Below the pieces are notes generated by a model. It saw only the letters and a program-made list of their open reading frames with translations, had not been told where the DNA came from and did not search any database. Shown piece by piece: positions 1 to 64,000 of a stretch of DNA of 64,000 nucleotides; within the stretch, counting starts at the first letter, position 1; every line of letters starts with the position of its first letter. The position numbers were made by a program, and so were the translations under genes. The stretch is from Polytrichum commune (Eukaryota > Streptophyta > Polytrichopsida > Polytrichales > Polytrichaceae). The DNA is taken from positions 8,556,001 through 8,620,000 of the forward strand of contig OX485804.1 in assembly GCA_950295325.1 (NCBI GenBank). The letters run 5' to 3'.

Positions 1-1878
1 AGGATTACTTCTACGCAGAGCAGCAATTCTTGGCTCTGGAGTCAAGATTTCAGTTGCTTTACTTTCCACCAAAGTCAACCCTTCCTGCATAAGGATAATC
101 CCTCAAATTAGTTAATTGGGTCATTTGAACTGTCCACAATGGCTTGCACAAATTCCCCACTTTTCTTCCTTGGCTCTGAAGGGTTATGAGACCTCATTCT
201 AGCTCAACTGAGGAAGTAAAGCCAGCTATCAAAATTTCCTTAATTGCATTTATGACATTTCACAGGTACTAACCTCTAATTTCTAAGAGTTACCAATATT
301 GTGTGCACCATTTGCTACACTCTCCCAACTTGATGGACATACTAAGTCTTGCATATTCATAGGCGTATGATGTCTAATAAGGGCACAAAAAATTCTTACA
401 TTGCTGATTATGGATGGGCTGATTAAGCTTGGGTTTAACATGGCCATAGAAACTAAATGGCAAATACAGGATGTAAGCACAACTGTAGTCAGAAGAGATG
501 AGGGAATCACCAAAAATTATGAGAAAAAAGGAAGTGGCAAAATTCTCAGACTTACCTCAATAGCAGTTCCAAGAGTATCACCTAGAAGCGAAAGAGAAGA
601 AGCAATAGCATCTAAGCCCTTCTGCAATGTGGGGCCATCTGTTCCCTTTCTCGGAGAGCTTTCTGTACTTTGTTTCGCATTTGAAGACTGCACAATACAG
701 AAACCCTTTTGAGTACAAGTCAAATGGGATTTAAGATGCAAAATTCAGGGTATACCCAGGTCTATGCATAAACTGTTCTATGTAGCCAGTTAGCCTACTG
801 CTAATGGTACACTTTTCATTTAGTGCCTGCTCACTAATCAATTAAATGAGCCCACTAAAAATATCTCTATGGGAGCTGTTTACTTTACTGACTTATGTTG
901 TCAAAGTTGAAATCTGCAGATGGTCAACAGCTACATTCTTGAAACTACTAACAGCTCTATAAATAGGGACACATCACCGCACTTTATGTGCTCTTTGATC
1001 AGATGGGAGAGAGATATCATCACAAGAAATTCACAATAATTAGTATAATTAGTTTTTCTGGGCGTGATATGTGTTTGTTCCACACACATGTGGGCCCAAT
1101 CAAAAGTGCCTAAGACATGCTTAATGACAAGGGTATGCTGGTTTGATAAGGAGTGTTTTTTTAACTTCTATTCCCAAACACGTCTATAAATGTGTCTATA
1201 AAGTTGGCCACGTTGAGATTCCACAACTGAAGCTCTTGAAAGAATTTTGTTAAGGCACAACAGCTACAAATTCTTGGTAGACCTCATCATCCAGTATAGG
1301 TGGATCCAATCTAGAGCCTGAGATTTCTTAGGCATGTGTAGATGTTATCCTAAATGCTTGCAAAGTGGTACTTGCCAGCATTCTCTTTTCAAACAGCATC
1401 TCTAGTGATGGTTTGAGAGGTAGGGAGATTTTAGTCTTTACAAGACCGTTTTTTTGCTAAAAATTACCAATACATTTATAGAATTCATGGTGCTCATGGA
1501 TTTGAAGCTTGCTTGCAGGAGTACTGAGAATAGAGGTGAAGTGGTTAATAGTTAAGAACCTGATTGGTTGGTGAAGAACTTTGCGAAGCTGCTATAGACG
1601 CTTGGGCACTCTCAGTTCCATCGTCCTGATTTGAAGGGTCAATCCCATCTTCCAACAAGACCGCCTTCGCCCGCTTGGTGAAGGTGCTCCAGCTCCAGAA
1701 TTTTCCATCCCCTGGTGGCTTTACAGCATCCAGAGGACTTTGGGGTGAATTCCCAGCCACTGGTGACTCAGATTTATGCCCAACCTTGCACAAATAAAAG
1801 CACACTCCCAGTCAACACATTGCAAACAGCTTATATGTCTACCTTTGGAGGTCCACCATTAACAACTCCAAAATCCAT
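1..1878 (-). CDS. unidentified spliced gene, 5' part; exons 1878..1843, 1784..1560, 687..556, 84..1 (continues beyond the left edge)
   Basis: Four minus-strand exons join in phase 0. Exon 1 follows a CAG acceptor and opens with ATG (1878-1876), encoding MDFGVVNGGPPK, with donor GTAGAC. Exon 2 encodes a Ser/Pro-rich stretch with the block KFWSWSTFTKRAKAVLLEDG and has a weak donor, GTTCTT. Exon 3 encodes a segment ending LLGDTLGTAIE with donor GTAAGT. Exon 4 continues EGLTLVESKATEILTPEP and runs off the window. The exon 2 acceptor is an AAG, also not ideal. The amphipathic stretch around LQKGLDAIASSLSLLGDTLG would suit a helical region. I do not recognise the family and assign no function. The ATG sits right after an acceptor, so it is either the true start behind a 5' UTR intron or an internal Met. 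The splice fit and coding character make a real gene likely; the exact model is less certain. Confidence 0.6.
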
Positions 1879-4262
1879 CTGTGTAGGTTAAGGTATGCTT
1901 TGTCAGGTTCGGGTGTGTCATAGCTGAGAATCTACACATTTCGGAATTCTCACTCCCGGAACATAGGCCCCTTTACATTGGAACTCGAACTTGCAATTTT
2001 CGAATTGGATTTGCCAAGCTTTCATCCAAAGCTCAACCAATCCTCAAGCTCTCAATAGTTTAAGCAAGTGTGAAGTAAGTATGCTCAAAGTGATATTTGA
2101 AGAGGGGAATGTATATAACAAAGAAGAATACATGACAAGCCAAAGAATGCTCGAAAGCCCATTGGACTTGCGGGCACACAAAACAAGAGCTCTAACTCTC
2201 GACATTCCCAAGCGACCTCCTGGGGTAGCTTAGGAATATGACCAAGGACTTGTCGATCCACATGGGACACTCATCAAGGCACCATCCTAAGTGTTGTGAG
2301 CCCGGCAAAAAGTTTGAGCTCTCAAATTGAAAGCTCAAGTGTATCTTAAGTTACAAGCAAGCACAAGCCACTGAGAAGGCTCCTTTCTTCGAGCTCTCAA
2401 CCCTCTAGTGTAAAGAGAGCCTTACTAAACAAGACCGTGCAGAAGACTGCATCACCAATCAAGTGATTTAAGGAAGATTGAGAATTCGCCAAGACCCATT
2501 TTCAATATCACTATGAAGGCTCCCACTCACATGGATGGTGAATTAGGTTTTCCAAAACCCCAGTGAATGCTTTCGAAGCTGAATTGATGTGCAACATGTG
2601 CCCTGAGGACCTACAATTCGAAATTCCTTGCCAAGAAGGCACAGAAACATCTTTACTCAATCTACTTATACTCGCCTGTAGGCAGCCGTGTGTTTGTTTG
2701 CAGGACTTGCGAGCTCGAGAAGATGCCACTCCCATTCTTAAGTCTTTCACAGATGTAAGGAGACCACATGGCCATCTGGATCTTGACCCATTTCCAGTAA
2801 AACTCTCTAACTCCTCTGGTGAACCTCATCACAAGTGTGCATGGAGCATGCAAGCCATTGAAAGGCATGTGAGTCAAGCATTTTGCACTCTTTGGCCCTC
2901 TTAGTGCACTAAAACAAAAATTCCCCCATCTTGTGTCCAGCAGCTACGAGGAAGAACGCTGCAGCGCTCTATGCCTATGTTTACCCATAACTATCTACAC
3001 AAGAATGTTATAATTCGATTGGAGCCAGTCGCACGACGAAAACGAAAACCATCCATAACACTCAGCTCTCTTTCTCTTGTAGCTCTGAGAAGAAATTTCC
3101 AAGAACCAAGCTCCTTGATCCTTGATTGCATGCATAGTCAAATGGCATCAAGCTCTGCCAAGTCTCGACCCACACGTCATTGTTGGCAATCTTCGGACAC
3201 AAACGAAGCCATCTCCCATCTACCACCAACATTCAATTGAAGAGAAGAGAAGAGAAGAGATGCGCCTCAAGTGGACTCAATCATTCTTAGGTTATCCGGA
3301 TTGCCTAAGAATTGCGCCGGAACCTAAGCACGCTACTTCAAGATGTGAAGCCAATCTCAACAAGGAAACACCGCACTAACTTAGACAAAGTGGAGAGATG
3401 CCACTTCCGAAGCCGACGATCCATCCAACGAAACGGAGGCACGAGTCTCGGCAAACTGCATCCCACTATAAATGATGTATTCCCAAAGCATCCTCCCCTA
3501 TCCAAACTCAGATTCCGAAACCTCACTCACCTCTGCTTGCCGCAGCTGCTTCTGCGACGACGGCGAGAAAGCTTCCACTTCCATTTTCCACACAAGAAGT
3601 GCCTCCACCCTCCACCACCGATCGCAAATCACAAAAACTCCCACCACCACCAACAACAACAACTATCCCCACAATCCCAACAACTTACGTAACTTTCTTG
3701 CCTGGAAAAGCTCCTGAAAACTCTCTACCTCAAATCACCGACCAAAGCTACTAAAAGCTACCTCAAATCTACCTCAAAGCTTATCAATCCTGTACCGCTA
3801 CTTTCAAGCGTGGGGCTGGCACAACAGCCAGGATTGGCAAGCAACTGAGTATCCTCCGAACTTATGAAGTTGGGTTGAGCTCGGGAACAGACTTGAGGAT
3901 TGTGGGTACTAAAATTGCGGAGTTGTGCGAAGGAGAGCAATGAAGGACGGCTGATGGCATGACCAAATTGTCGTTCTCCTTCCTGCTTCCTGATTTCGTT
4001 GCGTCCTGTGCGTCTTCGTCCCTGTCGTTCGGACTAAGCTCCTTGGTTAGTATGTTTCTTGCTGCGCAGTCTGGTCCATTTTGGTTTCCTTGGTTTCTGG
4101 CAGATTTGGAGCCCCGAGTTCCGGGGAGACCAGCCCCACTGTTCGGGGAGGGCCGGTATATTTGGGTCAGTGAGCCATTGAAGGGCTCCTTTTTGACGGG
4201 TCCACCTTCGCTTCAATTGACGGGTGGGTTACTTTCAATGTGACGGACAACATCACACACTA
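1879..4262. other. no gene recognised
   Basis: About 2.4 kb upstream of the left-edge gene. Open frames of 60-126 codons occur (for example 2563-2904 and 3312-3692), but none shows a known domain or convincing splice context. A CAC/CAA-rich stretch lies near 3640-3670 and a short GA-rich run (aagagaagagaagagaag) at 3240-3260. The 5' exons or promoter of the left gene could be here, but I cannot place them. Confidence 0.4.
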
Positions 4263-4482
4263 CTGTTCTCCCTCTTTAGTATGACACGTTTGGGATCCAC
4301 AAAAATTGTCGTATTATCGAGGTGTCGTCTTCTCATTAATATGACAATTGGCGTAAAATTATCGTACTATGGAGGGAATACAAAAACATAAGCAAGATGA
4401 GCTTAAAAATATATACAACGAGTTTGAGCAATATAGATTGTATGAAATAATAACTTATAACTTCAAACAAATACAAATACTC

Positions 4483-4968
4483 TCAAGAACTCTTGAAATA
4501 CGAGTTCAAAGATCTTTGGTGTTGCCCACCCAAGGTAGCAATTGTCATCGTATCTAAATTCTCTACTAACTTTCGAACACTAATAATTTCATTAACGCCA
4601 AAATATAAAGAGTTGTCTATCAAGAAATTAGACGATAATGATGCATGACATTTAGCATCACTAAGCTTTACTGTAGGTGGAGCAACATCATCCACGTCTA
4701 CTGAATGTAGATCAACGTTAAGATCAAAGCCTTGTGCATAATTGATTCCCAAAGCAGCATCCACCAACTCATCAGTACTCAATTCTAGCTCAGTAATCTC
4801 CTTCAATTTGATTGAATGTAAAGTCTTGATTGACATTTCATCATCCCCCAATCGCAACTTTGAAATCAAAGCACCAAGTTCATCTAATTTTTCTTGCATT
4901 TTATTCTTCTCCCTTTCATCAACTAGGGCAAAATCAACATTCCATATTGCATGTAATATACACGCCAT
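4483..4968 (-). pseudogene. Tigger/pogo transposase C-terminal tail remnant
   Basis: A 161-codon minus-strand frame starts MACILHAIWNVDFALV and continues with an acidic, Leu-rich region (ITELELSTDELVDAALGI), then a stretch resembling the tail after the DDE domain in plant Tigger proteins, where 'ELTELLQ.L' and small acidic helices are usual. It ends near a block about discriminating repeats (VRKLVENLDTMTIATLGG). Position and strand fit the end of the transposase gene between the element's TIRs. The frame is open, but its upstream parts are broken. Confidence 0.6.
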
Positions 4969-5124
4969 CCTCCAACAATTCTTGACTATTTATGCATCCA
5001 ACTCACTCCATACTTCATAACTCCACATAATAGTATGCTTGATGTTGGGCACCACCTTCCTTGAGTCCTTCAATGTAGCATCATCATACCGTGATAAAAC
5101 CCACTGCAAAAGTTTCTTCTTGTA

Positions 5125-5403
5125 CTAAATTTTGAAAGATGCTATTATACCTTGATCCAAAGGTGGAACTATGTTGTAACATTGGGAGGAAGGAATACCA
5201 AAAGTCATGTTGCTCAATTCCAAGGTTGAAAAACCACGAGACTTACCAACTTTGGCAGAGCTAATAACATGTGAAGATGCATCATCCAAAATCATAACCA
5301 CCTTTCGATTTTGGCCTTTGAAATGATTGTTAAGCTGCAAAACCCAAGCTTCAAATATATCCGCCGTCATCCAAGTTGCTTTAGTGTCACTGAACATACT
5401 CAT
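5125..5403 (-). pseudogene. Tigger/pogo transposase remnant, central DDE domain
   Basis: A 92-codon minus-strand frame has the hallmarks of the middle of a Tigger/CENP-B-derived DDE domain: WMTADIFEAWVLQLN, then KVVMILDDASSH (usually 'ILLLDNAPSH', carrying the second catalytic Asp), then the late block YNIVPPLDQGIIASFK, usually 'FLPPNTTSLIQPLDQGVI'. It ends just before the region that would continue into the C-terminal domain. It lies between 5425-5628 (upstream piece) and 4483-4968 (tail piece) in the same orientation. Several frame breaks mean no functional product is expected. Confidence 0.8.
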
Positions 5404-5424
5404 GAGGCTGCCACTTCCAAAACA

Positions 5425-5628
5425 TCATGGTTGCTTAGATGTATAAATTACAAACAACTTCAACTCATCAGTCCTAGTTAAATTAACAGCAAGAGCAATT
5501 TTTATACTTTCATTCTTTAACTTCTGACCCTTCACCTTCCCTTGTGCTAATGTTTTATTAGGATGTGCTCTAAAATACAATACAATATCATCCATGTTGT
5601 TAACATCTTTATGCTCATAATCTAACAA
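5425..5628 (-). pseudogene. Tigger/pogo transposase remnant, start of the DDE domain
   Basis: A 67-codon minus-strand frame contains the pattern PNKTLA-KVKGQKLKNESIKIALAVN-TDELK-FVIYTSKQP. This corresponds to the beginning of the DDE superfamily endonuclease domain of Tigger/jerky-type transposases, which normally reads Asn-Lys-Thr-Leu, then a Lys-rich strand, then a conserved 'G..K-K..VI' strand. The first catalytic Asp would lie near the N-terminal side, but the match is too short to mark it. The frame is cut at both ends and is followed about 20 bp later by the next fragment in another frame, so the gene is broken. Confidence 0.65.
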
Positions 5629-5960
5629 AAGAATAGGAAGGAAGCCACTCTAACCCTAACCAGCTCCATTCTACAGTACTAACCCTAATTATCATTAAGT
5701 TCCCAATGATAAGTGAAGTTCCCAAGTAGTTCCCAAATGAAAATGGATGTATTTTAAATGTACATATCATAGATGAAAATAATTTTAGCATTAATTACCT
5801 CTTTAATATGACAAAACAAAGATTCTAAATGTCGCATTTTCGAGTGTCGTAGTCGTATAAAAGAGGGAGTTTTGAACTAAAAAGTTTGGTCGCACAAAAA
5901 TGTGTTGTAATATCGAGGGTGTTGTATAAATGAGTGTCGTACTAACAAGGTTAGACTGTA

Positions 5961-6333
5961 CACTAAAATAGGATACTTAGTGTCATATGGTGTTTTATGT
6001 CACTATGGTGCTTTTTTGGATGACACTTATTACGAATAAGTGAACAAATAGTGTCATGGAGGATGGATGAGTTCATCCATTGGCCAAAACCCTACCTTCT
6101 CTTGCCAACAACTTGTGATGAAATATTGTCATAGATGATTAAAATTTGGAGGAGAAATCACTTGGTAAGTGACAGTAATTGCAACACTGTAAATCTATAG
6201 TCCCCCTAAAAATTTACAAAGGATGACAAATAGTGTTGGGTTTACATTTAGTGTTGGTGACCCTACACCACGGTTTACAATTAGTATTGAGCAAGACAAT
6301 TAGAATTGGTGACACTACATACCAAGATTAGTG
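5961..6333. mobile_element. MITE with CACTAA ends (family E, copy 1)
   Basis: The left end is CACTAAAATAGG and the inverted right end CACTAATCTTGG. Each is preceded by TA, so the left TA is the same dinucleotide that flanks the Tigger end at 5958. The element has no coding capacity. Related copies are at 10521-10909 (inverted) and 56230-57037 (interrupted by another MITE). The CACTA-like start would suggest En/Spm, but those make 3-bp duplications while TA is seen here, so the superfamily is left open. Confidence 0.6.
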
Positions 6334-8838
6334 TACCTTTCAAATGACGGGTTAAGAAAATCTTAATCTTTCACACAAAACTGAAAATCAAATTATATTC
6401 TTTTAAAAATGAATGTAGAGGAGTTTGAACTTCTTACAATATTTAGCCCAAACTAGAACTCTATGGTTCCTCATGTTGCACCATAACTCAAATAATGCCC
6501 TCCAATCCGTATTCTCCACCTCTATCCCACATAATGATACTCATATCGAAGCATCCAAAGTGTCCACCTTCAATGAAGCTTTGCCCCTGCTAGTAAGTGT
6601 TTCTAAACACCCATCCCACACCAATTTATTGGCTCTGTCTGTAGGATAGAGACTATGCATCAAGTTTTATGTTTCAAGAGCAAATTTTCTAACCACTTTG
6701 CGTTCACACTTGGACGTTACATGTTCCTATTATTTCTGGTCGAGTCTATTTAAGGTGGATGATGAAAGTTTGCATACCTTGGACAACTAACCAACTACTT
6801 CATCTATTAGTTAACTAGTTGCCTTTCGTAACTATAGTTGTTCACGATTTGAACTACCAAAAACTGTAGTTAACTATAGTTATATACATCTAGTTTACTA
6901 TAGTTGTTCCCTAAAATGTATTGAAAAAAATATGATTGGTTATTGTTTGTTATAGGTATAGTAAATAGCCATGGACTGGCATGAGCAAAGTATACAACTA
7001 CACCTGTAGTCTTTCATAAGAAAGGACAGAGCCTCACGGTTCTACCGTTTTCTTGTTATAATTGTGACTTGGACGTGATTCATAATTGCTCCTTGAAGGA
7101 TCATGTAAATCACTTTTCTACATACATATTATCTCTCACTATTATGGTTTATGTTGGTGGCAATTAATGGTAGTCCACATGTAATTTGATTGTAGGGTGC
7201 AGATGCAAAAGTCACTAACCTTTTTAGCCAATCTTTTTAGGAGTCCCCATGCTAGTTGCTTCCAAACACTCAAACTTACACCAAACTATAACCAACCTCA
7301 CAAGTTGTTGATCTATAACATTATTTAGCACTTGTTTATATAACGTAGGTTGTATTGGCATTGAGACTTGCTATTGCTTTTGGAAACATGAGTGGATCTT
7401 AGTTTATGGGAATAGTTGCAATTTTCTGTTACCTCAAGTCTTCTCTCAAACTCTTGAGTGAAACCCTCGACCTCCAACCCTAGATATTATTACTAGCTAC
7501 TTCCTCCCTGGACATTATTCAAGCTCCCTTGCACACATCATCACATTCTGCAAAATTTATGTTCAACACAAAGTTTAGTCTAAGGTGTCATTTACAAGTG
7601 TAAAAGTTAACCAATATCTTCTAAGTCACTATGAAATCGAAGTGTGACTTATATATTACGGAATACAACATTGTTTGCCCATATTTATGGGATATGGTTG
7701 ACGGGCAATGATTTAGGGGACCTTTCTTTTGATAGGTTAAATTTTTTTTGGCCTTTCCATGTCATGGGTTTTTTTGCCGTTTTTTCTTTTCTTTCAACAT
7801 GCAAGATTAAATTCCAAATTTTATATGCTTTTCTCTTGGCTTGTGACAGGTGCAAAACGAAACTTAGTCATGGTATCAATACACACCTACACATACACAA
7901 AATATCAATAATTAGTGGTATCCAAATGGCTAATTGTATATGGGGCTAGGGATCCATGGTGTCCACGTAAGCGCATCTATTAGCAAGATGAAAATGTAAC
8001 GAACTATTTTAAAGGTTGAAACAACTATTTGTAGACTATTTGACTTTAGAAATGATATCAAAGGCCCTGAATTCCTCTAAAGGACTTTAGTTGGAATGAA
8101 TTGGGCCCTCGACTTTGTAGGGGAGTACGTTTTACTAGAGCCCTTTCATTCATGATAGATGAGTGACTTTACATAAATGCCACGAACCCCAAGCTAGAAA
8201 TACATGCTTGCTTTGGTTTGGTAACACTTACCAAAGGATGACAGAAAAAATCGACCACCTATAGGGGTTGCTAATTCATCCCATTTTAAGCTCACTAATT
8301 GTTGCGGGGTGCCTAAACCCCAAATTCAAGGGGATTTTAGCTTGAAAAAGTAATATCCAAGGCTCTATAATAATAAACATTTCCACCCTCCAATCTCATG
8401 ATTCGCCTTCCCCCCTCAGTAGGTGGTGTTGTTGTGACCGTTCACTCTGGCCCAGTGTTGTGAAAATGCTTGGGTTTGGGGTTTATGGTGGCATCTACAT
8501 AAACTCGTCCATCGTGGATAAAGGGTTGTAGTAAGAATGAGTCCCTTGCATGTTTAGGGTTGATTTGGTTCAACTGGATTGATTAAGGGTCTATTATGCC
8601 ATTTTCAGAGTTCAACATTCTTGAAATCGTAATTTGGGGGGTAAAGAATAGTCCCTTGCGATTTCATATTCTCCAATGGATGAGTGTATGTGAACGCCAC
8701 AAATCCTAACCGGCCAAGAATTTGTGGTGTCTATGTAAACTCATCCATTCATTAGGTGAATACACAATGAACTAAATTTATATATTATTTTAAAGGTTAA
8801 TATTTTAAGATGGCTTAAATTGTTGTCAATACAACGAG
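6334..8838. other. no gene recognised
   Basis: AT-rich sequence without a supported gene; the longest frame (7644-7949, 101 codons) has no recognisable content. Near 8150 and 8490 are partial copies of a short sequence (a 'gatgagt...ttaca...gccac' motif) that also builds the hairpin at 8678-8755. Confidence 0.4.
8678..8755. repeat. inverted repeat (hairpin) of about 35-bp arms
   Basis: The left arm starts aatggatgagtgtatgtgaa and the right arm ends tatgtaaactcatccatt. The two arms are imperfect reverse complements around a short ggccaag loop. Fragments of the same arm occur near 7960 and 8489, so it belongs to a small dispersed foldback-type repeat. Confidence 0.55.
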
Positions 8839-9332
8839 GGCCACATCACACATGAGACTGAGAGCCCGTGACACTTCAAGCACTCTCATTGGTGGAAAAG
8901 GCGGAGCCGGTCCAAGTTCGCTTCACATTACGCTTGAGGGTCCAACAAAGTATGGGAATGCAAGATGATGGATGTAAAGTCTACATGGATTTCTACGTGG
9001 CATCGAATGGATCATGTTTCATGGTCACTCGGACTATTTTCAAAAACCACCTCTTGGAAGTAGTCTTGGCACAAAACCGGGAGACCATGGCACTTCGAAT
9101 GCTCACAACCATTGATTTATTTGATTTTATCATGTGTGATGACTTGCATAATAAAAATTCATTAAAATAGCGTTTGGTTGAGGACCTGGTCACATATGAG
9201 TTCACACTACACTTGAGAGTCCGTGACCACACGACATGATTTTGGAGGTGTGGTAGGACGGCCTTTGGACACTTTCTTTTGGGCTCTCACAATTTCATGG
9301 TCACGGCTCTTGGCTCGTGTGTGAAGTGGCCC
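8839..9332 (+). mobile_element. Harbinger-type MITE, family A, copy 1
   Basis: Ends are GGGCCACATCACACATGAG and, inverted, GGGCCACTTCACACACGAG. Flanks are CGA on the left and TGA on the right, a decayed 3-bp TNA duplication. The 494-bp body closely resembles 44284-44806 and, inverted, 53112-53611, including the phrase CGTGGCATCGAATGGATC. It carries a 62-70 codon open frame shared with those two copies. No transposase is encoded; mobilisation by a PIF/Harbinger transposase is inferred from the ends. Confidence 0.85.
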
Positions 9333-9809
9333 TGATCTGTGCCTTAAGGAGGGATTTTGTTGTGGTTGTCCTCATTTTTCTTCTGGCAAATGCTTAATTT
9401 CTAATTTCTTCAAAGGGAAGGGAAGAGAGAGAGAGAAAAAAAGGACTTCGTAGTACACATCAAGAAACAAATGGAAGTATTATAATGAATGATTTAATTA
9501 ACTAAAAATATTTAAAAAAACTTAAAGTGGGAAATATAGCAATGAAGCTCGTGGACTTTGGAATAAGTCATACAATGATCATGGCTGCCACCGCCCGCAC
9601 CCTTTCTTGGAGTTTGTAACACAAGGCTACGGCATGTGCGAGTCTAGAGGAAATGATTGCATACATTCATTCATACCTCTCATTCATCCAACACAAACGC
9701 CCTAAAACAATATGTGAGTTGGATGTTATTATTTTTAAGATAAGTTGACACCAACTTTTAATCTCAATGACTCTAAATCACTTTAGTAGATCGCAATTTC
9801 AATGGCTTA
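9333..9809. other. no gene recognised
   Basis: Non-coding interval between two MITEs. It contains a short GA-rich run near 9420-9440 and a fragment near 9690 resembling the arm of the foldback element at 10182-10439. Confidence 0.4.
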
Positions 9810-10132
9810 GGATGGGTTTACATTAAGGTATGAGTCCAAGAAACTTGGGGTCCAAAATACCTTTAGATGGGACCTCACTTGCAGACTCAAGGTTGGACCA
9901 AGCTTGAAGATTAGATTCTCAAGTCAGGATGAGTGTTTTTCTTGAGGTGGGATCTGCATTGAGATTTGGCGGGGAAGTGCTGCCACATTAGTGCCACCTC
10001 ATATTCTCATGCCTTGGACCCCAACCATATTGTAAACACCTTGGGTCCAAAGTTTTGCTCTTCACCAATTAGGATCGCTCAATTGGCCATGAACTTTAAA
10101 TTGGTGACTTGGACCCTAGTGTAAATCCACCC
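9810..10132. mobile_element. MITE with GGRTGGGTTTACA ends (family D, Harbinger/Tourist-like)
   Basis: The left end GGATGGGTTTACATTA and inverted right end GGGTGGATTTACACTA match at 13 of 16 positions, and both are followed within a few bases by GTCCAAG. The left flank is TTA and the right TTT, close to a TNA-type 3-bp duplication. The body repeats 'ttggaccc/gggtccaa' words in both orientations. There is no coding frame. The superfamily is inferred only from end shape and flank. Confidence 0.5.
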
Positions 10133-10181
10133 TTTATAGAGGGCATGTATTTTAACACGGATGGATGCAAAATACACTCAT

Positions 10182-10439
10182 GTGCAAGGAGAGAGGCAAC
10201 TATGGTATACGAGTGTAGTACCTCTCATCCATCCAACATGAAAGTTGTGGAATAGTATGCAGCCCATACGTTGCATTTTTTTAGTTGATTGGTATTGGAA
10301 TTAGCTTTAAGGACCCCGAATTTGTGTACTAGAGGTCATTTGACATGAATCAACAACAATTCTTTAGGGGGTCAAGTTTTTATGTTGGATGGATGAGAAG
10401 TACTACACTCGTATATGATAATTCCCTCTCTCCCACATG
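10182..10439. repeat. foldback element with about 58-bp arms
   Basis: The left arm 10182-10239 contains TATACGAGTGTAGTACCTCT and ends CATCCATCCAACAT. The right arm 10382-10439 begins ATGTTGGATGGATGAGAAGT and contains TACACTCGTATA. They are near-perfect reverse complements around a loop of about 140 bp. No open frame is present. Confidence 0.7.
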
Positions 10440-10520
10440 CAATAATCAATTCCCTCGGGCATGTGTACGAATGGCGGTGTCACTATACTACAAGTTCCCG
10501 TGCAAATAGTGTGGGTAAGC

Positions 10521-10909
10521 ATTGCACTAAATGTCGTATTTAGTGTTGCCAATTCTATTTGTCTTGCTCAATACTAATTGTAAACCGTATGTGTAGTGTC
10601 ACCAACACTAAATGTAAACCTAACATTATTTGTCACCCCTTGTGAAAACAATTGGGCATTATAGATTTACAAGGTTGTAATGACCGTCACTTACTAAGTG
10701 ATTTTTCATGCAAAATTTCAATCATCCATAAACATGTTACATTGAAACATACATGCTAGAATGCAAAATTTACAAAACTTCATTCCAATAAAGTAAGTTG
10801 GGATGATAGTACTTCTAAACTACTTATTCATAAGAAGTGTCATTAGAAACGCTACCACAGTGACATAAAATACCATATGATACTAAACACACTATTTAGT
10901 GTACTCTTT
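10521..10909. mobile_element. MITE with CACTAA ends (family E, copy 2, inverted)
   Basis: The reverse complement starts GTACACTAAATAG and follows copy 1 (5961-6333) through the words TCATATGGT, TTTTATGTCAC, AATAAGT and the 'gtgttgggtttacatttagtgttggtgac' region (here antisense, 10590-10640), to CATTTAGTG. It is diverged in the middle. The sequence around 10595-10618 is one of the two uninterrupted counterparts of the insertion site seen in copy 3. Confidence 0.55.
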
Positions 10910-11902
10910 AGAAGCATGTCATGCTAGGATATGTTTGAACCATGTTCAATTTCTACAAGTGGAGCACAAATAAGGTCTATGCACACTTATGAACATGACG
11001 GAGACTTTTTTTTTTGAAGAGTGTAATAGTCTCAACAAGAAGTTACTATAGTGCCATGAAACCCGAAATTGTTACCCATGTTATTCAAAGGGGAAAGGCC
11101 CTACCTATCATGGCACACCTACATGTTGATTTTGCATTCACGTCATAAAAGGCCTCAAAAGCGAATAGTTCACGATGGTGAGAACATAGCAAGATAAGTT
11201 GTTGACAAAAGTTTTGACCATTTTGGATGATATGAATTTTGTTTTTATGTAGGATTCATTGTTCAAGAGCCTCGTATGAACACTTCTCTCCATACTTTGG
11301 ATGTGAAGGACCGACTCGGATGAATAGTATGTCGGTGCAAAAGCACCCAACGTGAACGAGGGGGAAAGGCCCTCTGCGATAACGTGAATGATGATGTTGA
11401 GGGCCTCGAAGGAATATTTACGGTATTAGAGTCAACCCCAAAGTGCCACTAGAGTTTGGTCCCTCTTTGCGAGAAGTTTTTGATATAGGTATAGAGTCTT
11501 GTGTGGGAGCTTAAACTTGAAAGTTGGGTGAAATTCTTGGACTCCTTTTTTCAATCAATTTCCTTAGAGAACTTTAACATTTACAATGTGGTTTGACTTG
11601 TGGGACCCATCATCCAAAAGTATGGCTCAAACTTATGCAAGGTTAGCTGGTCTTGCCACTTTCTCCATATGGATCTCGGGAACACCAACAATTTCAATGG
11701 CAGCTTGACAATGGCTCTCCTAGAGATCCACTGGACTCTAGAATGGTAGCCTCCTCACCATAGGTCCTTGTCTCGGGAGGATGTTGAGGAACCTTGAGAG
11801 TCTCTAATGCTATGACGTCAGAATATCCACATCTATGATAACGGAACATGTTTTATTTTTAGTAATTCGAGACATATTAGTTCCAAGCAATTGTCTCCAA
11901 AG
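10910..11902. other. no gene recognised
   Basis: About 1 kb without a supported gene. The frame at 11138-11350 has no recognisable content. It ends at the target site of the hAT element. Confidence 0.4.
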
Positions 11903-12095
11903 TAGTGTTCAAGATTGAAGCCCTCATATGAGTTTCATTTTGAAGGGCTCTAAAATTTGAGCCCTTCGGTTGAAGGGCTAGTTCAAATTCAAGACGTCAA
12001 TTCAGTAATATAGAAATAAAATATAAAAAACTCATATTAAACTTATGCATGATTTATATGGTGCATGCTTCCAATACAATGTGAAGAATTAAGAA

Positions 12096-12653
12096 TCAAC
12101 CATCTAACTCCACCTCTTCTAGTGATAATGCCCTACGCTTGTTGGTTCTTGTGCCAATTTTCCAAGATTCAAAAATACTATCCCAATCCATGAATTCAAC
12201 TCCTAACCCATTTAGACTAACCCTCATTAAAGCATCTAGTGTGTCAAGGTTGAGTCTAGTTCTCCTTTCACTCTTAACCCAATTTTGCTTTGAAAAACCA
12301 CGCTCACAAACAGCAGTGCTAGTTGGGATCACAAGTATGGCTTGCCATAGCGACATCCTAGTTGGCCAATTAATCATGAACTCCCGGTCATTGCCACAAA
12401 AAACCCAAGCTTCTTGCATACTTCGGCGTTCACAAACGGAACATAACATCTCCACGAATTCTAGCAATTCCGCGTTGCATTGATTAACAAGGTCATCGCT
12501 CCAACGGAAATGTGTCACCAACCGGTTCAACCATTGTTCCGTTAATGTCCCTCTGTCCAATTCATCTACGGGATAGTGCTTCGGGCTAAAAAGCCGGGCG
12601 GCATTGAAAATGGACAAGTCAGGGAATCGATCATTGAGTTGCATCAATTTGAT
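12096..12653 (-). pseudogene. hAT transposase, C-terminal dimerisation region
   Basis: A minus-strand frame of about 185 codons has the conserved end of the hAT transposase: WVFCGNDREF, WPTRMSLWQAILVIPTSTAV, CERGFSKQNWVKSERRTRLN and LDTLDALMRVSLNG. This is the hATC dimerisation domain (usually W..L..iPa.sv..ER.FS......r..l......l...l). The variant with 'PTSTAVCERGFS' is typical of a plant lineage related to ZNF862-like proteins. No ATG begins the frame, and the catalytic DDE/insertion region and BED zinc finger are absent upstream, in line with an internal deletion of the element. The frame itself has no stop over the conserved stretch. Confidence 0.85.
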
Positions 12654-12721
12654 CAACCTAATTCATCAATTTGATCGGTTGCATTCACAATAAGATGACG
12701 AAACCGGTCTCTGGCACAAGA

Positions 12722-12849
12722 ATGCAACAGACTTTACTCTCACCCTTAGAAGTGGTGTTTAACCTAAGAAGCTCATGCTTAAAAGATGCAACAGATTTCA
12801 CTCTCACCCTTAAAAGTAGTGTATAACCTAAGAAGCTCATCCTCAAAAG
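12722..12849. repeat. two tandem copies of a 64-bp unit inside the hAT element
   Basis: ATGCAACAGA starts at 12722 and 12786; both copies continue through CTCTCACCCTTA and TAACCTAAGAAGCTCAT. The repeat lies in the non-coding part of the hAT element. Confidence 0.75.
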
Positions 12850-13319
12850 TGGTGTAAATCCTTAAGGAGCCAGAGCTATAATTGTAAACAACAACATTTC
12901 AAAGCCTGAATCAATACCTTATCAATAGCTGGATGGAGCTTGGACTGTGCTTCCTTCCCCTAATGCACTCACAGCTGCAATTGCACTAATTGATGATCCT
13001 TTCAGAACCCCACCATCATGCTCCACCACTACCAGTGTGCTGGCCTTCACCCCACAAAAAACATTCATTCGTGATTAGCCTGTGAATTACATCACAAACC
13101 TTTAAATTTGTAGACCCAAATCAACATTGATTTCACATTGATTGAATCACATCACACTACAACACTGACTCAATGCTTACCAAAGAAAGGGTTGGATTCC
13201 AATCTTTTGCAAGACCTAAAAAGTTGAATTCCAAGTTAGATCGATGTTGAATGAATCATTTGCTAGGTGTTGAGGTTGTCACTGTAGCGACCTCCTCGTT
13301 GATGTAGCGACCTCCTCGT

Positions 13320-13337
13320 CACTGTAGCGCTACAGTG
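13320..13337. repeat. perfect 18-bp palindrome
   Basis: CACTGTAGCGCTACAGTG is its own reverse complement. It is preceded by two copies of GTAGCGACCTCCTCGT (13285-13319). All lie in the subterminal part of the hAT element. Confidence 0.8.
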
Positions 13338-13492
13338 TTGACGGGTGTAAAATTTTTGAGGACATCAAGTGAAGTTTTCATTTTGAGTTTGGGGTTGCAT
13401 TTTGAAGGGCTATTTTGAGAGAGGTATATTTTGAAGGGCCAAATCGCGTTTGAAGGGCATTGAAGACTTCAATCTTGAACACTGCTCCAAAG

Positions 13493-16439
13493 CAAAAGTT
13501 TCCCTCCAAAACAATATGCAGTGACATCATCGTGACATCAATGGCATGGCATGTCATATGACCATGGGCCTACCAACCATGACAACTAGACAACCTGCAA
13601 CTGCTCTCCCCAAACCTCAAGCTAAGAGTTGCGACATCGTGACGTTGTCTAGTGCCAACGGAGTTTTTCTTAGTATGACAAGCTAGAAAATTAATTTTTC
13701 ATAGTCGGACCCCACTCTTTTAGCTTGTTGATTTACTCCTCAACAAGAGTAAACTCTTCAACTCACCTAGATTTTGATCTAGAGACGTTGTGGATGATGG
13801 ATGCATATGCTACGGCTAACAAGCCTCCTAATCAATATGGAGTTGTTTAATTCTATTTCTGAAGGGCTTGGAGGAAGGTAGAGGCTTCTTGGTGGTTTTA
13901 AGTGCGATATTAGATTATGTATTTTAATGAGTAAATGCCTAAGATCATATTTATGTAATCTGAATGCATTTCCTCATTATATTAGTATGGATCTCATCTA
14001 AGAAATCATCCCAAACTCATAGATTACATCATTGCTTGTGAACAATGGTCACATAACATTATTGAGCAGTGTGCGTTCGTTCATGTGGGCCCCAAGAATA
14101 TAACCATGAAATGCCACAACTAGTTAAAATTAGTGGTATTGATAAGTTAGGCATTATGTGGTGGATGTTTTCCATTGTCCCTCTGATGAGTTTAAGAGGG
14201 ATGTGCAAGGTTTTCAATAGTTTCATGCTTTGTGTATAGATGAACCCACGAACTCATGCAATAATGATTATGAGTGGGTTTACAATCCATCCTTGTTCTT
14301 CAATTGCATATATAAAGGGGTTTGTATTTGTCTTGTTTGGTTTAATGGCTTGGTCTGTGAATCTATCTAGTGTAAATTAGAATTCTATTATTTGCACTTC
14401 TAAGTTAGGTGTTTGTAAAAACATGTTGGTTTTTTCTTGTGTAGCTCCTTGTATATACATTATGTCTAGGAATAGTCTTGCTAGGTATGTGCATCTTGTT
14501 GTTTGGCATGTGCGTGGTAGGAGCCATGTTGGTAAGTGTGCTCTTGCGGTGTTTTTCTTTGGTATTGGCATTTGGTGAGTGTATAGTGTCTCATGTGTGT
14601 GTTTGACTTGAGTAGGTTTGTGATTTGTTGAGTGGCAACATTATGTCTTCTTATTCTATTTGATCTTTGAGGAACCTGTGGTTGCATGGTGATAGTAAGT
14701 GTGGCCACATGTCTATTTCATTTGGGGCCAAATAGGTGTTTTTTGGTGGTTGCCCATGTATTGGGCCAATCTAAACTTCAGTATTTGGGTGATTTGGGCA
14801 TTAGTGGTTTGATGTGATTTCCAAAATGATTTGGATAGTTTATGGTGTATTTGGTTATTGGATTTATTTATTTATTTTTGGCAAAGCTATATTGTTTAGT
14901 TTTTACTGCTATTTTATTATGCTCATTTTTAATGAATGTTTTAGGTTCCTTATTATTGATATGAGATTGGTTGTGGAGGGTGGCTTAGTTAGTATGTATG
15001 GCATGGTGTGGGCTATCTGTATGTGTGGAACTAGTGTGATGTCTACTTGGTCGTTGCCGTAAATGCCAGTGCGTGCTCTGACTCTTTGGATTGTGACTTT
15101 GTGTGGGAACCAAGTGATGAGGTGGATTATTGAGGCTATAAGAAGTTTGCCGAACTAATCGTGTTGGGAGGTCGGGCGCCTTACGTGGTTGTTCGTGAAT
15201 ATGTGTATGTCATGGTGTAGGTTTTTTCTATGCGTTAGAGCTAGCCATATGGCGTATAGCTTTGCTTGTAGTACATTTTAGAGGCTTGACAATCTTTTTG
15301 CTATTTGCATATTGTTGATTAAATTGTACACACATGAACATGCTATGTTTCTTATGCCTTTATCTTCTGACGGTACAATTGAGTTGTTTGTGTATATGCT
15401 TGTGCAAGGGTCGTATTTGAGTGAGGTTTACGAAATAGTACTATGGGGGGATGGCCGGTGTTTGGTTGTGGGTGCAGGAGTGGCGTGTTGTTTTTGGTGT
15501 GGTTGTTCATTTGTTTGATACTTTTACATTGTATGGTTATACAGTGATCGTGGGGTTGTGTGTGATGATGTCAAAGTTTTGTGTGGTTTGAATGAGTTGT
15601 TAAAGTTGGAGGACAAATGTGTGGTCGGCTAGGGGATTGTTTGAACTGTATACACATATAATTGTTGTGAGAATTGGTTGTAGTATGGTGACCATTGTGA
15701 TTCTGACATGTATTGAAATGCTATTGGTGAGACGGTTGCGTTTGATGGAGGCTCCATAACTGTAAGTTGGCTGGACAGTTAAGTCCAAAACCAAGGCCTC
15801 ATGATTCGGTTGGATTGCATTTTTGCCAACAACAAATTGCCTTGTCCACAAGTAGATGATGGTGCTGGGTGGCAGAATTTGCAAAGGAGCAAGGTGTGTT
15901 CAAACACATTTCTGGAAATACCGAAATCATTGCCAATTTCTTTTTGCCTACCTAGCTATGAAGTTCCACGCAAAAGAAAGTATTTGAATTGTACTTCATG
16001 TACATCCACTACTGTACTGTGTCAACACTTGAAAATCCTGAAATCGATTTTCAAAGCTTATTAATACATCAAGTTGTGTTTGATGAACAACTCTGCTTCG
16101 CTACATAACCACCAGCTTTTGAAAAAGTGTTCTGGTCATGAGCCCCCCCAAAAAAATCCTCTTATAGACACTCTGTTGAAGCATCCTGCCATGCAAGAAG
16201 TGGGAATGGTATTGCATTACATCAGAGGAATTTGAAAAAGATCGGACAAACATCAACAAAAGGTAATACATTCAAAAAAATGTACACATCCTACCCTAGT
16301 TGGGAAGGGCCAAGACCTAGACTTATAATGAAAGCCGTTCGTATTAACTCTCCTTCCTCCTAAAACTAATAAAGACTGAAGTAAACAACTGTATCCAATT
16401 TGAAGACGAGCACCAGCAAAATAATGACACAACCCAGTG
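13493..16439. other. no gene recognised; strongly strand-skewed segment at about 14380-15680
   Basis: No gene could be supported. From about 14380 to 15680 the plus strand is rich in G and T and poor in A and C over more than 1 kb, unlike its surroundings. Open frames there (14814-15062, 15312-15518 and minus 14481-14708) show no known motif; I looked for a reverse transcriptase YxDD box on the minus strand and did not find one. Confidence 0.4.
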
Positions 16440-16715
16440 ATGAAAGTTTCAGTTGGTGCATCCTTCTCCAACAAGCCTTAAACCCTAGTGGAGTTTCAGG
16501 TAGATAACCTACCTCCAAGAATATCTAAACCCTAGTGGAGTTTCAGTTAGACAACCTACCTCCAAGAATCCTTAAACCCTAGTGGAGTTTCAGATGGACG
16601 ACCTTTCTCCAAGAATCTCAAACAGTGGTAGATTTCAGTTGACAAACCTATTACCCAGAATCCTTAAACCCTGGTGGAGCTTCATTTAGAGAATCTATGC
16701 CCCAGAATCCTTAAG
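16440..16715. repeat. minisatellite, about 47-bp unit, five to six copies
   Basis: Units of about 47 bp begin near 16481, 16528, 16575, 16622 and 16667. The core reads AAACCCTAGTGGAGTTTCAG, followed by 'gacaacctacctccaagaatcctt'. A partial unit precedes (16448-16480) and another follows. Each unit contains AAACCCTAG, one base from the plant telomere unit, but the period and the rest of the unit are not telomeric. Confidence 0.85.
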
Positions 16716-17867
16716 TAATCACTGGTGAATACGACTCTGCATTCAAGTCCATTTACAAAATAACTCTGCAATTGAGAGTTATCCATAAAGTCTCTCCAAG
16801 AGGAACAAAACCATGGATTTGATCCTTCTGAGAAAACTTTTCATTAAGAGCTTGTTAGCTCATCATACATCGGAGCCCATTTTGAAAGTTGGGTGAAATT
16901 TTTGGAACCACCTCTTTCTACGTCTCAAATTTTGAGAAATTTTTTAAGATCTAAAAATAGTGTATGCACATGAGATCATCTGCCCTAAATCCTGGATTGG
17001 CCTATGCAAGGCTAGTTTGGCCCACCCATCCTAGTCAGACAAGCTTATAACAACCTTACACCACTCTTTGTGTTCGGTAATTTAAGCATTAAGAAACTTA
17101 GGTGACTTTAGTGTTAATTCTCATAAGCTCAAGGTTTGGGCCTAAACACATGGTTTCATCTCCTTAAGTTTACAAATAACTCTTTATGTCCTTGTAATCT
17201 GTCATTTATGTGCAAGAGCCATCGTGGGGATCCATGTTGCATGTGTGGACCCATCAAAATATTTTTTTTTGTCTTCCTGTCATCAAATTAGAACAGGACA
17301 AGTCTTCAAGGATTGTCATGCCCTATGTGGTCTGCAAAACATCGTAGTCTTCGTAAACATTCATGAAGCTTATTTCATTTCATGAAGCTCAGTTCAGTTC
17401 ATGAAATAAATAAAATATTGAAGTCAAAATTGACCCAAATGTAGGTTAGCATAGATAGTGAAAGTATGGAAAAAAATTAGGCATCCATGACCAAAAATAC
17501 TATATACTGGAAAAAACTTTAATTTGGAGACATGCTGTACAATTCCTTATCAGAACTATATTCAGTTCACAAATGAAGAACTCCCTTAGATGGATTGGAC
17601 AAATTGAATTCAGGGTTATGCTCACAATCTTGGCTAAGAACACCCAGTTCTAGCACTAGATTTGTAACTGGAGAGGCCCAGACTCGACCTCTTGAAAACT
17701 TGGGGGTTAAGGGTGTAATGTACAAAGGGAGTAAACATTGAGAAACTTGTGACTGAACCAAATCGAAGGGCATGCTTGTTAGTACTCAACCATAGGAATT
17801 CCCGATTACATTTCAAGATTAGCTGCAACTCACTTTGAGGCGCTTTTCAATATAATTGCTCACAAGT
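16716..17867. other. no gene recognised, downstream flank of TRM5
   Basis: AT-rich sequence after the TRM5 stop codon; it presumably includes the TRM5 3' UTR. No clear poly(A) signal can be chosen and no other gene is seen. An inverted word pair (ttcatgaagctta/tttcatgaagctca, near 17365-17400) is present. Confidence 0.4.
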
Positions 17868-20800
17868 TCACTCAGTCCGTGGTTTTTTCAAAGAGGATGC
17901 ATTTACACTGCTCTGCTCCAAAGTAACTGCCACTTCTGGGTTCACAAATGCCACAGCTTGAGGGAGGTCAAAACTAACACACAACATTATCTGCAAGCAA
18001 CCAGGTCAAGGGTCATTCCTATATTTTGATAATCACCAAATTCAACTGATAAGGGATTCTGTTGGCATTAAATTTCATTGACGCACGGTCCATACAGTTT
18101 TAGTAGATGCAATTTAAGGTTCTCCAATTACCACTTGGAGAAAAGGGAGCCCTAATGTAGGGCAAATACTCCATAGAACATAGTACTCTAGGTATAGACA
18201 AATGCTAGAATCCTTTCACAAGTTATGTCCAGAAAAATAAAAGCACATAAGACAAAGCCAACAACTTGAAGTTTGATGGAGCTCCTGAAAGGTTTGATCA
18301 ATACCTTATTTGGGGCAACATCTCGAACAATGTACACTTCTGGCTCATTGATAGACCCACCCAAGTACCGCTCGGCTTTCTGCTTATGAGAATGATATAT
18401 CATGTCAGAGGAACCATAAAAAAGAAAAAATGATTCTCGAGGAGACTATTCATCTAATTTGGCAGGACTAACTATTTCCAGTATAGAGGATTGGGAGAAA
18501 TAGAGATGTAATATAGAGGATTGGGCAACCTTATGTAAAACATTTTGCCCAATTGGCTGGAGGGTAGTGACTGCGAGTAAGATGGGGACGTTATAGAATT
18601 ACATATTCCATAAAGGTCTAGTTGTCACACCTTTATGATATCTGCTTGAGTCTCATTGGACCGCATGAAGCAGTAACAATGAACACGTGGCATATTGCCC
18701 TTCCATCTCTCCTTGCACAGAAGTCCATTTAGAACATCTGCAAATAAACAAACCAAGCACCTATAGTGAGAAGAGAGTTTGCAAAAGATGAGACTATGCA
18801 TCCACTGCTCAAAAGGACGTAACAATATAATATCAGAACAAGCTGTGAATGGGTTAAATAAAATGAACATTTTGAGCATTATCAACTATCTTAAGTCAAC
18901 AAACAGCAATGAAACTTGTACCAAATTATGACGACCAAAAGGCCCCTAGTGAGCACAATTGGTGATAAGTAATGTAATAACTGTATTGAAATAAGATACA
19001 ATGAACCTCAAAAGAGCTGGACAGACAGTAACAAAACAGATCACTCACCTAAAAACTCCAGGGCTGATGCCGGTAAATTCATTACAATGTGATCAAAGTG
19101 CTCCCAAGGTTTGGGTTCAGCAAGAACTTTCATTCTGGGTTCTGCTTTTTTTGCAGTCCTACCTTTTCCTCCTCTCCCTTGCTTAGCTTTCAGCTGATTG
19201 CTCCCTATGTCGGCTATGAAGATAGTAACAATCCACTAGGTGAGATTCTTGAGACAACCCTCCTAACATACACAATTTTGCCACATAGACAAATTCACAT
19301 AAACTACGTTAAGTAGCACATCGAAATGAAGACAACGGGACCACATACAGAACAAGACAACCTCCAAAACTTTTATCAACATGGTATCATGAACTGATCA
19401 AATACAATGTAGTACAGAAGAGGCCAGATTCTGCAAACAAAAACTATGTACAGAAAACTCATGATAGAAAATATATGTAAAGCTTACATGGTTCAATATC
19501 TCCTCTCGATTCACCCACTGCACAAGCACCTTGTGAACTTTCATTTCCAGCTTTTGATTCGCTCCCTTCAATATTCATGATATCCTCAACCCCACTTGTA
19601 CTTCTTTTCTCAGTAGCTATTGCAGACAGTATATTTTCTTCTTCGCAAATGGCAGGTACTGTTTTTTCAATGATGAGTTCACGCATAAACTCTCGTGCAT
19701 CCATATTGAAGACCTTTACTCTATCTCCAACTTTATTGATTTCTGAGTTGATCTTCATATACTTCGTACTCATTGGATTCAAATCATTTGCGTACACAAC
19801 ACAATCTTGTAGAGCTGCTGGAATTGCAAAGGGGCCAATTCCCGCAAACATATCAACAATGACTTGTCCTGGTGTAAACCGAGCAAACAATCGTTTATGT
19901 TCACCCTCCAGCCGAGAATTCCAGTAGACCATACCATAATCAAGGCGGAAAATAGCTCCATGTTGTTTGATTTCAGTAACCAGGTTTGGGTCTCCAGCCA
20001 AAACTTCAAATTGTGGTACTCTGAATTCATTTGAAATTGTCCCAACTTTGTTCACCACTGTCTTCAGTTTTGGATTCTTCTGCAAACATTGGCATTGATA
20101 CAAACCATGAACACCATTGGCTTCGAAGAAAATGAACAATAATAGTGCTGCTCATTCAAAAAGGGGAGGCATGCAGAAAATTGCATGTTCCAAACATCCT
20201 TTAGTTGTCCTCTTCGAGTGATACAAGAGAATGCCTGTTACTACTACAAAATTGAGAGTCCTGAGGTCATTTTGGCCTACAGGATTGATCCTCAATCTTT
20301 TCAATATAAAGAGAGATATCTCCAATTGAGCATTTCTATATTCGAGAACACCAAAATATTGATTCAAAATGGTAGGGGGTGATACTCACATCCAGTATGA
20401 CTGTAGCAATGATCTTCTTGTACCGCAAAAGATCATCCCGCAAATTGAGATGTGCAATATGCCCTGAAAGACCAGTCCAAACACACTGAACAGCCTAACA
20501 AAAAACAAGAGTGCGGATTGGTACAAGTGTGCAAAAACATCCAAGGATCTCTTTCTTTTTGTAACCATAACCTCAAGTCTCATGTACTATGGATCTCTAA
20601 GAGGAAATATGTGACCACATCCTACAGTAAACAACCTTTGTGCAATAAACATGTAATCTCAGATACATATCCAAGAGTGGACTCAAAGTAAATAATGTAT
20701 TCACTCCACATGACTTACCAATCGTCTCAAATGAAGATGGCACCTCGCAGCCGCAAGGTAAAATCTCTTTCAAAATGTGCTCTGCACCCCCCATGCCAAC

Positions 20801-22522
20801 GTGTACCTGATAAGAACTGTGTGTTTTTCATCAGAAGCACTGATGCTGATTGGCAAGTTACAATTGTAATTGCTTCTGATGTAAGCCACTCCCTCACTCT
20901 GCAAAGTTGCCCTTAAAAATCCAAACACATGCTGCAGAACGGTTATTTTTTAGGTTTAGGGTTTAGGTTCATCCATTCTCCATAATTTTCCTTGGCTGAC
21001 CCTGGACCTATGGTAAGAGCAACTCCTGTGGTCACTGTATATGATTCTATTAATAATCTGCAGTCTCATCTCACACAAAAAGTATCTATATATATCATAA
21101 TTTTTCATTTGCCCACCGATAATTGAGAGCGGTGAGGGTTGGTGGCTCTCTCTCAAAAATAGGTGGGCAAAAAGGATTTGGAAAACATATAGGCTTTGTG
21201 GGTGGAATGAGCATACCTTCTCCCCCCCCCTCCAAAAAATCTAGAAAGCCAATTATAGAGAGAATTGTTTTCCAGTGACCATAGGAATTGTTCCCATTAC
21301 AACTGGTATAGGCACCTGCTCAAAAATGAAGCTCTTTCAGAGCATATGTATAAGTTCCAGACTTACCAACAGGCCAGTAGGCGTAGTCTAGGACAACCTC
21401 GTGGGGAACAACATCCAGGGGTACAACCTCTTTGATTGCCTGTTTCTTCTCCTCTGGAAGCCCTTCCAAACCTGGCAGCAGCAAAAAAATTATAAGTCTA
21501 TACTATAATTTGAGAAAGCATTTTGGATTGACATCTGATGGAATAACACCTGATAGTCAATTGACGTTATAATCAAAAGTGATAAATCTCATCTATGTAC
21601 AATAAAGTAATCCTCTAGCTCAGCACGACTTTTGGTCAGGAATCGGTGTTTTGCATTATACACCTTCCATGTTTGGTAAGTTTTCAGTGCATCCTTGGAG
21701 GTAGTGTGGAGGTCTGAACAAAAAACATTCTGTATCGGAGTTCACTGAGGGTAAAACTCATTTTGGCATTTTGGCATGCATGTGAGTTTTGCCCTCAATA
21801 AACCAAAATAGGTTGCTCTTCGTTCGAATTCAAACACTAATACCTCCAAGAATGCGCCACAAGTGGAAAGAAACTATTGATATCATATGCAAAACAACCA
21901 ATGAAACATAATAGGAGACTGACTCCTGACGAAAAGTCCCATTGAGTTACAGCCTAACTCTAATGCGTCATCACAATTTCCAGTGCAACTTCACAGAACT
22001 TGGGGCCATGTCAACATATATAATAAACCACATGTATCCATAATTGCTTACTTGCTCCAGTTATGTCCTCTGCCAATACAACAAGCCTCATGTCTGCATC
22101 AGATGGATCTAGAACAATGTGCTTCACTCTTGGCATGTCTAGCACATACCTGAAAGGGCCCAACAAATTTGTCTAAATAAATGTCACACAGCAGTCGACA
22201 TTCATTGCAAATAATTTGACATGAAAGATGTGAGAATTTCTGCATTATAAACACTGACGATGAAGAATAGTACACCCAGAGTAGAGATTGCCAGCAAGAC
22301 ACTGCAAACTTGTAACTGTAATTCTGAGATGACCTGAATGACCAACATAATTAAATAGAATGCTGGTCTCAGGGCTTACTTTGCAAGAAGTTTCGCAACA
22401 ACATGCGACTGCTGCTTTGGAATGCGCAATGCCATACGAGACAGTCGGACAAGAAACTTGCTCTTGTCAAGTGTTGATGATGCCTGCTCCAAATTCTCTT
22501 CAACAATTAAGCTTTCCTCCAT
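17868..22522 (-). CDS. TRM5: tRNA (guanine(37)-N1)-methyltransferase, TRM5-type; ten exons
   Basis: Predicted exons: 22522..22380, 22149..22052, 21471..21367, 20781..20719, 20463..20390, 20079..19488, 19204..19049, 18737..18631, 18379..18305, 17990..17868. All introns are GT-AG and the sum is 1536 bp, a 511-residue protein with stop TGA. TRM5 methylates N1 of G37 next to the tRNA anticodon using S-adenosylmethionine, which prevents +1 frameshifting. The N-terminal region shows LDKSKF (residues 25-30) and PSSFETIG. The core has [20 protein letters not shown] from residue 171, then the SAM-binding [13 protein letters not shown] (236-248) and ANDLNP. The NLPA motif (401-404), often present in this family's active site, and the late blocks VHCYCFMR and VRDVAPNK are intact. 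Residues about 300-385 are a low-conservation linker, as in plant relatives. No transit peptide is obvious from ATG 22522. Upstream in-frame or spliced coding sequence was not found, so this start is preferred. Confidence 0.93.
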
Positions 22523-22602
22523 CTGTGACCATTTAACACACATCACCATACCAATTTTTTAGTGTCTCCTTAATGAATTGCCCAAGAGACTCAAATGTCG
22601 AA

Positions 22603-22629
22603 TTTAGGGTTTTGGGGTTTAGGGTTTAA
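22603..22629 (-). promoter_or_regulatory. telo-box cluster upstream of TRM5
   Basis: Read on the gene strand, two AAACCCTAA-type motifs (AAACCCTAA and AAACCCTAAA) lie 80-107 bases before the ATG at 22522. Telo-boxes are known elements of plant promoters and 5' UTRs of translation-machinery genes, which suits a tRNA-modification enzyme. If transcription starts further upstream, this would instead sit in a 5' UTR intron. A second telomere-like run lies in the third intron (20949-20968). Confidence 0.5.
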
Positions 22630-23279
22630 GCCCCTGAATTGCAACTAAATACACCCATCGCAAAACCACAAAATCTCTCCATAGCAATAAGGGGGTCCCC
22701 AATGGTGAGATGCGGTTCTTAAGGTGGGGGCGCTAGAAGGGAGAAAAAAACAATCCCCAATTGGTCGTAGGTTCAAATAACCATGTGAACCCATGAGGAA
22801 TCGTCACGTACAGGTGAACTTGAATGAACATGTGGATACTTGCAAGTAATGAGTAGACAAAATAACTCCCAAGTAGGTTAATCACCGCAACAACTAGATG
22901 CTTATGATGGAAGGTAACCGCCAATTAGGTCAACCACCACAAGACATAGATGCTTAAGGCTTGAGAAATTGAAGGCGGTTGTGTGCACGCATACAAGAGA
23001 GCAACCTCCTTCAAGAAGATTTCCCCTTTCACAGCACTTGAGACATGTGGAAGGAGAGCGTTCTAATTTTATCATGACGTGGATCCCTTGTGTTTTCCCC
23101 CTTCTCTGAATTTTTTTGGCATGAAAGAGGGGTAGTACTAGCCTGGTGCTCATTTCTAATGAATAAATCAAATTTCTCTAGGGGACTCAACCAATAAAAT
23201 ATCCCGAAACTGCATTTGAGAGGCCATTACATACCATTGCTGCATCCGAATAATTGCACGGTCAGATACCTTGAACACG
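22630..23279. other. no coding sequence recognised; intron or upstream region of TRM5
   Basis: Short minus-strand frames at 22733-22924 and 22902-23171 have no recognisable content. The two ends carry similar 'aaccaccgcaacaactagatgctta/caaccaccacaagacatagatgctta' words (22880-22960), a local duplication. Confidence 0.4.
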
Positions 23280-23519
23280 CACCTCTACAAATTCACCGAG
23301 GTTTTTAGAGAGCTCCAACAGGGATCAGGAGTTGAGTTTCACGAGGAAATCGACCTGCAATCTAATGCCTCACTTATTAATCATATCTTCGAAAATTACA
23401 TTCAGTAGTGTAATTTGTTAAGCAACATACCTTGGAGAGTTTGTTTGCAATTCCCCGAACCACGAAGTCGCGACCGAAAACAGGTTTGACGAAGTTAGCC
23501 TTCCTTTCTCGCGTGCTTA
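23280..23519 (-). other. possible 5' non-coding exons of TRM5
   Basis: A segment ending at 23431 has a good donor (CCAAG|GTATGT). A second one, 23354..23280, has an acceptor TTGCAG and donor CAAG|GTATCT. Both are on the TRM5 strand. Spliced together they reach a stop codon within ten residues, so they would be untranslated leader joined to the acceptor at 22523. The upstream frame reading up to 23568 crosses the MITE border at 23520, so its N-terminal part is not host sequence. Confidence 0.35.
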
Positions 23520-24338
23520 GGGGCACTGTTACTCGAGAGCTTGAGGGCCCGTGACCATTGAAATCCAAAATCTCTCATTGGTGGAAATTGCCGAGGCCGT
23601 CTCACTTTACTTTACACTAGAGCTTGAGGGCCCGAGGAACCAAGGATGTTTGAATGGATAAGAAAAATCTAGTATCTTCATTTTTTATACCATTTGGATA
23701 TCTATAATGGGGATTTTCCATCTTTTATATCAATAGGGTATGTGTATTTAATATCGTTTGTGTTTTCGATATCATTCACAATATCATATCAATATAGCAT
23801 AACATTGACCCAAATAATAACTATAGGTACACAGAGATTCTCACACTTTGACAACCCACCCAATACCACTGCTTGACTGGTATTACAATCTTGATACTTA
23901 CGGGTAGGTTCTTTGATACCATTACTGATGTTGATTATCGATACCCATGCATTCACTTATATATTGGCTCGACATTGGAACAAACCTACATGCAATCCTA
24001 CATGGCATGCAATGGAAAATGTTTCATGGTCTATCATAATTTATATCAATTTTATTTCAAAGAGTGGTTCTAACAAAAAACCAGGAGACTAAGATGACAT
24101 TTCAAATTTCCACAACTCTTGGCTTTAATATGATTTACTATATTGAATGACATGCATGAATAGGATGGGAATGAAATAACATATAGTTGAGAGCCCAGTC
24201 ACATATGTCTTTACACTACACTTGCAAGTCTTTGACCATACAAATTTCAACTTTGTATATTTATAATACAACCTTTGGATGGGATTCTAGGGCCTCACAA
24301 TGTCATGGCACAACCCTTGGCCATATTGTAAAGTGGCC
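23520..24338 (+). mobile_element. Harbinger-type MITE, family A, diverged longer copy
   Basis: Flanked by TTA at 23517-23519 and at 24339-24341. The left end GGGGCACTGTTACTCGAGAG is a damaged form of GGGCCACTTCACACACGAGA; the right end keeps AAAGTGGCC. The body contains family A words: CTCATTGGTGGAAATTGCCGAGGC, the ATGCAATCCTACATGGCATGCAATGG counterpart near 23990, and the ending 'cacttgcaagtctttgaccata'. At 819 bp it is longer than other copies and highly diverged. It lies directly at the presumed 5' end of TRM5. Confidence 0.65.
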
Positions 24339-24341
24339 TTA

Positions 24342-25738
24342 GTTGAGTGCATGAGGTTTCCATGCTTCTCCTAGTGAATTGAATGAAGATGCTTGGCCTA
24401 CGATTACACCAATTTCTCCTATTATTGTGGGTTATCATTTCGAGTCATGTGTTCTTTTGGCTTTTTTTAATATCAATTCTTGCTAAGTAAAGTATTTTTG
24501 ATTTCTTGATGTGCATACTAACCATTTGTGTTATTTGGGTTTAGATTGATGTTTTAAAATTATGGTACGTACAAACTAACGTGAATGTAAAAAGGGGCTT
24601 TAATTGAGGCATCCGTATACATACTATACATAAGGAGGAGGTATTGTGTTTCTCTACTATTTACATACGAAAAGGTTACAAATTATTCCAAAGTTTAGAG
24701 AGTTTAGATGGATGTACAAAAGGAGATTCTAATGTTCACTAAAGATTTGACAATAGATGTATATTCTAGGGTTGAATTATTATGAGTTACATCTTGTGGA
24801 TGAAAATTTCTCCAATAACTTTCTTAATGAAAATCAAAATGAATTGTATACATATTAAGGCCTACATTTTCATGATTTATATTTTGTATATGTAGTGGAG
24901 GTATTTATCACAGTAGATTCAAAACCTTAGTATGAATAAACGAGTCCATTTTCTAGGAGACTATTAGTATATGTACCTTTGTTTTTCTCTTGGGCATTCA
25001 TTCCAAAACTTGTAAGGGTTCCATGTAAATGGTCTAAGATTTGAAATTGATACGTTTTTTCTTCTAGGTTTCTTCCATTGTGTCATCCCAAACTTTATCA
25101 AAAGACGTGAATCTTCATTACACTATGACATCTAATTTCATGTGGCCTGCGATGTTCATCCTTGACACACATACTTAAATGGTCTTGCAAATCACTGGGG
25201 TGTCAACCATAAAAGTTGGCATGAGACACTTGTTGCTAATGTACGTAAGTGGGCCTTTCATGGTTATGTTTCTCAATTGGACACCTATATTTGAATGGTT
25301 TGTGGTCAGGTCTAGATGTAAGAACACACACCAAAAAGATGTGTGTTTAAAAGAGATTGGACTATATGTGCACGATATGGTAAGCGTTCTAGCCTCAATA
25401 GTCAACATAATTGGAGGGGCATATGTGACAATTTTGATCACATTGAGAATCTTCACTTTGACATTGAATAAGATATTCATATGAGCTCCCAAAATCATGA
25501 GACACATTGTTATGAACATGTCTTGGAATTGGAGACCATCGCACACTAATTATGTGTTTCAAAACCTACACTACAAGAAGTGGGTGCAAAGTTTAAAGTG
25601 GTCATTTTACACCCGGTTACATTATATGACAAGTCATGGAGGCCAATCTAATCCACACTCCACATCAAATTAATGCCACACTAAATCATATACATACATG
25701 TGTGGTTCACCCAATTCAAAAACACTAAGGGCCTCTTT
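24342..25738. other. no gene recognised
   Basis: AT-rich; complementary open frames at 25175-25546 (minus) and 25179-25484 (plus) show no known motif. Parts near 24590-24660 and 31370-31440 are similar ('gtgaatgtaaaaaggggcttta/gagtgtaagaaggggtatta'), so an old dispersed repeat runs through here. Confidence 0.4.
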
Positions 25739-26224
25739 ACACACATATCAATAGCCATGACCATGAAAATCTAAGAGCCCTGGAAAATCATCAAAAGGTC
25801 ACGCTATGGGAAATAGAAACCCAAATTTGCAATTGACAGGCCCTCAAACTTAGAGTAAACTGAAGGGGAACCATGTTGAGGAACCGCAACATATGTTTAG
25901 ATCATGTCCTCACCATGCCAATATAATATAAATCTAGAAGTCAATGACAACTTAAATGATTGGCACATCCCTTGGGTCTTGCATTAGACCCACTTCTTTT
26001 TTATGGGCTTAGCACAACATCCGGTAGACCATGAGACATTATCCACTTGCTGCCATGTAGGACACCATGTACATTATTCATCCACTCGAAGTTCTCTAGT
26101 TCCTCGTCAGGCCTCGAAGGTCTAATTTCAAATGAACTTGGACCGTTTCCAACTTCTTTGATCAAATGACACGAGTTCCATATCACAGCTCAAGAGCCCT
26201 CAAGCTCCAAGCATAAAGTGGCCC
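25739..26224. mobile_element. Harbinger-type MITE, family B (A-related), copy 1
   Basis: The left end GGGCCTCTTTACACACATAT and inverted right end GGGCCACTTTATGCTTGGAG are flanked by TAA and TTA, consistent with a TNA target. The body, read on the minus strand, contains GGATGAATAATGTACATGG and CATGGCAGCAAGTGGATAATG, the diverged counterpart of the family A segment TACGTGGCATCGAATGGATC. A similar copy is at 53913-54404. Confidence 0.75.
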
Positions 26225-26310
26225 TTACATTGCAATCATCGAGTTTCCTTCCAACTACCATAGATGGCTCCATATTTCGACAAAAAGTGATTCTTTCCCC
26301 TCAAAAATTT

Positions 26311-26664
26311 GCCACGCGTCATGCTCACATTCGTCACGACCCGCTTGTATCCCACATGGAAACTACATTACAACACTTTTAAAAGATTGAAATAGGGAGC
26401 CCTCTACGGTATTATCGAATTTGTGAAACACTTCACTCCTAAAAGTTTGCATGTTGAAAAAGTCTTTTAAGAAGCCCTTCGTGACTCGCCACGTGGCATG
26501 CTCGCATTCGTCACGACCCGCTTGTATCCCATGTGGAAACTACATTACAACACTTTTTAAAGATTGAGATAAGGAGCCCTCTACGGTATTATCGAATTGG
26601 TGAAACACTTCTCTCCTAAAACTTTGCATATTGAGAAGTCTTTTGGGAAGCCCTTGGTGACTCC
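26311..26664. repeat. tandem duplication of a 177-bp unit
   Basis: The unit starting GCCACGCGTCATGCTCACAT (26311) is repeated from 26488 as GCCACGTGGCATGCTCGCAT. Both carry TCGTCACGACCCGCTTGTAT, GAGCCCTCTACGGTATTATC and a closing 'cccttnngtgactc'. A distant relative of part of the unit lies near 55190-55290 ('gagagctctctacagtaatggg'). Confidence 0.85.
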
Positions 26665-26796
26665 TCATCACCGACACTTCTCAAAGTCTGTAAGTTAAGT
26701 GCTAACATACCCTCGTGCCCAGAGCGTAATTTAGAAGCAGTGGCAGAGTAACTTAAGCATGGGGGCCAGCCTGCACAGAGACGCACAGGCCTTCAA

Positions 26797-26817
26797 ATAT
26801 ATATATATATATATATA
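26797..26817. repeat. (AT)n microsatellite
   Basis: Uninterrupted alternation of A and T for about 20 bp. Similar runs are at 43970-43991 and 46196-46216. Confidence 0.9.
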
Positions 26818-26859
26818 ATGGGGACGGTGTCCAGGGAGGTGTTTGGGTTTAAATAAGCT

Positions 26860-27083
26860 TAATTTATGTGGGTGTTATTTGGTTTGTTTTTCATTGTCCT
26901 CCAACTTCTACTACTGATAAGATTTACACAACGAAACTTGTGTTGCATCAGCAAATCTACGATGAAACATCTAGAAAATCGGATTGGAAATCGAACCTCT
27001 CTTGATTCAGTTATGGTTATCAGGAGTGGGTGTTTGTTGATTCTTTAACATACATGGGTCCTCTCAATTATGTCCATTGTAAA
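26860..27083. repeat. dispersed repeat R1, copy a (left part, split by the Harbinger insertion)
   Basis: Contains CCTCCAACTTCTACTACTGA, AGCAAATCTACGATGAAACAT and CAGTTATGGTTATCAGGAG. The same order recurs at 55735-55975, 57540-57682 plus 58187-58410, and 58430-58620. The right part of this copy resumes at 30562. Nature unknown; no coding frame conserved. Confidence 0.65.
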
Positions 27084-27325
27084 GGGCCGCTTTACACAAG
27101 GAGTCGAGGCCATCAAAAGTTGGGGCCGTTTCAACCAAAATTTCAGCCCTAATGGCCCCAAGTTCGGCCTCAAGTGGTCATTTTAATAAGAGTATAACCG
27201 GGGCCAAGACTCTTGTGTGTAAAGGCCTTGGGGCCAAAGAGTCAAGACTATTGTATAAAGCCTTGAAAATTCCAGCCCATCTCCCTCTTTCTTCTTTGTC
27301 ATTTGCTCTTCTTGTTATTTTCAAG

Positions 27326-28672
27326 ATGGATGAGCATAGGCACAAGGTACTTGTGGCTCTTGTATTCTTCATGGCCATACGGCATGTTATGGCCGTTGTT
27401 GCAATATTGCAGCAACTAGCTTTGCACCAACATTATGGTGCTATGACAATGATGTTTGCGGTTATGGTGGGGGGGGAGTGGAGCTCGAAGGGGGGCACGG
27501 AGTGTTTGGATGGTTGATCGGAGGACCAATTTTATGGAGAGGCAATTATTGGGGAGCTATTCGACATATGCATTTAAGCAACATACAAGGTTACTTCCAG
27601 AGATTTTTGAATATTTGTGTGGTGTATTAGCTCCTTCATTAGTTCGATCAGATTCACACATGCGATTGGCCATTCCTATTCGAACTCGAGCTGCACTTTC
27701 ACTCAATAGGCTTTGTAGTGGAAATTCAATTAGCGGGTGTGCTGAAACGTATGGTATTCATGAAAGTACTGCTTCTATCATTGTTAGAGAATTTTGTACA
27801 ACAATTGACAAACATTTGAAACCATTAGTGATTGAAAAGCAATCAGCATCTATTTTGAGGAGAATGACAGCAGAGTTTGAGGCATTAAAGGGTATACCAT
27901 ATGTGATTGGGCCAATAGATGGAAGTCACATACCCATCATGGCACCTCCTATAGATCCCACCTCATATTATTGTAGGAAAGGCTATTATTCAGTTTTACT
28001 TCAAGGTATAGTTGATAGCAAATGTCGATTTTGGGACTATGACTTTGGATGGGCTGGCCGTTGTCACGATTGGACATTATTTCAAAATTCAGACATTGGT
28101 AAAAGGATAATGAGAGGCGAGTTATTACCCTATAAACTAATCGGTGATGCTGCTTATCCAATGAGACCATGGTTCTATTCACCTTTCAAAGGTGAAAATG
28201 AAGGGTTGCCTAGAGCAAAGTGTCACTGGAATTTCATTCAATCTTCTATAATAATGGTTGTGAAGAGGGCTTTTGGTATATTAAAAGGACGGTGGAGAAT
28301 TATTTGAAGAGAGTCGATATGCCTTTACGACATGTACCAAATCTAGTCACAACTTGTATATGCCTACATAATCTTTGTATCATTCACAAAAATAAATTTT
28401 ATTTGGATTGGGCAAAGGAGGGTGAGACACTGATGCAAAGAGAGAGTTTGGAGCGAATTGGACAGTTTGAGAAACCATACATTTTCATGGCAGCAGTGGA
28501 GGTTACCAAAGAAATGCGTCATTTATTGGGATTGGAAGAATACATTATACCTATAGAAACACTCGATGAACCTGATGACATCAATGACAAAGACACTCAA
28601 GAAACTGGAGACAAAGAAAAAGAGAGAAACAAGAGTGAAGAATATGTTGGTACAAGCTACCAAAACTCATGA
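27326..28672 (+). pseudogene. PIF/Harbinger transposase (HARBI1-type nuclease), frameshifted and with altered catalytic site
   Basis: The frame opens at ATG 27326 (MDEHRHKVLVALVFF). It shifts at an eight-G run near 27469-27476 into the frame holding the main domain, and shifts back near 28300, where one T seems lost just after the block GRWRII. The C-terminal part (LKRVDMPLRHVPNLVTTCIC, LHNLC) is in the first frame and ends at 28672. The DDE_Tnp_4 nuclease is clear: GPIDGSHIPI (Asp codon 27918), HDWTLFQNS, GDAAYPMRPW (Asp codon 28146) and VKRAFGILKGRW. In the last motif families have Glu (V-E-R-A-F-G); here the codon at 28263-28265 is AAG, Lys. Two single-base shifts plus loss of the catalytic acid make an active protein unlikely, yet the rest is well preserved. 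Confidence 0.92.
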
Positions 28673-28781
28673 ATTGATGGCAAATGCATTCTGGAAAGCA
28701 CATTTAAGGGGAGAAGGAAAAATATTCTTCCCCAAGCCATTATCTGATTCTTAAAAATACTAGAATATAAATCGTAGAACC

Positions 28782-28805
28782 TAGAGCCTAGAGCCTAGAG
28801 CCTAG
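28782..28805. repeat. 7-bp tandem repeat CCTAGAG
   Basis: CCTAGAG is repeated three times, followed by CCTAGAA, between the convergent ends of the two Harbinger genes. Confidence 0.8.
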
Positions 28806-30039
28806 AATTTGTCAATGAGTCTATTCATTTGCCGGTCTATCCTCTCCAATAAAGTACTGGTTTTCTCAAAATTCTTCACCATGATAGTGTTGTTCTCAAC
28901 CATTTGAGTAAAAAGACCAAAAGTTTGTTCCTAAAAACTCTACTTACCGCTCTTTAGTGATGAAGTTGGAGTTGGCTCTGAAATTTGGTCTTTCTCTGGT
29001 TTTTTGGTACTGTCTTCGATACAAGTAGAACCATTGGCAGATGCGGTGACATGCTTCATCACGGTACCTGTTTGATGCCACCATTGATCAAATACATCGT
29101 AAAATTTACATTCATGACGATCTGACCCGGAGACCCCATTCGCCATCTTATCAAGCCGGTATTGTTTATAAATGACATTGAATTTCTTTTTGCATGCCTT
29201 GGCAGTTCGGTTTAATCCAAGAATTACAACTACCATTCGTGCATGTAACTTCAACCAAACATCCACACCTGCACAATACATTAGGAACCCAAAAACATGT
29301 TAATGAAGTACATTTAGGCTTGAATTGACCTCTAAACTATGTTTTGTTTAGAAATTTCAGTAGTGATTTGTGTACAAAAACATAGTCATTGTGACTTTAT
29401 ACATCCAAAGTGAGGAAAGAATGATGGTGGCCCGTTGTATCCATAGTGCCTTGGCCTCGTGCATACGAGGTGCAAGGGTCAAATCCTCCCACCGCCACAC
29501 GGATTGATTTCCCCTCCCCTGGGGGAAAGGGGGGCTCGGAGGTGAGATTCCAAGGCCAAGGCTTTTGAAAGGCCCAATTGGCCTAATATAAAATCTGAAT
29601 TTTTTTTTTAAATTTTTTTTGAAAAATTTAGCACAACAAACAAATTCAACACACCTTGTTTTTTTGCATTATTGAGAAACTCGGGCTCCATCTCTCCACG
29701 CAATGCGATCATCACCTCAATATCGGCATCTTTCCAATGCTTCTTCTCTTCTTCAGTTTCTCCCTCCTTCTCCTTATTCATAATTTTCTTTGTCACCTTC
29801 TTTGTTGTTGTTTTCCTCTTCGGAGCATTAGGGGTGACAATCTGGACATCATCGTCTTCGTCATCTTGGACAACCTTCCTCTTCGAATGAGTCAACACCA
29901 TCTTTGAGATTGATGGCAGTGGGGGTGGAATAACATTTCCTACACTTGGCTGAAAAAATTGAGGCATTCCTACATGTTGCTGAAAAGAATGATTGTAGGC
30001 CTGAAATGCTTGTACTTCGGCACTATAATACATGTGCAT
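28802..30039 (-). pseudogene. Myb/SANT (trihelix)-like protein of the Harbinger element, two exons, C-terminal stops
   Basis: Exon 1 30039..29655 starts at the first ATG after an in-frame TAA and joins exon 2 from 29268 through a GT-AG intron (K-Q-G-V-D junction). Residues about 60-90 are basic (KRKTTTKKVTKKIMNKEKE), a possible nuclear signal. The trihelix-like domain then runs KKHWKDADIEVMIALRGEME across the junction to NRTAKACKKKFNVIYKQYR and FYDVFDQWWHQTG. In Harbinger elements such a protein binds the ends and helps nuclear import of the transposase. The frame stops at 28940, but in the same frame, after two TAG codons, a heptad-like tail (FTQMVENNTIMVKNFEKTST, LLERIDRQMNRLIDKF) continues to a stop at 28802. 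This suggests an originally longer protein now truncated. Confidence 0.85.
29427..29612 (+). mobile_element. probable tRNA-derived SINE in the intron of the Myb-like gene
   Basis: A GGTGGCCCGTTG start, a stem CCTCGT..ACGAGG and a box-B-like GGGTCAAATCC followed by TCCCACCGCCAC give a tRNA-like head of about 75 bp. Behind it come a C/G-rich body and a homopolymeric T/A end (29598-29620). It lies wholly inside the intron 29269-29654. The polymerase III box A is not well matched, so the call is tentative. Confidence 0.45.
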
Positions 30040-30561
30040 CGCCTCACACTCCGATTCATTCCAACCACGAACTTCTGAGGAACCCTCCTCTTAAAGCAAA
30101 AAAAAAAACAAAAAAAAAACAACAACAACAATAACAACAACAATCGCATACGAGAACAACAATCAAACAAGCCAAAGAATGTGCTATGAGTGAAGTGAGA
30201 GAGATAGAGAATGATGAGAAGAGAAGAAGATAAAAGAAAGAATAGACCAAGAAGAGCCGTTCAGATTTCTAATCCATCCTCCGGTGCTGATCTCTTGTCA
30301 AAATAATATTTTAATGAAAAAATCATTTTTAATGAAATTTGACAACAGCCCCAAGACAACGAATTGGCCTTCCATTCTCGGCGGACCCAATTCTTGGAGT
30401 TGGGGCCATGTCAGATCTTGTCGTTTAAACATTAAAATAATTTTCCTACTTTCGGTTTTGACTCCTTGTGTAAAGGCCTTCGGGCTGATTTCATAAATTC
30501 AACCAATGGGCAACAAGGATTTGGCTTCAAAACGGCCTTGACTCCTTGTATAAAGCGGCCC

Positions 30562-30930
30562 TAAGTGTAGAGCATTGTATCATCTCTATCACATTGGCTA
30601 TTTATGGGTAAGTAAGTATTATGTATATTTTTTATTCGACAATCTTGGATCTAAAGGAAAAATAAACAATCTTGTATTATTTTCTATATTTTAAATATAT
30701 AATTTCTGAATATTTTTTATTTTCCTACGAATAATAATTAGTATTGAGGTGATAAAGGCACTACTGTAGTTATTAACATTTGAAGATGTAGCCTAATCTC
30801 TTTTAAACATGTGTTTTCGTGATGTTTGGTCTTTAATCCTTACTAAACCACATATATACCAATCAAATGTAGGGGTCCGATTAAGAAATTGAGCCATTTT
30901 AGAACCATCTACCTTAATCGGTCAAAACCC
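30562..30930. repeat. dispersed repeat R1, copy a (right part)
   Basis: Resumes after the Harbinger element with TAAGTGTAGAGCATTG and later GAAGATGTAGCCTAATCTCTTTTAAACATG and AATGTAGGGGTCCGATTAAGAAA. These match 58268-58410 and 58520-58600, where no element intervenes. Confidence 0.65.
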
Positions 30931-32297
30931 CAGTGTTTCCAAGTCCAACTGGTTACATGTGGTGATCTTCTTGTTTTTCCTTTTTCGATGTGAGGTATAT
31001 TCCATAGATTCCTTCAAAATGATAAGGTATTTTCTCGAAGTTTTGAACTTCAACCAGTTATTTCTCAAAATCAACCGGTTGATCTATAACTAGCAGTCGG
31101 TTGCCCCGTTCATTGGATGGGGAGGACTTGGGTCTTGCAAAGGGCTCACAAAGAGAAGGCTTTGCATATGCTTTGAAGTAAATTCTGATTAATGTATGTG
31201 GGTGGCCTTATTCGGTTACTTACCTTATCCTAATTGGACACCTATATATTTAAGTCGTGTCGATTATCATAAATAAATCAAGGGGGTCCGATTTTCAATC
31301 CAATTTTTTGTTGATGTTTCAACCAGGGTTGGATTCTTCATACCACATATGAACTAACATGAGTGTAAGAAGGGGTATTATGTGAGGAAATAGTGTACAT
31401 AGTATATACAAGCGAGTTTTTCTTTTACTCTAATGTATATATGTGTAAGAAGGCTATTAAATTTTGTTCAAAGTGAAGGTAGATGTAGAAAAGGGGGGCC
31501 CTAAGGTTTAGAGAAAAGATCGACAATAGATATGTTAGTTTCATCCACTTTACGTTTTCATTTATTGTTGTCATATGGTGATAGTCCCCAATGACTATCA
31601 TGCTTGTTCTTGTTGGCGTTTACATTTGGTTCTAGGTTTCTATAAATTGGAGGCACTTGGAGCTCATGGGCTCCCATTAGTTTTGCTCTCCACATTGTGG
31701 CTAAGACATTGCATATTTGTTTGTTTGATACAATTGGTGAATTACATGCAATGGATGAAAAAAAAACACTCAATGACTTTCTCATTGGAAAGTGAAAGTG
31801 GATTTTATATGTAATATTACCAATGCATTTGTAATACTACTAATATACAGGAGTCTTAATTTGATAGTGAACATACGCATGTCATTTAGATTTCCAATGA
31901 AGATTCCACCCCTTGGGATGTTTCATCGTAGATTTACTAATGCAGCACAAATTTCATTGCGTAAATATGAGTGGTATAAGTTGGAGAACACAAAAAAACA
32001 AGCCACTTAACACCCACATACCTTAATTCTCAAATGCCTAAGAGGTCAAAAAGTAATTGTGGGTGATTTTCAAGGGATTTCCTAAGGGCCAAGTTCTTAA
32101 TTGTTTACTTTGTTTCCTTGCACATGAAGCTACACTAAATGTACCAATTAGTGAGTGTGTGTTAATAGTGAGGGTGCGAAATTAGTGAAGGTGATACTAA
32201 ATTTCGTTACCCATTGAAGTAGTGTCACCAAAAGATATAGGAAGAATAGTCCATCTCAACATTTGGCATTATTCACTGACAAGCATGTGGCACACAT
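30931..32297. other. no gene recognised
   Basis: AT-rich, with short frames of no known content (31558-31785, 31792-32010). The stretch near 32125-32230 repeats 'tagtg/cactaa' words like family E MITEs but no ends can be set. Confidence 0.4.
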
Positions 32298-32553
32298 TGT
32301 CGCGGCCCGCATTTTCTTAAAATCTTAAGAAACCTTGTTTTAAGTTTAAAGAATAGGTTTGACCAAGGAAAACATAATAAGTAGAGTACTTTATAGGTAG
32401 ATTGTTAGGTAGGTTATTTAGAATTGAGAAGAAAAAATTAAAATCCTTAAAGTAGTTAAAAATATCGAATTGAATTAGTGTTAGAGATTCCGTTTCGACT
32501 CGGAAACCTTAGAGCGGAGCGGACCGCACAGACGACGGCCGGCCGCAACCACC

Positions 32554-33349
32554 ATGGCGACCCAAACACGGAAGAGGATCGCGGACAAGCCGCTAGCCCT
32601 CTGCAAGGTGCACGTGGTCACCCCCACTGGTCGAGAGGAGAGCAATGAATTGAAGGCAGACTTGAGGCGCATGGGCTGCCTCGGGTTATGGAAAAAAATT
32701 GGAGAGTACGCTGTGAGGAGATGGTGAGGGAGTTGGTCACTGGGGAGATGGACCAAATTTATGCTTTCACCATCCGGGGCCGACCGGATAGGTAGAATGC
32801 GGAATTGTGGAGTAGGGTTTACGGGTTCAAACAGAGAGGGGAAGGTATGGCCACTAAGGGAGAGGATTGTACCAAAAACAAATTCTTCCAAAGGTTGGAT
32901 CCCAAGTATGGCTACTTTGTGAAGGATTGTAAATACAAGAGGGAAAAGAGGATGTTAGCTTTTCTAGTGCCTATCTTTAGCCCGGAGAAGCCCTATAACA
33001 TCACTCTTACGCTTGCCACCACCTTACTTTTTGCATACTCCAAGAAGAAGGTGGTGGATTGGGGAAGCATCATTGGGGAGTTGGTGCACAAGTTAGCAAC
33101 CAACACTAAGGCGGCCAACCTTCCTACATTAGGCCTATCCTCTTCCACCTTTACGCATACGAAAACCTACTCACGGACGAAGATGACACCCAATGGACAT
33201 CGCATCAGTTCATACGGGAGCTCCAAACTACCGACTCGGAGCCGGAGATGGATCATGAGGGTTCGAAGGAGGAAGATATGGTGGAGTTGAATAACGAAGA
33301 GCGACATGTGACCAAGAAACGGAAACTAATGTTGGGGAATCGTACGACG
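32554..33349 (+). pseudogene. decayed gag-like / plant transposon-associated protein
   Basis: ATG at 32554 opens MATQTRKRIADKPLALC, which runs 57 codons to a TGA. The coding signal then continues in other frames: EEMVRELVTGEMDQIYAFTI, a TAG at 32793, then ELWSRVYGFKQ to LTLATTLLFAYSKKKVVDWG, and finally FHLYAYENLLTDEDDTQW to a TGA at 33347. The order VRE..-AFTIRGR..., then LVPIFSPEKPYN-TLTLATTLLFAY-KKVVDWGSIIGEL and a closing LFHLY, resembles the domain called 'putative plant transposon protein' that accompanies retroelements. That is an inference from pattern, not a search. At least two frameshifts and one stop break it. Typical neighbours (reverse transcriptase, integrase) were not found. 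Confidence 0.5.
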
Positions 33350-33367
33350 TGAACCAGGTCTGCCACC

Positions 33368-33925
33368 ATGCCAGTAGGAGGTGGAACCTCCACCTTCCCC
33401 TTGGAGGACAATCCGGTGGACTCCATTATCCGCGACTTGGAGGGAGTACGGTCCTGGATTGTGGAATATGAGCTGCAAATGCAACAAGTAGGGAAATTGG
33501 TAGGCAACCCTCCGCGGGAGAGTTTGGTTGCCGCAATACAGGAGGTCATCCAGGATCCGTGCCAGTTGCGGGAGCTGGAGCGTAAGGTGGACCACCTTAC
33601 TGCGAAAAAACGGAAGACCGCAGAGCGAGTGCGGAAGTTGGAGGCGGAGCGAGAGAAGCTCCTTAAGCATGTAAAGGATACCACCCTCACGGTACAAAAA
33701 GTGAGTGATATGGTGGAAATCCCGGGAAATGTGTGGTGGAAAGCCAAGATGTTCGACGCGGAATTGAAGAATGCGGGCCACGTTTCCGGGTCGAAGATGG
33801 TTACTGTAGATAGGCTTTTAGATTGGGTTCCAATTAAGAAAACCACACATGGAAGGCCAAATGAGTGTCAGGGGTTGCATCTAGGGATCACCATTGAGTT
33901 AATTGATAGATTACAAGAGAATTAA
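33368..33925 (+). CDS. unidentified coiled-coil protein, probably transposon-associated
   Basis: A 185-codon frame from ATG 33368, 18 bp after the previous decayed frame stops. Residues about 75-100 are highly charged with leucine at heptad spacing (LRELERKVDHL, VRKLEAEREKLLKHVKDT), so a coiled coil is likely. The C-terminal part (GNVWWKAKMFDAELKNAG) is not recognised. No signal peptide or membrane segment. Base composition is richer in G and C than the surroundings and like 32554-33349 and 36341-36961, suggesting one original unit, perhaps the C-terminal part of a gag-like polyprotein. An expressed host gene cannot be excluded. Confidence 0.4.
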   Translation: MPVGGGTSTFPLEDNPVDSIIRDLEGVRSWIVEYELQMQQVGKLVGNPPRESLVAAIQEVIQDPCQLRELERKVDHLTAKKRKTAERVRKLEAEREKLLKHVKDTTLTVQKVSDMVEIPGNVWWKAKMFDAELKNAGHVSGSKMVTVDRLLDWVPIKKTTHGRPNECQGLHLGITIELIDRLQEN

Positions 33926-36340
33926 GATGTATTTAGGACAACAAACACAGGGAGAAAGACTTCTAGAGTGAGTTTTAGGATTGATTTAATTAAGGTTGAG
34001 GGTCACTCACAGCAGTACATGCAATTGATCAGTCACTCCCTCACAACCCACTCTCATCAGTAACATCACTCTTATAATGTGTTTTGCAATTCAGGGAGTC
34101 ACAGCTCAGCCATAGACATTTAAGTACGCCATAGTCTCAGAAACCCAAGGCAAAAACTCCTTGAGGTGAACCATAGTCTCTTCAGTAAAGTAGCCAAGTA
34201 TCAAAAGGCCACACCACAGTTAGTAAGGATATCATGTTCCCAATTGACTCCTCCTATGGTTAAGTGATGGATTTAATTAAATTAGATATAGACCACAGTA
34301 ATGAATTATTTCCTTAGTCAGTTTTAGACTTAACACTATCTCAGTGGAATTGAATGCATTAAAATAAATTAACAAAATTAACAAAAGTCTAACGTGTGAC
34401 AGTAACCTAGTGACCGAGGCTAGAACCGAACCGAACAGAGCCAGGACCGTAAGAGTCTAATCGCAGGACCATAGTCTACACAGCACGGCCATAGTCTAGT
34501 CACCAGAATCAGTCACAAGTAACCAGTGTCAAGTCACGTCTGAAAGGTAGGGCCATAGTCTGAGTAACCAGTAACCAGTAACCAGTAGCCAATCACCAGT
34601 AACCAGTCAGCGTCTTGTTCTCGGACTTGGAGGTGGCTGCTTTTCCTTATATGCTTGCCTTCCTCTTCTCACCCAAACGATATGGGTTAAAGGGCAGCTT
34701 AGTTCCCTCTCGCGCGACTCCTTCTTCGTCTACACCCGGCTTCTTCTTTTTCTCCGCCAGGCTCCTTCCTTCACAGACTCCTCGCGATTGCTTCGACGTT
34801 CCTCAGCTTGGTTGGCTTCCCGAGCTCTCGGACACTCCTCGGATTGAACTCTTATAGGTGGAATTATTCGCCGGGGGGATTTCACATGTCATTTCCCCTT
34901 ACACCTCACTATCAGAAAGCGACGGGTGAAATTTCATCTTCTTTCCCTGATGTCAGTTTCGACTCCTAATCGTATCAATCTCAAAACATAGGAGAATTCA
35001 AACCTGTACTAATTCATACAAGGACGTATCAGCCCAAAAATCCTTACATAACTCCTCTCATATGGATATACACTATTCTCGCTCTCTCTTTTATCCACAG
35101 AGTTGTGCCACCGGATGCTTACTCAGATTGAATTTGGTAGAACTGGGACATAAAATTATCCTCGTGGAATTTCACATTCCTCATTCCTCACGAACATAAG
35201 TAATCTCAGGGAAATTGTGAGGTTTAAACTATTTCCCACAGTATTGCCTCAGACAATCCTCAGATAAGGATACAAGGAATTAGCTCCTGTCACAAATGTT
35301 CAATTTCAACTTGCACCTTTATACAAATTTTCAAAGAGATGACAAAGTGTCTCTCCATCGTCCATCATGAAGTCACATTAGATAGATTAAAACTAATCCA
35401 ACCATTTCACATGGTCGAATCCACACTGAAGAGATGAATTTCACATTCACCCGATTTTGACTTAATAAGTTTCCACTTTGGACTTACATTCCAATTACAG
35501 GTTTCACACCCCCAAATTTACTTGTCCCTCATCCAGGGTAAATGCACATCAATTCACAAGAGAGATTAATACTTCGATGTTCCGATATTAATTAATAAAA
35601 CATGATGTGCACAATTCAAAGGCTTCACGCCAAAGGTGATTATCTCAGAGAGACTTTTAGCCACTGTAAATTATTTGTCGCTCCCTTTCTCGAGAGGACT
35701 CCTGTACTTTAGTCACGGTAGAACTTCACATTCAAACTCGGTGACTTATAAACTTTCACGATTAAGTTCGCACAACGAACAACTTACTTCTTTCACAGAA
35801 GGAAGATGACACAAATTTCCTGGACTTTTCTCAAGCCAGAAAGAGACACTTTGAATCAACAAATTCTCAACGAACACAAGTACAATCGGATTCACTCTTC
35901 ACACATAGAATTGGTAAAATAGCTTCACGCTGATATATTATGTAAAGTGAGATATACACACAAAAGGGCTTCACACCCAAGCTTAGGAGCGCTGAAAAGT
36001 ATGCACCCACATAAGACTCTCTTCTCGAGAAGACTCCTCTTTCCCCTCTCCTTTTTCTTCTCTATACCCCCTGAGCTAACTTCCTTGTCTCTTGGGGCCA
36101 GATTTCATGAGGCTCTTCGACTTGGTCACATGTCTATTGCCCTGCCCAAAAGACTCTTCCTCTTGGGATCTGTTTCATATGAACTAAATGTTTCACCCTT
36201 AGCTCATTTCGGATAATTGGTCACTAATGACTTACTTTAACGTCCATTTCACATTCTGAGTGCCAATATGAATTCACATCCTATCAAAATTCTAAAATGA
36301 CTATTCTGAGACCAAAAATTGTACCACAGTTACCTTCATC
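33926..36340. other. no gene recognised; repeated CCATAGTCT motif
   Basis: About 2.4 kb between two GC-richer frames, of different, C-rich composition. CCATAGTCT occurs five times (near 34132, 34170, 34472, 34490, 34555), and a 7-bp tandem AGTAACC runs at 34562-34610. Phrases like 'tttcacattc' recur through 35160-36250. It may be an insertion that separated the flanking frames, but no ends or target duplication could be set. Confidence 0.4.
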
Positions 36341-36961
36341 ATGGATCAAAGGAGTAAGATGGACGCATCTTTGAAAGCAATGAAAACCCTCATTGCTAGC
36401 TACACGGAGTTGTTTCCCGTCGTAGTTGAGTCATCGGAGGAAGAGGAATCCTCATCGGGCTACTCTGAGTTGACCTCTCATGATATGGTGGAAATTCAGG
36501 GTGCCGCAGTAGAAGGTGAAAACCAACATGCGAAAGAGGTGGACCAGGTAGAGGACATCACGGTGATCACGGCCCTGCCGGTTTCCACCACTGAGGTGTT
36601 AGTTCCCAATGCCACCCCAGTTTCCGCTGCGGTTGGAGAGGAAACCTTAGGTGATTGCCACATGGCCGAGGTCTCACCACCGAGCCTTGCCACGGACTTC
36701 CAAGTGGTTGCCCGGGATCCGCCGCGACTTGCAATTCTTGCTCCGGGATTTCCACCGGACAACCAACTGTCCGCACCACTGGCACCGGACGTTGCAGAGA
36801 CGGTGGACCACATGGGAGTGATTTCCGGACCCGATGGATACGAGATGTCAGTGCCACCACCACGTGCTCCATCTTTGGCAGCGGACAGAGTGAACCGCCG
36901 CGAGGAGCGGAAGGAGAATAAGAAGGAAGCCAGGTTGAAGAAGCGGAAGGATAAGGAGTAG
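36341..36961 (+). CDS. unidentified acidic protein with basic C-terminus, probably transposon-associated
   Basis: A 206-codon frame opened by ATG 36341 (MDQRSKMDASLKAMKTLIAS). It has an acidic Glu/Ser cluster (residues 30-42), a long Pro/Ala/Val-rich low-complexity middle and a basic tail (NRREERKENKKEARLKKRKD, then KE). The tail could be a nuclear or nucleic-acid-binding segment. No domain is recognised. Its composition links it to 32554-33925, and such acidic linkers occur in gag-like proteins of plant elements; that link is inference only. Confidence 0.35.
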   Translation: MDQRSKMDASLKAMKTLIASYTELFPVVVESSEEEESSSGYSELTSHDMVEIQGAAVEGENQHAKEVDQVEDITVITALPVSTTEVLVPNATPVSAAVGEETLGDCHMAEVSPPSLATDFQVVARDPPRLAILAPGFPPDNQLSAPLAPDVAETVDHMGVISGPDGYEMSVPPPRAPSLAADRVNRREERKENKKEARLKKRKDKE

Positions 36962-39900
36962 ATTTTAGTTATGATTCCATTTTGGGTTGTTTTGGGCAAG
37001 TAGTTAGTTGGCCCTGAGTTGTATGCCTTGTCATTTTCTTTGTTTAGGTTTTGACCTCTCAATGAGGTGGATTGTCATGACTGCCACGTGGCCCGCGATT
37101 TCCAGCATGGAAACCATGGCGCGTGGATGTTAGTTGATTAAAGAGGGAGCACTTCGGTGTTTTCCTTATCATTTTGCAATGCAAGTGTTCTTTTGTTCAA
37201 TTCAGACCTTATGCTTTACTCCACCTTCGGTTTGAGTTGAGTCTTAAGTCCATGTGTAATGCAAGTGGTCCCTCCTTTCTATACTTGAGGTTTCCGAGTT
37301 TTCCGCCATTCCCTATCATTGTGTAGGTTAGTTAGGTTAGTATTCCGTGATAGGACAGGGGGTCAGTAATACCCCGAGGTGCGTGTGGTTAAAACGCCCC
37401 TATGTGAACATGTAATGGGCAGAGGAATCTTAAGCACGGAAAGGCGGAGAGGATTGGACGAGCAAAGGGAAAGAACCCCACCGTGGGGTTTTTGGGCAAG
37501 GGGAGTTCCACGCACATGGTAGGTTCTTCCCCACTTACTCCGTCCAACTAGGGACTGACAATGAGCAGCAGTGGATAGACCTGTCCAATAGTAGGGGGAG
37601 AGTTCTGGTTTACGCCTTCCGCTTGTCGTGACCTGGAGGTGGATCATACCAATCAACAGTAACGGACTGGTCTAGAACACTCATGCACCTGCCGCGACTG
37701 GCGCTTGGTTCCCACCGCGGATGGTAGGCGTGGTAGCCCCATCCCTATGTTAGCCCCGCCGTCACGGAAAACAGCAGACCTTAGGTCCTATCCTGTGTGA
37801 CCTGTGGAACAGCACAAGCTATCCATTGTGAGGATAGGAGCGAAGATGTTGTGTTTCCACCTTTCTCGAGGGAGGATTCGGTTTCCGCGTGTGGTATAGT
37901 GGAAACTGTGTCATCACGGAAACCGGATCAAGCTAGTTTTGTAGACCCAAAACTTCCCCCACATTTCCCCCCGTCAAAGGGGGTGGCACGCGTCGGATAC
38001 TTGAGCGGGACACCTTCCCGAGGGAGGGCTGCCCCCATCGTAACACTAGTCTAAGGGAGTAGTAGTTAGAAAGAGGAAGTGGAGATAGGGAGACAACCCT
38101 AAGAAATCAACTCAAAGGGTGAAATCCTGATGAACAACTACCAAGTCTCTTTGAGCATTCTAGCCTAAAACACTAGAATTATGGTCCTTGTGACGCGGTC
38201 AAAAATCTAGCGGATAGTGGAAATACATGTCCGATCCGCCACCTCTATTGTGAAAACCTTATCCCGAAAGTCATGATCCGTAATAAGGAATCTTAGAATG
38301 GAGTGTATATAGTTGTTATACTATGGATTCGGGATGCTGAGTCTATTGTTGTTACTACTCTAAGGTGGGAGCTTGTCCATATTTTGTGTTGTGTTCCCTA
38401 CCTCGGTCCGCTACCGGAAATACGGAAATATCCGTGTCATACTTTCCGTAATATCCCGAATTTCTTAATCCAATCTGTGTTGTCTTAGTTTCTGGTGTTT
38501 CTTGTGTGTGTGTTAGTGAAAGCTTTCCCCCCTCTGTGTTGTGAACGACCGCATGTTCTTCGTGGGAACAAACTTGGCGCGGCTGTGACGTTTTACGCGT
38601 TTATCAGGTTAATTTAATGAATACGCCACCACCGTGCTACGACACGCATTAATTTTCTTGAAATCTATTGTAAATGAGCATAGAATTTATCGTCATCCTG
38701 AATTTAATGTCACTTAGCAACAACTTTAGCCCTTGGTTACTTTGAGATCTGGCTAAATTGTGTTGTGCGACATGAATTAGTATCACCCTCACTAATTAGT
38801 TTATTTAGTTAAGAAGTTTTATACCATCTCATACATTGACAACTCTTTTTAATCCTCAAATGTCAAGAAAGTCCTTTTGGGGTAGACAAGAAATTTGAGA
38901 TTGTTGTTGTTGTTAACTTGTAACTTTTAGTCATTTCTTTGAGGAGTAGTTCTTATTGAAATCAATGTATCCTTCTAATGAGCTTCATAACATTGTTTTG
39001 TGGGACTAACAATATTCCATGAAATATTCGCATATTGAATGTGGGAAGTATCAATGCATATTTTGTGGAATATTATCAATCCCACAAAACACTATTATAA
39101 ATTTGAATAATGTTATTTTTTTCTAATATTAAAAAAAGAAGTTGAAAGAAGGGCACATATATGGTCAAGTACACAAAGGAATCCAACATACTACTCTATG
39201 CCATATCTTGTATTTTGAACCATGATTTTAACGTGATTTGTACATGAATTCTATATTTCAACATATGATTGTATTGTATTTTTATTTTATTTTTCATTCA
39301 AGCTATGTCGGACATAAGTTGGTTCTATCATTTCGAAAAGAAAAGAAAAAAAGACTCTTCTTTTAATGTAGTTACTTTTAACATTAATCATCCTTCATTA
39401 TAAGTCATTTCAGTTTCCAAAAATGCCCTTTGACCTCAATTGGACCTTGAAGTGATTGGACAAAGGTTGTGGCCTAATTTGAATGCTCAATTGCATGGAT
39501 GTGATTTATAGCTTTGTGTCAATGACTTTGCTTCGTGTATAGACTATACAAAACAAGCTTGCCATCTCGCTTCATAAATGATCTTCAAAATGCATAATAA
39601 CCAAGATAATAAATAGGTTTTAACCCTTGTACATGTCAACCCCTCCACTTTTGTGTGTAAAACAAGGAAGAGGTTGGATGTGTTGGGCGACCCTTTTAGG
39701 CCCTCACATAATTAGGGACCAAGAAATGAGTGGAAACCGGTTAGGGTTGGTCCAAAGCTCCAACGGTATTATTACCCGCTACTCTAGGTTGCGTTATTGT
39801 CTTCACCAATAAATGCATCCATGATGACCTCCGCAAAGTGGTTGTTTTGGTGCCACATGTCATCTCATCAAAACCCTATTAAAGTAAATATTACGTTGGT

Positions 39901-42851
39901 TACACTTGGATCTTCAACTACTTGCAATGGTCTCATTCTTTCACTTCTAGTCGTGGGTGAGGTATCAAATGCAACAATTGACAAAGCGCATTCAAAGAGC
40001 ATGTACTCACTTTCTATGTCTAATCATCGAGGGAGGAAATATCAAAATCCATGTTTCTTGAAGGTATCTACAATTATGCATTGAATGCTCATTGTGGTCA
40101 ATTGGTAGTTAGGGGGTGGGCTTCGTGTCTGTGGAAAGAGCACAAGAAGAGAAGATAGTCAATAGTTTTGAAAATTGAGCAAGATTTGAGGGAGATATCA
40201 TCATTTTTTCCTTGGATCTCTAAGTCATATAATATGGGTTGGTAGATAATGTGAACCCACAATAGTATCCTTAATACTTTAGTGTGGCCCACAATATTTA
40301 TCATAATCAACGTACTTTGCAACTTATTTGTAATATACTTAATCATTTAAAAAGAAAGAAAACAATTACCTCATCTTTGTTTTGTTAAGTTGAATGAACA
40401 ACCATATATCCATGTGTAGGTGTGAAGGGCCAATCTATAAGATTTCAAAACACGGATGCACATCATTAAAATATGCTTGATTTTTCATGTTTCGGGCCAT
40501 TACGAGAGCAACATGGGTGGGGAATCATGTTTGCCCCATGGAATGGCATTGCCAAGTTCTTGGTTGAGGCATAAAGTGAGGCCGGGGAGGTGGGACCCTC
40601 AAATCTAAATGTTGATGGTGGATCCAACACCCTTGAGGGGGGATGACTATTCAAGGAGGGCAACCCAAAAGATTATTAGGGTTAGGTAGGATGAAAGATG
40701 GATCCCCACTCCCCATGAATGTTCCCCAAGTGCACATGGGTGTTTTACAAAGCCAGACATTTGTGCACACGTGGGGAACCATAACCCACCCTCTGACTTT
40801 CACTTCATATGTTGTGTTTCGTTTTTGCAGGTTATTAGCATGTTGATGGGGTTTGGGGGCTTTGGTTAGTATACCGATATGTGGTGCCTTACAAGTTTCA
40901 GTTTCAAATGAGGTTCAAAACGCTCTCATTGTCAAATCCATAAAACTAGAAATGCACACAAAATTTTGAATCTAAGGATTTTTATTTTGAAAATGAGAAT
41001 ATGTGGAGGATTTCATAATTTTCAATTCATACCTCAAAGGTTTTTGTTGCCTGGCAATATCTACACCATTGATATGAACGGTGGGATATGAGGCTCTTCC
41101 TTCCAACCCCTACTTAATTGTCTACCGGACACTAGGGTGACCTTGCTCTAAATTTCATAAATGATGTAGCAAGTACTCCTAGTAGGGTCAAGTCAACTAG
41201 GACAACATATTATGAGACCAATTTAGTTGGGTGAAAGGATGGTAAGAATTCACATGGCAATTTCCTTCTAAGAAAAAAAAAGAGCACTCTAGAATTATTC
41301 TTTCGACTAGGCATTGATGTCAAATGACTCAAGTCATATAGAGATGACATTAACCTTAGAATGGCATGAATGAGAGATACTTCACCCTTGATCTAGGCTC
41401 ATCATAAGCTTACCTCATATCAAGGCATAAAATTAATCCATGCACTTTACTAAATGTTTTGAATAGGGAAAAAAAGGCACTCTTCATTTGGGTTCTTCTT
41501 CTTCTCGTTTTTATCACTGATGATGTTGTTGCGGTCTGGTGGCGTCATTGGAGGAAAGTTAGAGATATCCTACCAAAAAACGGGACTTCGAAATCTCTTT
41601 GTACGTAGTTGGTAGCTTGAACCACGACTTACAACTGGTGCAAAAGGCTAGTCCACCCTTAAACTGAAATTCGTGATTTTTTTTTCCACAACATTGGAAC
41701 ATGGTTTCATATCTTTCTTTGCATGTTAAAACATGTTGTTCGATCTTTGCAACCGGATATTGGTGAATGGAGAGCCCACTGATGATGATGTGGACAATTA
41801 AGAATTGGACAAATGATGTCAACAAATGACGAAAGATGACAAAAGATGTTGTTGTCGAAACTTTTTCAACTTTGAAAAAGTATCGCTCACTTTTGGATGA
41901 AAGCACCTCAATTTGGACGCACAAACATACTTTGTCCTTTTCCATCCTTCATCAAACATCATGGATGTAAATGTCTACTTCTCTCTCAAGTCGATCGCAT
42001 ACTTCACTCCCAATGAAACATGAGATATGAACCCCTACCCCTCTTTGCTTGGGATTCTTTACATGTGGCTCACTGCAACTATTATTTGTGAAATCTGGTC
42101 ATTGAAACATCGGAGGAAATAGTAGAGAGACGTAAGTTCAAGAAATGCATTACAATCGTTCACATGGACGCTAAACACATTGAACTTGGATCAGTTACTT
42201 GTAACTGATTTGTGAGCATTTTGGCTGCTAAATCGATGTCACTTTTAAAGCCAAATCATTGCCCTGGCACCTGAGTTGTGGCAGCCTCTGTGTAATCAAT
42301 GAACCATGCACTCACAAGACATACTTCTGTGCTTGTAAGCTGGTGCAGTAAGTAAGTAAGTTAGAGCAGTGCCAGAAGTTGAACAGAGGGTCCAGTTTGT
42401 GAAAGGGAACCTGATCTGCTCCAAGTCTGCAAGCAAGCCTGGCAGTAGTAAGCTTCACTATGTTCAGTAATTGGAGACCTTTTTTTCATGATTTTGAGAC
42501 TATTTAAGGACGGAGGTTTCAAATAAAGAACAAGAAATACACAAAAAATGCATTCAATGTGACTTAATAAAGTGATTTGCATGGGCGGCACTAACCAACT
42601 TGGCACAAATACATGTCACCACAATAAGGAATTGAATTAGATATTGAACCATTTGCATTGATTTTGAGACTTTCCAAAGTCTCTAATTAACAAATATAAT
42701 GATATTAGCTTACCATGTTAATGACACGTTTCCTCGGAGAGTGTGGTTTAGGATCAAAATCGGAGTACGTCTACGTAAGTTTTTAATCGGTTTGATGCAG
42801 GAAACGGGTGAGAAGAGACCCACTTATCAATCCATTGGGATTTAGTTCTAA
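36962..42851. other. no gene recognised
   Basis: About 5.9 kb. The first 1.7 kb (to about 38600) is GC-richer and continuous in character with 32.5-37 kb; it contains a hairpin AACCCCAC-C-GTGGGGTT at 37474-37490 followed by five T. From 38600 on the sequence is AT-rich. Frames at 37797-38054, 39797-40084 and minus 41559-41945 show no known motif. A line of similar words near 39020-39100 forms an imperfect inverted repeat (ttgtgggactaacaatattcc / ggaatattatcaatcccacaa). Confidence 0.4.
39000..39087. repeat. inverted repeat, imperfect hairpin
   Basis: TTTTGTGGGACTAACAATATTCC at the left is mirrored by GGAATATTATCAATCCCACAAAA on the right, with about 40 bp between, which itself contains 'cgcatattgaatg...atgcata'. 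Confidence 0.7.
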
Positions 42852-43409
42852 GGGCCGCTTCACACGATGGCCGGAGGTCGAGAGGGCGTCGATTTCCACC
42901 AATGTTCAAATGGAAAGAATTCAAGAATTTGGCCTCTGGACCCTTTCACACTAGAGGCCAAAGTTCAAATGATGTCGCTCTCCAAAATGCCTACATGACA
43001 AGACTTTTTGACCAAGGCGACGGACTCTCGAAGGAAGTTCGGGTCGGACATGGATGGAAACCCAAACTATGGTCGAGAGGCCGTCGATTTTTTGCATGAA
43101 AAGAGTAAAAAAATTTACAATATCTTGGCCGTTAGGTTGGAGGGGTTGTTTTGGGCAGGGAATAAAGTGGGATGCTCCTTCTTCCTCTAGACTTTGGGCT
43201 TGGCCTTTGGAGGCTTCACACTATGGCCGTCCAAGTCGAGAGGCCGTGGGAGTTCATGGCCAAAGGTTTGGACTTTGGAAGCTTCACACTATGCCTGGCC
43301 GAAGGCTCCAATTCATGTATTTTCAGCCCATTTCTTTGGACTCTCAACAAAATTTGGCCATTCAATCCCACGGCCTCTTGACTTGGATGGCCATAGGGTG
43401 AAGCGGCCC
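42852..43409. mobile_element. Harbinger-type MITE, family C, copy 1
   Basis: Perfect TAA duplication (42849-42851 and 43410-43412). The ends are GGGCCGCTTCACACGATGGC and, inverted, GGGCCGCTTCACCCTATGGC. The body is shared with 56469-56961: GAAGGAAGTTCGGGTCGGAC, TGGCCGTTAGGTTGGAGGGG and GATGCTCCTTCTTC. No transposase. Frames of up to 115 codons within it are not alike in the other copy beyond nucleotide similarity. Confidence 0.92.
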
Positions 43410-43412
43410 TAA

Positions 43413-44283
43413 GAACGAACTAACCTTAAACTTAAAGGACACTTGTTTTTACTACCTATTTATTGAGGAAAGTGGCATCTTTGAGGCAATGAGAGTTTAC
43501 TCAAACTGTTCTGACATTGTCAAAATAAAAATTAATGCAATTGTGGTGGTGAATGAAACTAAGGTTGGAAATTGACACTTTGATTGTGTCTTGTTCCTGG
43601 CTTGTTTAGCCACTAATTTTTTTTAAATAAAACAGAATTGGAAACTTAGTTCCAATCACCACATGCAACGATTTTTTAGCAAGAGCGAACAATGGCTTGC
43701 TCGAGGGTATCAACTGGGTGACCGTCGAGAGCACCCTCCCCTCCGATGCTCACTTCCACATATTTAAATTGTGTATGTCACCTATTCTCATTTTTAAGGG
43801 GAGGATTATGCAAAACTTCATGTAGAGGGGACCCCATCATAAACCTCACATCCCAGGGTGGCAATAGCTGGGATATATTGCAGGAGTCCTTGGATAATAA
43901 GACCATTTGAGAGCTGATAATAACTTTATAAAATTTTAAAACATGTTTAACCCAAAGGTTAATATGAACATATATATATATATATATATATCAACCACAT
44001 AGCCATGTGTATGTACGATAGCTTAAAGTGTTGGTTTGAGCACCCTCTACCTTAGCCTCATCTAGCATAGCATCCAACATCCTCAATCTCTAGTGTCCTT
44101 GTGCACCTACAGAGCGCCTGCCGGGAAGACTTTTGAGCTGTGGCGTAAAGCAAGTTAGTAATGATCAGAGTGTCCAGGCCCAAGGGAAACACACAGGAGC
44201 TGCCCAGCTTATAACATGATAGCTTCCGGTTTTAGCCTTTTCCTTGGCCTCTTTCTCTCTCCACCACCACCACCACCAACTTA
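43413..44283. other. no gene recognised; ends in a CAC microsatellite
   Basis: AT-rich, with an (AT)n run at 43970-43991. A (CAC)n run at 44263-44277 lies six bases before the next MITE. Confidence 0.4.
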
Positions 44284-44806
44284 GGGCCACTTCACACACG
44301 AGACTGAGAGCCCGTGACTATTACACTTCAAGCACTCTCGTTGGTGGGAAAAGGTGGAGCCGGTCCAAGTTCGCTACTTCACACTCCGCTTGAGGGACCA
44401 ACGGAGTATACAAGTGAATGCAAGATGGATGTGAAGCCTGCATGGATTCCTACGTGGCATCGAATGGATCGTGGTTCACGGTCACTTGGACTATTCTCAA
44501 AAACCACCTATTGCAGGTAGGTTCAACGCAAAACCAGAAGACCATGCCACTCCGAACGCTCACCACCGTTGATTTATTCTATTTTTTTTTAATCATGTGT
44601 GAAGACCTGTATGAATAGAAATTCATTGAGATAGCATTTGGTTGAGGACCCGGTCACATATGACTTCAGAATTCACTTAAGAGTCCGTGACCACACTACA
44701 TCACATGATGTTGGAGGTGTGTTGGGATGGCCTTTGGACACTTTCTTTTGGGCTCTCACAATATATCGTGGTCATGGCTCTTGGCTCGTGTGTGAAGAAG
44801 TGGCCC
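44284..44806 (+). mobile_element. Harbinger-type MITE, family A, copy 2
   Basis: The left end is GGGCCACTTCACACACGAGA; inverted right end GGGCCACTTCTTCACACACG, with a 3-bp insertion. Flanks TTA and TAA fit a TNA site with one change. The body is colinear with 8839-9332 and 53112-53611 (CGTGGCATCGAATGGATCGT; CCTTTGGACACTTTCTTTTGG). A 66-codon open frame (44418-44618) matches the frames in those copies. Confidence 0.9.
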
Positions 44807-45500
44807 TAATTAAGAGGCTTTGAGTAGGTAACCCTCGAGCTTGACCCTGACTAGGAACTGTCAACAAAATGATGACGACAAGGGTGCATATATATATATA
44901 CTTATACTACGGACACAACTGCAGCAATCTGGCGCAACAATTACACTGTTTGAGTTATCACCCACACCCACAGTTGTAAATGCACAGTTATGGCAGTTAA
45001 CAAAGATGTGCATCCCTTAACTTATTATTGTGGCATGAAGATCTCCAGGACTCCGAATTCCACTCATCAGCATTCAATCGCTCACTGCAATAGTAAGTAA
45101 GTAAGCTTAATTAACTCGCGACTCGATCGGCAGCAAGGAAGGGGTCCGGTAATTAATCGTGTGTAGGTGATTTGAAAAAACCGATCATTATTGAGATCTC
45201 GAGGAAATATATATGATGTACTTAACTTAGTAGCTAGACTGTGTAGTTGCACTTGCATGGGGTCACAGTGATGAGGATGAGGTCAGGGTCCTGGCTGGCG
45301 GGGTGGGTTCTTGACTTTGGTTACCATTACTTAACTTCCTACATTTGACTTCTGTAAGTAAGCTCTGTACTCTCTTGCCTCGTGCAAGCTTGCTTCGATC
45401 GACTCCCTTGTCGCATTGACACAATCTTTCTCGACCGAGGGCACATGGTAAGCACATGCTCGTCACATGCTCGTTGCCATCCAACTTGACTTGTGGCATC
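44807..45500. other. no gene recognised
   Basis: Contains an (AT)n run at 44888-44901; the minus frame 45263-45499 (78 codons) is not recognised. Confidence 0.4.
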
Positions 45501-45904
45501 TATACAATGAGCATGTATATGTTCGACACATGTGTTTCATTTCATTCTTATTTATTTCAATCATCCAATGAGCACGATATAATGGTTGCTTCAGCAAGTG
45601 ACACCTGGCGCCTGAATAGGCGGTGACCTACCGGGTTATCCACTTGTTGACATGTTTACATGTTTACATACATGTTCATCTATCTATGCACCGTGTAGTA
45701 TTTATACAATGAGTGTATATGTTCGACACATATGTTTCATTTCATTTTTATTCTTTTTATTATCCAATGAGCATGATGTAATGGTTGCCTAAGCAAGTGA
45801 CACCTTGCGCCCAAATAGGCGGTGATCTACTGGGCTTTCCACTTGTTGACTTGTCTACATGTTTACATACATGTCCATCTATCTATGCACCACTGGTAGG
45901 GTAC
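45501..45904. repeat. tandem duplication of a 202-bp unit
   Basis: TATACAATGAG starts at 45501 and 45703. Both units contain TATGTTCGACACAT, ATCCAATGAGCA, AATAGGCGGTGA and CTATCTATGCACC in order. Divergence is moderate. Confidence 0.85.
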
Positions 45905-47348
45905 ATGTTCACAACACCTATCACCGGGGAGGGTACAATGGTTAATAATTGCGTAAAGCCCAAAGGTTACTTTGCAAAGATAATTTAATATCTAAAACAT
46001 GATCAAAGATCATGAATTTAGTCTACAACGGTCATACAAAGTATGAATCAACAATGAACTTATAGGGACAAATATTTATTGCACCCCTAGTGGTGGGTGT
46101 TAGGAAGTGTAATTCTCATGGGTGAATGGGTGTCATGTGCACAAATAAGGCTAAAGTTGAGTACAATCAAGTTACTTGGTGTGATTCACTAATTGAGTAT
46201 ATATATATATATATAGCTGATTTTTCAAAACTTGTAGAAAGTTTGAACTTACTCTTTTCAGAGGCCAAATCCTTCAATTTCTTCCTCTTTGCAATACAAG
46301 GGTGGGTGGGTGGGAACATCCTCAAGACTCTCTCTATATACATTTCTTGCCTTTTCCTATTTGATAGTATAGTACCACATTGCATAACATAGTCATTTGC
46401 CTAATGTCTCATAGGATGTGTTGTCTCATAGCATGTGTTGTCTCATAGTATGTGTTGTACTACACATATACACTTTGCATACCTAGTTTGCCTTGCAAGA
46501 ATAGAGACCTTATTTGGATTTTTTGCTATCATATGGTACTCATCTCCCCATGTATAATTTTAACTATCCCATGCTTTGGAAGCTAATTGCCAACCTTCTT
46601 GCCTCCTTATCAAGTACATCTATCTATAACACCACATGTATGTTGTACTTACTAAGGAGAAGTACCTAGTAACCTCAACCAATGTTTGTGCATAAAATGT
46701 CATAATCACAATACATCACTGCATTGACTGTGTGAAGGGCTTGCCTCACCTGTGCCCATGCAACCAACCAGCAAACAATTGAGGATTAGTTACGTACATG
46801 AGGTAAATAACAGCAGGACCCAGTTGTTATCCATGTCACACACACTTAGTTCATTTCAAATGCACCAAATATTTCAACCTCCAACATTCATTGTAAAACA
46901 ACATATGGGTGTTCAAACCTGTTCTTTTGTCATGATTGGGTTACTCCAAGTAGAAAACTCCTCTTGGTGATGAACTCCAAATACTCTTACTTCAAGCACG
47001 TATCTATTACCCTAATGTGTATACCCAGAGCTCACCGCACCTCTCACTTGCGTGAATGGTAAAAAAGAGGTCCTTTTTTAGGGTTAAGGGCTTATATTGT
47101 AGTACTTACGTATGGTAAGTTCTCGTAACCCTATTTTGACTTCATTCGTCTATATCTCTGTTACATCCATTCCATGGTAAGTATGACTTCTTTCCATGTG
47201 TGTAGATATAGTATTATCAGAGTTTGTATCATTTGTTTTACATAAGAGACCTTTGCTAGGTCTATTAATGTAAAAGTTTAAACTTGAATTTTTATGTAAC
47301 ATGGCATTAGTCAAGAACTAGAACTAGAAAGGGAGGGAGGGAGGGAGG

Positions 47349-47423
<75 letters not shown>

Positions 47424-48365
47424 CTTGCTTAATGCTATGCTTACTGTCAAGCTTAGTCTTTGTGCAATACATCCTCTTAACAAGAGGCCATACCATTCTT
47501 TTGCATATCCATGTACCTTTCAAAACCTGGGAGGGTGGGTGGGATCATTTCTCATGGCTATGCCCTTGCATATCAAACAACTTACCATGGTCATTGTCAT
47601 CTCTTGGTATGTCTTTAAGAAAGTAAACAACCATAAGTAAACTATTTTACTAAGGTTTTACCCTTGCACCCTTAACATAAAGTAATGTATTTCATATCCA
47701 AAGTGTGCCATCCTCTAGTATAAACCTTGTCCACTACTACTTCAAAGTCCTATCATTACTTAATACATCGCCTAACATTCCTCACCATTAAAGAATGTCT
47801 AAGCCCTATTTACACACTATTTTTTTGACAAAAGTTGGTGTGTAAAACCTAAAGATGTTGTCAAATTTGTGAAGGGTTTGCCTCACCTGTGCCCATGCCA
47901 CCAACCAAGTCCAAAGAGAGGATTAGTAACGTACACGAGGTGAATAACAACATAACCCAATTGTTATATATGTCACACAATAATGTATAGCATGAACATA
48001 CATTTTGCAAAAAAGAATACACATACTTTCATGGAGTACTCTACATGTTCCTTAGCCATTTGAACCTTGTGCATTTGAGGTTAGAGTCGAGTTACATACA
48101 CCTCCCAACACACCAAAATTGCACCACTTACACTAAGCTCAAATGTTACTTAGGGTAAACAACCACCACGGTTCAGCCAGCGAAAGGAGGTCCTTGTGAC
48201 CTCACTCTCTTAATATAGAGTTAGGTAATCCTTTGTGGCCATAGATGCAAATGCCCTAATCTATGATGGATATCCATTAGTTGAGACTAACCTAACCCTA
48301 AAGTAACTTTACTTTGGGTTTAGCATAAGTTACTGGTTTGGTTCGTTTATGATTAAGGCAATACA

Positions 48366-48368
<3 letters not shown>
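45905..48368. other. no gene recognised; carries a dispersed duplicate pair and a long GA microsatellite
   Basis: The segments 46731-46840 and 47868-47980 are two copies of one sequence (GGGCTTGCCTCACCTGTGCC / GGGTTTGCCTCACCTGTGCC, then 'aggattagt-acgtac-gaggt-aataaca'), 1.1 kb apart in the same orientation. An (AT)n run lies at 46196-46216. 'tctcatagnatgtgttg' is repeated three times at 46410-46455. Confidence 0.55.
47331..47420. repeat. (GGGA)n-(GA)n microsatellite, 90 bp
   Basis: About five GGGA units pass into more than 30 GA units without interruption. The Leu-Ser-repeat open frame that crosses it on the minus strand is an artefact of the repeat. Confidence 0.95.

Positions 48369-48425
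<57 letters not shown>
48369..48425. repeat. (GA)n microsatellite, 57 bp
   Basis: Uninterrupted GA units. Confidence 0.95.
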
Positions 48426-48433
<8 letters not shown>

Positions 48434-49908
48434 GGGAACAAGAAATGATGGTTGATGCAATTCTAAGGGGATGTTGAAGTTCGAGGAAGGGACGTTCAAA
48501 ATTGAAAATTGACTTAAATCAAAGACATTGTGGAGGCCACCTTCAACCTTCTAGCCTTAGACGGTGTAACCCGCTGCTGAACCGGTTTACATGGAAGTTA
48601 CTCCCACCAAAATTAGATCTTCTCTCTAAGTCTCTTGAAGGTGTTTGCATTCTTATGTGTCTCAATCCTGTAACGTATAGTTCCAATGTTCTTATAAATT
48701 CTCCAGGAGTAGTAGATCTAAGATCACAAGTTTATGTTCCCCGAAATGTCTTTATCAAGAAAATACTTGAACGCATATTCAATATTTCTCGATAACTCTC
48801 TAATGAATTCTTAATGAGTTAGTGCCTTAGAACTTAAGTTAATATTTCTCAAACGTGTAATGTCAAGGTTAAGTGTTACGAGGGAAAACGCTCTTATACA
48901 ATATCTTTCATGGTTGAAAACATTCACAATCCTATTAACTATTCAAGTTCCTATCTCTCATTTCCATTCAAGTCTTCAAGCATCTTGCCCAATTTGTCTA
49001 TAAGGCAAGCATACTCCCTCGCTAAGTCAAAACAACCTAGTTCATAGAAGGTTCTACATTTATTCTCTTCGAATATTCAACATTCCCATAAGCCTAATAC
49101 TTCTAGGATGACCATCCACTCACTCCAAATCCAAGTCACCCTAGCTAATTCACGCAAGCATATTCCCTTGCTAAATTAGATTCCTCGGGGTATGAAAATA
49201 TCCTTAGTTCATTGACCTCGAGTTTATTTTCTCCTTCGGTATTAATCACAATTTCTAAGGGGTGAAATAACTATCAAAGTCCCTCAAAGGCATCTATGAA
49301 TGTTACGAATTTAGTCCTCTTATTTATTTCTCAATTCCCTACTCATGACCCCCTTAGGCCACCTTGGATTGTCATGAGGTAAAGGTCGACGTGATATCTT
49401 AGCATACGGGTAAAATGATGAGATCTTGATTTGCCTCTTTGACGGATCCTCTTTTGGTTGTGATTATGTTCTTATGTCATTGTAGTGATGTGAGTTGAAT
49501 GATAGCTAAAGTATGTAGGCATGTAATTTCATATCCTTTTTAAGCTCAAGTGTTACTACATTCATCTTCAATCATCTCCAATCATGTTTCATATAAGATA
49601 TTTTCTTAATCGTTTTCTTAGGTGAATTTTGTGTCCACTTTCCTAAGGTCTTTTGAAGATCCCGCATACTCCAAATTTCTCCGTTATGCGACCTCCTCCA
49701 TAATTTTGATTTGTTTACTAAGTCTTCAACTTCTTGCACGGATTTCTCAATCTCGCCCGTTGCGGGATAATACTTTGCGAGATCGCTCCGCTAGCCGCGG
49801 GTGATTGTCTTGCTTCCACGAATGCTCTTAAGTTCGCATGCGCCGCGAGTACTTAAAAATCTTCTAACGCACCGAGATTGCCCCGCTAGTCCAATTGGAA
49901 TTGCTAAG
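48426..49908. other. no gene recognised
   Basis: The open frame 48502-48795 (97 codons) has no known motif. The composition changes to a C/T-rich plus strand from about 48900, continuing to 50760. Confidence 0.4.
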
Positions 49909-50079
49909 GCACCGCGGGTGCCTATATGTAATTCCAATGCACCGTGGGTGCCTATGGAATTCCTAATGCACCTCGGGTGCCTATGAATTTCCTAACGCAC
50001 CTCGGGTGCCTAAAAGTCCAATTGGAATTGCCAAAGCACCTCGGGTGCCTATAGGTAATTCCAATGCACCGTGGGTGCC
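49909..50079. repeat. short tandem array around the palindrome GCACC-nn-GGGTGCC, six units
   Basis: GCACC(G/T)(C/T)GGGTGCC starts at 49909, 49939, 49968, 49997, 50036 and 50066, a spacing of 29-30 bp with one 39-bp step. Spacers alternate 'tatgtaattccaat' and 'tatgaatttcctaac' types. Each core can fold (GGCACC/GGTGCC). A less regular part extends upstream to about 49850. Confidence 0.85.
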
Positions 50080-53000
50080 TTTGGATTTCCTCACGTCTCA
50101 ACAAAGTCCGAGGTCCGGACACTCATGTGAAATATTTGGGATAAAATGAAGTGTATTAGGGCCCTCAAGTGGCCTCCTTATATAGTCTCACAAATCTACG
50201 TTTTCCTAGGATTTTTGTAAATGTTAGCTCGGCTAAATTTAGCACAGTATCTAATAATAGCCTGATTAAAAGTCTTTAATTCGTAGAGTTTAAATCTATA
50301 AAGTCCAACATGTAATTCCTAATTACATATCTCTTCATATCACCTAGCTACTTAATTAACATGTGTTCTAAAACGGGAATAGGACCGTGCCTCCTCGGTT
50401 CTCCAAAATGGTCCCATTCTCATTTACCTAACTATTTCTGCCCTATATTTACTGGCCCTAAGCCCGGCCCTTAATCAGATTGTCCGTTGGCCCTCACTAG
50501 TAACCTGGTTCGCCTGCCAACTCGGCCTAGACCTGCCCGGTTTGTTCGCCAGCTCGTCCTCCTCTTGCTGGTTACGTGGCTCCCGTGGCCAGTCCGCCAG
50601 CTCGCCTTCCCGTGACTGGGACGGCCCCATTTCCACTTGCTCTTCGAGGCTCCAGAACAGCCTCGCTCTCACCTGTTTCACCCGGTGTCGCTCCGCTTGC
50701 TCGCTCCCTCTCTGTTTCGACCTTCTCGCCTTCGCTGTTTCGGCGATCACTGGTTACTTTTCCTACAGTACAGTGAGGGTGTCTCTACAAACATACAAAA
50801 AACTTGTAATCTTTGTAGTGTGGACCCAACATTGTTATACTTTGCATTGTTAAGATAATCATGTGGCATATTCTTATCACATTTTGAAGATTTTTTCTCC
50901 TAATATCTCAAGATGTGAAGTTCGATTTTTCTTGTCATGCAACATTTATATTGGATAAATGGGGATAATGGTTACATTCCAACTTACATGGTTTGACAAC
51001 ATGGAGACAAATACACTCTTTCATATTGACCTCCTACTCCAGATGGAATCACTAATCAGTGAAATGCAAAGAGATCCAAAGATTCATCCACATTGGCAAA
51101 ACATGATTCTCTCCACCAAAATGGCTAGCATGTAGAAGTTTTCTCCAAGGTACATTTCAAAACCCAATGTGATCACATAGGACCATCCATTTGTGCTCCC
51201 ATGTTCTAGGTCAAGTCATGGCCCAACTTTTGCACATGATAAGGTGCCCATTGGAGTAACCTTTTATGGTTTTGCCAAAACCGCATTCAAATGTGAGGGT
51301 GTGGAACCAAAAGAGATATGCCACACTTGCTTATAATGTCCTATGTGGTTCATCAAAAGTGGAAGATTGGAAAGTCCATGGTCCTAGTTACGCGAGAACC
51401 TCCACTCATTTGTCTCTGACACAATGTGCAACATAATGGACGAGCCGCATGTGCACAAAGATTATTCTTTGTATCCATTTGATTTGATTTTTGTTTTGTT
51501 TGGAAAGAATCTAACATATGCTATGTGTTCACAACATCCCCAAAAGCATATATCTATAAGAGGTCACAAACTGAAATAAATCCTTTACTCAACATGGAAG
51601 TGCTCAACCAACAAAATGTTGGAAAATCCCGTCCAAGACTCCAAATCTCCAACAATCCCTTTTGTTCAAACATCCGGCGCCATCACATTAGTCAACTTTG
51701 TTGTGGACTTCTTTCTATAGATAGAGAAGAGAAGTTATCATGTTGAGGGGTGCAAGCATGGTAAAGTGGGCAACTATTGACCCTTGCCTAGGTTTAAGTT
51801 ATGGTGATTCAAAACTATACACTAACTTTGAGTTTTGTGAAGAAAATAATTCATAGACACCTAGAAAACATATTGATCTACAAAGCCAACCAATTTATGA
51901 TGACAAAAACAATTCCAAGAAAAGTCTACATATTTTAAAAGATGGTGCAAGTGGTGTCCAAGTAGGTGATATTGAACAAGTAATTGTTTGAAATTTGTTT
52001 AAATATGATATTTTTACATTACATTGATGGTTTTTGACAAAGCTTTGTGATGGAGCCCTCAAGCATATAATGAATTCAAGGGATTTAAAGAAAAAAAATT
52101 TCCAACTTCAAAATATTTAAGGTCATGAATTTATATTCAAAACCAAATTCAATCATTTGCTTTTGAGCATCACTCTTAATGATAAGTTTTGAAGATCTAA
52201 ACTTGATATTCTACATTTGAGCATTAAACACTACAATAAAGGCCATCATGAAAAAAATTCCCAATTCAAACAACACTTTGCTACTACTTTTAGGCCTTTG
52301 ATCAAAACTATTACAATTTTAGTATACCAGAGCATTTTTTTGGTCCATTTTACCATACCTGCACCTTAAGACAAGTTATGAAATTCAAGTCGAATTTGGT
52401 CTTCTTGGTGGATCTTGAAGGAATTATCCTATCAAGATTCTTAAATTAGAGAGGGCCATAGAAGCATGCTTGAAGACTAAACATTTGTTATGACATGAAA
52501 GCTCACCATTAGATCAAGTCATCCTTCATTTATCGCATGAACATCGATAAGCTTGAGACAAATCTCACTTGAAAAATGACAACATGTTGATGTTCCCTAA
52601 CTGCATTAGTACAAACACGATGAGTTTTGAGCAATTGACTTGCATTAGCAAGAACTTCACCTACGTCATTGAAAAACCCGTGAATCTACCATACTAATAT
52701 ATTTGCATATTTCTCTCACCAGCGCATGACAAATGCCCTAAACCCATGTGGTGATAGTGCATATTGTTTTCCTCTCATATGCGGTTTGGCACATCCGGCG
52801 GGAGCCTCTTATCATTCAAGGATGCAAAAGTGCAATGAAAGGGGCTCACAAACTGCAACGGTGAGTACATGCTGTGATAACTTCTGCCCTGTTGTTGCAT
52901 TCATGAATTGATGAAGTTACGTTTTTTTCCCATCAAATTAATTAAGTCATTCGATCTCTCATTGTGTGACTCAGGTCATATGATAAGGCTCCACTATGCA

Positions 53001-53111
53001 ATTCATAATGTCAGGCTCATGCCATGTTCGTCTCATGTCATAACTTAACTTCACTTGTTAAACCTCCTCATTTGCTGGCGTTGTACTTATAACACTAAAA
53101 TATCGTACTCA
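50080..53111. other. no gene recognised
   Basis: A C-rich segment at 50500-50760 gives overlapping frames in all three plus frames (for example 50542-50853), none with recognisable content. From 50760 to 53110 the sequence is AT-rich and without a supported feature. Confidence 0.4.
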
Positions 53112-53611
53112 GGGCCACTTCACACACGAGCCAAGTCCCGTGACCATGAAATTGTGAGAGACCAAAAGAAAGTGTCCAAAGGCCGTCCCAACATGCCTCC
53201 AAAATCATGTAGTGTGGTCACGGACCCTCAAGTGTGCCTTGAAGTCATATGTGATTGGGCCCTCAACCAAATGCTATTTCAATGAGTTTCAATTCATGTG
53301 AGGTCCTCATGTATGATCAAACAAAACAAATCAATAGTTCTGAGGTTTCGGAGTGCCATGATCTCCCGGTTTCGTGTAAGGTCTACCTTCAAGACGTGGT
53401 TTTTGAGAATAGTCCAAGTGACCGTGAAACATGATCCATTCGATGCCATGTAGGAATCCATGTAGACTTCACATCCATCTTGCATTCACATACTCTATTG
53501 GTCCCTCAAGTGTAGTACGAAGCGAACTTGGACCAGCTCCGCCTTCTCCACCAATGAGAGTGTTGGAAGTGTAATGATCACGGGCTCTTAGTCTTGTGTG
53601 TGAAGTGGCCC
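53112..53611 (-). mobile_element. Harbinger-type MITE, family A, copy 3 (inverted)
   Basis: Perfect TCA duplication (53109-53111, 53612-53614). Ends are GGGCCACTTCACACACGAGC and, inverted, GGGCCACTTCACACACAAGA. The body is family A in opposite orientation, including CCAAAAGAAAGTGTCCAAAG and, antisense, the CATCGAATGGATCATGTTTC phrase. The 63-codon minus frame 53294-53485 corresponds to the frames at 8868-9170 and 44418-44618. Confidence 0.93.
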
Positions 53612-53614
53612 TCA

Positions 53615-53912
53615 ATCTTCATTTGAGTCTCCTTGCGCAAGGTTTGAGCATCCCATGGTTATATTCTCAAGACCCGTAGAACAAACACACATTGCTTAAT
53701 AATCTTATGTAACTTCCCCTTGGGATTTGAGTGAGATGCATGGCTCGAGCACTGTAAGAGTTCCATGTGGCATAATTTCGAGAAAAATAATTTTATTAAA
53801 AGTTGAAGCATGAAGCACTCTATGGTAAATAGGCAACATTTATGCAATCAAGACTTGCGATATTGTTGTCACAATGTCCACCAAGGGGACAATATAACTT
53901 AGTAAGAACTAA
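53615..53912. other. no feature recognised
   Basis: Short interval between two MITEs; nothing supported. Confidence 0.4.
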
Positions 53913-54404
53913 GGGGTGCCCCACATGTGGACCAAGAACTATGACCATGGAAAACTTAAAGGCCCTTGAAAATGATCCAAAGGCAGGAAATCAAAAATCC
54001 AATTTTCTAATTGATGGACCTGCAAGCTCAATGTAAAGTGAAAGTGGAACATGTCAAGGGACCGCAAGCTATGTTCAAGTTCAGGTCCCCATCATGCTAA
54101 TATACTATTCCTAGGAGCCAATAACAATTATATTGATTACCACACCCCCTAGTTTTTGCGTTAGACCACCGTTTTAACAGGCCTAACATAGTACCCGATA
54201 GAGCACGAAACATTATCCACTTGTTGCCATGTAGAACGCCATATAAATTTTTCATCCATTTGAATTTCTTTGGTCCTTCGGGCCTTCAAAGCCTAGTTTA
54301 AAGTGAACTTGGACCGTCTCTAGCTTCTCGACCAATCATATAACTTGAATATCACGGGTCAAGGGCTCTCGAGCTCTTCCTAGTGTAAACTTTTAAAGTG
54401 GCCC
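53913..54404. mobile_element. Harbinger-type MITE, family B, copy 2
   Basis: TAA lies at 53910-53912 and 54405-54407. The left end is altered (GGGGTGCCCCACATGTGG); the inverted right end is GGGCCACTTTAAAAGTTTAC. The interior follows 25739-26224: GGCCCTTGAAAATGATCCAA, CATTATCCACTTGTTGCCAT and 'tcgggccttcaaagcct'. Confidence 0.8.
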
Positions 54405-54407
54405 TAA

Positions 54408-55734
54408 AGTGAGCAGTTAGTGGTAAGTTAGAGAGCTCAACTAGCACACAACCGTACACCATTGTCAGAACTGTCCACTTAAGGAATTGGATTAGGCGGG
54501 AACTGTCATTACAACTTGCACCAAATGTTGTAAGTTAGTGTTGTGGGAACATCAATGGGGTTGGTGAAGGGACTTGGGAGAGCCAAGACTTGGAAAGAGC
54601 AAGCGGGTAGTTGAGTTGCATGCCCCGATCACACCAAACTTTCCATTCAGTTCCGGCTGTGAAATTGTTGGGGATTATGTTGAGAAATAGATGTTGGTCC
54701 ATCGCTTTTCACATTATTACAGCCGGAGATGCTGATGGATGGTGTCAGAATTAGTTGGTGGAATAAGATCACAAGGGGTGAGCTATAATGGTTGATTTGT
54801 TGGCGAAAACATAGGTTGCGTTTGTTACATTTGATATGGAGTTGGCACTAACTTGCCAAACCATGTTGCTTCATTAGGTTTCTTTCTCCATGTTTTTAGC
54901 TTAAACGGGAAAAATCCTTTTATTGTTGGTGTAACTTTGGCATCACGAAGCAAGATACAGTATAATAATAGAAAACAAACAAACATTGTTTGAAAGTAAG
55001 TGATGATGCCTAGTGACATAGCATTAATCAATGAGGAGGAGCTTGCACACTTGGAGGATAATAAAGTGTGTTTGGTAGCTTGTTGAGGTTGGTGACGAGC
55101 TCATGTAGGTAATCCCAAGTAGGCAACTAGTGGAGTTTATGGCATAGAATTCAAGAGTACCGTACATGGCTCTCTATTTCATCTTATACGTGCGAGAATG
55201 TGGTTTCCATGTGCGATACAAGTGGTCTTGGCAAATTTGAATAGGACACGTGGCAAATTATTTTGTGTCGGAATAGAGAGCTCTCTACAGTAATGGGATA
55301 TAACTTACTTGGTAAAAAAACAATAACATTGGTAAAAAGTTATAGCCACATGTAACTCTAAATGGTAACCCACGCTACTTAGACAAACACAATGTAGGAG
55401 GTAAGTATATAAGCTACCCTCCGGATGCCTTTCGATCGCATGGAGTGATTTTACTTTTTTGGCAAGCTTTGCCTTCAATTCCATCCACTTCAAAGCATCT
55501 CAAGAACCTTTGGCTTTCCATCATACCCAATTTGCTAGTAGGTGAGTATACACGATCTCATTGGATCCTCCCAATGTCTTTCTATTCTTTTTCTTTTTTC
55601 TTTTTTCTTTTCCTTTCCCCCCCTGCGACCTTTGCATTCAATGCCATCGACACTTCATAGCATCCTACGAACATGTAATACCACATACGCTCATTCCCTC
55701 ATGCACCCTTTGCATTATGAGCTCTGAAGGTGTG
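54408..55734. other. no gene recognised
   Basis: Short frames only. The stretch 55582-55625 is C/T-rich. 55190-55290 shows distant similarity to the 177-bp unit at 26311. Confidence 0.4.
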
Positions 55735-55975
55735 TGGGCTTTATTCGGATATTGTTTATTCACGTTTTCCATCTTCTAATAATCATGAGCAGATTTGTGT
55801 TACAAACCTTGTGTTGCATTAGCGGATCTAACTTATGTTGGAGCATCAACAAGATTCGCATTGAATGTTGGCCTTTTTCTCGATTTAGTTATGGATATAA
55901 GAAGTGCTTGTGTGTCGTTCCTTTGAACGGACACTTATCTATAGTCCCCTCCAATTGTGCGATTGACTTCTGAGT
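55735..55975. repeat. dispersed repeat R1, copy b (diverged)
   Basis: Contains TTGTGTTGCATTAGCGGATCTA and TTTCTCGATTTAGTTATGGATATAAGAAGTG. This order corresponds to 26930-27040 of copy a. Confidence 0.5.
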
Positions 55976-56229
55976 CTAAAGTGGTTAAAAATCTCATGGA
56001 AGGGATCCAATCTCTTATAATTACGTGCCATCTTTCATGTTCGTTCTTAGATCCACACCCGATCGCAAATTACTCAAAGATGAGTGTATCATTTGAAAGA
56101 AGGTAATTGAATAAAGCCCGCATATCTTATTGTGTGAGACTTAATAAGACTTAATAAGATGAAGTGAAGTGCTTTCATAGCATCATATTGTAACGACACA
56201 ATCAAATGCTCTAATTATGTTTTCATGAT

Positions 56230-57037
56230 AACTTTTCGGATGACACTCCTTATGAATAAGTGAAGAAATATTGCCACGGATGATGGACGAGTTCATCCAT
56301 TGGCCAAAACCCTACCTTCTCTCGCCAACAACTTGTGATGAAATACTGTCATGGATGATTGAAACCTGGATGACAAACCACTTGGTAAGTGATAGTTTTT
56401 ATTTTATTTTTATTTTTATTATTTTTATTTTTTACAATGAGTGACAAACAACATTGGGTTAACAGTTAGGGCTGCTTCACACTATGGCCGAAGGTCGAGA
56501 GACTGTTGATTTCCACCAATTAGGTTGCAAGAAACCAAGAATTCAGCCTCTCGACCCTTCACACTAAGGCGAAAGTTCAAAGGTTGTTGCAATTTAATCT
56601 GCTTACTTTTTTACGAAGGCGACGGACTCTCAAAGGAAGTTTGGGTTAGACGGGAATGAAAACCCAAACTATTGTTGAGAGGCCATCGGTTTTATTTCAT
56701 TAAAAAAATCAATCATTGACAAGATCTTGGCCGTTAGATTCGAGGGGTTGTTTTGGGCAAGGAATAAAGCAAGATGCTCCTTCTTCGTTTGAACTATGGG
56801 TTTGGCCTTTGAAGGCTTCACACCATGTCCGACCAAAGGCTCCAATTCCTATATATGTTGTTGGTCGACTAATTTCAGCCCAATTCTTTGGACTCTCCAC
56901 AAAGTTGGGCCATTCAATCCCACGGCCTCTCGACTTGGACGGCCATAGTGTGAAGCGGCCCTTAGTGATGGTGACACTACATCACAGATTACGATTCGTA
57001 TTGAGCCTGACAAGGGGGATTGGTGACACTGAATACC
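56230..57037. mobile_element. MITE with CACTAA ends (family E, copy 3), interrupted by a family C MITE
   Basis: 56236-56390 follows copy 1 closely (GATGAGTTCATCCATTGGCC counterpart; CCTACCTTCTCTCGCCAACA; TTGTGATGAAATACTGTCAT; CACTTGGTAAGTGATAG). After the inserted element, 56962-57037 resumes the copy 1 order 'ttagtgatggtgacactacatcac' to ACTAGTG. The left terminus is not preserved. Confidence 0.7.
56469..56961. mobile_element. Harbinger-type MITE, family C, copy 2, nested in a family E MITE
   Basis: Perfect TTA duplication (56466-56468, 56962-56964). Ends are GGGCTGCTTCACACTATGGC and, inverted, GGGCCGCTTCACACTATGGC. The interior is colinear with 42852-43409. The target is exactly the 'acatTTAgtgttggtga' site that is uninterrupted at 6248-6260. 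Confidence 0.94.
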
Positions 57038-57477
57038 ATAACTAGTGTAGTCTCCCGGTGTTGGATTTGTGAGGATGCTATGGGACTGAGGACCGCCACC
57101 TATGATCGGGGAGAACCGGCAGTTAGTTACAGGTGAACCGGTTGAGTTTGAGAAACAACCGGTCGAAGTTCAAGACTGCATGAAAACTACCGATCATTTA
57201 GAGGAATTCATGGACGAATATACCCCAATTTAGTGAAGGAAAACCGGAGGATGTGAACATGTAACCGGTTGGACTTGCAAACACTAGGATCTCAACCGGT
57301 AATGCCCAAAAACCTCCCCGATCACTGGCCACCACAATTAAGGAGCCTTGATGGCCCCCTTCAATGCTCCCTCCAGGCCACTCCAGCCCCAGCTTAGCTT
57401 CTTTACTGCTGCCCCCTGCCTGGTGAAGTTATTACAGCAGCCCCAGAGCCCACAGGCTGCCTGCAGTGGCCTCAAGT

Positions 57478-57542
57478 AGAGAGAGGAGAGAGGAGAGAGA
57501 GAGAAGGAAGGAAGGAAGGTAGGTGTGTGTGTGAGCGTGTGT
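57478..57542. repeat. GA-, GAAG- and GT-rich low-complexity run
   Basis: AGAGAGGAGAGAGGAGAGAG passes into (GGAA)n and then (GT)n over 65 bp. Confidence 0.85.
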
Positions 57543-57682
57543 TTGTTATTCGGTTCATTTTGCATGCCCTCCAACTTCTACCAATCACGTTTACACAAAG
57601 GAGCTTGAGTTGCGATAGCAAATCTACAATGAAACATTTGCAGGAAAAAAAATGGTTGAAAAATTGAACCTCCCCTCATTTT
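57540..57682. repeat. dispersed repeat R1, copy c (left part, split by an insertion)
   Basis: GCCCTCCAACTTCTACCAAT and AGCAAATCTACAATGAAACATTTG match 26890-26975. The copy is interrupted after 'gaacctcccctcatttt' and resumes at 58187. Confidence 0.65.
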
Positions 57683-58186
57683 GGGCTAGTTTACATCATG
57701 GACCATGAAGTCGGACCATGGAAGATGGCCTTTTCCCATGGCCTGACCATGTGGTCCAACTTCCATGGTTTAAAAATCAGATTACAAAGCCTTTGGGTCC
57801 CTCACTAGGTGTAAACCGAATGTGGACCAAGAGGAACAAAAAAAAAATCAAGTTTGACTATTCTCTTGTCTTGTATTTTCTTCATCTTCTCTTCCCCAAA
57901 AAACATTTCATCAAAAAATGTATTATAACAACAATTCTCTACCATGGGTCCTTGCCTTTTTTTCACTAGAGCACCTCGTTTGCCTCTCCCGCTGCAAAAC
58001 CCGTTGGACCATGTCAGTGGATAATGTAGGCCTTCAAATTTGTCTTTTGGGGACCTCAAAATTCATGGTCACTCTAACATTTTTTCCTTAGTGTAAACCA
58101 AAGTGGTCCCATGACGAGTTCAACATCCAATCACGTGTTTTATAGGGCCTTGGGACGACTTCATGGTCCATGGTGTAAACAACCCC
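57683..58186. mobile_element. MITE with GGG..GTTTACA..ATGGACCATGAAGTCG ends (family F)
   Basis: The left end GGGCTAGTTTACATCATGGA and inverted right end GGGGTTGTTTACACCATGGA both continue CCATGAAGTCG, a TIR of about 31 bp. Flanks are TTT and TTA, again TNA-like. The interior alternates CATGGTCC words; no transposase. End shape (GGG, then GTTTACA) is related to the Harbinger families here, but the sequence after it differs. Confidence 0.75.
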
Positions 58187-58620
58187 TTAGGTATGGTTAT
58201 TGGACGTGCACGTTTGTCAATTTCTTAACTAGATGCACGGAAAGAGATACACCGCTTATGAGGTCCTCCTTATTGTATTCGGCATTGAGTGTAGAGTAGT
58301 TTTAAATGTAGTCCAACCTCTTTTCAACATGTGTCTTTTTTGATGTTTCTCTATCGATCCTCATCAAATCATGTACCAGCCAAATACAGGGGTCCAATTA
58401 AGAAACCAAGTCACTTAAGACACATCTACCTTATGTAGTTATGGTTATTGGGAGGTGCATGTTTGTTCATTCCCCGATTGAGTACGCATGTATGTCCAAT
58501 TGTGTTCATTATTGAATGTGGAGTAGTTACTAAATCTCAAAGACATAATTCAATCTCTTTTAAACACGTGCCTTCACGATGTTTCTCCTTTGATCATCAC
58601 CGAACCACAATAGGTTGGCT
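58187..58620. repeat. dispersed repeat R1, copy c (right part) and copy d
   Basis: Copy c resumes at TTAGGTATGGTTATTGGACG and runs to about 58410. Copy d restarts at 58436 with TTATGTAGTTATGGTTATTGGGAG and runs to about 58610 (ATTATTGAATGTGGAGTAG; CTCTTTTAAACACGTGCC). The two lie head to tail, about 240 bp apart. Confidence 0.6.
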
Positions 58621-59573
58621 TTAGCATAAACGAAGGTGACCATCTTAAAATATAAAATTTATTTTGATAAATTATATTCTAGAAGAATCTTTTTTTGAAA
58701 AAATATTTATTTAAACACCCTTTTTAAAAACTTGCTAATTGTCATTGAAAATACTACAACCTAGTCTAAGTCCGGGGTAAAAACATGTTTATAATAAGCA
58801 TGGTTTCATCGCCAAAATAAGCTTATGGCTTATAATAAGCTCATAACATACATAAAAAACCTCCATTCCCTTTGTCATTTATTGTCCAACATATTATGGA
58901 ATAAGCTAAATTTTGTACAAAGGGCATTCATGCAACATGTAATGCCCCCACCAAACATATATCCCAAATTCTTGGTAGGATGCCCTTGTCCATGTGAAAA
59001 ACCACATAATTTCTTTATGCATGGGAATGCCACGAGGGGAATGCATTCCAAGCTTTTTGGGCAACACCCTCAAATCCTAGAATGCACTCCCCTTAGGGCA
59101 TCCCCCTTAGGGGATTCTTCTTATACATGAAAGTAGTATAATAAGAGCACTATAAAATTTAGAATTAGAAATTCATAAGACATAATAAGGCATGTTCTTA
59201 TTTAATAAGTTTTTGAAAAATATTATTATATCCTAAGAACTAAGCATTAGAATCTCTTTTTTTTGCTAATTTATTGTTCGTGGGAAATACATAGGTCATG
59301 ATCAAGTATGTCAAATAGGATGCCATTGAATTCATCTTATTGCGTTTCTTTGCAACAACTTCAAATTCATTGAGAGATGTATTTTTGAAAGAGAACTAAG
59401 CATAATTGCTCGTATTATATGCATGTTGCGCCTTGAAGGTCTATGTCTGCATTACACTATGCCCCATGGCAAAGTATTTTAGAATGTGATGTGGATTTCT
59501 CTTGATCATGGTCTTTGGATTGCCAACCACGACCACAAGAAACCCTTTCTCATATTTTCTCACTCTTGAACAT
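58621..59573. other. no gene recognised
   Basis: AT-rich, with a direct word repeat 'ctcaaatcctagaatgcactccccttagggcatcccccttagggga' near 59070-59115. The frame 58825-59130 has no known content. Confidence 0.4.
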
Positions 59574-60500
59574 GTGTGTAAAACAACCCTTAGAGGCTTG
59601 AATCTAGAGAGATGACAACAAGGAAGGAAGGACTCGTCTTGTGTTTACATTGGTGGCCCATGACCATGACCATTAGTTTCTAAATTATCTGGTTGGTTGA
59701 GAAACTATTGGCGGTACCACTTTGTGGTACAAAAGGCCACCAAGAATAGGAGTGACCTTGTAAAAAATCGACATTGATAAATTACCATGGAGTCATATTG
59801 TCTAGATATCCATAAATGATTAATGATTGGTGATCACCCAAACTTTACTTTGGAAGAACCTAAATAGGTTGTCTCAACTGGAAATAAATTATCACTATAA
59901 AATTATATTTTAATAATATCTATATGGTAAAATATTTTTAAAAAAGTATTCATTCTATTTTGGGAAATTTTAATTTCCCCCCTCACAACTCTTAATCACC
60001 GTGTGTAAAACGACCCTTAAAAGCTTGGACGCACAAAAATGATGGCAAGGAAGGAAAGACTCTTATCATGTTCACATCGGTGACCAATGACCACGACCAA
60101 TACTGTATCATAAATTCTTTCATTGGTAGAGAATCATATGGTTGGACCACAACCGCGTTTTTCAAAAGGCCACCAAAAATAAGAGTCACCATGCCAAAAA
60201 AGTTGATGAGCTAATCGCGATTGACACGAAACTCGCATGGAGAATCCTACTAGTTACATGTCCATGAACACACTATGTTTGGTGGCCACTTGAAGATTGC
60301 CCCCCCCAAAAAACCCAAAATACTTAAGCAGTCTCAACAAAACACGAACTTGAGACAAGCATATTAAACTAAATCCTATTTTCACAAAACATATAGTCTC
60401 AGTTTGAATTACACAATTTTTACATAAAATTCAATTCTATTTTAATAATGTCTTTTTTCTTTTTCTTCTTCTTCTTCTCACAACCCTTGGTCACCTGTGT
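59574..60500. repeat. two head-to-tail copies of a ~427-bp unit with GTGTGTAAAACRACCC borders
   Basis: GTGTGTAAAACAACCCTTA (59574) and GTGTGTAAAACGACCCTTA (60001) start similar units (GATGACAACAAGGAAGGAAG / GATGGCAAGGAAGGAAAGAC; CAAAAGGCCACCAA in both). A third related border, CTGTGTAAAGAGCCCT, closes the second at about 60495. The border looks like an inverted Harbinger-type end (GGG..TTTTACACAC). Confidence 0.7.
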
Positions 60501-62125
60501 AAAGAGCCCTCCTCAAGGGGAGATGGGGATTTCTGCCTTGATAAAACAAGGGGTTTCAGGTGGCGTCCAACTTCCGTTGGCAAAAACATTTCTAGCAGCC
60601 CTCTCTTAGACCTCACACAAGAAAATGCACGCCCTTCACTTTCACCCTCTCACCGCGGAGTCGGGAACTGGTGAAGCCAATGAAAGTGGCGAAACGTAAG
60701 AACCAAAATTTGCTCTTCGCCACCACCACCACCATATCATATGTTCTTCGCCTGCCCGGATCAAACTGCCCTTTTCCGAGAACGCCCTCTCTCCGTGCAT
60801 CGATTGGTTCACTGTTGAATTTGTAGAGCCAGCTGTTGAGCGGGCAGGTAGTGAGAGAAAAACCGCAGTAGCTGAGCTGAGCAGCGCTGCGCCTTCATGT
60901 GCGTCGTCGCCTTCGCAACGCCGTCCAGATCAGCAGCCTAGCTTAGCGAAGTGCCGCGCGCTCTCTTCTGTCGCTGGCTCCGTTTCTGGGTCTATTTACC
61001 ATGCAATGCTGTTGCAATGGAATGACACGCACCATCGGGGAGATGATTGCGATGAGAGCCAAGCAAGTTGGGTAAAGGGTGCGTAAGCCAGCTGCTTGGA
61101 TCCCCCCCCGGCCCCCCCCCTCCACTGCACTCCACTCCACTCCAATTCTCATCTGCTGCGCCTGCTCGCTACTGCCAGCTTTTAACTTACATGCAGCGAG
61201 GTGAGGGGAGCTCTGGATCAATTTGTCACACTCGCCACGTCGCTTGCTAGCTGTGCTCTCAGAAGCACCTTCACATCACATTCTTGTTGGAACTAGGTTT
61301 CACCAGCGGATTCTCAACCAGCAGCATTATCCCCGCCCCTTAGTATCTGCTGTATGTAAGTCTGTGTGTGTGTGTGTTGTGGACAAGGGTTTTGGAGGTT
61401 TTGGGTTCTGAGGGATGAGCTGGATCTGCTTGCAAGCAGGCATGTTTCGTGGCCAACAATCAATCTTTTGGTTGCTAAGAAGTTTCTGTCAGTAGAGTCG
61501 GAGGGATTGAAGAAGAAGTAGGAGGAAGAAGAAGCATCAGAAGAATGATGCACTGTAGTGCAATGTGGCTCCAGCTTCTGCAGCAGCCGAGTTGGTGATC
61601 TGTAGCTCGACTCTGCGTGGGCGACTCCGGCGCGAGCTTGTTTTGGTATTGGTCGGAAGACTTACAGGGGTTAAGTGAAGTGTAGCTTGGTTGGGGAGTG
61701 TTGGTGTGTGCACGTCGGCACTGCACGGCCTGCAGGAGTCACGCTCATCACAGCTCATGCTCCAGCTGCGACGCTGCTGACTCAGATTTTTGGAGAGGGC
61801 GGAAGGACATCCGTGGCAATGGCTTGTCACCGTTTAAGGCAGTCCTGATCCAGCTAGCTAGCTAGGTTGGGACACCACCGGCCGCCTTTAGTTGGATAGC
61901 TCGATCGCAGGTTGTGTCGATCCCAGGGTGACGACAGTTGGTTCTGGATCGCTTCTTAATGCTTGGAATGAATCGATGATGTGTGAGCTCACAAAGAGGC
62001 GCAGCACTCCATTGATACTATTAGAAGAAATTACTACATACTTTCGGATGTCGATGGGTTCTTGGAACTAATCAGGAGCAATTTGTTCTGAGGCAGGGGT
62101 AGGGCATTCGGTCGGAGGAGGAGCT
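60501..62125 (+). promoter_or_regulatory. probable promoter and 5' UTR of the aspartic protease gene
   Basis: GC content rises and CG dinucleotides become common from about 60640. C-rich runs occur at 61101-61120. An in-frame TAA at 62069-62071 and no ATG between it and 62126 fix the protein start. Transcription start, TATA box and any leader intron cannot be chosen with confidence. Short frames here have no known content. Confidence 0.4.
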
Positions 62126-64000
62126 ATGGAATCAGCTGCGGCGAAGCAAGGAAAGGTGTCCGGGAAGACAGTTATCTCTGCTGTGAGATGGACAGTGGCG
62201 CTGAGTCTACTTGTGTACGCAAGCCTCACGGCTATGGAGGAGTACCGCATCTCCACAACCTCCGCGGGTCATGCTCCTGACGTCGTTGGATGGAAACCTC
62301 CAGGAGCAGCTGCATCAAGTTTCCTTCAAGCTGCGGCTCGACGTGTGAATTGGAGAGCGAACTCCAAGAGTGATGATAAAAACCTTCTTCAGCAACCTGT
62401 GCAGCAGGGAGCAATGAAAACTTCGAGGAGGAGCAGAAGCAGGAGTCTTGCTGCAACGAACGTCGAGAAGTTGTCCGGGTTTAAGGTGCACATGGTGCAC
62501 CGAAACTCACCAATCTCACCTTACCGAAGAGAGTATAACAGCCGATTGGAAGCACTAAAAGAAGACCTCGCAATCGATGAGATGCGTCAACACGCATTTC
62601 GAAGACAAAGGTATATGCGGTCAGAAGCATCATCATCATCACCATCAGCAGCACGAACAACAAGTCCGAGCTCGAAATCAAGCTCTGGATCCTCCCCCGT
62701 GAGCTCACCTACACTCACAGCAGTGATTGAAGGGCCTGGGGCTTCACCACAACACGAGTACAACTTTGAGTCACCACTTGTCTCGGGTGCAACCTTAGGG
62801 TCAGGACAGTACTTCGTGGAGTTTTACCTTGGAACACCTCCTCAGAAATTTGCACTCATCGTAGACTCTGGCTCAGACTTGATCTGGGTGCAGTGCACAC
62901 CATGCAAGCAATGCTTCGACCAACAAGGCCCTCTATACGACCCTGGAAACTCCACAACCTTTCGTCCTGTCCCATGTCTGTCGTCAGAGTGTCTCCTTAT
63001 CCCCGCAGTGCAAGGTTTTCCATGTGACTTTCGGTACCCTGGAGCTTGTGCATACGAGTATCAATATGCGGACACATCATACACACGTGGAGTGTTTGCT
63101 TACGAAACTGCAACTCTTGGTGCTACAAGTGCAACTGGGGATGTCCGCATTGACAGAGTTGCGTTTGGATGTGGGAATGAGAATAGCGGAGCAAGCTTTG
63201 CTGCTGCCGGGGGGATCATTGGCCTTGGCCAAGGGCCTCTTTCCTTCACCTCGCAGATTGGATATGCTTATGGAAACAAATTCTCCTATTGTCTTGTGAA
63301 CTACCTTGACCCTACGTCTGTTAGGTCGTCTTTGGTGTTTGGGGATATTGAGAGCAGTTTGCTTGCTTCCACGAAACGGGAGCTTATGTATACGCCGATC
63401 GTTGCGAATCCCAGGAGCCCGACGTTGTATTATGTCCAGATTTACCAGGTTACAGGTAAGTTCAGAACATCGTCATTATCAGAATTCAAAAGCCAACCAG
63501 GTTGAGAGAATAGGTTAGGTCATTCATGTATGTCACAGCTTCAAATGCATAGGATCTTAAGCATGTTTGAGGGTATTCGAATTACCTAAGAATTATTCCA
63601 CTCGCATTGGAAGTGACTAAGTAGGCTACTTAAGAATGTTATTGTAGATGATACTGCATGACGAGTGTGGGAAAGAGATTTTAATCGCCAGTTGATCATC
63701 CCATCGATTATTGCAGTCGATGGGGCCGACTTGCAGATTCCCGCGTCAGCCTGGACCGTTGACGACGCTGGCGATGGCGGCTCGGTGTTCGATTCCGGCA
63801 CCACGATAACTTACTTCGTGCCTGCGGCTTTTCCCGCGATTTTTTATGCGTTCGATCAGGCGATCAAATACCCGCGGGTGAACTCGGTGCAGAACCTTGA
63901 CCTGTGTTTTAACATCTCTGGGATTAATGAGCCCAAGTACCCATCGTTCGGAATCAAGCTTGCGGGTGGCACGTACTTCCAGCCACCGAGCGACAATTAC
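62126..64000 (+). CDS. nepenthesin-like aspartic protease (peptidase A1 family), 3' part beyond the window
   Basis: Exon 1 62126..63455 joins exon 2 from 63717 across a GTAAGT-GCAG intron; 538 residues are visible. An acid-type endopeptidase of the secretory pathway or cell wall is expected. Residues about 15-34 (VISAVRWTVALSLLVYASLT) are a signal peptide or signal anchor. A long Ser/Arg-rich region and the family prodomain (FKVHMVHRNSPISPYRREYN) follow, then a Ser-rich linker. The catalytic domain begins at GQYFVEFYLGTPPQKF. The first active Asp is D247 (VDSGSD), the second D469 (FDSGTT). Between them lies the plant-type cysteine-rich insert (CTPCKQCFDQQGPLYDPGNS ... CAYEYQYAD). A CDR1-like relation is suggested by the 'HRNSPISP' motif. 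The start is set by an in-frame upstream TAA. No damage is seen. Confidence 0.93.

Follow-up and report, generated by a model that had tools for sequence, protein, structure and literature searches.

Transposons of the PIF/Harbinger superfamily are described, in the cited sections of PMC4482050, PMC2836001 and PMC6327408, as carrying two genes, one for a DDE transposase and one for a Myb/SANT protein, and as being flanked by 3-bp TWA target duplications. Their terminal inverted repeats (TIRs) usually begin with A or G (PMC4482050), most PIF-like ends start with G(N)5GTT (PMC2213677, PMC6327408), and the TIR length given is 14-25 bp (PMC2213677). In Harbinger3_DR (PMC9710019) and in rice Ping/Pong (PMC2836001), a Myb-like protein is reported to bind the ends or subterminal motifs and to bring in the transposase, which cuts.

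The window analyzed here, a 64-kb stretch of DNA, contains an element of this kind at positions 27084-30561 (3,478 bases), with two convergent genes lying between inverted ends. We are confident, short of certainty, that this is a cut-and-paste DNA transposon of the PIF/Harbinger class, present at full length but dead, with a plant genome as its probable host. The original prediction of a two-gene PIF/Harbinger-class element with matching 28-bp TIRs, a DDE transposase and a convergent Myb/trihelix gene is borne out, with both genes recognizable and both ends present: the TIRs start with GGG and are identical at 26 of 28 positions, the transposase matches the Pfam domain DDE_Tnp_4 of Harbinger/IS5-type enzymes at 73.7 bits (E 1.7e-20; cut-off 24.8), and the partner gene, once spliced, matches Myb_DNA-bind_4 at 47.7 bits (cut-off 27). 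The features expected of an autonomous element are lacking, in that the third position of the DDE triad is a lysine and the reading frames are broken by two frame changes in the transposase gene and two TAG codons in the Myb gene. The element is real and extends from end to end, yet its damage goes further than was apparent at first, and it does not qualify as a nearly intact master. Its ends, genes, domains, frame changes, stops and the lysine in the glutamate column are results of the analysis; its past mobility and the order of events we infer from them.

Ends, target site and subterminal repeats

The features at the two ends of the element are as follows.

27084-27111, plus strand: left TIR, 28 bp, matching the right end at 26 of 28 positions
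30534-30561, minus strand: right TIR, 28 bp, matching the left end at 26 of 28 positions
27080-27083, no strand: left flank TAAA, its TAA one base off the TIR, read directly
30562-30564, no strand: right flank TAA, adjoining the TIR, read directly
30460-30475, plus strand: subterminal repeat GACTCCTTGTGTAAAG, identical to the inner left TIR (27090-27105)
27208-27262, plus strand: two degenerate copies of GACTCCTTGTGTAAAG (27208-27227 and 27246-27262) with length differences, by direct reading

The inverted repeat extends to 29 nt (27083-27111 and 30534-30562; 93%) when one flanking A/T pair is counted in, and the two differences among the 28 TIR sites are both transitions. A 23-base piece of the TIR occurs at exactly two places in the 64 kb at up to three mismatches, with 0.00 expected from 100 shuffles; at the same tolerance, no further copy of the 28-bp ends was found in the window besides the element's own two. 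Neither the viral nor the prokaryotic genome contig collection contains a match to the TIR pattern. The flanks, TAAA on the left and TAAG on the right, make the target-site duplication imperfect by one base in the only copy seen, and amount to a TAA duplication in which a single base was altered or gained.

Both ends read GGGCCGCTT and are without the G(N)5GTT start, so we do not place the element in the PIF subgroup that has such ends, but file it under PIF/Harbinger by its two genes. The inexact target-site duplication and a TIR that exceeds the published 14-25 bp and is without G(N)5GTT count against the identification preferred here. At up to three mismatches, the 16-mer GACTCCTTGTGTAAAG is found at three places only in the 64 kb, namely, in the left TIR (27090-27105), in the subterminal copy at 30460-30475, and, with one mismatch, in the right TIR (30540-30555). 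The most plausible candidate for the site bound by the Myb protein is this motif.

The transposase and Myb/trihelix genes

The transposase gene is read on the plus strand in several overlapping frames.

27326-27517, plus strand: probable N-terminal frame from the ATG at 27326 to a stop, assigned by position and reading sense, overlapping the next frame at the G runs
27453-28307, plus strand: main frame with the Pfam domain DDE_Tnp_4, in which the first two catalytic residues are aspartates and the third is a lysine
27918-27920, plus strand: codon of the first catalytic Asp (PIDGSH), residue 156; the column is D in 5/5 sequences
28146-28148, plus strand: codon of the second catalytic Asp (GDAAYP), residue 232; the column is D in 5/5
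28263-28265, plus strand: Lys codon at the catalytic Glu position (MVVKRAFG), residue 271; E in 4/4 bacterial relatives
28304-28672, plus strand: C-terminal continuation in the first frame, an open frame
28640-28754, plus strand: possible last C-terminal stretch in a third frame (MLVQATKTHELMANAFWKAHLRGEGK), which would imply a third frame change

The main frame also matches Plant_tran, at the cut-off of that model (22.0 bits), and the N-terminal frame and the continuation are without a Pfam match on their own. The 284-codon open run of the main frame had no equal in 300 dinucleotide shuffles of the element, where the maximum was 174. Among the searches of solved structures, three gave 0 hits and two gave 1 and 6 weak hits of unrelated names, and the AlphaFold model of the main frame (mean pLDDT 34.8) is not usable. 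The main frame had no match among phages at E 1; a search for its relatives returned one stretch that fits the pattern in the viral contig collection and 53 stretches in the prokaryotic genome contig collection, with 0 confirmed in either.

To place the catalytic columns, and for this only, we used bacterial IS5-type proteins, reached through a distant match on a plasmid (H1, E 7e-3). This locus was fetched together with H24, H25, H27, H36 and H52 (five among the 60 matches listed of 181), and four of the six loci were aligned (L002, L004, L005 and L006); L001, in which the frame ends in the region of the second Asp, and L003, with no annotated frame under the match, were omitted. The four proteins, all bacterial and with no plant relative among them, are 18-21% identical to the main frame; all four carry the same Pfam domain DDE_Tnp_4, and three are annotated as IS5 family. 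A second, profile-based aligner agrees in register as far as the residue preceding the lysine (residue 270 of the main frame, profile position 232), where its alignment stops. Compared with these bacterial transposases, the element shares the domain and both aligned aspartates, and differs at the third position, which is Glu in the relatives. In rice Ping/Pong, the DDE mutation D295A of the transposase is reported to have cut excision about 150-fold (PMC2836001). With relatives this distant, the case for reading the lysine as an inactivating change is strong but not final; it could in principle be ancestral in the family of this transposon.

The first frame change falls in the region of the G runs at 27469-27476 and 27490-27495, the former being the run of eight G near 27470 to which a shift had originally been assigned. 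The second shift had been predicted near 28300 as a missing T; a change back to the first frame does occur somewhere between 28214 and 28307. A third change is possible near 28640, where the frames 28214-28672 and 28557-28754 overlap, the latter with a protein-like C-terminal stretch. On frame 28557-28751, a match to DivIVA (13.8 bits, cut-off 28) was taken as chance. An eight-G run is a typical site of assembly error, and the copy could be imagined to be intact, with the shifts arising from errors at homopolymers. We give this reading hardly any credence: the lysine codon, the two TAG codons of the Myb gene and the TIR and target-site differences are not homopolymer errors, and errors at both shifts would not restore competence, because the catalytic residue would still be a lysine.

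The partner gene runs on the minus strand from about 30090 down to 28940.

29655-30090, minus strand: exon 1, to the limit of the open frame; an upstream exon is possible
29269-29654, minus strand: GT-AG intron, 386 nt, phase 1; splicing raises the Myb_DNA-bind_4 score
28940-29268, minus strand: exon 2, open frame to the first TAG
28805-28930, minus strand: open tail of 42 codons in the same frame after two TAGs, with coiled-coil character by eye

Unspliced, the exon 2 stretch aligns with profile positions 35-88 of Myb_DNA-bind_4 at 26.0 bits, which is under the cut-off (27), and exon 1 alone is without a Pfam match; the 253-residue spliced protein covers profile positions 2-88 of 89. The intron (29654-29269), which had not been part of the original prediction, has the junctions AAG|GTGTGT (donor) and TGCAG|GT (acceptor). 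In the range scanned, 16 GT-AG pairs, the chosen one and 15 others, leave the frame open, and the Pfam score refers to the chosen pair only; this score, rather than transcripts, makes the intron probable. Exon 2 is followed by in-frame TAG codons at 28942-28940 and 28933-28931 and then by the 42 open codons, just as the two TAGs and a still readable tail had been described. The 17-nt GTAAGTAGAGTTTTTAG at the two TAGs resembles both intron ends, but was rejected as an intron on account of its length, which is too small and not divisible by 3. Likewise, a match of the exon 2 frame to DotA (13.5 bits, cut-off 25) was taken as chance.

Inside the intron, at about 29420-29630, a box-B-like GGGTCAAATCC and a poly-T end are what we would guess by eye to be a tRNA-derived SINE; ARAGORN found no tRNA in this candidate, and the nine weak Rfam matches, all below gathering scores, include none of tRNA type there. 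Between the convergent gene ends (28775-28806), a 7-bp unit, TAGAGCC, is repeated in tandem 4.6 times.

The contrast between a spliced frame that is free of interruptions and spans nearly the whole Myb domain, and a neighboring transposase without its catalytic acid, invites comparison with domesticated Harbinger pairs or with ALP1, which is likewise described as being without catalytic acids (PMC4671723). The Myb part might then have been kept by the host, or act as a DNA-binding competitor, next to a dead transposase. We regard this as highly improbable: the TIRs still flank the element, the stops cut off the tail of the Myb protein, and the transposase frame is broken. Our preferred reading remains that of a dead transposon copy.

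Taken together, these lesions alter the picture of a copy "only slightly broken" and recently inactivated. The small number of lesions claimed was an undercount that missed the catalytic lysine, the possible third frame change and the imperfect target-site duplication. The TIR differences at 2 of 28 sites, the duplication one base off and the lesions, including the lysine at the third DDE residue, speak against a very recent inactivation, and none of them dates the event.

Short elements and other features of the window

The outermost sequence of the TIRs recurs elsewhere in the window. At up to one mismatch, GGGCCGCTTYA occurs 14 times, compared with 0.84 expected, and 0 of 100 shuffles reached 14. 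Two of these sites are the ends of the two-gene element, one (27123) lies inside it, and 11 are ends of short elements, whose other three ends came to light with a looser pattern or in alignments.

8838-9332, 25729-26224, 42852-43409, 44284-44806, 53112-53611, 53913-54404 and 56469-56961: seven paired MITE-like elements, 492-558 bp, in three groups

By eye, 12 of the 14 short-element ends fit GGGCCRCTTYACAC with at most two mismatches; of the other two, the right end at 44806 agrees over 10 bases before two extra bases follow, and the left end at 53913 shows five mismatches. The 3-bp target duplications are exact in four of the seven (TAA, TTA, TCA and TAA, of which TCA is not a TWA) and one base off in the other three (TTA/TAA, CGA/TGA and TAA/TTA); identical T-N-A triplets turned up at random pairs of places in 0.17% of 200,000 draws. 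Identity within the three groups is 78.9% (one pair), 83.4-86.5% (three pairs) and 71.6% (one pair). The short elements resemble the two-gene element over about the outer 14 bases and have other interiors: blastn at E 1e-3 gave no hit in the interior of the two-gene element when the queries were five of the short elements plus two stretches spanning the remaining two. Judged by these sequences, the seven look like an old set of non-autonomous, MITE-like relatives and not like recent products of the two-gene copy.

Ends of the GGGCCRCTTYACAC type may mark a PIF/Harbinger lineage whose end type is unlike G(N)5GTT, with the two-gene element as its autonomous form. If the Myb protein recognized the inner GACTCCTTGTGTAAAG, this would explain how the cohort shares the outer bases only and yet was once moved by the same or a sister machinery. 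We put this forward tentatively and with more doubt than belief. The cohort of short elements with related ends also bears on the proposal that the element is the master of a family, lost its activity very recently and has near-intact sisters that can still move. This proposal is compatible with the reading of a dead full-length copy and could draw further on two genes recognizable over most of their length and two ends alike at 26 of 28 positions. Nevertheless, such a recent master is rather unlikely in our judgment, given the changed catalytic residue, the two TIR differences, the imperfect target-site duplication, the two Myb stops and the possible third frame change, as well as the age of the seven short elements (72-87% identity within groups) and their likeness to the element over about the outer 14 bases only.

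Several other features were observed in the window. At 23536-24241, weak matches (67-85%) to the MITE-like short elements probably reflect a decayed or nested remnant. Shortly before the two-gene element, positions 26311-26663 are a tandem duplication of a 177-bp unit with 90% matches, and a similar duplication, with a 199-bp unit, is present at 45501-45891. A hAT transposase fragment (Dimer_Tnp_hAT, E 2.4e-6) lies at 12099-12662. Host-gene-like frames encode a TRM5/TYW2 methyltransferase (19462-20151) and a TAXi_N aspartyl protease (62072-63502); the TAXi_N domain is typical of plants, and gene content of this sort is what points to a plant as the probable host.

Working model and comparison with known transposons

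The working model for the element is borrowed from Harbinger3_DR and Ping/Pong. By analogy, the spliced Myb/trihelix protein of an intact relative would bind to the ends, likeliest at GACTCCTTGTGTAAAG in the TIRs and subterminal regions, and would recruit the DDE transposase to the TIRs. The transposase would then excise the element and reinsert it at a TWA target. The present copy cannot move, because its transposase gene has at least two frame breaks, the codon for the catalytic Glu is one for Lys, and the Myb gene has two stops after the DNA-binding domain.

The value of the locus lies mainly in annotation: the mapped ends, intron and lesions, together with the seven short elements, let annotators seek the whole family in the genome. 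In addition, counts of frame shifts alone understate decay, and the active-site column needs checking before a copy is labeled nearly intact.

In kind, the element is an ordinary PIF/Harbinger two-gene transposon. PePIF1, MtMaster/MtPH, DcMaster, Harbinger3_DR and Ping/Pong were compared by published description and not by sequence. In the cited sections, the plant elements PePIF1, MtMaster/MtPH and DcMaster (PMC6327408, PMC2213677) likewise combine a DDE transposase with a Myb/SANT partner, their TIRs often begin with GGG, and the superfamily has related short elements; ORF1 of PePIF1 consists of two exons (PMC6327408), like the Myb gene here. They differ from the present element in their ends: its TIR is 28 bp long, begins GGGCCGCTTTACAC and is without GTT at positions 7-9. 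Most PIF elements are given as 4-6 kb (PMC4565680), whereas this one is shorter, at 3.48 kb, and dead. AndroPIF of melon is similar in pairing a nuclease with a SANT partner, and melon SANT1 is reported to bind the TIR GGGCCCGTTTG and also another motif, located at peak summits (PMC11161486). In contrast to the element described here, AndroPIF has polymorphic insertions in melon and a TIR with GTTTG (PMC11161486).

Follow-up and report, generated by a model that had tools for sequence, protein, structure and literature searches.

Decayed copies of a two-gene PIF/Harbinger transposon in the Polytrichum commune genome and their likely descent from working masters

The element at positions 27084 to 30561 of a 64-kb window of the Polytrichum commune genome (the window being the whole stretch of DNA analyzed) raises the question of whether it is a master transposon silenced recently or one decayed copy among others. 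A sequence-only reading had taken it for a two-gene PIF/Harbinger master, only slightly broken and recently inactivated, with active relatives perhaps elsewhere in the genome. We present here a computational analysis of this element, its copies in the same genome assembly, and its relatives.

The span is a 3,478-bp transposon with exact borders. Arm pairing and pattern search placed its terminal inverted repeats (TIRs) at 27084 to 27111 (plus strand) and 30534 to 30561 (minus strand). The claimed match between these 28-bp arms holds, with 26 of 28 positions paired, and at up to three mismatches the TIR pattern occurs twice in 64 kb, at the two ends and nowhere else (expected, 0.00; zero in 100 shuffles). 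The TIR starts with GGGCCGCTTTACAC, in keeping with the A or G that is usually the first base in PIF/Harbinger elements (PMC4482050). It departs from G(N)5GTT, a plant TIR motif that served as the search criterion of one study and is not a superfamily-defining feature (PMC2213677), by having C for G at position 7. A motif count showed that the inner TIR motif, TTGTRTAAAG, recurs subterminally at 27251 to 27260 and 30466 to 30475 (both plus strand); of five matches in the window, four are inside the ends of the element, with 0.51 expected window-wide, and this recurrence just inside both ends would fit repeated putative binding sites.

The left half of the element carries an intronless transposase gene (27326 to 28754, plus strand), delimited by profile match and copy alignment and ending at TAA 28752 to 28754, one codon ahead of the stop in other copies. 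The match to DDE_Tnp_4 (PF13359, E 1.7e-20, 73.7 bits, with 99.6 bits for P0001, a relative with an uninterrupted transposase) bears out the earlier identification of a DDE transposase. Among 120 relatives listed of 200 found, the catalytic D, D, and E are kept in 119/120, 112/112, and 101/105 covering sequences; alignment with relatives places the two Asp codons, both kept, at 27918 to 27920 and 28146 to 28148 (plus strand). The family thus has the DDE_Tnp_4-type transposase with D, D, and E of PIF/Harbinger elements, while the third site of this copy reads Lys. The start of the gene (27326 to 27470) codes for a long, strongly hydrophobic helix, kept in most of eight aligned relatives. A PDB search by sequence returned no matches to E 1, and no relatives were confirmed in viral contigs or prokaryote genome contigs.

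The right half encodes, on the opposite strand, a Myb/trihelix protein in two exons (exon 1, 29655 to 30088; exon 2, with a coiled-coil-like tail, 28802 to 29268; minus strand) around a 386-bp GT-AG intron (29269 to 29654). Relatives read into the same intron, and exon 2 was defined by profile and by alignment with relatives. Joined at the inferred splice sites, the exons match PF13837 (Myb_DNA-bind_4) with 47.5 bits (cut-off, 27; E 2.5e-12), so that the second gene is, as in PIF/Harbinger elements, one for a Myb/SANT-type DNA-binding protein. The Myb/trihelix-like partner and the convergent, tail-to-tail orientation had both been recognized from the letters; the single Myb frame as first read was incomplete, since the intron splits it. 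In six cases, the longest contigs of transposase relatives and Myb relatives had equal lengths, a hint of possible linkage. From its anatomy, target site, and domains, the element belongs to PIF/Harbinger, and the two-gene identity proposed for it stands on the TIRs, both protein domains, and the TWA repeats of the other copies.

The Myb intron holds a GC-rich, possibly SINE-like block (29421 to 29600, plus strand), present in all nine near-full-length copies described below (half of it in L011), in which it is 79 to 86% alike to the present copy, compared with 88 to 94% for the intron flank. It also lies in the same intron of the relatives P0166, P0168, P0174, P0188, P0191, and P0194. Because P0191 is only 43 to 49% alike in Myb exon 1 and yet carries it, the block has likely been carried along for long. 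We suggest a SINE only tentatively, from what we take to be box A and box B motifs; the block gave no tRNA match (ARAGORN, 0), seven weak, unrelated Rfam matches at E up to 5 with no tRNA among them, an RNA fold no better than shuffles (z, −0.76 and −0.63), and no flanking direct repeats longer than 6 bases. At the gathering score, Rfam had no matches over the window. Nothing on point about SINEs inside Harbinger elements was noticed in the available parts of the literature searched.

In searches of the assembly (407.8 Mb, 64 contigs), some of the candidates were scored, so all copy numbers are lower bounds. For the left 200 bp of the element, 40 matches were scored of 158 candidates: 12 at 95 to 100% identity (the element itself included), 6 at 90 to 94%, and 22 at 69 to 75%. 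The 18 best left-end matches, which were examined as copies, include at least nine near-full-length ones (L009, which is the present element, L010 to L015, L017, and L018), with pairwise identities of 91.9 to 96.8%. The proposed search for further copies with the same ends has thus yielded at least eight. Insertions of 527 bp and 616 bp occur in L011 and L018, respectively, and L011 also has a 426-bp deletion; L016 is a 968-bp derivative, and L019 and L020 are interrupted or cut. A transposase search adds L053 (87%, two stops), whose ends were looked for and not found. The present copy is flanked by AAA on the left (27081 to 27083) and TAA on the right (30562 to 30564), so its target-site repeat is imperfect and has been altered. 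Matching TAA or TTA on both sides was found in 14/14 other copies with two ends read (L010 to L017, L014 by eye, and L021 to L026; L018 has one side, and L019 and L020 were left out), which gives the family the 3-bp TWA target-site repeat of PIF/Harbinger elements.

The description of this copy as only slightly broken did not survive comparison with the others, as it has seven disabling lesions, one of them in the catalytic Glu. Three are frame breaks in the transposase (plus strand): a run of eight G at 27469 to 27476, where 8/8 other copies have seven; one base fewer than in the eight at 28300 to 28304 (about 28302); and two bases fewer than in the eight between 28605 and 28606. Of the two compensating shifts reported earlier, both the G run and the break near 28302 are real features of the alignment, but the account is incomplete because the third break was missed. 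Also missed were the third catalytic position (28263 to 28265, plus strand), AAG (Lys) here against a Glu codon in the eight other copies and Glu in 101/105 covering relatives among the 120 listed of 200 found, and the Myb start codon, lost through a one-base gap at 30088/30089. Two TAG codons, correctly noted before, interrupt Myb exon 2 on the minus strand. The one at 28940 to 28942 stands where 26 of 44 relatives have Lys (14 have a gap; 26/30 among those covering), and the one at 28931 to 28933 where 20 have Gln and 7 have His (15 have a gap; Gln in 20/29 of those covering).

The frame breaks, the Lys codon, and both TAG codons occur in 0/8 other near-full-length copies, and L010 also lacks the Myb start, through a different change. 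Aligning the copies, as had been suggested for dating the lesions, therefore shows that none of the seven, as such, occurs in any of the other eight, and each likely arose in the present copy. If these were assembly errors, the copy could be intact and active, and two of the three breaks do lie in or beside single-base runs (G8 and the T run at 28302), which are error-prone in sequencing. That explanation is nonetheless very improbable: the errors would have to extend to the Lys codon, both TAG codons, the lost Myb start, and the two-base gap, the target-site repeat is damaged, and 25 of 30 polarized amino acid differences from P0001 fall on the side of this copy (p 0.0003), with 17 more unpolarized.

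Decay is general in the family, with the transposase broken in 9/9 near-full-length copies; the present one is not singled out as a master, since the eight others are in the same state. The transposases of the other copies contain 16 internal stop sites, 14 of them in a single copy; this count leaves out aligned pieces below 80% identity (those of the present copy included) and takes a stop at 488, in five copies, as the natural end. In L015, neither Myb exon has a stop, but one lies inside the transposase. Plant genomes do contain host genes that were domesticated from Harbinger transposases (ALP1-like) and have altered DDE triads (PMC4671723); both TIRs, the target-site repeats of several copies, and the frame broken in all nine copies read make such an identity scarcely credible for the present locus.

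Substitutions in the nine transposases separate by how widely they are shared. Single-copy variants have a nonsynonymous-to-synonymous ratio (N/S) of 165/47 = 3.51, against a neutral expectation of 3.11 computed with chosen C>T-rich weights, whereas variants in at least two of the nine copies have 35/26 = 1.35 (Fisher p 0.0028 versus private). The contrast stays without C>T/G>A changes (shared, 9/8; private, 63/11; p 0.0067) and when each copy is dropped in turn (p 0.0007 to 0.041). A sister family, described below, has N/S values of 4.32 for private variants, 2.61 for those common to two copies, and 1.88 for those common to three or more (shared versus private, p 0.0019; 19/21 copies, two being left out because their end was not recognized). 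Columns with shared variants number 1.1 per 100 bp in the left end, 3.3 in the right end, 4.8 and 6.2 in the Myb exons, and 1.1, 3.8, and 7.9 along the transposase from start to end, compared with 14.0 and 14.8 in the intron and spacer; private changes range by region from 1.2 to 2.8 per 100 bp.

Private transposase changes thus look near neutral and shared ones constrained, which suggests that functional masters gave rise to the copies and that decay followed insertion. On the simplest reading, selection maintained the ends and coding parts of the source elements during spread, and each copy degenerated freely once inserted. A few shared stops stand against such free decay: Glu406 in three copies, Trp311 in two, and three more pairs in the Myb exons. 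Such stops, common to two or three other copies, would fit a present copy that had landed already broken, mobilized in trans as a nonautonomous passenger, and the multiplication of gene-less short derivatives implies that elements in this genome can be moved in trans. We nevertheless regard this as unlikely for the present copy, given that none of the eight others has any of its three breaks in frame, its Lys codon, or either TAG codon and that private changes are near neutral in N/S while shared ones are constrained. We are highly confident in the alternative of nine near-full-length two-gene copies, the transposase broken in all, that functional masters probably produced and that degenerated after insertion.

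Nor is a recent inactivation supported, in view of the seven lesions and the position of the copy in a protein tree with 90 relatives, where its branch of 0.064 is about seven times the 0.009 of P0001. Other relatives in the same clade have branches of up to 0.12, several as long or longer. Protein distance to P0001, which would point to great age, was set aside in favor of private changes among the copies of this genome, a better measure. With neutral rates assumed to lie near 6.5e-9 to 1.3e-8 per site and year, 1.2 to 2.8 private changes per 100 bp correspond very roughly to 1 to 4 million years.

Younger elements have ends identical or close to those of these copies. Six derivatives of 542 to 545 bp (L021 to L026) join positions 1 to 177 to positions 3114 to 3478 of the present element and have target repeats in 6/6 cases; combining the two ends of a coding master with TWA repeats, they have the makeup of Tourist-type MITE offspring. 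Identity among L022 to L026 is 99 to 100%, and L021 is 92% identical to this group. In L025, the 543-bp element adjoins the right end (GCGGCCC) of another such element, with one TAA between. A second element, of 533 bp with ends GGGCCGCTTTACACCTAGAGGCCGGG, is present in 14 copies (L027 to L040) that are 98 to 100% identical, two of them 514 and 532 bp long, and matching target triplets flank 14/14 (12 TAA or TTA, one TCA, and one TGA). The exceptions are L038 and L040, with TCA/TCA and TGA/TGA. These 14 come from 20 further places, among which L041, L043, and L046 are 86 to 91% alike to the 533-bp element or to each other, L044 and L045 are more distant, and L042 has no right end found. Private changes in the miniature elements amount to 0.33 and 0.50 per 100 bp, several times below the near-full-length copies, which at the same rates puts them very roughly under 1 million years; being almost identical to each other, they likely moved recently. 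Nothing on point about MITE bursts was noticed in the available parts of the literature searched.

A transposase search (137 of 1,614 candidates scored) revealed a sister family with 69 to 77% protein identity and with left ends that match the 533-bp element. That element is no simple deletion derivative of the sister copy L054, as the match is uneven: positions 1 to 176 match at 96.6%, positions 214 to 533 at 87.3%, and positions 177 to 213 not at all. One of 21 sister copies read with flanks (3,426 bp, TAA on both sides) has a transposase open from Met to the C terminus with D, D, and E present; its Myb exon 2 is also open, but exon 1 seems to be broken. No intact transposase was found in the family of the present element among the scored matches (137 of 1,614 candidates), and among the copies read, neither family yielded one in which both genes are open. 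The suggestion that active relatives may exist gains support from this open sister transposase and from the 98 to 100% identical miniature elements. Separately, seven loci (C4:806215, C4:33684302, C5:49983305, C1:9513485, C2:24203378, C4:30207779, and C5:29722354) encode protein about 50% alike to the present transposase, each in a stop-free frame of exactly 468 amino acids, and are perhaps another young Harbinger family.

In known systems, labor is divided between the Myb protein (ORF1), which binds the ends and recruits the transposase, and the DDE protein, which performs cutting and joining (PMC2836001, PMC9921582). By analogy, the proteins of this element would have acted likewise, the Myb partner binding the element ends and bringing in the transposase, which would excise the element and insert it at TWA. 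Working masters would have made the copies, each of which then decayed; the present copy is likely inert. We infer that the short offspring of its family likely moved in trans, and the 533-bp element, with its sister-family ends, may have been moved by that family. More tentatively, and against our own leaning, the Harbinger system here could be active, or have been so until very lately: with the transposase of the present family lost, its 543-bp offspring would keep jumping by means of the transposase and Myb protein that the sister family supplies; that family shares the 14-bp end GGGCCGCTTTACAC and would also drive the 533-bp burst. If so, two master families share one live enzyme, and ends and partner protein set who moves.

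The window holds other repeats. Two further miniature elements, at 42852 to 43409 and 56469 to 56961, are 78% alike, with ends GGGC(C/T)GCTTCACAC..., target repeats TAA and TTA, and inner copies of their own end motif. A dispersed repeat at 8871 to 9335, 44283 to 44762, and 53109 to 53612 has three copies, about 83 to 90% alike, in both orientations. The open frame at 12099 to 12662 (minus strand) resembles the end of a hAT-type transposase.

The element is close in kind to Ping/Pong/mPing and Jing/mJing and in structure to MtPH, PePIF1, and Pifvine. The two genes of Ping share one direction, whereas in the present element the Myb gene is downstream of the transposase gene and points the other way, and the 28-bp TIR starts with GGGCCGCTTTACAC; the two are likened by description, not by sequence. 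Shared with Ping/Pong and mPing of rice are a Myb-like ORF1, a DDE transposase, a TAA target repeat, and short derivatives moved in trans, with cross-mobilization between related masters (PMC2836001, PMC9921582). Jing of rice is likewise a 3,608-bp master with a TAA target repeat and Myb-like and DDE domains, and mJing may borrow transposase from a related master, but the two domains of Jing are annotated in one reading frame and its 11-bp TIR has another sequence (PMC6850418). MtPH of Medicago and PePIF1 of Phalaenopsis also have a transposase and orf1 between TIRs of 12 to 22 bp, 3-bp target repeats (TAA/TTA), and internally deleted derivatives (PMC2213677, PMC6327408), and ORF1 of PePIF1 has two exons (PMC6327408). 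Their transposases have introns in the entries examined, unlike the present one; the genes of PePIF1 are head to tail (PMC6327408), and the motif G(N)5GTT (PMC2213677) reads GGGCCGCTT here. Pifvine of grapevine is a multicopy two-gene PIF with TIRs of 20 to 35 bp, mostly TAA or TTA repeats, and some copies with intact frames, but is 5 to 7.2 kb long (PMC2528002). No description of a tail-to-tail gene order was noticed in the available parts of the literature searched. In the literature consulted, experiments on enzyme-end choice used the rice elements Ping, Pong, and Jing. The present element is of a common kind, but its copy set is a good test bed: the same genome contains masters that have died, a sister family in which one transposase frame is open, and two groups of near-identical miniature elements, so that one can ask which enzyme moves which ends after a master's death. 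Set beside these counterparts, the element has no intron in its transposase, genes that meet tail to tail, and a TIR with an unusual start.
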